Of a stretch of DNA of 34,090 bases, positions 1 to 34,090 are shown one piece after another. The notes beneath the pieces are model-generated. The model was not told the origin of the DNA, made no database searches, and saw nothing but the letters and a program-made list of their open reading frames with translations. The stretch's first letter is position 1, and the number at the start of each line of letters is the position of its first letter. The stretch comes from Candidatus Gottesmanbacteria bacterium (GTDB lineage: Bacteria > Patescibacteriota > Microgenomatia > UBA10105 > UBA927), in NCBI GenBank assembly GCA_016182725.1, contig JACPFZ010000046.1:1-34090 (forward strand), in the 5' to 3' direction. Both the position numbers and the translations under genes were made by a program.

Positions 1-31
1 ATCGGAGAGTTCGCCAGCAACTGGTAAAGCT

Positions 32-463
32 ATGACGAAGAAAGATGAACGAATACCGGAACACGTTGAGGAATGGAAAACTAAGTATTTGCGAGCACTT
101 GCGGATTATCAAAATTTAGAACGACGGGTTCGTCAAGAACGCCAAGAGCTGAGAGAACGTTTATCAGAGGAGATTATTCATAGTTTATTGGTGTACTTTG
201 ATGAAATACAAAAGGCAGAAAAGCATGTAAAAGATCCAGGATTAACGTTGGTCGTCAAAAGACTTGATGCCTGGTTAGCGTATCACAAGGTGAAGCAGAT
301 GGATGTTTTACACAAGCAATTTAATCCGCATGAAATGGAATGTGTGGAAGTTGTTGAAGGAAACAAGGATAATGAGGTAGCGGAGGAAGTGCGACCGGGA
401 TATATGATCGGAGATAAAGTTTTGCGGGTCGCTCAGGTGAAAGTCGGGAAGTTGCCCGCCTAA
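32..463 (+). CDS. grpE: GrpE nucleotide exchange factor (frame is open to the left edge, so the true start may lie outside the window)
   Basis: Coiled coil KYLRALADYQNLERRVRQER and C-terminal VVEGNKDNEVAEEVRPGYMIGDKVLRVAQVKV are GrpE signatures; directly upstream of dnaK. Confidence 0.93.
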   Translation: MTKKDERIPEHVEEWKTKYLRALADYQNLERRVRQERQELRERLSEEIIHSLLVYFDEIQKAEKHVKDPGLTLVVKRLDAWLAYHKVKQMDVLHKQFNPHEMECVEVVEGNKDNEVAEEVRPGYMIGDKVLRVAQVKVGKLPA

Positions 464-581
464 CCTTACTTTGAGCCTTTTTAATTCTATTCGAATACGG
501 CTCAAAGAGCGGTTGAGCGGCGGGTTCAAGAATCTCTAATCCAATGCTTTGCATTGGAAAGAGCTTCTAGAAAGGTACTTT

Positions 582-2468
582 ATGGCAAAAATAATCGGTA
601 TTGATCTTGGAACCACAAATTCATGTGTGGCAGTCATGGAGGGTGGAGCTCCAAAAGTGATTTATTCGGCCGAAGGAAGAAACGTCATCCCCTCGGTTGT
701 GGACCCTGTGAAAAATATCGTGGGAGATGTCGCTAAGCGTCAGATGGTGATAAACCCTAAATCTACGATTTTTTCCGTCAAGCGTTTGATGGGACGAAAA
801 TTTAGTGACAAAAGCGTTGCTTACGACCTGAAATGGCTTCCGTACGCCATAAAATCCGGGAAAAACGCCATGGTGGTCGTGGAAGTGGAAGGCCGGCAAT
901 TTACCCCGCAGGAAGTTTCCGCAAAAATTTTATCTAAAATCAAAGCAGACGCCGAGCATTATCTGGGCGAACCGGTCAAGCAAGCCGTCATTACGGTCCC
1001 TGCATATTTTGATGACAGCCAAAGGCAAGCAACCAAGCAGGCAGGGGAAATTGCAGGACTTGAAGTCTTGCGTATTCTGAACGAACCCACAGCAGCGGCT
1101 CTTGCGTACGGACTTGACAAGAAAAATGTGCATACCATCGCGGTCTACGATTTAGGAGGCGGAACGTTTGATATTTCCGTTCTTGAGCTTGGAGATGGCG
1201 TGTATGAAGTCAAGGCAACCAACGGCGATACGCACTTGGGCGGCGATGACTTTGATAAAGTGATTTTGGACTTCTTTGCGGAAGAGTTTAAAAAAGAGCA
1301 CGGCGTGGATTTGCGGAAAGATCCGCAGGCTCTGCAACGGTTGCGCGATGCGGCGGAGAAAGCAAAAATTGAGCTTTCTTCATCCATGGAAGCAGAGATT
1401 AACCTCCCCTTTATTACTCAAGGCAAAGAAGGGCCACTGCACCTTGTGATGAAGCTGAATCGTGCCAAACTGGAAGCACTCGCCAGCGATTTGATTGCCA
1501 AAACCATCGAGCCAGTCAAAAAGTGTTTGGCTGATGCAAAAAAGAGCGCGAGCGAGATTAACGAAGTGGTCCTCGTCGGCGGCATGACGCGGATGCCGAA
1601 AGTCATCGAAGTTGTCAAAAACTTTTTTGGAAAAGATCCGAATCGGTCCGTGAACCCTGACGAAGTGGTGGCTGTGGGAGCCGCGGTGCAGGCAGGAGTT
1701 CTCTCCGGCGACGTCAAAGATGTTGTTTTACTGGATGTGACCCCTTTGACGCTTGGCGTTGAAACATTGGGCGGAGTGTCTACGCCGCTTATCTTGCGAA
1801 ATACTACGGTGCCGACGAGCAAATCGGAAATTTTCTCAACTGCAGCTGATAACCAAACGTCCGTTGAAATTAATGTCCTCCAGGGCGAGCGGCCGATGGC
1901 AACGGACAATAAATCTCTGGGCAGGTTTGTGCTTTCTGGCATTCCCGCTTCCCCCCGTGGTGTACCGCAGATTGAAGTGACGTTTGACATTGATGCAAGC
2001 GGGATCCTGAATGTGACGGCGAAAGACAAGGCAACAGGGAAAGTGAGTACGATTAAAATTACCGGCTCCACCGGTCTTTCCAAAGACGAGATTGAGAAGA
2101 TGAAGAAAGAGGCGGAAGAGCACGCGGCGGAAGATACGGCCAAAAAGGAGCGCATTGAAGTACGAAATCGCGCTGACAACATGCTTTACGTGGCGGAAAA
2201 AACGCTCAAAGATGCCGGCGACAAGGCAAAAGAAGAAGACAAAAAGATGGTAGACAGTAAGATGAAGGAATTAAAAGATATTTTAGAAACGGGAAGTAAG
2301 GAAGACTTGGAAACCAAAACCAGCGAACTTTCCGATGCCGTCCAAAAGGTGGGCGCCGCGGCGTATCAAAATCCGCCAGCTGGACAACCCGGCTCACAGG
2401 AAGCTCCATCAGAGGACGGACAAAAGAAAGAAGAGAAGAAGGTGGAAGAAGGAGAGGTGGTAAGTTAA
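582..2468 (+). CDS. dnaK: Chaperone DnaK (Hsp70); start set at [14 protein letters not shown] rather than the longer ORF start at 549
   Basis: [60 protein letters not shown]. Confidence 0.98.
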
Positions 2469-2510
2469 TTATCAAATTATCAAATTGCGAATTATCACAA
2501 CGAGAACAAG

Positions 2511-2528
2511 GGCGCGCGTAAGCGCGCC
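2511..2528 (+). promoter_or_regulatory. GC-only hairpin with GTAA (GNRA-type) tetraloop between dnaK and dnaJ
   Basis: GGCGCGC-GTAA-GCGCGCC, extendable by one G-C pair on each side (2510/2529). Confidence 0.7.
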
Positions 2529-2535
2529 CAATTGA

Positions 2536-2541
2536 TATAAT
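2536..2541 (+). promoter_or_regulatory. Putative -10 box for dnaJ
   Basis: TATAAT, 10 nt before ATG at 2552. Confidence 0.5.
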
Positions 2542-2551
2542 AGAGGAATCT

Positions 2552-3457
2552 ATGGCAACGAAACGCGATTATTATGAAGTGTTGGGAGTTTCTAAAGGCG
2601 CCTCAAGCGATGAAATCAAGAAGGCATATCGGAAGCTGGCGTTGGAGTGGCATCCGGACAGAAATAAAGCCTCAAATGCCAATGAGAAGTTTAAAGAAAT
2701 CAACGAGGCATACGCGGTGTTATCCGATGCGCAGAAAAAATCCACGTATGACCAATTCGGCCATGCCGCCTTCGCCCCCGGTGGGGGCTTCGGCGGACAA
2801 GGCCGCGAAGGACCATTTGGTGGATTTCGCCAACAGGGACCTTTTACCTATTACTACTCAACCGGCGGTCCGCCAGCTGGCGGAGGCATGCCATTTGGCG
2901 ATGTGGAAGGCTTTGATCCGTTTGAGATCTTTGAGCAGTTTTTTGGCGGCGGTTTTTCTCGTTCGGCAGGCGCTCGACCGCGGCGCGAAGTGTATCAGAT
3001 AACGATTGATTTTGTGGAGGCAGTAAAAGGAACAACCAAGGAGATTCATTTGCCGAGGGGTCGCGCTGGTGAAGGATCAGTGCGCAAAACCATTAAAATC
3101 CCAGCAGGCGTCGATACCGGTTCGCGCATCCGGTTTGAGGATTTTGAGATGGTCATTGAAGTGCGACCGGACAAGCACTTCCGACGGGAAGGAAACGATG
3201 TCTTTATTGACTATGAAATTTCGTTTGCGCAGGCTGCTCTTGGTGTGGTTGCCGATGTGCCAACCATTGACGGAGACGTAAAAATCCGCATTCAGCCGGG
3301 CACCCAGCCGGGAACTTTGATCCGTCTACGGGGCAAAGGCATCCCTCATGTCCAAAGTGGCGGTCGGGGAGATGAGTACGTCAAAATCAGCCTTCAGGTT
3401 CCCACGCATCTTTCGCGCCGACAGCGCCAGCTTCTTGAAGAGCTTGACCATGGGTAG
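2552..3457 (+). CDS. dnaJ: DnaJ-family co-chaperone, CbpA/DnaJB type (no zinc finger)
   Basis: J domain with HPD (WHPDRN), G/F-rich linker, C-terminal substrate-binding domain; no CXXCXGXG repeats. Confidence 0.93.
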
Positions 3458-3471
3458 AATCGTGGTATAAT
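3444..3471 (+). promoter_or_regulatory. Predicted sigma-70-type promoter for nusA operon
   Basis: TTGACC-N16-TATAAT overlapping the 3' end of dnaJ. Confidence 0.7.
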
Positions 3472-3495
3472 GAAGGGTAGTTGAGAGGTTTGAAG

Positions 3496-3518
3496 AGGTG
3501 GGTTGACCCACCTTTTTT
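3496..3518 (+). terminator. Intrinsic terminator/attenuator in the nusA leader
   Basis: AGGTGGG-TTGA-CCCACCT followed by a T tract, about 20 nt after the predicted TSS. Confidence 0.8.
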
Positions 3519-3549
3519 ATTAAGATTTGTTAAAAGGACAAAAATGGTC

Positions 3550-3622
3550 ACTCCGTAACATAAGAATGTACGGAGTACAGAAACACTAAAGCTCTTCGCT
3601 ATAAAGCGAATCGCTAAGTGTT
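3550..3622 (+). promoter_or_regulatory. Structured nusA 5' leader: two further stem-loops
   Basis: ACTCCGTA(N11)TACGGAGT at 3550-3576; AACACT...AGTGTT enclosing TTCGCT-ATAA-AGCGAA at 3582-3622. Confidence 0.65.
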
Positions 3623-3628
3623 ACTAGT

Positions 3629-4702
3629 ATGCCAGCGATAGTTCGAAGCGAATTTTCATTAGCGTTAAATCAAGTTGCCACCGAGCGGGGGATTGATCCT
3701 GCGGTTGTATTAGATACGATCAAGGCGGCTATTGTTGCCGCGTACCGCAAAGACTATGGCGCGGATGAGATTGAGACCCTTTCTGTGGAGCTTAATTCTG
3801 ACACAGGGGAAGCAAAAATTTTTAAAGAAGGGAAAGACATTACTCCTCCGGGATTTGGCCGGATCGCTGCCCAGACTGCCAAGCAAGTTATTCTGCAGCG
3901 GATCCGTGAGGCAGAAAAACAGGCAGTATTAGCCGACTATCAAACAAAAGTCGGCTCTATTGCCTCCGGAATGATTCTTCGGTTTGACGGTCCCAATGTG
4001 ATTGTAGATATTGGCCGCACGCAGGCAGTGATGCCGCCACAGGAGCAAAGTCAGGGCGAGCGCTACCACCTCAACCAGCGCTTGACCTTCTATATTGAAG
4101 GCATCCGTGAGACGTTGCGCGGCAACGAAATCATTGTTTCCCGAGCACATAAGGGGCTCGTGGAGGGACTCTTCCGTCGCGAAGTGCCGGAAGTGGCAAG
4201 TGGTGCGGTCATCCTTAAGATTACAGCACGGGAAGCCGGCGGACGCACAAAAGTCGCAGTCGCCTCCACGCAGTCCGGTGTGGATCCGGTCGGTTCGTGT
4301 GTTGGACAAAAGGGCGTGCGCGTTCAGGCAGTGATTGGCGAACTCGGGGGAAACGAAAAAGTGGATATCATTCAGTGGAGTGAGGATTCCAAACAGCTTA
4401 TCATGGCGGCTCTCGCCCCTGCCAAAGACCTCGAAGTCGTCCTCAACGAAGCCAAAAAATTCGCAGAAGTACTGGTGCCAGATGATCAGCTTTCGTTGGC
4501 CATTGGTCGGGATGGACAGAATGTACGACTGGCAGCGAAGCTCACGGGGTGGAAGATTGATATTCGCGGGAAGGGAGCGCCATTAGTCCCCAGAACAATA
4601 CCTCCCGCGCTCACCGATAGTCAAGTGGTGACCCCGACTCCCACCAAAGAAGCAAAACCAGAAGAACCAACTATTGAAAGTCAGTCTTTGCAGAACACCT
4701 AA
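3629..4702 (+). CDS. nusA: Transcription termination/antitermination factor NusA
   Basis: NusA N-terminal domain, S1 region, KH regions (DPVGSCVGQKGVRVQAVIGELGGNEKVDIIQWSED; LAIGRDGQNVRLAAKLTGWKIDI). Confidence 0.97.
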   Translation: MPAIVRSEFSLALNQVATERGIDPAVVLDTIKAAIVAAYRKDYGADEIETLSVELNSDTGEAKIFKEGKDITPPGFGRIAAQTAKQVILQRIREAEKQAVLADYQTKVGSIASGMILRFDGPNVIVDIGRTQAVMPPQEQSQGERYHLNQRLTFYIEGIRETLRGNEIIVSRAHKGLVEGLFRREVPEVASGAVILKITAREAGGRTKVAVASTQSGVDPVGSCVGQKGVRVQAVIGELGGNEKVDIIQWSEDSKQLIMAALAPAKDLEVVLNEAKKFAEVLVPDDQLSLAIGRDGQNVRLAAKLTGWKIDIRGKGAPLVPRTIPPALTDSQVVTPTPTKEAKPEEPTIESQSLQNT

Positions 4703-4737
4703 GTTTATGAGGAAAGGCTGGGTGTTGGTAAATAATT

Positions 4738-6228
4738 ATGGCAGAGAAACAACAAATATATTCAGTGCGGCCGCCCATTGTGGCGGTACTTGGGCATGTC
4801 AATCACGGGAAAACTTCTCTTCTTGATTTCATCCGCAAGACCCACGTTGCCGCCGGCGAGCATGGGGGCATCACCCAGTCAATCGGAGCATATCAAATTA
4901 GTCTAGCTTCCGATACCGGGAATCAAGATATCAAAACAGATCAGAAAATTACGTTTATTGATACGCCGGGCCACGAAGCGTTTGCAAAAATGCGCTCACG
5001 TGGCGCAAATGTAGCTGATATCGCTATTCTCGTCGTGGCAGCAGACGATAGCGTCAAACCACAGACCAAAGAATCCATAGACGAGATTCATGCTGCAGAT
5101 ATTCCTATGATTGTGGCGGTAACAAAAATTGACTTGCCGACGGCACATATCAACAAAGTCAAGCAGGATTTGGCAAAAGTTGGGGTACAGGTGGAAGGGT
5201 TTGGCGGGGATGTGCCCATGGTTCCCGTGTCCGCCAAAACAGGCAAAGGAGTGAGTGATTTATTGGATGTTATTCTTTTAGTTGCAGAGATGAAAGGACT
5301 GAGGGGAGATGCAGAGGCGCCGCTGGAGGCAGTAGTCATTGAAACAAAGCTTGATCGGGGGAAAGGGATGGTAGCCTCTGTTGTTGTGAAACAAGGAAGT
5401 GTAACCGTTGGTATGCCACTGTTTGAGGGAGCAACACAGGTTGCGAAAGTGCGGGCACTGTTTGATGAGTATGGGAAGCGGATTGCTGTGGCTCTCCCCG
5501 GAAAACCGGCTGAAGTGCTTGGGTTTACTCGACTGCCGCTGGTGGGTGCAATCGTGCGGTCAAAGGCGTTTCTCACCCCTGTTGCCGCTTCTGCGACTGT
5601 TCAAAAAAGCGCTGTCTTGCCTGACTTTCTCAAACCAATTGAGGAGGCGGAAAAGAAAAAACTTACCGTCATTATAAAAGCCGATACTGCAGGCTCACTG
5701 GAGGCGATTCTCCATGCCCTGGATGAGCGAGTTACCATTGTGGGCAGTGGTATAGGAGATATAACCGAAGCAGATGTGCTTTTGGCAAAGCCGAGCAACG
5801 CTTTTATCGTGGGTTTTAACGTCAAAGCACGGCCGGCAGTAGAAAAATTAGCCCAGACGGAAAAAGTCGTTTACAGAACGTACGCGATTATTTACGAACT
5901 CCTGAGTGAGCTTGAGGAAGTGATGTTGGGTACGGGCGAGGTGATAACCAAAGAACGGGAATTAGGAGTAGGTCAGATCATCGCTGAATTTCCGTATGAA
6001 AAAACCCGGATCGCCGGCACGAAAATTCTCTCCGGTCGTCTTGCCCGCGGTGATAGTGTCAAAGTTTTGCGGGGAGATACAGAGATTGCCCGAGCTAAAA
6101 TTAAATCCATCAGGCGCGGTCGCGAAGAGGTGACGCGGACAGACGGAAACATGGAATGCGGCGTTCTTTTTGACCGGATAGTTGATTTTACGCTTCAAGA
6201 TGCTATAATCGCCATGTCTGTGGGCTAA
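4738..6228 (+). CDS. infB: Translation initiation factor IF-2 (short form, starts directly at the G domain)
   Basis: [45 protein letters not shown], domains II-IV. Confidence 0.97.
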
Positions 6229-6229
6229 T

Positions 6230-7114
6230 ATGGATATACAAGCAGATGTTGCCAAAATAAAAGATCTTGTGAGTGGCGCCAACGACGTACTCATCGTCAC
6301 CCATGAGCATCCCACGTTTGACAGTATCGGGAGTAGTCTCGCGCTGTATTTAGGTCTGGTGAGTTTAGGAAAAAAAGTCACCATAGTCTGTCCTGACCCC
6401 ATGACTGTTGAGCTCTCGAGTTTTGTGGGCGTGAACAGAATTGCTGGTGAAATTGGCAAAAAAAATTTTGTGATTTCTTTAGACTACGTCGAAGGCTCTA
6501 TAGAAAAGGTAAGCTACAATATTGACGGCAATACGTTTAATCTCGTCATTGAACCGCGAGTTGGCTTCCCGCCGTTTTCGAGTGACAAAGTACATTATTC
6601 CAACGCGGGCGGAGCCGCGGATGTGATTTTCACCATAGATACGATTCACCTTGGGGGACTCAAAAAACTATACGAGGGGGATAAGGAATTGTTTGCGACC
6701 AAGCCGGTCGTGAATGTGGATCGTCACCCAAATAATGTGCACTTTGGTCAGGTAAATATGGTAGATCCTCAAGCATCATCAACGACCGAGCTCGTGGGGC
6801 AACTTCTCCAGGCACTGGGAGTTGTCTTTACCGAAGATATTGCAACGAATCTCCTCAATGCACTTTATGGAGGTACGAATGGTTTTCAAAATCCTGCGGT
6901 CACCGCAGCGGCATTTGACGTGGCAGCTTCTGCGGTCAAAGCAGGAGGCAGGAGGTTTCGTCGGCTGGGAGAAACAGTTACCACGCCGCCCGCAGTAACA
7001 CCCGGGTCGGTTGTACGACCAGTTCAGCCCCCTGCATCAGTGCAAAACCAATCAGGACAAGCCCCTGCAGACTGGCTTAAACCTAAGATCTTCAAAAGTT
7101 CCAATCTCATCTAA
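6230..7114 (+). CDS. Degenerate DHH/NrnA-like phosphoesterase family protein
   Basis: THEHPTFDSIGSSLALYLGL resembles motif I; NVDRHPNN occupies the DHH-motif position; located after infB, where nrnA-like genes often occur. Confidence 0.65.
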   Translation: MDIQADVAKIKDLVSGANDVLIVTHEHPTFDSIGSSLALYLGLVSLGKKVTIVCPDPMTVELSSFVGVNRIAGEIGKKNFVISLDYVEGSIEKVSYNIDGNTFNLVIEPRVGFPPFSSDKVHYSNAGGAADVIFTIDTIHLGGLKKLYEGDKELFATKPVVNVDRHPNNVHFGQVNMVDPQASSTTELVGQLLQALGVVFTEDIATNLLNALYGGTNGFQNPAVTAAAFDVAASAVKAGGRRFRRLGETVTTPPAVTPGSVVRPVQPPASVQNQSGQAPADWLKPKIFKSSNLI

Positions 7115-7118
7115 CTTC

Positions 7119-7147
7119 TTGTAAATGACAACGGAATAGTGTAAAAT
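7119..7147 (+). promoter_or_regulatory. Predicted promoter for rpsO
   Basis: TTGTAA-N17-TAAAAT. Confidence 0.55.
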
Positions 7148-7157
7148 ACAGGATGTT

Positions 7158-7179
7158 GGAGCGAGCTTAGGCTCCTTTT
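7158..7179 (+). terminator. Short terminator-like hairpin in rpsO leader
   Basis: GGAGC-N8-GCTCC-TTTT a few nt after the predicted TSS. Confidence 0.45.
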
Positions 7180-7198
7180 CACTTATTGTTTACCTTTT

Positions 7199-7612
7199 AT
7201 GGCAGTAAAAAAGATTACAAAGAAAGCCCCGAAAGCAGAAAAATCTACTATTATTACGGTTGCGAAAGCAGGAAAAGCCCCTCGTCCCGCTTCTGCGGGA
7301 TCGGGACAAGCATCCAAGGCCAAGAAAGCGGAACAGTCAACGGTGCAATCTCCCAGTGAAGACAAGCAGGTGATTATCGCGCAGTTTCAAGTCAAAGAAG
7401 GCGACACCGGCAGTCCCGAAGTGCAGATTGCGCTTCTCACGAGTAGAATCGAGAAGCTTATCGGGCATCTCAAAAGTAATCCTGCGGATAATCATTCCCG
7501 CCGGGGACTCTTGGGGATTGTCAGTAAGCGCCGAAGACTATTGAATTATTTGGGAAAAAAGAATAGCAAACGGTATAAGGAAGTTTCGAAAAGATTAGGC
7601 CTTACGAAGTAG
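7199..7612 (+). CDS. rpsO: Ribosomal protein S15 with ~50-aa Lys/Ala-rich N-terminal extension
   Basis: [51 protein letters not shown] is the S15 core. Confidence 0.96.
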
Positions 7613-7720
7613 TATACCCATCTTACTCCGGTTTGCACCCTAAAAAATTCCAATTTTTCAGGGGAAAAAACGGATTATGGTGAAAAGTTAACAACTTTTT
7701 ACCATAAGATGGGTGGATAC
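7612..7720 (+). ncRNA. Predicted three-way-junction RNA structure in the rpsO-pnp intergenic region
   Basis: P1 7612-7625/7705-7720, P2 7628-7673, P3 7676-7689/7693-7706 (TATGGTGAAAAGTT-AAC-AACTTTTTACCATA). Confidence 0.6.
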
Positions 7721-7744
7721 TGAAACAAACCTAAGTTTTTTTAG

Positions 7745-7750
7745 TATAAT
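7745..7750 (+). promoter_or_regulatory. Putative -10 box for pnp
   Basis: TATAAT, 5 nt before ATG. Confidence 0.5.
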
Positions 7751-7755
7751 TCCTC

Positions 7756-9939
7756 ATGAATAGTATCAAAAAGTCCACGGAAGTGAGCGGACGGACACTG
7801 ACCCTTGAAGTTGGTCGGTTTGCCCAGCAGGCTTCTGCTGCGGTACTCGCCCGGTACGGAGACACGATGGTTTTATCTACCGTGACGGTATCGAGCAAAG
7901 AAACGACATTGGATTATTTCCCATTAAGTGTTGAGTATGTAGAGCGGCTTTATGCAGGTGGCCGCATCAAAGGTTCTCGCTGGGTGAAACGGGAAGGCCG
8001 TCCTTCCGACGATGCGGTCCTTGCTGGTCGCGTCATTGATCGGTCCATTCGGCCACTTTTTCCCAAAACATTTAAACGCGATGTGCAGGTAGTGGTGACG
8101 GTGTTGTCTGTTGATGGAGAAAATGATCCGGATATTTTGGGACTCGTTGCAACCAGCGCAGCCATCGCAATTTCTCCTATTCCCTGGAACGGACCGGTAT
8201 CGGCCGTCCGCATGGGGTATGTGAAAACAGATGGAAAAGAGGCGAGTTTATTGGTCAATCCTACGGTGGCAGAACAGGACCTCAGTGACTTTGATTTTAT
8301 TGTGGCAAGTAGCCGCGAAAAAACCGTGATGTTAGAAGGTGGATTTTGTGAAACCCCAGAGGCTATCGTCCATGATGCCGTCATCCGCGCAAAAGAAGAG
8401 AACACAAAAATTATTGACCTTATCCATGAGCTTGCCCAAGAAGTCGGCAAGCCGAAAATGCCGGTTGCAGAAGCGGGTAGTCTTGAAGAGTTGAAAACAA
8501 AAATTCTCGCGGGTTATGCAAAAGAAATGGAAGATGTATTCAGTAAGCATGCAGCGAAAGAGACGGGAAGCGAGGAGGTAGCAGTTTTGGCACAGGCCAT
8601 AGTCGTTGCCTATCAAAACCAGTGGAGCATCAAAGAGGTGGAGACGGCTCTGGACACCTTATTTAAAAAGAAAGTCCGCCAACAGGTGCTGGAGAAAGGA
8701 AGACGCGTGGATGGTCGCGCCCTCGATGAAATCCGACCTATTGAAATTGAAGTAGGCATTTTGCCTCGGACCCACGGAAGCGCCATGTTCAAGCGGGGGA
8801 CGACGCAGGCTTTGACGGTTGCAACACTCGGCACCCCTTCATTGGAGCAACTTATCGAAAGTCCGGCAGGCGAAGAGTCCAAGCGCTATATCCATCACTA
8901 CAGCATGCCTCCATACTCTGTGGGAGAAACAGGGAGAATGGGCGTCCCTTCGCGCCGCGAGATTGGTCACGGGGCCTTGGCAGAACGCGCGCTCCTGTCT
9001 GTTATTCCTTCAGAGGAAGAGTTTCCCTATACCATCCGATTGGTCAGTGAAATTATGTCCAGTAACGGCAGTACGTCCATGGCATCAACGTGCGGTTCAA
9101 CCTTGGCCTTAATGGATGCTGGCGTACCCATTAAAGGACCAGTTGGTGGTATTTCTATTGGTCTTATGACTAGTGAGAAAAAATATGTGCTTCTCACCGA
9201 TATTGTGGGGGTTGAAGATTTTGCCGGTGATATGGATTTTAAAGTTGCCGGAACGAAAAATGGCATCACGGCAATCCAACTGGATATTAAAATTGACGGG
9301 TTGACTGATGAGATTATCGAAGAAACGCTTGAGCAGGCAAAACGTGCCCGGTTATTTATTTTAGACAAAATGCAGAAAGTTATTGGCCAGCCACGGAAGA
9401 GTCTTTCTCAGTATGCACCCAAGGTGCAAGTGGTGAAAATTCCGATAGAAAAAATTGGCGAAGTCATTGGTCCCGGCGGACGCATGATTCGACAAATTAT
9501 CGCCTCTACCGGTACTGCAGTAGATGTAGAAGACGATGGATCTGTGATGATTTCCGGCACCGACGCTGCGTCAGTAGCCAAAGCAGTAGAATGGGTGCAA
9601 GGACTTACGAAAGAAATACATGTAGATGAAGAATATGAAGGGGAAGTCAAACGCATTTTACCCTTTGGCGCGTTTGTGGAGATTTTACCCGGGAAAGAAG
9701 GCATGGTACACGTGTCTCAAATGTCTCCGGGCTACGTGAGTAATCCTAGTGATGTGGTGCAAATTGGGCAAAAAGTCAAAGTACGCGTCATGGAAATTGA
9801 TGACCAACACAGGGTAAATCTTTCCATGCTGTTTGGGCAAGACGCCAAGAAAGCGCCTGAGCGACGGGAGCGCACGGAACGTCCCTCCTTCGGAAGACCT
9901 CAGGACAAGCGCTTTGGCCGCCCGAGACGAAGATATTAA
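7756..9939 (+). CDS. pnp: Polyribonucleotide nucleotidyltransferase (PNPase)
   Basis: Two RNase PH domains, KH (IGEVIGPGGRMIRQI) and S1 (YEGEVKRILPFGAFVEILPGKEGMVHVSQM). Confidence 0.98.
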   Translation: MNSIKKSTEVSGRTLTLEVGRFAQQASAAVLARYGDTMVLSTVTVSSKETTLDYFPLSVEYVERLYAGGRIKGSRWVKREGRPSDDAVLAGRVIDRSIRPLFPKTFKRDVQVVVTVLSVDGENDPDILGLVATSAAIAISPIPWNGPVSAVRMGYVKTDGKEASLLVNPTVAEQDLSDFDFIVASSREKTVMLEGGFCETPEAIVHDAVIRAKEENTKIIDLIHELAQEVGKPKMPVAEAGSLEELKTKILAGYAKEMEDVFSKHAAKETGSEEVAVLAQAIVVAYQNQWSIKEVETALDTLFKKKVRQQVLEKGRRVDGRALDEIRPIEIEVGILPRTHGSAMFKRGTTQALTVATLGTPSLEQLIESPAGEESKRYIHHYSMPPYSVGETGRMGVPSRREIGHGALAERALLSVIPSEEEFPYTIRLVSEIMSSNGSTSMASTCGSTLALMDAGVPIKGPVGGISIGLMTSEKKYVLLTDIVGVEDFAGDMDFKVAGTKNGITAIQLDIKIDGLTDEIIEETLEQAKRARLFILDKMQKVIGQPRKSLSQYAPKVQVVKIPIEKIGEVIGPGGRMIRQIIASTGTAVDVEDDGSVMISGTDAASVAKAVEWVQGLTKEIHVDEEYEGEVKRILPFGAFVEILPGKEGMVHVSQMSPGYVSNPSDVVQIGQKVKVRVMEIDDQHRVNLSMLFGQDAKKAPERRERTERPSFGRPQDKRFGRPRRRY

Positions 9940-9980
9940 TAATTGTCCTCGTTAGTCTTCTTGCAGTATCATAGAAGTAT

Positions 9981-10116
9981 CCGGGTAGTAGAATTTCGAC
10001 ATGCTTTACATTTTGCCGTAAAATATATTACCTGAAGCAATGTATGTACTATTTAAAAAGAAAGGATACTGAGATTCCGCCAGCATAACGGCAAAGGTCG
10101 AAATTTCACTACCCGG
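9981..10116. repeat. MITE-like imperfect terminal inverted repeat element, flanked by TAT on both sides
   Basis: CCGGGTAGTAGAATTTCGAC (9981-10000) versus GTCGAAATTTCACTACCCGG (10097-10116), 18/20 complementary; inner TTTGCCGT (10012-10019)/ACGGCAAA (10088-10095). Confidence 0.6.
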
Positions 10117-10117
10117 T

Positions 10118-11245
10118 ATGTCAAAGCTCACTGATGAAGTGGCAAATCTCACAAAACTCGTTGTTGAGGCAAAACTTCCCCGCGATTTAGAAACCCGTGT
10201 TGCCGGGAATCTTGAAGAAATTGTTCGTTTGGAAAGCGACATCACCGCGCGCGTCCATATAGAACAAATGCTTCGGTATATTGACTGGGTGGTCCACCTC
10301 CCTTGGAACGAGCGCACGAAAGATACATTAGACTTAGCAAATGCGCGAAAAATTCTTGATGCCCACCACTATGGTTTGGCGCCGGTCAAGGAGCGAATTT
10401 TGGAATATTTGGCAGTTCTTAAGCTCAATATTGAACGCTGGCAACAGGAATCTGAGATCCGATTCCCGGAATCGGGGAGCATTGATTCAGGGAATCGTCA
10501 AGGTGAAGCAAAACTTTCTCACGCAATACTGGCCCGCCGTGCGCCCATTCTTTGTCTCGTTGGTTTAGTCGGTACCGGAAAAACCACGCTTGCCAAATCT
10601 ATTGCTGATGCCATGGGTCGCAGGTTTGTGCGGATTCCCTTTGGTGGCATGAGCGACGCATTGGATCTTCGCGGACAGTCGCGGGTGCGGCCTGACGCAG
10701 AAATCGGCCTTATTTTGAAAGGTTTGCGATTTGCCGGAAGTAAAAATCCGGTCATGCTTTTAGATGAAATTGACCGCGTCGCAGATAGCACCCGTGGCGA
10801 TATCATGGGAGTTCTCGTGGAGCTTTTGGATCCGGAGCAAAATGTTTCGTTTAGAGATCATTACCTCGACTATCCGTTTGATCTTTCTGATGTGTTATTC
10901 ATTGCAACTGCCAACAATACGACCAATATCGCAACCGCAGTGCTCGATCGTTTAGAGCCTATTCAAATGCCCTCCTATTCCGACGAAGAAAAAATTACCA
11001 TTGCAAAAGATTACGTCTTGCCGCTTCTCATGAAAGAATCGGGATTAACCCAAGAAAATTTAACCATAGACGAGGCTATTTGGCCAAAATTGGTGCGGCC
11101 GTTAGGGTACGATGCAGGCATCAGGAGTCTTGAGCGCACGATGAATAGCTTGTGCCGCAAAGTTGCGCGCATGATGGTAGAAGGCCGCGGCAAAAGTTTC
11201 CATATCACACCGGACAACATTAAAGAATTTATCGAAACATACTAA
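10118..11245 (+). CDS. Lon-type AAA+ ATPase without N-terminal LON domain and without C-terminal protease domain
   Basis: HYGLAPVKERILEYLAVLKLN...PILCLVGLVGTGKTTLAKSIADAMGRRFVRI, NPVMLLDEIDRV, GIRSLERTMNSLCRKVARM; stops where the Lon AAA+ module ends. Confidence 0.88.
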   Translation: MSKLTDEVANLTKLVVEAKLPRDLETRVAGNLEEIVRLESDITARVHIEQMLRYIDWVVHLPWNERTKDTLDLANARKILDAHHYGLAPVKERILEYLAVLKLNIERWQQESEIRFPESGSIDSGNRQGEAKLSHAILARRAPILCLVGLVGTGKTTLAKSIADAMGRRFVRIPFGGMSDALDLRGQSRVRPDAEIGLILKGLRFAGSKNPVMLLDEIDRVADSTRGDIMGVLVELLDPEQNVSFRDHYLDYPFDLSDVLFIATANNTTNIATAVLDRLEPIQMPSYSDEEKITIAKDYVLPLLMKESGLTQENLTIDEAIWPKLVRPLGYDAGIRSLERTMNSLCRKVARMMVEGRGKSFHITPDNIKEFIETY

Positions 11246-12973
11246 ATGAAATTTTTTCGAAGACACCAACACACCATTTACCAGGGATCTGCCCACGTGG
11301 GGAAAGACGCTCTTCGACTTGTTCCTCTCGGCGGCATCGGCAACGTGACTAAAAACATGTACGTGTATGAATATCGCGTGGACGGGAAACTGCGCGATAT
11401 TTTGCTTGTGGATTGCGGAGTGGGGTTTCCGGATGCCGAGATGTACGGCGTGGACTTGGTGATTCCTGATGTCCGGTATCTATCTGATAAACGGGATAAA
11501 ATCCGGGGTCTGGTGTTTACCCATGGACACGATGACCATATCGGCGGGATTCCCCATATTTACCCAAAACTCGGCCGCGTGCCGATGTGGGGCACAAAGT
11601 TGACTGCGGCATTTGCCAATATTAAACTCAAGGAACAAGCGATCCGGACCCAGGTTCAACCAGTTGACTTCGGGCAAGAGTTGCACATCGGGCCCTTTAC
11701 GGTGAGTTTCGTTCGTGTGACCCATTCTATTCCAGATGCTTCCAATCTCATTATCCAAACCCCCATCGGTATTTTTTACCACGGCAGCGACTTTAAGTTT
11801 GATTTTCAGCCGCTTGATGGAAAACGTTCCGAAATTGAAAAAATCAATGCCGTGGGACGTCGTGGCGTGTTGTGTTTGCTTACGGATTCATTGGGAAGCG
11901 AGCGGCGCGGGTTTACCCCGTCGGAACAAGTAATTGGTGAGACTTTGGAGAAAGAACTCTCTATGTGTTCAGGAAAATTTTTGTTTACGACGCAATCCTC
12001 AAACATTTCGCGGATTCAACTTGCGATTGAAATTGCCCTCAAGCACGGCCGGAAGATTGCGTTTTTAGGAAGAAGTATTGATCAAAATACAGAAGCCTCT
12101 CTCAAAATTGGTTACATGCGGTTTCCGAGGGAGGCGGTGGTTCGCGATCGAGATCTCAAACGTCTTCCTCCGATGAAACAATTCCTTGTGGTGGCGGGAG
12201 CACAAGGACAGCCGGGGTCAGCGCTTTCCCGGATAGCCAATGATGATCACCGGTTTGTCCACATTGAAGAAGGCGATAGCGTGGTTTTTTCTGCAGATCC
12301 TATTCCGGGCAATGAAAATAGTGTGAGTGCGCTTATTGATGAGCTTTATCGCAAGGGTGCGCGCGTTGCCTATTCCAATATCATGGAGGATTTGCATGTA
12401 TCCGGCCACGGCAGCCAGGGGGATCTTATGCTCATGCTCTCTAGCGTTGGCCCGCGATATATTTTCCCGATCGGTGGTACGTATCGGCACATGATGCAGT
12501 ACCGCAGGCTGGCGCAGGATTTGGGGTATGATAAACGCGACGTGCTGATTCCCGAAGAAGGAGAAATTTTGGAATTCCGTCCGGGAATGCCGCCGAAAGT
12601 TGTACAAACCTTGGAGCTTGAGAATGTCATGATTGACGGGTTAGGGATTGGCGATGTGGGAGAAATCGTCCTTCGTGATCGGCAAACCATTGCCACTGAA
12701 GGCATCGTGATTGTCATTGTTCCCATGGAAAAATCAACGGGAAGAGTGACGGCCGAGCCGGATATTGTGTCCCGCGGCTTTGTCTATATGCGTCAGTCCG
12801 AGGAGCTTATTGGTAAAGCAAAGCGACTCGTCATGGAGTCATTAAAACTCAGAAAAGGCCGCATCATTGATTGGCAATTTGTGCGCAAACAAATTAGCGG
12901 CAATCTTGACGAATTTTTAGCTCGTGAAACCGGCCGCCACCCCCTGATCGTGCCGGTGATCGTGGAAGTGTAA
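11246..12973 (+). CDS. rnj: Ribonuclease J
   Basis: Metallo-beta-lactamase motif FTHGHDDHIGGIPHI, beta-CASP region, DLHVSGHGSQGDLMLM, C-terminal domain. Confidence 0.96.
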   Translation: MKFFRRHQHTIYQGSAHVGKDALRLVPLGGIGNVTKNMYVYEYRVDGKLRDILLVDCGVGFPDAEMYGVDLVIPDVRYLSDKRDKIRGLVFTHGHDDHIGGIPHIYPKLGRVPMWGTKLTAAFANIKLKEQAIRTQVQPVDFGQELHIGPFTVSFVRVTHSIPDASNLIIQTPIGIFYHGSDFKFDFQPLDGKRSEIEKINAVGRRGVLCLLTDSLGSERRGFTPSEQVIGETLEKELSMCSGKFLFTTQSSNISRIQLAIEIALKHGRKIAFLGRSIDQNTEASLKIGYMRFPREAVVRDRDLKRLPPMKQFLVVAGAQGQPGSALSRIANDDHRFVHIEEGDSVVFSADPIPGNENSVSALIDELYRKGARVAYSNIMEDLHVSGHGSQGDLMLMLSSVGPRYIFPIGGTYRHMMQYRRLAQDLGYDKRDVLIPEEGEILEFRPGMPPKVVQTLELENVMIDGLGIGDVGEIVLRDRQTIATEGIVIVIVPMEKSTGRVTAEPDIVSRGFVYMRQSEELIGKAKRLVMESLKLRKGRIIDWQFVRKQISGNLDEFLARETGRHPLIVPVIVEV

Positions 12974-12990
12974 AATGTCTGTCTCTAAGC

Positions 12991-12996
12991 TATAAT
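12991..12996 (+). promoter_or_regulatory. Putative -10 box for the GNAT gene
   Basis: TATAAT, 6 nt before ATG. Confidence 0.55.
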
Positions 12997-13002
12997 CCGC
13001 TC

Positions 13003-13427
13003 ATGATCGTAAAAATTTCTAAACGAGCAAATAAAAAACTCCAAGAGTTTAATAAACGTGAATGGCTTAAGGCAGATAAAGAGCATTATAGGCAAGTCCT
13101 CGATTGGAAGAAAATTCCATACACACTGGTAGCATATGAAAGAAAAGAAATTGTAGGAACTGTCGGGTTTTATATAGAAGTGGGAGTATCTTATGTGTTG
13201 GGACACTCATTGTTGCAAAAGAAAAACGGGGTCAGGGAATCGGAAAAAAACTCATGGAAGAGGTAGAAAGAATTGCAAAAAGGCACAACGCTCATAAGCT
13301 TTATCTCCAAACTGGTAAAGATTGGGAATCGGTTCCATTTTATGAATCATTGGGATATAAAATCACTGGAGAATTGCTTAATCATTATTTTCATCAAACG
13401 TTTGTAGAACTCACTAAGTTTTTTTAG
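13003..13427 (+). pseudogene. Frameshifted GNAT acetyltransferase
   Basis: 5' frame MIVKISKRANKKLQEF...GFYIEVGVSYV; after a frameshift near 13195 the reading is GTLIVAKEKRGQGIGKKLMEEVERIAKRHNAHKLYLQTGKDWESVPFYESLGYKITGELLNHYFHQTFVELTKFF*, containing the acetyl-CoA-binding RGQGIG motif. Confidence 0.82.
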
Positions 13428-13510
13428 TTATTTTTCCGTTCTACCCGGACGCGGTCGATGTTCGATACATATTTTCTGCGCAGGCGCAGGTTTTATTCGG
13501 GTGATACCTT
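13424..13510 (-). pseudogene. Relic of a typA/BipA 3' end
   Basis: Minus-strand translation KVSPE*NLRLRRKYVSNIDRVRVERKNN* against intact TypA C-terminus EVTPLNLRLRKKYLTKIDRTRANRASD*. Confidence 0.78.
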
Positions 13511-13526
13511 ACAAGGATAGGAATTA

Positions 13527-13561
13527 GGGTGACCCCTTAAAGGCCACCCCTTTCGAATCTA
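13527..13561. repeat. 35-bp palindromic repeat, copy 1 (downstream edge of transposase; supplies its TAG stop)
   Basis: GGGTGACCCCTTAAAGGCCACCCCTTTCGAATCTA. Confidence 0.9.
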
Positions 13562-14278
13562 ATTATCATCGATAGTAATTTTTTGAAGCATTTCCATATC
13601 ATCTTCATGATCATCTTCATGTTCCACAAAAGATTGATAGGATAATTTGGGATTGGTTTTGGAGAAAAATTTCAAAATTTCCTCCGGATGCACCCACGCC
13701 GTTTTCCGCTGACCAACATATTCCGGATACGACGACGGTTGTATGGCAAATAGCTCGGGTGACCCCTTAAAGGCCACCCCTTTCGAAGCTAGATCTAGGG
13801 GATTCCTGTGAATATATCGTGTTAGGTGCAGTAATTGTTCATCAGTTTCTATTAATACCGCCTTGTAAACGCTTTGATATAACGGTCCAATACGTTTGTA
13901 TCTCCGATTAAAGTACATCGTGTACCGAGTTGCAAGCGAATTCATGAAAATATCTATGGCATTTGCAGTATTTTGGTGGATAAGCAAATGAAAATGATTT
14001 GGCATAAGACAATACGTTGTGAGAGTAATATTTCCATGGAAGTTATTCATCCGAAGCGCCTTTAAGGCATCTGCTTTTATTTCGGGTGCGGCTTCTGGAT
14101 TGCCAATGATTGTCAATAAGACCTCTTTGTCTTTAGGAAGTAAATATTCTTTAAGATAAGAAAGAAATACTCCATAATCCATTTCATTAAGAAATATATC
14201 GCGCTTTTCCACGCCGCGATTGTAGATGTGATAGAAGCTATCGGGAGCATAAGGTTTATATGAATTTTTTGCCGGCAT
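13559..14278 (-). CDS. REP-associated tyrosine transposase (Y1_Tnp, HUH)
   Basis: FYHIYNRGVEKRDIF; HUH motif CLMPNHFHLLIHQ; catalytic-Tyr region ATRYTMYFNRRYKRIGPLYQ; LTRYIHRNP. Confidence 0.92.
   Translation of the reverse strand: MPAKNSYKPYAPDSFYHIYNRGVEKRDIFLNEMDYGVFLSYLKEYLLPKDKEVLLTIIGNPEAAPEIKADALKALRMNNFHGNITLTTYCLMPNHFHLLIHQNTANAIDIFMNSLATRYTMYFNRRYKRIGPLYQSVYKAVLIETDEQLLHLTRYIHRNPLDLASKGVAFKGSPELFAIQPSSYPEYVGQRKTAWVHPEEILKFFSKTNPKLSYQSFVEHEDDHEDDMEMLQKITIDDN
13757..13791. repeat. 35-bp palindromic repeat, copy 2 (inside transposase CDS, read through in frame)
   Basis: GGGTGACCCCTTAAAGGCCACCCCTTTCGAAGCTA; encodes part of LASKGVAFKGSPE. Confidence 0.9.
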
Positions 14279-14307
14279 AGAGCATTCATTTATAGAATAT
14301 CACAAGA

Positions 14308-14342
14308 GGGTGATCCCTTAAAGGGGTGGCCTTTTGAAGCTA
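14308..14342. repeat. 35-bp palindromic repeat, copy 3, loop inverted (supplies typA TAG stop)
   Basis: GGGTGATCCCTTAAAGGGGTGGCCTTTTGAAGCTA; AAAGG-GGTGG-CCTTT here versus AAAGG-CCACC-CCTTT in copies 1 and 2. Confidence 0.88.
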
Positions 14343-16163
14343 ATCTGATGCTCGGTTGGCGCGGGTGCGATCAATTTTGGTTAAATATTTCTTGCGAAGG
14401 CGCAAATTGAGCGGGGTTACCTCGAGAAGTTCGTCATCTTCGATAAAGTCCAAACCTTGTTCCAGGCTCATGACCATCGGTGGATCCAGTTGAATGGCAA
14501 TGTCCGCGTTTGCCGAATGGACATTGGTGAGTTTTTTGGTTTTGCAAACATTAATGTCAATATCTTCTTGTCGGTTATTGAGCCCAATGATCATACCTTC
14601 GTACACCGGAACACCAGGGCCGATAAATGCGCGGCCGCGATCCTGAACCGTTGTAAGCGCATACCCTGTGGACTTGCCGGTTTCAAATGACACCAAGACG
14701 CCATTTCGCAACTTATCTATTTTATTGGCAATGAGGAAGTAGCCCAAAAATTGTGTTGCAAAAATACCATTGCCGCGGGTCTTCGTCAAAATATCGCTTC
14801 GGAATCCCAACAGATTTCTGCTGCTTATTTTATAGACCATTCTCGTAATTCCGCGTTCATCGGTGTGGGTGTCAATCAGTTCTCCCCGGCGTTTTCCTAA
14901 ATCTTCAGAGATGATGCCGACGTAGGCTTTGTCAATTTCAATCGTCATTTCTTCAAACGGCTCCATTTTTATTCCGTCAATTTCTTTGACGATAACTTCC
15001 GGTTTGCCGACTTGGAGCTCATATCCTTCGCGTCGTAAATTCTCAATTAAAACGGCAAGATGTAATTCTCCTCGGCCGGAAACGATAAATCCTGTTCCAT
15101 CCGGATTTTGTTCAATTTTTATGCCAATATTCGTCTTTTTTTCTTTTAGCAAGCGCTCATGAATTTGGCGCGCCGTACCAAACTTTCCTTCCCGTCCGGC
15201 AAACGGAGATGTGTTGGCGGAGACAAGCACCTTAAGGGTCGGATCTTCTACTTTAATAGCCGGAAATCCTTGGGTTATAGACGGGTCGGCAATGGTTTGG
15301 CCAATTGCCACTTCCGGAATGCCGCTTAGTGCGATAATATCGCCGGTTTGCGCCTGCGAAACTTCAACGCGTTTAAGACCCACGCTGGTAAATACCTGTT
15401 CAATTTTGAAGTTTCCCAATTTTTGATTTTCTAAAAGCTGAACAACGGACTGCCCTGGTTTGATCGTTCCCTGACTGATTTTGCCTATGGCGAATGTTCC
15501 TTTGTAGTTGTCAAAATCAAGCGTTGACACCAGCATCTTGAATGGTTGGTCCGCGTGGGCTTTCGGTTGGGGAATGTAGGAAAGAATCTCTTCAAACAGC
15601 GGCTGGAGTGTGGCTCGCGCATCCATATCTTCCTGATAGTCTTTCCACGCTTTTCCTTCCCGGCCAATGGCATACAGGATGGGGAAGGTTAAGTGATCTT
15701 CGTGGTGGGCCAAGTGTAAGAACAGTTCTTCGATTTCGTTCAGAACGTCGATGGGACGGGCATCTTTTCTGTCTATTTTATTAATAACGACGATGATTTT
15801 GAGGTTTAACTCCAGCGCTTTTTGCAGGACAAATTGCGTCTGGGGCAACGGTCCTTCGGCGCTATCGACGATCAAAAGCGCTCCGTCTGCCATATTGATG
15901 ACCCGTTCCACCTCGCCGCTAAAGTCGGCATGCCCTGGAGTATCAATGATGTTGATTTTGGTGTTTTTGTAGACGACGGCAGTATTTTTTGCCAAAATAG
16001 TAATACCCTTTTCGCGTTCCAGGACGTTACTGTCCAGGATCGTCGTTTGGGCCATTTCCGCCTCATTATCACGAAACGTATGGGTCTGCTTGAGCATTCC
16101 GTCAACGAGCGTGGTTTTGCCGTGGTCAACATGAGCAATAATTACGATATTTCGTATATCCAT
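14340..16163 (-). CDS. typA: Ribosome-associated GTPase TypA/BipA
   Basis: MDIRNIVIIAHVDHGKTTLVDGML, IIDTPGHADFSGEVERVINMADG, VVINKIDR, LGKRRGEL. Start at the ATG at 16163, not the longer ORF start. Confidence 0.97.
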   Translation of the reverse strand: MDIRNIVIIAHVDHGKTTLVDGMLKQTHTFRDNEAEMAQTTILDSNVLEREKGITILAKNTAVVYKNTKINIIDTPGHADFSGEVERVINMADGALLIVDSAEGPLPQTQFVLQKALELNLKIIVVINKIDRKDARPIDVLNEIEELFLHLAHHEDHLTFPILYAIGREGKAWKDYQEDMDARATLQPLFEEILSYIPQPKAHADQPFKMLVSTLDFDNYKGTFAIGKISQGTIKPGQSVVQLLENQKLGNFKIEQVFTSVGLKRVEVSQAQTGDIIALSGIPEVAIGQTIADPSITQGFPAIKVEDPTLKVLVSANTSPFAGREGKFGTARQIHERLLKEKKTNIGIKIEQNPDGTGFIVSGRGELHLAVLIENLRREGYELQVGKPEVIVKEIDGIKMEPFEEMTIEIDKAYVGIISEDLGKRRGELIDTHTDERGITRMVYKISSRNLLGFRSDILTKTRGNGIFATQFLGYFLIANKIDKLRNGVLVSFETGKSTGYALTTVQDRGRAFIGPGVPVYEGMIIGLNNRQEDIDINVCKTKKLTNVHSANADIAIQLDPPMVMSLEQGLDFIEDDELLEVTPLNLRLRKKYLTKIDRTRANRASD

Positions 16164-16174
16164 ATAAACAAAGA

Positions 16175-16196
16175 AACCCGCTTCATCCCTGCGGGT
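16175..16196 (-). terminator. Terminator-like hairpin in the typA leader
   Basis: Minus strand ACCCGC-N9-GCGGGT followed by TTCTTTGTTT, before the typA start. Confidence 0.5.
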
Positions 16197-16211
16197 AAGC
16201 CTATAGAATGA

Positions 16212-16217
16212 ATTATA
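16212..16217 (-). promoter_or_regulatory. Putative -10 box for typA
   Basis: Minus-strand TATAAT with TTAGAC 18 nt upstream; overlaps the divergent ftsK promoter region. Confidence 0.5.
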
Positions 16218-16227
16218 GCAGAAATGA

Positions 16228-16256
16228 TTGATCTCGTCTAACAGAAGTCCTATACT
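16228..16256 (+). promoter_or_regulatory. Promoter for ftsK
   Basis: TTGATC-N17-TATACT, then 7 nt to ATG at 16264. Confidence 0.65.
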
Positions 16257-16263
16257 GGATTGC

Positions 16264-18411
16264 ATGAGAAAAAAGCGGCACTACCGGCGCCGGTATAAAA
16301 ATCCGTTCCACATCAAGCTTAAAAAACAAACTGCCTATGCGGTCGGTGCGATCTGGCTCTGGCTATTTGCCGCAACGATTACGGTTTCTTTTTTCGGGGA
16401 GGGAGATCTGTTCGTGCGACTTCGGGAAGAACTTCTGGGGAATGTGGGTTGGGCGATGTACGTGCTGCCCCCATTTCTCGTCTCACTGAGTCTTCTTTTT
16501 TTCAAAATAAAATCCGGCATTGGGAAACCAAATGTGCCATTTGGATTCGGACTCGTTCTTGTTGCGCTCATGGGGCTGACCCAAGCAGGGGTAATCGGAA
16601 CAACGGTATGGACGTTGGTAAGTACATACGCCTCTAGTGAGGGAGCTGTGCTTCTGTTTTTGGCGGTGCTGGTCATTGGTTTTATTATTTTCCTCAATGC
16701 GTCGCTGGATCGGGTGATCGATGCGCTGGTTTCTCTGGTCTCGCGACTTGTTGCATTTGTTGGGGAACTTGTCGGAAGTCTTTTTGCCAAAAAAGAACAG
16801 CCCATGTTTCCTCAACAAAAATTGCCACTCAAAATCAAAGGTCAGGAAGACGAAAAGTCACTCGTGAAAGCGCCGATGCCTGTGCCCCCGATGAGAACTG
16901 CCGCCCCGGTGCTATCAAAGTCAGGGCTCAAAATGAGCCCTACAACAACGACAGCAGACATGACGCTTTGGGAGTATCCTCCACTTTCGCTTCTGTCTGA
17001 CGGACCAGGCCAAAAGGCCGACCGCGGCGACATGCGCAAAAATGCCGATACCATAGAACGGACGCTTGATAGTTTCGGTATTCAGGCAAAGGTTTCTGAG
17101 GTGAATACCGGACCGGCAGTCACCCAATATGCACTTAAAATTGCTTTGGGCACCAAAGTATCTAAAATTACCTCGCTGGCCAGTGACTTGGCCTTGGCCC
17201 TTGCGGCTCCTACCGGCGCGGTACGTATAGAAGCGCCTATTCCCGGACGGGATTTGGTCGGTATTGAAATTCCTAACCGGGGACTCGAGTTTGTCACACT
17301 GAAACGTATGCTTGCCTCGGATGCCATGCGCAAAGCCAAGAGTAAATTGGCCGTTGCGTTAGGTTTGGATGTTTCCGGTAGTGCGGTTATTGCAGATATC
17401 GGGAGAATGCCACATGTCCTCGTTGCCGGGACCACGGGATCCGGAAAATCGGTCCTTATCAATGCCTGGATTACCTCGCTTCTTTTCCGTACGACGCCTG
17501 TGGAAGTAAAACTTATTATGGTTGACCCCAAACGTGTGGAACTTATCGGGTACAATGGCATTCCGCATCTCTTGACGCCGGTTATTGTTGAGCCGGATAA
17601 GATTCTCTCGGCTCTCCGGTGGTCCATGACAGAAATGGAAAATCGCTACAAGCAATTTGCAGAAGTGGGAGTCCGGAATATTGACGGATTCAATGAGCTT
17701 TCCGGTTTTCAGGCGATGCCTTATATTGTCATTTTGATTGACGAACTTGCGGATCTTATGGCCTATGCGCCAGTAGAGGTTGAGGACGCCGTGTGCCGTT
17801 TAGCGCAAATGGCGCGAGCAACCGGCATCCACCTGGTCTTAGCCACCCAACGGCCAAGCGTAGACGTCATTACCGGTCTTATTAAAGCCAATGTGCCGGC
17901 GCGGATTGCGTTTAACGTGTCCTCCATGGTGGATTCAAGGGTCATTATTGACATGCCCGGTGCGGAAAAACTTTTAGGCCGCGGAGATATGCTCTATGTG
18001 CCGCCGGATCAATCCAAACCGAGTCGTATTCAGGGTACGTACGTGTCTGAACATGAGGTGAATAAAGTGGTAGACTTTCTCAAAGAGAAAAATAAAGCAG
18101 TGCAATATACGGAAGAAGTGGTCAATCAACCGCTTTCCGGATGGAAGAGAGGGGCAGGAGGAGAGCGAGGTACATCAGATGGTAAGGACGCGCTCTTTGA
18201 AGATGCCTTGAGACTTATTTGTCAGCACGATAAAGCCAGCGCCTCGCTTCTCCAGCGTCGATTGTCAGTAGGATACGCCCGAGCGGCCCGCATATTAGAT
18301 CAATTGGAAGAAGCAGGAATCATTGGTCCTGGTGAGGGAAGTAAACCACGCGATGTTCTGGTAAAAAATCCAGATGAATACTTAGCGCAACAAGCAAACA
18401 AAGACTCGTAG
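16264..18411 (+). CDS. ftsK: DNA translocase FtsK/SpoIIIE
   Basis: TM segments; PHVLVAGTTGSGKSVLINAWI; IVILIDELADLM; ATQRPSVDVITGLIKANVPARIAFNVSS; C-terminal gamma domain. Confidence 0.96.
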   Translation: MRKKRHYRRRYKNPFHIKLKKQTAYAVGAIWLWLFAATITVSFFGEGDLFVRLREELLGNVGWAMYVLPPFLVSLSLLFFKIKSGIGKPNVPFGFGLVLVALMGLTQAGVIGTTVWTLVSTYASSEGAVLLFLAVLVIGFIIFLNASLDRVIDALVSLVSRLVAFVGELVGSLFAKKEQPMFPQQKLPLKIKGQEDEKSLVKAPMPVPPMRTAAPVLSKSGLKMSPTTTTADMTLWEYPPLSLLSDGPGQKADRGDMRKNADTIERTLDSFGIQAKVSEVNTGPAVTQYALKIALGTKVSKITSLASDLALALAAPTGAVRIEAPIPGRDLVGIEIPNRGLEFVTLKRMLASDAMRKAKSKLAVALGLDVSGSAVIADIGRMPHVLVAGTTGSGKSVLINAWITSLLFRTTPVEVKLIMVDPKRVELIGYNGIPHLLTPVIVEPDKILSALRWSMTEMENRYKQFAEVGVRNIDGFNELSGFQAMPYIVILIDELADLMAYAPVEVEDAVCRLAQMARATGIHLVLATQRPSVDVITGLIKANVPARIAFNVSSMVDSRVIIDMPGAEKLLGRGDMLYVPPDQSKPSRIQGTYVSEHEVNKVVDFLKEKNKAVQYTEEVVNQPLSGWKRGAGGERGTSDGKDALFEDALRLICQHDKASASLLQRRLSVGYARAARILDQLEEAGIIGPGEGSKPRDVLVKNPDEYLAQQANKDS

Positions 18412-18412
18412 T

Positions 18413-19048
18413 ATGAAGACCGTCGGCGAAATCCTCAAAGAGACCCGCCTCTCCCGTGGGTTCACGCTTCAACACATAGAACAAGGGACCAAAATCCGCC
18501 TGAAATTTTTAGAGGCAATCGAACAAGACGACTACCCCAAGCTTCCATCGCTTTCCTATGCGAAGGGATTCGTCAAAAACTACGCAGAGTTTTTAGGACT
18601 CAACAGTCGGCATATTCTCGCATTTTTCCGCAGACAAACAGAAGAAGTGCCGCGGTCTACTCTTTTGCCCAAAGGTTTGGCCGCGCCTCTCAATCAGCCA
18701 TTCCTTCGGCTCACGCCAGGGAGATTTTTGACCATCATCCTTGTGGGATTTGTTACTGTCTTTCTCCTTTACTTTGGGGTACAGTACCTCAGGTTGCAAA
18801 ATCCTCCACCCTTAGTCGTTGATTCCCCTAAAGATCAGTTGGTGACGACCCAGCGGCGGATAGACGTATTGGGGAAAACCGATCCGGATGCCACGGTCAT
18901 CGTAAACGGGGTAAGCGCGCTGGTAAGAAGCGATGGGAGATTTTTTGACCAAGTGCAATTGAGTTCCGGGATTAATAAAGTTACGATTGTCGCTACCAGT
19001 CGGTGGAACAAAACGACAACGATAGTTCGTGAGGTCGGGGTTCAATGA
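18413..19048 (+). CDS. RodZ-like protein: HTH + TM + extracytoplasmic Ig-like domain
   Basis: VGEILKETRLSRGFTLQHIEQGTKIRLKFLEAIEQDDY; TM FLTIILVGFVTVFLLYFGV; C-terminal beta-rich domain. Confidence 0.8.
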   Translation: MKTVGEILKETRLSRGFTLQHIEQGTKIRLKFLEAIEQDDYPKLPSLSYAKGFVKNYAEFLGLNSRHILAFFRRQTEEVPRSTLLPKGLAAPLNQPFLRLTPGRFLTIILVGFVTVFLLYFGVQYLRLQNPPPLVVDSPKDQLVTTQRRIDVLGKTDPDATVIVNGVSALVRSDGRFFDQVQLSSGINKVTIVATSRWNKTTTIVREVGVQ

Positions 19049-19079
19049 TTGACAGGATATCAGTAGCCCTATGTATAAT
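19049..19079 (+). promoter_or_regulatory. Putative promoter
   Basis: TTGACA-N19-TATAAT, 8 nt before ATG at 19088. Confidence 0.5.
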
Positions 19080-19087
19080 GAATCTTG

Positions 19088-19348
19088 ATGGATACAGTAC
19101 AGATAGTGATTGTCACCATTAGTATTGTGTTAACCACCCTCATTGTGCTGTTGGGAATTCAGGTGTGGTTTATTTTCAAAGAAGTTCGAAGGTCAATCCA
19201 AAAAATGAACAAAATGCTTGATGACTTTGGAAAAGTGACCGGGACCGTAGGGGAAGGAGCCCAGCATCTTTCCGGGATTGCAAGTGGCATTAAGGCTGGA
19301 ATGGCGGTATTTTCTTCATTTCGCAAAAAGGGAGAAAGAAATGAGTGA
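19088..19348 (+). CDS. Small single-TM protein of unknown function
   Basis: N-terminal TM (VIVTISIVLTTLIVLLGIQVWFIF) plus amphipathic tail; overlaps next CDS. Confidence 0.65.
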   Translation: MDTVQIVIVTISIVLTTLIVLLGIQVWFIFKEVRRSIQKMNKMLDDFGKVTGTVGEGAQHLSGIASGIKAGMAVFSSFRKKGERNE

Positions 19349-19730
19349 GGGTAGCAACCGCGATACCAAATTTTGGATCGGATTTTTTATTGGCGGTTTA
19401 CTGGGTGCCATCATTTTATTCTTTTTAGGCACCAAAGAAGGAAAAAAAACCGGCAAGATGCTGGAAGAAAAAGGACAAGATTTTTTAGATGAACTGGAAG
19501 ATCGTTTAGCTGATTTAGAAAAAAAGGGGAGAGATTTGGCGAAACAGGGAGAGGCTCTGAAAGAAGAGGTTATTGAGCAAGTAGAAGATAAAAAAGACGA
19601 GGTATCTCACGGGGTAGTCAAGAAACTTGACTCTGCCCTTGCCCACATCGAAGCCTTGCAGGAACACGGCCGCGAAACCACAGCAGACTTAAGGAAAAAA
19701 CTCTTCAAAAACACCCCCAAGAAATCCTAG
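19341..19730 (+). CDS. YtxH-like membrane/coiled-coil protein
   Basis: FWIGFFIGGLLGAIILFFLGTKEGKKTGKMLEEKGQ, then long coiled coil. Confidence 0.75.
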   Translation: MSEGSNRDTKFWIGFFIGGLLGAIILFFLGTKEGKKTGKMLEEKGQDFLDELEDRLADLEKKGRDLAKQGEALKEEVIEQVEDKKDEVSHGVVKKLDSALAHIEALQEHGRETTADLRKKLFKNTPKKS

Positions 19731-20158
19731 TAATCAGAGGTTATTTTTTTCTTCGTTTGCGCGATGAGTTTTTGGTATTCTTTGTCCGTAATAATTTCCT
19801 TGTTATTTTCTACACGGTCTAAAAAGACAATGCCGTCAAGGTGATCGTTTTCATGTTGAAAAATCCGTGCGATGAAATCAGAAAACTCCCGTTTTTCTTT
19901 TTTCCCGTTTCGATTAGTAAATTCTACTTTTATGGATTGATAGCGAGGGATGAGCCCCCGAATTCCCGGAATACTTAAACACCCCTCCCAATCTTTTATT
20001 TTGTTTTTAGAATGAGATACGATCGTCGGATTGATAACAGGTATAGGTTTCATTTCCGGCGCATTAGGGTATCTGGGATTAGGATGTGAGGCAACGATGA
20101 ACATGCGGTATGGTTGATAGACTTGCGGTGCGGCAATGCCTACGCCGTTTACATCCAT
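19727..20158 (-). CDS. def: Peptide deformylase, lacking the usual N-terminal segment
   Basis: Motifs GVGIAAPQV, EGCLSIPG, QHENDHLDG; no canonical ~40-residue N-terminus in any upstream frame. Confidence 0.88.
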   Translation of the reverse strand: MDVNGVGIAAPQVYQPYRMFIVASHPNPRYPNAPEMKPIPVINPTIVSHSKNKIKDWEGCLSIPGIRGLIPRYQSIKVEFTNRNGKKEKREFSDFIARIFQHENDHLDGIVFLDRVENNKEIITDKEYQKLIAQTKKKITSDY

Positions 20159-20296
20159 AAGTGTTTCCAGAGCGCCTTTATAGTAGCAAAATGTTAGTCT
20201 TTTGTCGATGGCGTTCTATCCAAGTCATAAAAAATAAGGTAAGTATTGATGTTTTGATTACAGAGGGGTACACAAGACAATTTGTTATTTTATTTG

Positions 20297-20330
20297 CGAC
20301 CGCAGTTTTATTGACAATATTTTATCTCGG
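20297..20330. repeat. 34-nt imperfect direct repeat, left copy (upstream of PaaX-like gene)
   Basis: CGACCGCAGTTTTATTGACAATATTTTATCTCGG; 25/34 identical to 21121-21154. Confidence 0.4.
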
Positions 20331-20345
20331 TATTAACTTAGATAT

Positions 20346-21116
20346 ATGGAGCAAGATGCGTTTACATCAATTCCCGAGAAAGTATTTTCTTATACCCTAG
20401 ATTTAGCCTTATGGTTTTCAGTGTATTTTGCGGAAATGAGTTTGCCTCAATCGAGCGTTGGTCAACTCTATCGGGCACAACGCGCAGCTGATCGCTTTTT
20501 GGAACACGTGAATTATGAAACTATTCAACGAGGTATAGTAGAAGCTCGACGTCGCGGATTGCTGCGGAAAGGGAAAAAAGGCCGGCGAGCTTGGCCACAG
20601 ATTACAGAAGAAGGAAAACGGCGGCTGACTTCTGCAATGCCACAATACGATGAAAAACGTATTTGGGATGGAAAGATGCATGTAATAACCTATGATATTC
20701 CCGAAACCCGCCGCGATGAACGGGAGTTACTCCGATCGTATTTATACCGTATTGGATGCGGGCGGCTTCAGGATTCCGTGTGGATAACGCCGTATAATCC
20801 CATTGGTATAATTCATCCTTTTATTAAGGAACAAGGACTTGGGGGAACTATCATTGTTTCTGATTTGGGAAAAGATGGTTCTATAGGAGATGAGGATCTT
20901 TTAACACTTCTCATTGGCGTATACGGGTTGGATAAAATCAATGAGCGATATGAAAAATGGATAAAAGAAACAGGTAAAACAACGGTTGATCGATGGGCCT
21001 TGATACACTATTTTTCCATTCTTCGCGATGATCCACAATTGCCATTTGCGTTATTGCCAAAGTGGTGGAAAGGTAATGCAGCATATAAATTGGTTAAAAG
21101 GAATATTGTTATTTAA
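20346..21116 (+). CDS. PaaX-like protein: winged helix + Cas2-like ferredoxin fold
   Basis: N-terminal wHTH region; KMHVITYDIPETRRDERELLRSYLYRIGCGRLQDSVWITPYNP is the Cas2/PaaX-like segment. Confidence 0.75.
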   Translation: MEQDAFTSIPEKVFSYTLDLALWFSVYFAEMSLPQSSVGQLYRAQRAADRFLEHVNYETIQRGIVEARRRGLLRKGKKGRRAWPQITEEGKRRLTSAMPQYDEKRIWDGKMHVITYDIPETRRDERELLRSYLYRIGCGRLQDSVWITPYNPIGIIHPFIKEQGLGGTIIVSDLGKDGSIGDEDLLTLLIGVYGLDKINERYEKWIKETGKTTVDRWALIHYFSILRDDPQLPFALLPKWWKGNAAYKLVKRNIVI

Positions 21117-21120
21117 TCTA

Positions 21121-21154
21121 CGACCGCGAGTATAAAAACAATATTTTATTTTGG
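21121..21154. repeat. 34-nt imperfect direct repeat, right copy (downstream of PaaX-like gene)
   Basis: CGACCGCGAGTATAAAAACAATATTTTATTTTGG. Confidence 0.4.
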
Positions 21155-21466
21155 CTATGATATTTCTCCTGTTTTATGGGCGGCCTCAAGGAAATTTTGT
21201 TTATAAAAAGATTGTTGTTCGGGTGTGAATAAAGATAATACCTCAAACGTTAGAGACGTTTGCTTATTTTTCAGTATTGCTTCGTGGACAACACAATATC
21301 CCAAAAAGTTCCAATCGTCATCCGCGAGGAGCATGGCGATACGAAGCGGGAAGATCCGTTCTTTATCTTTTAAAACAGTAAATGTTTTTCCTACCGCAAG
21401 ATGAGAAATATCAACGCTCCCCTTAGGAAGCTTAAGTAAGGTATTGAGTTCGGCAAAATAGCCCAT
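21155..21466 (-). CDS. Small hypothetical protein
   Basis: Intact 103-aa ORF with TATAAT 14 nt upstream of its ATG; no family recognised. Confidence 0.55.
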   Translation of the reverse strand: MGYFAELNTLLKLPKGSVDISHLAVGKTFTVLKDKERIFPLRIAMLLADDDWNFLGYCVVHEAILKNKQTSLTFEVLSLFTPEQQSFYKQNFLEAAHKTGEIS

Positions 21467-21516
21467 ATGGTATTGTTCGGATTATAGCGCATTTCATTGA
21501 AAAGGGAACTATCGTG

Positions 21517-21522
21517 TATAAT
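21517..21522 (+). promoter_or_regulatory. Putative -10 box for alaS
   Basis: TATAAT, 7 nt before ATG. Confidence 0.55.
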
Positions 21523-21529
21523 CTGAACT

Positions 21530-23344
21530 ATGAAATCAGCAGAGGTGCGGCGGAAATACATTGAATTTTTTAAAAAACGGGGACACGTGGAAATTCCGTC
21601 AGCTCCATTAGTACCGGAAAATGATCCAACCACATTATTCACTTCTTCGGGCATGCAGCCGTTGATTCCTTACCTCCTTGGTCAACCACATCCACTTGGA
21701 AAACGATTAGTCAATAGTCAAAAATCGTTCCGCAGTCAGGACATTGAGGAGGTGGGGAACAATCGTCACACCACATTTTTTGAAATGCTCGGCAACTGGT
21801 CGCTCGGAGATTATTTTAAAAAAGAACAATTACCATGGATTTTTGAATTTTTGACAAAAGAACTTGAACTTCCCAAAGGCAAACTTTATGTTTCCGTTTT
21901 TGAGGGGACAGGCGATATTCCAAGAGATGAAGAATCAGTGAGGATTTGGAAAAACCTCGATGTACCAGATGAGCGCATATTTTTTTATGGTGTGAATAAA
22001 AATTGGTGGTCCCGTTCCGGTGAACCTGAACACATGCCTCCGGGTGAACCCGGAGGGCCAGATAGCGAAGTATTTTATGATTTTGGCGAGGAGTTGAAAC
22101 TTCACGAAAAGTCTCCTTGGAAAAATGAAAAATGCCATCCCAACTGTGACTGCGGCAGATTTATGGAAATTGCTAATTCCGTTTTTATGCAGTACCAAAA
22201 ACAGGCAGATGGAACGCTTAAAGAACTTACACAAAAAAACGTGGATTTCGGCGGGGGACTGGAGCGCATGGTCGCAGCAACAGAAGATACTTCAGATGTG
22301 TTTACTACTGATTTATTTACTTCGATGTATCGATACATCGAAGTATTATCGGGAAAGCGGTATGGGGAAAATCAAGAGGAGACCAGGGCGATGAGGATTA
22401 TCATGGACCACATTCGCGCAGCGGTGATGATGATGGCGGATGGCGTACTTCCGTCAAACAAAATGCAGGGATATGTTTTGAGGAGACTCATTCGCCGCGC
22501 ACTTTTTTACGGCAGAACACTGGGTCTTTTGAAAGATTGGAACTATATTGGTCAATTAGTAGAACCCATTGCGCAAATTTATGGTAATGCGTATCCCGAG
22601 GTGGTGACAAAAGCAGGAGAGATTACATTGCTTTTGGATGAAGAAGCCATGCGGTTCGGGAGAAGTCTGGATAAAGGTTTGGCAGAAATCGAAAAATTAC
22701 CAAAGCTTGACGGAAAAATTGCCTTCCAACTTTACGAAACATATGGATTCCCATGGGAAATGACAGAAGAAATTGTGCGTCGTAATGGACAACAGATTAA
22801 CAGAGCCCAGTTTGAGGCAGAATTTGAAAAGCATAAAGCAGTGTCGCGTACCGCAGCAGCGGGCATGTTTAAAGGCGGGTTGGCGGATTATAGTGAGGAA
22901 ACAACGAAGCTTCACACGGCGCATCACCTTTTACTTGCTTCACTTCAGAAAGTCGTTGATCCGAACATCAAACAACGCGGGAGCAACATTACTGCAGAAC
23001 GGCTCCGGATGGATTTTAATTTTGCCAGAAAGTTATCAGACGAAGAGATTAAAAAAGTTGAAGTGTTGGTGAATCAAACAATAAAAGAAAACTTGTCGGT
23101 GACCCGTGTTGAAATGGATTGCACGGATGCAGAAAAAATCGGTGCACAGATGGAGTTTGGACATAAATATCCAGATCGTGTGAGCATATATTTTGTCGGG
23201 CCACAAGACAAATTTTTCTCCGCCGAATTTTGCGGCGGACCTCATGTTGAACACACGGGGATACTTGGACACTTTAAAATCATCAAAGAAGAATCTGCGG
23301 GTATGGGCATTCGGCGTATCTATGCAATATTAGAGGTTGCATAA
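21530..23344 (+). CDS. alaS: Alanyl-tRNA synthetase, short form without C-terminal DHHA1/C-Ala domain
   Basis: FTSSGMQPLIPYLLGQPHPLGKRL, FFEMLGNWSLGDYFKKE, editing-domain HTAHHLLLASL...AEFCGGPHVEHTG; ends directly after the editing domain. Confidence 0.96.
   Translation: MKSAEVRRKYIEFFKKRGHVEIPSAPLVPENDPTTLFTSSGMQPLIPYLLGQPHPLGKRLVNSQKSFRSQDIEEVGNNRHTTFFEMLGNWSLGDYFKKEQLPWIFEFLTKELELPKGKLYVSVFEGTGDIPRDEESVRIWKNLDVPDERIFFYGVNKNWWSRSGEPEHMPPGEPGGPDSEVFYDFGEELKLHEKSPWKNEKCHPNCDCGRFMEIANSVFMQYQKQADGTLKELTQKNVDFGGGLERMVAATEDTSDVFTTDLFTSMYRYIEVLSGKRYGENQEETRAMRIIMDHIRAAVMMMADGVLPSNKMQGYVLRRLIRRALFYGRTLGLLKDWNYIGQLVEPIAQIYGNAYPEVVTKAGEITLLLDEEAMRFGRSLDKGLAEIEKLPKLDGKIAFQLYETYGFPWEMTEEIVRRNGQQINRAQFEAEFEKHKAVSRTAAAGMFKGGLADYSEETTKLHTAHHLLLASLQKVVDPNIKQRGSNITAERLRMDFNFARKLSDEEIKKVEVLVNQTIKENLSVTRVEMDCTDAEKIGAQMEFGHKYPDRVSIYFVGPQDKFFSAEFCGGPHVEHTGILGHFKIIKEESAGMGIRRIYAILEVA
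22318..22345. repeat. 28-bp perfect palindrome with no spacer, inside alaS
   Basis: TACTTCGATGTATCGATACATCGAAGTA equals its own reverse complement. Confidence 0.95.
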
Positions 23345-23350
23345 ACATTC

Positions 23351-24175
23351 TTATTTACGATATGGTCTCCAGGCTCGGATTACTTTTGGATTCCTTGGGT
23401 TGTTTTCTGTATCAAGCGCAAGAGGTGGTATCAAATAGGCATGGCGGTCTACCCAGGGGTAGTGGCCTGGCGTTGTCGATCCTATCGCCAGCGCAAGAAT
23501 CTGTGCGTTGCATCCTTTGGGCAGCTCATTATTTATTTTTTGGACTTCGTCCAGGAGCGGAACCGTGTCGCCAACTTTTTCCGGTGGATGGGGAAAACGA
23601 CCAAGCGTACACAACATGAGGGACAACGTGCCAAGCCGAGCATTGAGCGGCAGGTCAGCGCGATGGGTAGCGCTAGTTATTCTTTCTCTTACTGTAGTAA
23701 GAGCAAGATTATTGGTTGGCACAAATGCAGCGACAACCGAAAGTGAATTCTGTTCTTTGTCTTGCGTTATCATGATGCGCTCTAGCTCTAAGGCTATTGG
23801 TGGTATGTCAGGGTTGGCAAACTCTCCCCGGAGAACTTCGTGGTATCGAGCAGCTGTTTGAGCGTTTACACCGGCAGTTTTTCTCCCATTTGGATCAAAG
23901 CGGAATTCTCCAAATGTGATATGCCGAAACCCATCAGGTATTGGCCACGTGGCCGGTTCAAGTACTTGGATGCGCTGTGTGATTTCACCTAAGTATCTAT
24001 CAGCAGGGCCGGAAATGAATCCACAGGTATAGAGCGAATAGCGGGGATCTTCTTTTCCCAGAAGAAAAGGATTATCCTGAGTAGCATCTGCGCGTATGAT
24101 GTCTCTTGCTGCTTTGGCAATCTCATTGTGAGCAGAGACTAATTGACCTCTCATTTGTTCAAATTCGGTTGGCAT
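23351..24175 (-). CDS. Hypothetical protein, possibly 2H-phosphoesterase-like
   Basis: One HxT-like motif (FRHITFGEF) and a later LSLMLCTLGRF that may be a degenerate second motif. Confidence 0.45.
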   Translation of the reverse strand: MPTEFEQMRGQLVSAHNEIAKAARDIIRADATQDNPFLLGKEDPRYSLYTCGFISGPADRYLGEITQRIQVLEPATWPIPDGFRHITFGEFRFDPNGRKTAGVNAQTAARYHEVLRGEFANPDIPPIALELERIMITQDKEQNSLSVVAAFVPTNNLALTTVRERITSATHRADLPLNARLGTLSLMLCTLGRFPHPPEKVGDTVPLLDEVQKINNELPKGCNAQILALAIGSTTPGHYPWVDRHAYLIPPLALDTENNPRNPKVIRAWRPYRK

Positions 24176-24283
24176 AGGAAGGCGAGTGTTAAGGCTTATA
24201 GCATACCACTGACTTTTACGACAGTCAAGATCATATAGAAGCTTACACTCAGAAAACGAAAATTACAGTTCTTCGAGTGGGTT

Positions 24284-25855
24284 TTATGGTGACTTAAAGC
24301 CCATCTGATGATGAAACGTCGTATGAAGAAGATTTTTTACTTCCGCATCACATTGTTTTAGTCCGGTAACGTCTGTGCGCTGTTTTGCCTTGGCGACGGC
24401 AAGATCAACTTGTGTTTCATATGAAGCCTGCCCATCAACTGAAAGTAAATTTTCAAGGTACCGCGGAATCATTGCAATGCCGCTATAGTTGAGATCACTC
24501 GTTTGGCGGGCAAGTTTAGTAATGAGCGCTTCGTAATCAGTTTCCTCCAGATCGTACTGCGGGATAATTGCCCGGAGAAAATACTCCCGTTTTTGTTCAT
24601 CCGGCAAAGGGAAATATATTGGATTAAAACGACGCAGAAATGCTGCTTCTACATCTGGGTGATTGAGTGTTGCCAGAAGATATATTCTGTATGTATCTTC
24701 CAGTCGCTCCAGAAGCGTTAACGCCTGCGCCCGTTTTTCCGGATTAACAAAACCTGTTCCGGGTTGTGGTAATCTTCCCACACCCATAGAGCTCTGAAAC
24801 AGCGATTCCACATCATCAAGGCAAACGACCATGGGAAGATCAAAAATCCGTCGTAGTCTGGCAAGACGCGGGAGGATTTTGTCTTTGAATACATATTCCC
24901 CGTTCGGCAACGTCTTTGAGAGAATATCTACGGGAAGATACACAGTAACTACATCTTTATACGTTGCAAATACCTGCGTAAGCGCGCTTTTCCCTACTCC
25001 CGGCGCTCCCAGAAGGAGCGTATTCATTGGTGTTCCGGTTCTCCGTTTCAGCGGCCCGTACAAATTATTCTCCAAATCCATACGCTGCGTATTAAGACCA
25101 AATAATTCATCCGGCGCTATCTGCGGGATCATCTCCGAGAGCATGCGATGGTACACGTCGACCATGATCTTTCGCCGTGCGGGCAAGGTTTCTCTCAATC
25201 GCTCGGGGGTTGAGACATCCAGTTTATCTTCCATAATAAGTGCATGCATGATCGCAAGGTAGGCGAGCTCAACTTCCGAATAACTCCCAAAGTTACGAAT
25301 TTCCAAAATTCCGTTCTGAGGGATTATTTTGCTGCGTTTTTCAGCAAAAACCTGCATCATGCCGACAACCGGCTGATGACGTTCACCAATAAAAAATATT
25401 CCTCCCCGCTGGTAGGGATTATTACGAAGTTTTGGAGAAAGGTTTGTAGCAGCAAGATAATAGTATGATTGTGGAGCTGTGATGCGATGCTGCAGGAGCG
25501 ATAATGCCCCATATTTTTCCGGCGGAAATGCAAAAAACATTCCCTCCACAAGCGTTTGTGTCGCATTCAGATCCATCAGAATTTGCTTCATGCTCAGGAT
25601 TTGAGAATCGTCGACGTGCTCATAGGGAATTTCAATACTAATAAAGTGCTCTTCTCGAGATTCAGTCGTGGTTATTTCTATATGCGGTGGGGGTAACTCG
25701 GATACCCCATATTCTTTCAGGACAGCGTTTACGGTATCGATAAAACTCGTCAAACGATCTGCCTCACCCTCCAAAGGAGAGACCAGAGGATTTTCTGATC
25801 GCGGGCGGGACTGAAGCGGAGATTCCTTCTGTGCTGTGCCTTGTTCGACTGCCAT
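24284..25855 (-). CDS. AAA+ ATPase with uncharacterised N-terminal domain
   Basis: Walker A LLLGAPGVGKSAL; Walker B-like MVVCLDDVES; AFLRRFNPIYFPLPDEQKREYFLRAII. Start at MAVEQGTAQ. Confidence 0.8.
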   Translation of the reverse strand: MAVEQGTAQKESPLQSRPRSENPLVSPLEGEADRLTSFIDTVNAVLKEYGVSELPPPHIEITTTESREEHFISIEIPYEHVDDSQILSMKQILMDLNATQTLVEGMFFAFPPEKYGALSLLQHRITAPQSYYYLAATNLSPKLRNNPYQRGGIFFIGERHQPVVGMMQVFAEKRSKIIPQNGILEIRNFGSYSEVELAYLAIMHALIMEDKLDVSTPERLRETLPARRKIMVDVYHRMLSEMIPQIAPDELFGLNTQRMDLENNLYGPLKRRTGTPMNTLLLGAPGVGKSALTQVFATYKDVVTVYLPVDILSKTLPNGEYVFKDKILPRLARLRRIFDLPMVVCLDDVESLFQSSMGVGRLPQPGTGFVNPEKRAQALTLLERLEDTYRIYLLATLNHPDVEAAFLRRFNPIYFPLPDEQKREYFLRAIIPQYDLEETDYEALITKLARQTSDLNYSGIAMIPRYLENLLSVDGQASYETQVDLAVAKAKQRTDVTGLKQCDAEVKNLLHTTFHHQMGFKSP

Positions 25856-25918
25856 AACGTACCGGGCAGGGGCGTATGAATATACATTATACCGCATAAT
25901 AAGACAAGGGTACATAAG

Positions 25919-25947
25919 TTGCCTTGCTTCTCCACGACTGCTAGTAT
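25919..25947 (+). promoter_or_regulatory. Putative promoter
   Basis: TTGCCT-N17-TAGTAT, 6 nt before ATG at 25954. Confidence 0.45.
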
Positions 25948-25953
25948 AGAGCT

Positions 25954-28116
25954 ATGGAACTCCCACAGGTGCTTGGGCATTTTGTGCATGCAAAAGAAGA
26001 AAAAAAAGAACTCTTCCTTTCCCTTCTTTTGGGTATTGACGGAGTCATTGCCAGTAGTTGGCAGGTGTCGGAGAAGCGCTTGCCCGTTGTTGTTGGGGTC
26101 TCCCAGAAAGATGCTGCTTCGGATTCGTGGGATGAGCGGTTTGCCGCAGCAGATCAAGCGATTTCTTCTCTTGAGTCAGCCAATCTTTCTCTCAACAAAG
26201 TGATTTTCGGACTTCCAGCATCGTATCTTACGGAAACGGGTGATATCCAAAAAACAGTCCGTCCGTACCTCAAAAAATTGACGCACTCCCTTGCTCTTTC
26301 TCCCATGGGGTTTGTCAGTATTCATCAAGCAATTGTGCATCATTTAAAGTATCACGAAGGGGTGCCGCCGACGGTTATTCTCTTGGGCATTGCAGGATCA
26401 ACCATTACTGTTTCCGTGTATAAAATTGGGTCGTCTGTAGGGCAGAAGTACATTGAAAAGGCTGGTGATGTTGTGACGCAACTTGAGGAAGTGTTGCAGA
26501 GTTTTACCGAGCTTGAGGTATTGCCGTCCCGGATTCTTCTTTATGGAATTCATCATGACCATCTAGAAGAGGTGAAACGGGAACTTTTGCGTCATCCCTG
26601 GCAGACGGCCGCAAACTTCATGCATTTTCCAAAGATCGATGTGTTGCCACAAGATAGCCTTATTGGCGCTGTTTCTTTAGTTGGTGCAAGTGAACTGGCC
26701 ACCAGTCTTGGTCCGGAGCAGGAGGAAGTTGTTGCGGAGGCGGTAGTACAGGAAAAACAAAAGGAAGAATTGAAGGAAGAGTCTAACGTTGTGTTCGTAG
26801 ATCCCACTCGTCTGGGATTTAAGAGAAGTGTTGACGTACGGGAGGAACGATCCACTGCGCGGGAGGAACAGCGAAAGAAAGAGCCTCTCCAGGGAGAGGA
26901 AATTCCCCAGAAACAGGTGCGTGGGATCTCACTACCCACGTTCCCTTCCCTTCCTTTTGACCGACTTGGGTCATTTATTCCCAGGCTTCTGGTATCTTCC
27001 CGATACCTAGCGGCTATTGGGGTAACTATCGCGATTGTTGTGTTGCTTTGGGGATTCTACTGGTTTGTTCCCAGAGTTTCTGTAACGGTTTATGAAGTTC
27101 CCAAGAAACTCACAAAAACCATGGACATTGCGGTAGATTCTACGGCCACCGTTCCCGATAGCACGTCAAAAATCCTGCCCGGCAAGAAACAGGAAAAAAG
27201 TATTCCCGGAGAAAAAACGATAGCCGTGACCGGGAAAAAGCAGGTCGGTGATCCGGCAAAGGGAGCGGTGGCTATCACGAATAGAACATTTAATTCAATT
27301 ACTCTCCCCAAAGGCACAGTACTTACGAGCGGGGATTTGCAGTTTACGTTAGATAACGCTGTTTCCATTGCTTCAGCAAGTGCATTTGATCTAACGAAAA
27401 ATACGGGAAGCATTACGGCAGGTGTCATCGGAGCTAAGAGTAATCTTTCATCGGGAACAACGTTTATAGTAAAAGGATATGAATTAAGTGAAGTAGCGGC
27501 GAAAAATGACAAGGAGCTTTCCGGCGGGACCAGTCGCGACGTGACGGTAGTCACACGGCTAGATCAGGACAGTCTCATCAAATCACTCACCAAGGAGCTT
27601 GTAGAGGGCGCAAAGCAAGAGCTGTCCGGGAGTGTCGGGATGGGGGATCAACTCATCGATGAAACGATTAAAACCACCGTGACGGATAAATCCTTTGTCG
27701 AAGAATTGGATCAAGAAGCAAGTAATCTTCACGGGAAAGCCACTATTGCCGTTTCCGGCATTTCATACAGCAAGAGTGATTTGTCTGCGTTTCTTGAGAG
27801 TGCTGTTGCGAGTGATATTCCATCCGGCTATGTCTTTGATCCCAAATATACCACTGCAACTCTACGGGATATTGAGGTAAAAAAGGACGGCAAAGTTACG
27901 GCCTCGGTACAGTTTGAAGGGACTGCAACCCCGCAACTCGACCTGGTCGCCATACGCCGTAGCCTTTCCGGGAAAACGATTGTAGGGGCCCAGGAATACC
28001 TTAAGACTATTCCGGGCGTGGGAGCTGTTTCCTTTCGGTTTCAAATCCAACTCTTAAAAGGGAGACTCCCCGTCAATGCAAACAACATCACCATTAGTGT
28101 GGCAGTACAGGAATAA
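25954..28116 (+). CDS. Membrane protein: N-terminal actin-like (PilM/FtsA-like) domain, single TM, extracytoplasmic baseplate-J-like region
   Basis: GLPASYLTETGDIQKTVRPYLKK and VILLGIAGSTITVSVYKIG (actin-like); TM YLAAIGVTIAIVVLLWGFYWFV; GAVAITNRTFNSITLPKGTVLTSGDLQFTLDNAVSI (baseplate-J-like). Confidence 0.65.
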   Translation: MELPQVLGHFVHAKEEKKELFLSLLLGIDGVIASSWQVSEKRLPVVVGVSQKDAASDSWDERFAAADQAISSLESANLSLNKVIFGLPASYLTETGDIQKTVRPYLKKLTHSLALSPMGFVSIHQAIVHHLKYHEGVPPTVILLGIAGSTITVSVYKIGSSVGQKYIEKAGDVVTQLEEVLQSFTELEVLPSRILLYGIHHDHLEEVKRELLRHPWQTAANFMHFPKIDVLPQDSLIGAVSLVGASELATSLGPEQEEVVAEAVVQEKQKEELKEESNVVFVDPTRLGFKRSVDVREERSTAREEQRKKEPLQGEEIPQKQVRGISLPTFPSLPFDRLGSFIPRLLVSSRYLAAIGVTIAIVVLLWGFYWFVPRVSVTVYEVPKKLTKTMDIAVDSTATVPDSTSKILPGKKQEKSIPGEKTIAVTGKKQVGDPAKGAVAITNRTFNSITLPKGTVLTSGDLQFTLDNAVSIASASAFDLTKNTGSITAGVIGAKSNLSSGTTFIVKGYELSEVAAKNDKELSGGTSRDVTVVTRLDQDSLIKSLTKELVEGAKQELSGSVGMGDQLIDETIKTTVTDKSFVEELDQEASNLHGKATIAVSGISYSKSDLSAFLESAVASDIPSGYVFDPKYTTATLRDIEVKKDGKVTASVQFEGTATPQLDLVAIRRSLSGKTIVGAQEYLKTIPGVGAVSFRFQIQLLKGRLPVNANNITISVAVQE

Positions 28117-28117
28117 C

Positions 28118-28843
28118 ATGCTCTATCAATACATTAAAGCCAAACCAAAACGACCCATTCGGCGGCCACTCATTGTTTCATTTGTTCTCATGAGTGTGGG
28201 TACGGGCATTCTTTTGTGGGTTCTCTGGCCCATTGTGTCATTTACCATCTTTAGCGCGCCGCTTTTTGGCGTCACCGTAAGTCCTATGATATCTACCGGT
28301 GAAGTGACGCAAGCAAAGTCCGTTCTTCCACAGGCAATGGCAGCAACAGGCCCCGATACAATCGGGGTTGATTACACGAACGCAAACGTCTGGTATCCCA
28401 CGAAACCTCAGAAAAAGGTGGTGACCCAAGTAAATAGTTACACACTTTCCATTCCCAAACTCAACATAGAACATGCACTTGTTCTCATTGCTGGAGAAGA
28501 TTTGATTAAGAGCTTAATTCACTATGGGGGTACAGGGCTACCCGGCGAGTATGGAAATGCGGTCATATTCGGCCATTCGGTGTTACCGCAATTTTTTGAT
28601 CCCACCAACTACAAAACAATTTTTTCTACCTTGCCGACGTTATCCATTGGCGATGATATTTTTATTACCTACGATGGTATTACGTATAAATATAAAGTGT
28701 TCGATATGATTGTTCGCGATCCCAATGATTTGGCAGCGTTGGAACAGCAGTATGATGATTCTTACATTACGCTTGTTACCTGCGTGCCGCCCGGAACGTA
28801 CTGGAAACGGTTAAATGTAAAAGCAAAATTGGTGAGGATTTAA
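28118..28843 (+). CDS. Sortase family transpeptidase
   Basis: N-terminal TM; YTLSIPKLNIEHALV, NAVIFGHSVLPQFF (His), YITLVTCVPPGTYWKRLNVKAKL (Cys, Arg). Confidence 0.9.
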   Translation: MLYQYIKAKPKRPIRRPLIVSFVLMSVGTGILLWVLWPIVSFTIFSAPLFGVTVSPMISTGEVTQAKSVLPQAMAATGPDTIGVDYTNANVWYPTKPQKKVVTQVNSYTLSIPKLNIEHALVLIAGEDLIKSLIHYGGTGLPGEYGNAVIFGHSVLPQFFDPTNYKTIFSTLPTLSIGDDIFITYDGITYKYKVFDMIVRDPNDLAALEQQYDDSYITLVTCVPPGTYWKRLNVKAKLVRI

Positions 28844-30105
28844 TGACCCCAACGTCGTCACAACAATTGGCAATTGAAGCAATTAAAAAGAAGCTGGTGG
28901 GCAAGCCTCTTTCCTATAATGAAATTTTTGCCATCATGGATGAGATCGCCAGTCAGCGGTTGGGACCGGTGTTGACGACGTATTTTGCTGCCGCAGGGTT
29001 TAAGGAAGGATTTTCTGATGAAGAACTCTATTTTCTCACCAAATCCATGGTGGCAACAGGCCCGAAACTGCATTTTAAGGGTATTGTGGCAGATAAACAC
29101 TCCACCGGCGGGGTAGCCGGCACCAGAACCACGATGATTTTGGTGCCCATCATTGCTGCGGCAGGATTTCAAATCCCGAAAAATTCTTCCCGCGCGATTA
29201 CCTCGCCAGCCGGGACCGCAGATACCATGGAAGTAGTGGCACCCGTTACGTTTACCCCACGTGCTATTGAACGACTCGTTGCTCGCGCGGGTGGTTGCAT
29301 CGTGTGGGGCGGACATTTGGGTTTGGCTCCTGCCGACGATATCATTATTCAAGTTGAACAGCCATTAGCATTTGAGTCCTTTGATAAAATTATTGTTTCC
29401 ATTATGGCAAAGAAAGTAGCTTCGGCAGACACCCATTTAGTCTTAGATATTCCCGTGGGACCAACGATGAAAATTGCGCATTTTAAAGATGCGGAAATTA
29501 TTGCCAAAAAATTTACATTTTTGGCTAAAAAATTCGATATTAAGGTCATTGTAGACATAAATCAAATTCGGCAAAATGCCGGACGGGGAGTGGGACCAGT
29601 ACTTGAAGCACGAGACGTATTTCAGGTGTTAGAACAGGATAAAAACCGACCGCTTGCCCTTGAGGCGCGGGCCCTGCGGCTTGCCGGAAAACTGTTGAGC
29701 TTGTGTTTTGCCGATACGCCGGGGAAAAAAGATGTGATCGGCGAAGATGTCGCTCGGGAGATGCTGACTTCTGGGAAAGCGTTATCCAAGATGCATGAGA
29801 TTATTAAAACACAGGGAGGAAATCCACACGTAGAGAGCCGCCAACTCAAACCCGGAAAATTTACTCATGATGTACCATCACACCAGAAAGGCAGAGTAAG
29901 TAGCATCAACAATAAACAAGTTACGGTGATTTGTCGCATTTTGGGATGCCCGACGGATAAGCTGGCTGGAATGTATGTCCATCGGAAATTAGAGGAGCAT
30001 GTGGACAAAGGTGATATACTATGCTCGTTGTATAGCTCGGATAAGTGGCGGCTCAAAGAAAGCATAGAAACAATGAAAAATATTGCTGTTTTCTCTCTGG
30101 AGTAA
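28843..30105 (+). CDS. deoA: Pyrimidine-nucleoside/AMP phosphorylase family (AMP-phosphorylase-like signature)
   Basis: DKHSTGGVAGTRTTMILVPIIAAAGFQIPKNSSRAITSPAGTADTMEVVAPV; overlaps sortase stop by 1 nt (TAATG). Confidence 0.88.
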   Translation: MTPTSSQQLAIEAIKKKLVGKPLSYNEIFAIMDEIASQRLGPVLTTYFAAAGFKEGFSDEELYFLTKSMVATGPKLHFKGIVADKHSTGGVAGTRTTMILVPIIAAAGFQIPKNSSRAITSPAGTADTMEVVAPVTFTPRAIERLVARAGGCIVWGGHLGLAPADDIIIQVEQPLAFESFDKIIVSIMAKKVASADTHLVLDIPVGPTMKIAHFKDAEIIAKKFTFLAKKFDIKVIVDINQIRQNAGRGVGPVLEARDVFQVLEQDKNRPLALEARALRLAGKLLSLCFADTPGKKDVIGEDVAREMLTSGKALSKMHEIIKTQGGNPHVESRQLKPGKFTHDVPSHQKGRVSSINNKQVTVICRILGCPTDKLAGMYVHRKLEEHVDKGDILCSLYSSDKWRLKESIETMKNIAVFSLE

Positions 30106-30108
30106 ACG

Positions 30109-31077
30109 ATGAAATCGAATACAACCCGTTTGGGAATTTTACTTTTTGTTCTTGTTATTGGTATGGGGAGTGCCGTTGTCTGGTGGGCAGAAGGGACATC
30201 ATCTGTAGATCCTTCAGATTCGGCGCCGATCATGTTTGTCGTGACTCGTGGGGAAGGGGTGCGTACTATAGCAAGTAATCTCGCGCAAAGGAAACTCATC
30301 CGAAATCCCATTACCTTTTTTCTGTTGGTAAAGTTTTTAGGACTCGATAGTAATTTACAAGCGGGTGATTTTCGCTTGAACCGTACCATGAATGCGGGAA
30401 ATATAGCTCGAGAGCTAACCCATGGGATGGTCGATGTATGGGTGACGACACTTGAAGGATGGAGGTCTGAAGAAATTGCAGGGAAATTAACAAAAGAACT
30501 TGATATCCCGGAAAGTGAATTTCTGCGCTTTGCAAAAGAAGGATATCTGTTTCCCGATACCTACCTTATCCCGAAAACGGCAACACCAGCAGCCATTGCT
30601 CAGTTGTTTTTGGATACATTTAATAAAAAAGTAACGAGCCAAATGCGTGTCGATGCACAAAAAATTGGTCTCACGTTTGATCAAGTCATCGTTTTAGCAT
30701 CTATTGTGGAACGCGAAGGAAGAACCAATGAAGACCGTCCTGTTATTGCAGGTATTCTCCTCAAACGTTTGAAAGCCGGATGGCCACTGCAGACTGATGC
30801 GACGTTGCAGTATGCTCTCGGATACCAGCCGGAGCAAAAAACGTGGTGGAAAAAAGAGTTAACTGATGCAGATAAACTTATTGCCTCACCGTACAATACG
30901 TATGCCCACCCCGGACTGCCTCCCGCGCCTATTGCCAATCCCGGCCTGGCTGCGATCAAAGCCGTCATTTATCCCGCAGACACGCCCTACTGGTATTATC
31001 TTCATGATGATAAAGGAGTTGTGCACTTTGCCAAAACTATCGAGGAGCACAACGAAAATATTGCCAAGTATCTCTAG
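30109..31077 (+). CDS. mltG: Endolytic murein transglycosylase MltG
   Basis: [94 protein letters not shown]. Confidence 0.95.
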   Translation: [322 protein letters not shown]

Positions 31078-31517
31078 CGGATAATTTGCTGCGCCCATTT
31101 TTGGACAGTTTCCCGATTTCCGGGCTTGGTATAGAAGCCATCAATGCGAAGGGAGGGGCCCACAAGCGTTCCTCCAATGGTTTTGACAAAGGCTTCCAGG
31201 TGTTCTACCGCACCGCAGAAATGCGGGTAACTGCGGTCGCCCAATCCAAAAATCGCAAACGGTTTACTCATGGTTTTTCCCTTCATCTTTTCCATAAAGG
31301 CAATGAAATCTTCATGAGGCACTCCTTCCTGATCTTTATAGTCCCAGCTGGGAGAGCCAAAAAGAATGACATCAAATGTGGAAAGTGCATCGGGATTCAC
31401 ATCGGTAATCCTTTTCAGCGTTACCGTATGGCTTTGTGTTGTAAGTGTATCAGTGACAATTTGCGCTGCTTCAGCTGTTCCCCCGGAATTGGTGGCGTAG
31501 GCAACGAGGATGTTCAT
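31074..31517 (-). CDS. Flavodoxin
   Basis: MNILVAYATNSGGTAEAAQIV, ILFGSPSWDYKDQEGVP, FGLGDRSYPHFCGAVEHLE. Confidence 0.9.
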   Translation of the reverse strand: MNILVAYATNSGGTAEAAQIVTDTLTTQSHTVTLKRITDVNPDALSTFDVILFGSPSWDYKDQEGVPHEDFIAFMEKMKGKTMSKPFAIFGLGDRSYPHFCGAVEHLEAFVKTIGGTLVGPSLRIDGFYTKPGNRETVQKWAQQIIR

Positions 31518-31524
31518 GAAGAGA

Positions 31525-32328
31525 TTATACGATGGTTTTCTTAAAAAGTGCAATGACTCCAAACATTGCCAACGAAAGCAGCACAATCGCGCCACCGGCA
31601 GGGAGATTGAGATAGTAGGAAAGGAGTAATCCTCCTGCGACACTCACTGCGGCGAAGATCACGGAGAGTATCATGCTCGTAAGAAAACTTTTTCCAATTT
31701 GCATCGCAGTAATAACAGGAATCACCATGAGTGCACCAATGAGTAAAATCCCCACGACGCGCATAGACAGGGAAACCGTGATCGCTGTCAATATAATGAG
31801 CAAATTATTGACGAGTTTCACCGGCACGCCGCTTACCCGTGCGCTATCTTCATCAAAGGCGCTCGTGAGAAGTTTTTTATACAAAATGACCACCGTAGCA
31901 CTGGTTACTATTCCTAGTCCAACAATAAACCATACCTCGTTCTCTGTAACCGTCGTAATACTTCCAAATAAGTAGCTAAAGAGGTTGGCGTTAAACCCAT
32001 TTGCAAGACTGAGAAGTACAATCGAGATGGCAAGGCCTCCAGGAAGAAACATCGCCAGCACTGCTTCGCCGGGGATATTCTTGCTGGTTCGTAATCGTTC
32101 GATAGCAATGGATGCGATGACCGTTACCACTATCGTAGCAAGGAGCGGTTGCATACCAGTCAAAAGTCCAATGGCAACACCGGCAAGCGCGACGTGAGAA
32201 AGGGTATCGGCGATAAGGGAAAATCTTCGGATAACGAGGAAGTTTCCGATGAGAGGCGCAGTAACAGCAATGGTGATTCCCGCAATAAACGCCCGAATCA
32301 TGAAGCTGTATTGAAATAGTTCAAACAT
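31525..32328 (-). CDS. znuB: Zinc/manganese-type ABC transporter permease
   Basis: ABC-3 family: LIADTLSHVALAGVAIGLL, multiple TMs. Confidence 0.9.
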   Translation of the reverse strand: MFELFQYSFMIRAFIAGITIAVTAPLIGNFLVIRRFSLIADTLSHVALAGVAIGLLTGMQPLLATIVVTVIASIAIERLRTSKNIPGEAVLAMFLPGGLAISIVLLSLANGFNANLFSYLFGSITTVTENEVWFIVGLGIVTSATVVILYKKLLTSAFDEDSARVSGVPVKLVNNLLIILTAITVSLSMRVVGILLIGALMVIPVITAMQIGKSFLTSMILSVIFAAVSVAGGLLLSYYLNLPAGGAIVLLSLAMFGVIALFKKTIV

Positions 32329-32353
32329 AGTTCGGCAAGCTCACTCCAAGTAA

Positions 32354-33085
32354 TTAATGACCGTGAACCACAAACTTCAATTCTTTTCCGTACAACTTTT
32401 CCATAAAATCACTTTTTAACACTTCTTTGGGTGTGCCATGACAGACGAGTCTCGTGTTCAGGCACGCAATAGTGTTGACTTCGTGGGCCACCACGTCCAT
32501 TTCATGAGATACAATGACAAGCGTGAGTTTGCGGTTTTGATTGAGATTTCTTAGAAGTTGATAAAATTTTTCCTGGGCTTCCACATCCACGCCGACGGTC
32601 GGTTCATCGAGAATGAGAAGTTCGGGACCAGCGGCAAGCGCACGGGCAATAAAGACCCGTTGCTGTTTTCCTCCGGAAAGCTCTTTTAATAGTCGTTTTC
32701 GTTCCGATTGCATACCGACGGCCTCAAGCGCGTCTGTTATGTTCCGTTTATCTTTTGCTGTTTTTATGTCAAGCCACCTTCCTCCTGTCATTGTTCCCAG
32801 TGCGACAACCTCTTCAACGGTAATAGGGAAAGGGGTGATACTGGATCCTGGCTTTTGCGGCACATAGCCGATTTTTGATTCGGATACGTCTACCGATCCG
32901 CTTTTGGGTTTCAGGAGTCCTAACATAATTTTAAGAAGCGTCGTTTTGCCGCTCCCGTTGGGTCCGATGATTCCCAAAAAATCACCCCGTTTTATCTTCA
33001 GGTTGATGGAATCAAGGACGAGCTCGCCGTTATAGGCAAATGAAACGTCTTTTATGGAAACGAGGACATTGTCGGTTATTGGCAT
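32354..33085 (-). CDS. znuC: Zinc/manganese-type ABC transporter ATP-binding protein
   Basis: Walker A GPNGSGKTTL, LSGGKQQRVFIARAL, Walker B LLILDEPTVGVD. Confidence 0.93.
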   Translation of the reverse strand: MPITDNVLVSIKDVSFAYNGELVLDSINLKIKRGDFLGIIGPNGSGKTTLLKIMLGLLKPKSGSVDVSESKIGYVPQKPGSSITPFPITVEEVVALGTMTGGRWLDIKTAKDKRNITDALEAVGMQSERKRLLKELSGGKQQRVFIARALAAGPELLILDEPTVGVDVEAQEKFYQLLRNLNQNRKLTLVIVSHEMDVVAHEVNTIACLNTRLVCHGTPKEVLKSDFMEKLYGKELKFVVHGH

Positions 33086-33996
33086 GCGAGTGCTATCTTT
33101 AGATTATCAAGATTTTCCCTTTGAAGTAAGAAGTAATCTTTGCCGGCTTTTTCCCGTTGGGGAGTCAATCCTTCAATGGGATGTAACACCATGGTTTGTG
33201 CGCCAATTTCGGAAGCGATGGTTTGGGCAAGTTTCGGACTCACGAGTTCTTCAAAAAAGATATGTGTTACGTTATTATTTTTTGCGAATTTGGTAAGCTC
33301 TATAAGTTCCTTGGGTGACGGTTCGCTGTCCGGTGACAACCCGGTGATTGGTACTTGTGTAAGGTTATACCGGGAAGCAAGATAGCCGAATGCGGTATGG
33401 GACGTCACGAAATTTTTTTGTTGACAGGATGAAAATCCCTGTCGGAAATCACGGTCCAATGCATCAAATCGTTTTGCAAGGTTTGCCATGTTGGATCGGT
33501 AGTATTCCCGGCTCACGGGGTCGATGGTTTCGAGTGTTTGAGTAAGAATCTGCGCTATTTGTTTTGCCAACATCGGATCAAGCCACACGTGAGGATCTCT
33601 TGCCACCCTTCCTTCCTCTTCGATTTCTTGGGTTGCAAGTGTGTCCGCCGCGGCAATGATCATCGTCTTTTTATCTTTCAGATTGTTTCGTATTTTTCCT
33701 CCCCATAGTTCAAATCCGGCGCCCATAAGGATGAGGACATCACTTTTTTCCATGGTTACAATATCGCCGGTTGTCGGTTCATAGTCATGGGGTTCTGCGC
33801 CAGCCGGCGTAATATTGGTTACAATCACACGATCTCCGCCGATTTCTTTGGCAAAGAAATAGAGAGGATAAAACGAGGTCACCACCTGAAATTTTTGGCT
33901 CTCTGGTTTGAATGTTAATTGATTTTGTGCGACAAACCACACGCCGACGAATCCTGTAACAAGAGCGGTGATGAGGAAAAAAATCGCCTTTTTCAT
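33076..33996 (-). CDS. znuA: Metal ABC transporter substrate-binding protein
   Basis: VTSFYPLYFFAKEIGGDRV, GAEPHDYEPTTGDI, DPHVWLDPMLAKQIA, FVTSHTAFGYLASRY, FFEELVSPKLAQTIA. Confidence 0.93.
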   Translation of the reverse strand: MKKAIFFLITALVTGFVGVWFVAQNQLTFKPESQKFQVVTSFYPLYFFAKEIGGDRVIVTNITPAGAEPHDYEPTTGDIVTMEKSDVLILMGAGFELWGGKIRNNLKDKKTMIIAAADTLATQEIEEEGRVARDPHVWLDPMLAKQIAQILTQTLETIDPVSREYYRSNMANLAKRFDALDRDFRQGFSSCQQKNFVTSHTAFGYLASRYNLTQVPITGLSPDSEPSPKELIELTKFAKNNNVTHIFFEELVSPKLAQTIASEIGAQTMVLHPIEGLTPQREKAGKDYFLLQRENLDNLKIALACQ

Positions 33997-34003
33997 CTTT
34001 TGC

Positions 34004-34009
34004 AGTATA
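34004..34009 (-). promoter_or_regulatory. Putative -10 box for znuACB
   Basis: Minus-strand TATACT, 7 nt before znuA ATG. Confidence 0.45.
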
Positions 34010-34090
34010 CACTATTTCTTGGCTACAGGATGCCTACATTCTCATGCTAAGTGCAACAGTATGAGCTTGGTCCGAAACTCTTTGAAGGCG

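Follow-up and report, generated by a model that had tools for sequence, protein, structure and literature searches.

Gene content of the locus

The window, meaning the whole stretch of DNA that was analysed, comprises 34,090 nt from a Candidatus Gottesmanbacteria bacterium (GCA_016182725.1, contig JACPFZ010000046.1, positions 1-34,090 of the forward strand). The GTDB lineage of the source is Bacteria; Patescibacteriota; Microgenomatia; UBA10105; UBA927. Patescibacteria are a phylum known for its small cells, which live on other bacteria. The original prediction described three genes in this window, i.e. an AAA+ ATPase, a protein that fuses an actin-like domain through one transmembrane (TM) segment to a baseplate-J-like region, and a sortase. 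All three genes are found where they had been placed, and the domain plan of the fusion protein is confirmed. The locus looks like an envelope module, and its features are as follows.

21530-23344 (+): alaS, conserved upstream neighbour of the fusion gene
23351-24175 (-): orphan gene, 274 aa, apparently inserted along with the ATPase gene; no match in Pfam or PADLOC
24284-25855 (-): AAA ATPase, 523 aa from its likely start; almost certainly an insertion, outside the conserved system
24482-25132 (-): AAA module of the ATPase, with Walker A, Walker B and sensor/Arg-finger region
24986-25009 (-): Walker A of the ATPase, GAPGVGKS
24812-24817 (-): Walker B DD of the ATPase
25954-28116 (+): fusion protein, 720 aa; degenerate actin-like cytoplasmic domain, one TM segment, baseplate-J-like extracytoplasmic region
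25954-26709 (+): fusion residues 1-252, degenerate FtsA/PilM-type actin-like domain (hmmsearch, hhalign, motif counts)
26710-27012 (+): fusion residues 253-353, charged and variable linker (homologue alignment)
27013-27069 (+): fusion residues 354-372, single strong TM segment (hydropathy)
27181-27558 (+): fusion residues 410-535, baseplate-J-like core region (Pfam Baseplate_J in homologues; PDB 8v3w, TRI-2)
27559-28113 (+): fusion residues 536-720, extracytoplasmic C-terminal region of unrecognised fold, conserved phylum-wide
28118-28843 (+): sortase, 241 aa, N-terminal TM; catalytic H153, C222 (28781-28783) and R231
28843-30105 (+): thymidine/AMP-phosphorylase family gene, downstream neighbour in part of the class
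30109-31077 (+): mltG (endolytic transglycosylase), conserved downstream neighbour

The sortase gene starts one nucleotide past the stop of the fusion gene, as originally described, and mltG lies two genes further downstream.

The inserted ATPase and orphan gene

The ATPase reading frame as called spans 24284-25915 (-). Homology to its sole homologue begins only after residue 20 of this frame, so the start more likely lies at 25855. The N-terminal domain is about 240 aa long and not about 280 aa as first proposed, while its description as unrecognised stands, as it matches nothing. The ATPase scores 21.3 bits against Pfam AAA (cut-off 21.2), and the nearest solved structures in a PDB search are AAA proteins of the Vps4/CdvC/Cdc48 type. 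Classical AAA features are present (Walker A, Walker B and the second region of homology), with the Walker B ending in DD as a deviation. This DD had been pointed out earlier and is kept in the single homologue, which makes it a trait of the subfamily and rules out a sequencing slip. The inserted ATPase differs from the Cdc48/Vps4/CdvC-type proteins in its unrecognised N-terminus, its Walker B, its single AAA module and its known membership of only two proteins here. An AlphaFold model from a two-row alignment was poor (mean pLDDT 46).

The ATPase is carried by two of 374 genomes of the class and by one of 380 genomes sampled across the phylum, that one being the source genome; the 23 other genomes searched in the same family lack it. 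A search for relatives in genome contigs, viral contigs and phages gave a sole match, on G047 contig JACOXO010000020.1 (Ca. Gottesmanbacteria), and a plasmid search gave two weak matches to the AAA domain. In the second carrier, also a member of Gottesmanbacteria, the ATPase gene (contig 36) is separated from the fusion and sortase genes (contig 32). The orphan gene is found in one of 187 class genomes (none of the 186 others).

Conservation of the neighbourhood, which the original prediction had named as a check, holds for the fusion-sortase pair but not for the ATPase. At 17 of 19 other class loci the junction between alaS and the fusion gene is closed, with gaps of -65 to +36 nt. The distance in the window is 2609 nt and is occupied by the ATPase and orphan genes. 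Because alaS normally abuts the fusion gene elsewhere in the class, these two genes appear to be an insertion. Their GC content is similar to that of their neighbours, so the insertion is not obviously recent. Two loci of a sister family, L037 and L038, hold different inserts at this position (1556 and 3577 nt), that of L038 with genes resembling SET-domain and Fic proteins; the junction thus accepts foreign genes.

The ATPase is almost certainly an unrelated rare insertion beside the fusion and sortase genes. Together with the orphan it would represent a lineage-specific event, and a role with the fusion protein is not supported. The original prediction had united ATPase, fusion protein and sortase in a single assembly across the membrane, which could build or anchor a surface structure. 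The phyletic pattern already largely refutes this: the expected co-occurrence fails, an outcome that the prediction itself had named as refuting, since the fusion gene is near-universal in the class (present in 55 of 59 relatives) whereas the ATPase is not, and the genes are unlinked in the other carrier. GspL-type proteins do dock an ATPase (PMC4471445), which would favour such an assembly, as would the adjacency and divergent transcription of the ATPase and fusion genes across a 98-nt gap, seen in this one genome. However, the ATPases docked in GspL-type systems belong to the GspE/PilB family, whereas the window ATPase is of the Cdc48/Vps4 type. A three-part assembly is accordingly very improbable. 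What stands of it is the fusion and sortase as a conserved adjacent pair in an envelope-like locus, from which the ATPase is removed as a false lead.

It is also quite unlikely that the two inserted genes form a mobile defence cassette of the IetA kind. Their rare and patchy distribution would fit, and the C-terminal portion of the AAA region weakly matches IetA in PADLOC (E 5.9e-6), but this match may come from the shared AAA fold only. The subtilisin-like partner IetS is not found among the window neighbours, where the ATPase is flanked by the orphan gene and alaS, or among the open reading frames around the homologue at locus L053. The GC content of the insert, the phage records without a homologue and the plasmids with only two weak AAA-domain matches also argue against a mobile cassette. 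An IetA identity was dropped as unproven. Around the homologue at L053, a tyrosine-recombinase-like gene lies about 2 kb away (10430-11290, -), a hint of mobility; at about 2.5 kb there is also a gene for a VirB4/TraG-like type IV secretion ATPase (2042-4387).

The fusion protein

The original prediction called the actin-like domain degenerate, and comparison with unfused homologues bears this out. In 14 of the first 15 loci from outside the class, a separate protein matching the fused domain is encoded directly upstream of the baseplate-J gene. The fused domain is related to these unfused homologues by hmmsearch (E 1.6e-15 and weaker) and by hhalign (99.4%, E 6e-22; unrelated control pairs at most 1.3%). 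The unfused homologues in turn match FtsA and PilM models of Pfam and NCBIfam, e.g. Pfam FtsA at 1.5e-18 and TIGR01174 at up to 5e-38, and the best of them matches FtsA crystal structures in the PDB at 1.9e-15. The family nevertheless stays below the FtsA equivalog cut-off (best 131 vs 175.85 bits). It aligns with PilM over the full length (hhalign 99.2%). Set directly against PilM, the fused domain reaches only 9.5%, so the link between these two runs through the unfused family. Sequence comparison confirms residues 1-252 as a decayed actin-like domain of the FtsA/PilM type.

To measure the extent of the decay, 34 fused and 14 unfused sequences were aligned together. All 14 unfused sequences have both the phosphate-2 Asp and the phosphate-2 Thr, whereas the Asp is kept in 2/34 fused sequences and the Thr in 0/34. 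The phosphate-1 Asp is found in 12/14 unfused sequences and does not belong to the residues that the fused sequences have in common. The fused sequences also lack a block of 84 residues at the position of the inserted subdomain of FtsA and a block of 39 residues after phosphate 2. Relative to its unfused homologues, the fused form has therefore lost its nucleotide-binding residues and about 130 residues in total, and judging from these motifs it probably no longer binds nucleotide. The locus thus does not encode two nucleotide-binding components, as had been proposed. The same genomes keep their own canonical proteins: a separate strong FtsA is present in 16/16 genomes checked, the source genome included, and a full PilM of the source genome is encoded on another contig. 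An AlphaFold model of the fusion protein from a single sequence was poor (mean pLDDT 36).

Pfam Baseplate_J (PF04865) matches the outer region in 15 of 20 fusion homologues (best 1.5e-7), although not in the window member on its own. A profile of the homologues matches the tailocin baseplate protein TRI-2 (PDB 8v3w, E 2.6e-4) and gp47. The fusion family thus has a core of about 100 residues in common with Baseplate J/gp47-like contractile-tail proteins, from which it differs in its single-TM membrane anchor, its housekeeping locus and the lack of any other tail gene seen alongside. Viral contigs gave no match to the fusion profile. An origin of the outer region from PilN was considered and rejected, as no relation was detected: hhalign gave 0.2-0.4% against a PilN set of only two sequences, and there was one weak Pfam PilN match (E 0.038).

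The sortase and conservation of the gene pair

The sortase matches PF04203 (E 1.7e-21), and its catalytic His, Cys and Arg are invariant across 15 homologues. The traits of class C (pilin) sortases are absent, since the only TM is N-terminal and the class C score is 62.5 against a cut-off of 160. A search of the source genome for canonical LPXTG-type anchors with Gram_pos_anchor gave nothing above the cut-off, with a weak model of 43 positions that also rings in unrelated controls. A sortase family, fam000526, is near-ubiquitous in Microgenomates according to the part of Meheust 2019 used here (PMC6744442). The window sortase probably belongs to this family, and the near-ubiquity of fam000526 matches the distribution seen here. 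The description of fam000526 in that part of the paper does not mention a fixed place beside an actin/baseplate fusion.

Loci of the class keep the gene order alaS - fusion - sortase - (ruvX) - (phosphorylase) - mltG. The sortase gene usually touches the fusion gene and adjoins it in every class locus where both are readable. The fusion and sortase genes belong to an ancient conserved envelope gene block of Patescibacteria (CPR). Some members of the class have the phosphorylase gene between sortase and mltG, and some relatives also have ruvX there; ruvX is absent from this position in the window.

An unfused pair across the phylum

The fusion protein from its TM segment onward is found in 171 of 192 sampled Patescibacteria, which places the baseplate-J-like membrane protein close to a core envelope component. 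In the matches outside the class, the N-terminal domain is missing from the baseplate-J protein. The usual gene order there is alaS, actin-like gene, baseplate-J gene, ruvX and mltG, as seen in 20 neighbourhoods with strong hits and 20 with weak hits (L110-L129 and L155-L174), which were chosen by score and not at random. In the strong-hit set, the actin-like gene is the immediate upstream neighbour of the baseplate-J gene in 18/20 and alaS is recognised in 16/20. In the weak-hit set, the actin-like gene precedes or nearly precedes the baseplate-J gene in 13/20 and is nearby in one more, with alaS recognised in 14/20. Five weak-hit loci have alaS followed directly by the baseplate-J gene, with the actin-like gene missing. 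The membrane protein therefore appears to be the constant element, with its partner lost in places.

No published description of the actin/baseplate-J locus was found in a literature coverage that was incomplete, most subscription papers lying outside it. We tentatively suggest that the locus might be an undescribed Patescibacterial envelope module, in which a baseplate-J-like membrane protein and an FtsA/PilM-type actin-like partner are encoded at a fixed place beside alaS, ruvX and mltG and, in the Microgenomates-type class, were merged into one GspL-like protein that acquired a dedicated sortase. If this is true, the module would amount to a trans-envelope machine that defines the phylum. 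That the two proteins are naturally fused in a single class points to their working together elsewhere, and the baseplate-J-like protein provides a concrete gene target in cultivated Patescibacteria.

A proposed GspL-like scaffold and alternative roles

Type IV pili have PilM bound to the short cytoplasmic tail of PilN; this PilMN complex is the counterpart of GspL, a type II secretion protein that docks the motor ATPase through its cytoplasmic domain (PMC4471445). In GspL, a single chain combines an actin-like cytoplasmic domain whose nucleotide site does not work, one TM segment and an extracytoplasmic domain, and the fusion protein has the same plan. GspL corresponds to a two-protein pair elsewhere (PMC4471445), as does the fusion protein, which would thus be an independent case of one chain standing for two proteins, as GspL does for PilM plus PilN. 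The two differ in that the outer region of the fusion protein is baseplate-J-like and not PilN/ferredoxin-like, and in that its gene lies in an alaS-mltG locus with a sortase and without a GspE-type ATPase gene alongside. No type II secretion genes (GspE, GspM) were named around the fusion gene, with 1-34 kb read as open reading frames and family searches covering 21-31 kb. The likeness to GspL is architectural, since no relation between the outer region and PilN could be detected.

The best explanation, to which we assign a probability of about 0.6, is that the class-specific fusion protein serves as a GspL-like scaffold across the envelope, which its sortase links to work on the wall, with the ATPase and orphan as an unrelated insertion. 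In this class, the FtsA/PilM-type actin-like protein of the phylum-wide pair has been fused to its partner, the single-pass baseplate-J-like membrane protein, and the nucleotide site was lost after fusion, as in GspL. Without that site, the actin-like part probably serves as a static platform on which cytoplasmic partners dock. The TM segment and outer region may then carry the cytoplasmic link across the membrane to the wall zone; there, the membrane sortase encoded next to the fusion protein would attach surface proteins. Points against this explanation are the poor AlphaFold models, the low direct match of the fused domain to PilM, the outer region without a detected relation to PilN, the lineages without an actin-like partner and the failure to find sortase substrates.

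A serious, though less probable, rival is that the fusion protein and the unfused pair belong to the divisome or elongasome side, as an FtsA-like scaffold that positions wall remodelling by MltG and not a surface appendage. It is serious on account of the likeness of the unfused partner to FtsA and the nearness of mltG: most unfused members are closer to FtsA than to PilM (TIGR01174 vs TIGR01175), SHS2_FTSA is weakly matched by the unfused partner, and mltG lies within the locus. The order alaS-ruvX-mltG is old and common in bacteria, however, so the proximity of mltG is weak evidence and may be inherited rather than functional. The canonical FtsA present separately in all genomes checked also argues against a division role, as does an outer region that resembles baseplate proteins and is unlike known division proteins.

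Compared with the GspL-like scaffold, it is rather unlikely that the pair is an accessory platform for type IV pili or type IV secretion with the baseplate-J protein in place of PilN. The outer region showed no relation to PilN in the comparison with two PilN sequences, and the genome carries a gene for a full PilM on another contig, although the full-length alignment of the unfused family to PilM would be consistent with such a platform. A VirB4/TraG-like type IV secretion ATPase adjoining the pair would be as well, but it was seen in only 2 of the 40 neighbourhoods outside the class. The two cases, L115:11469-13922 (-) and L118:5214-7718 (+), come from members of one family.
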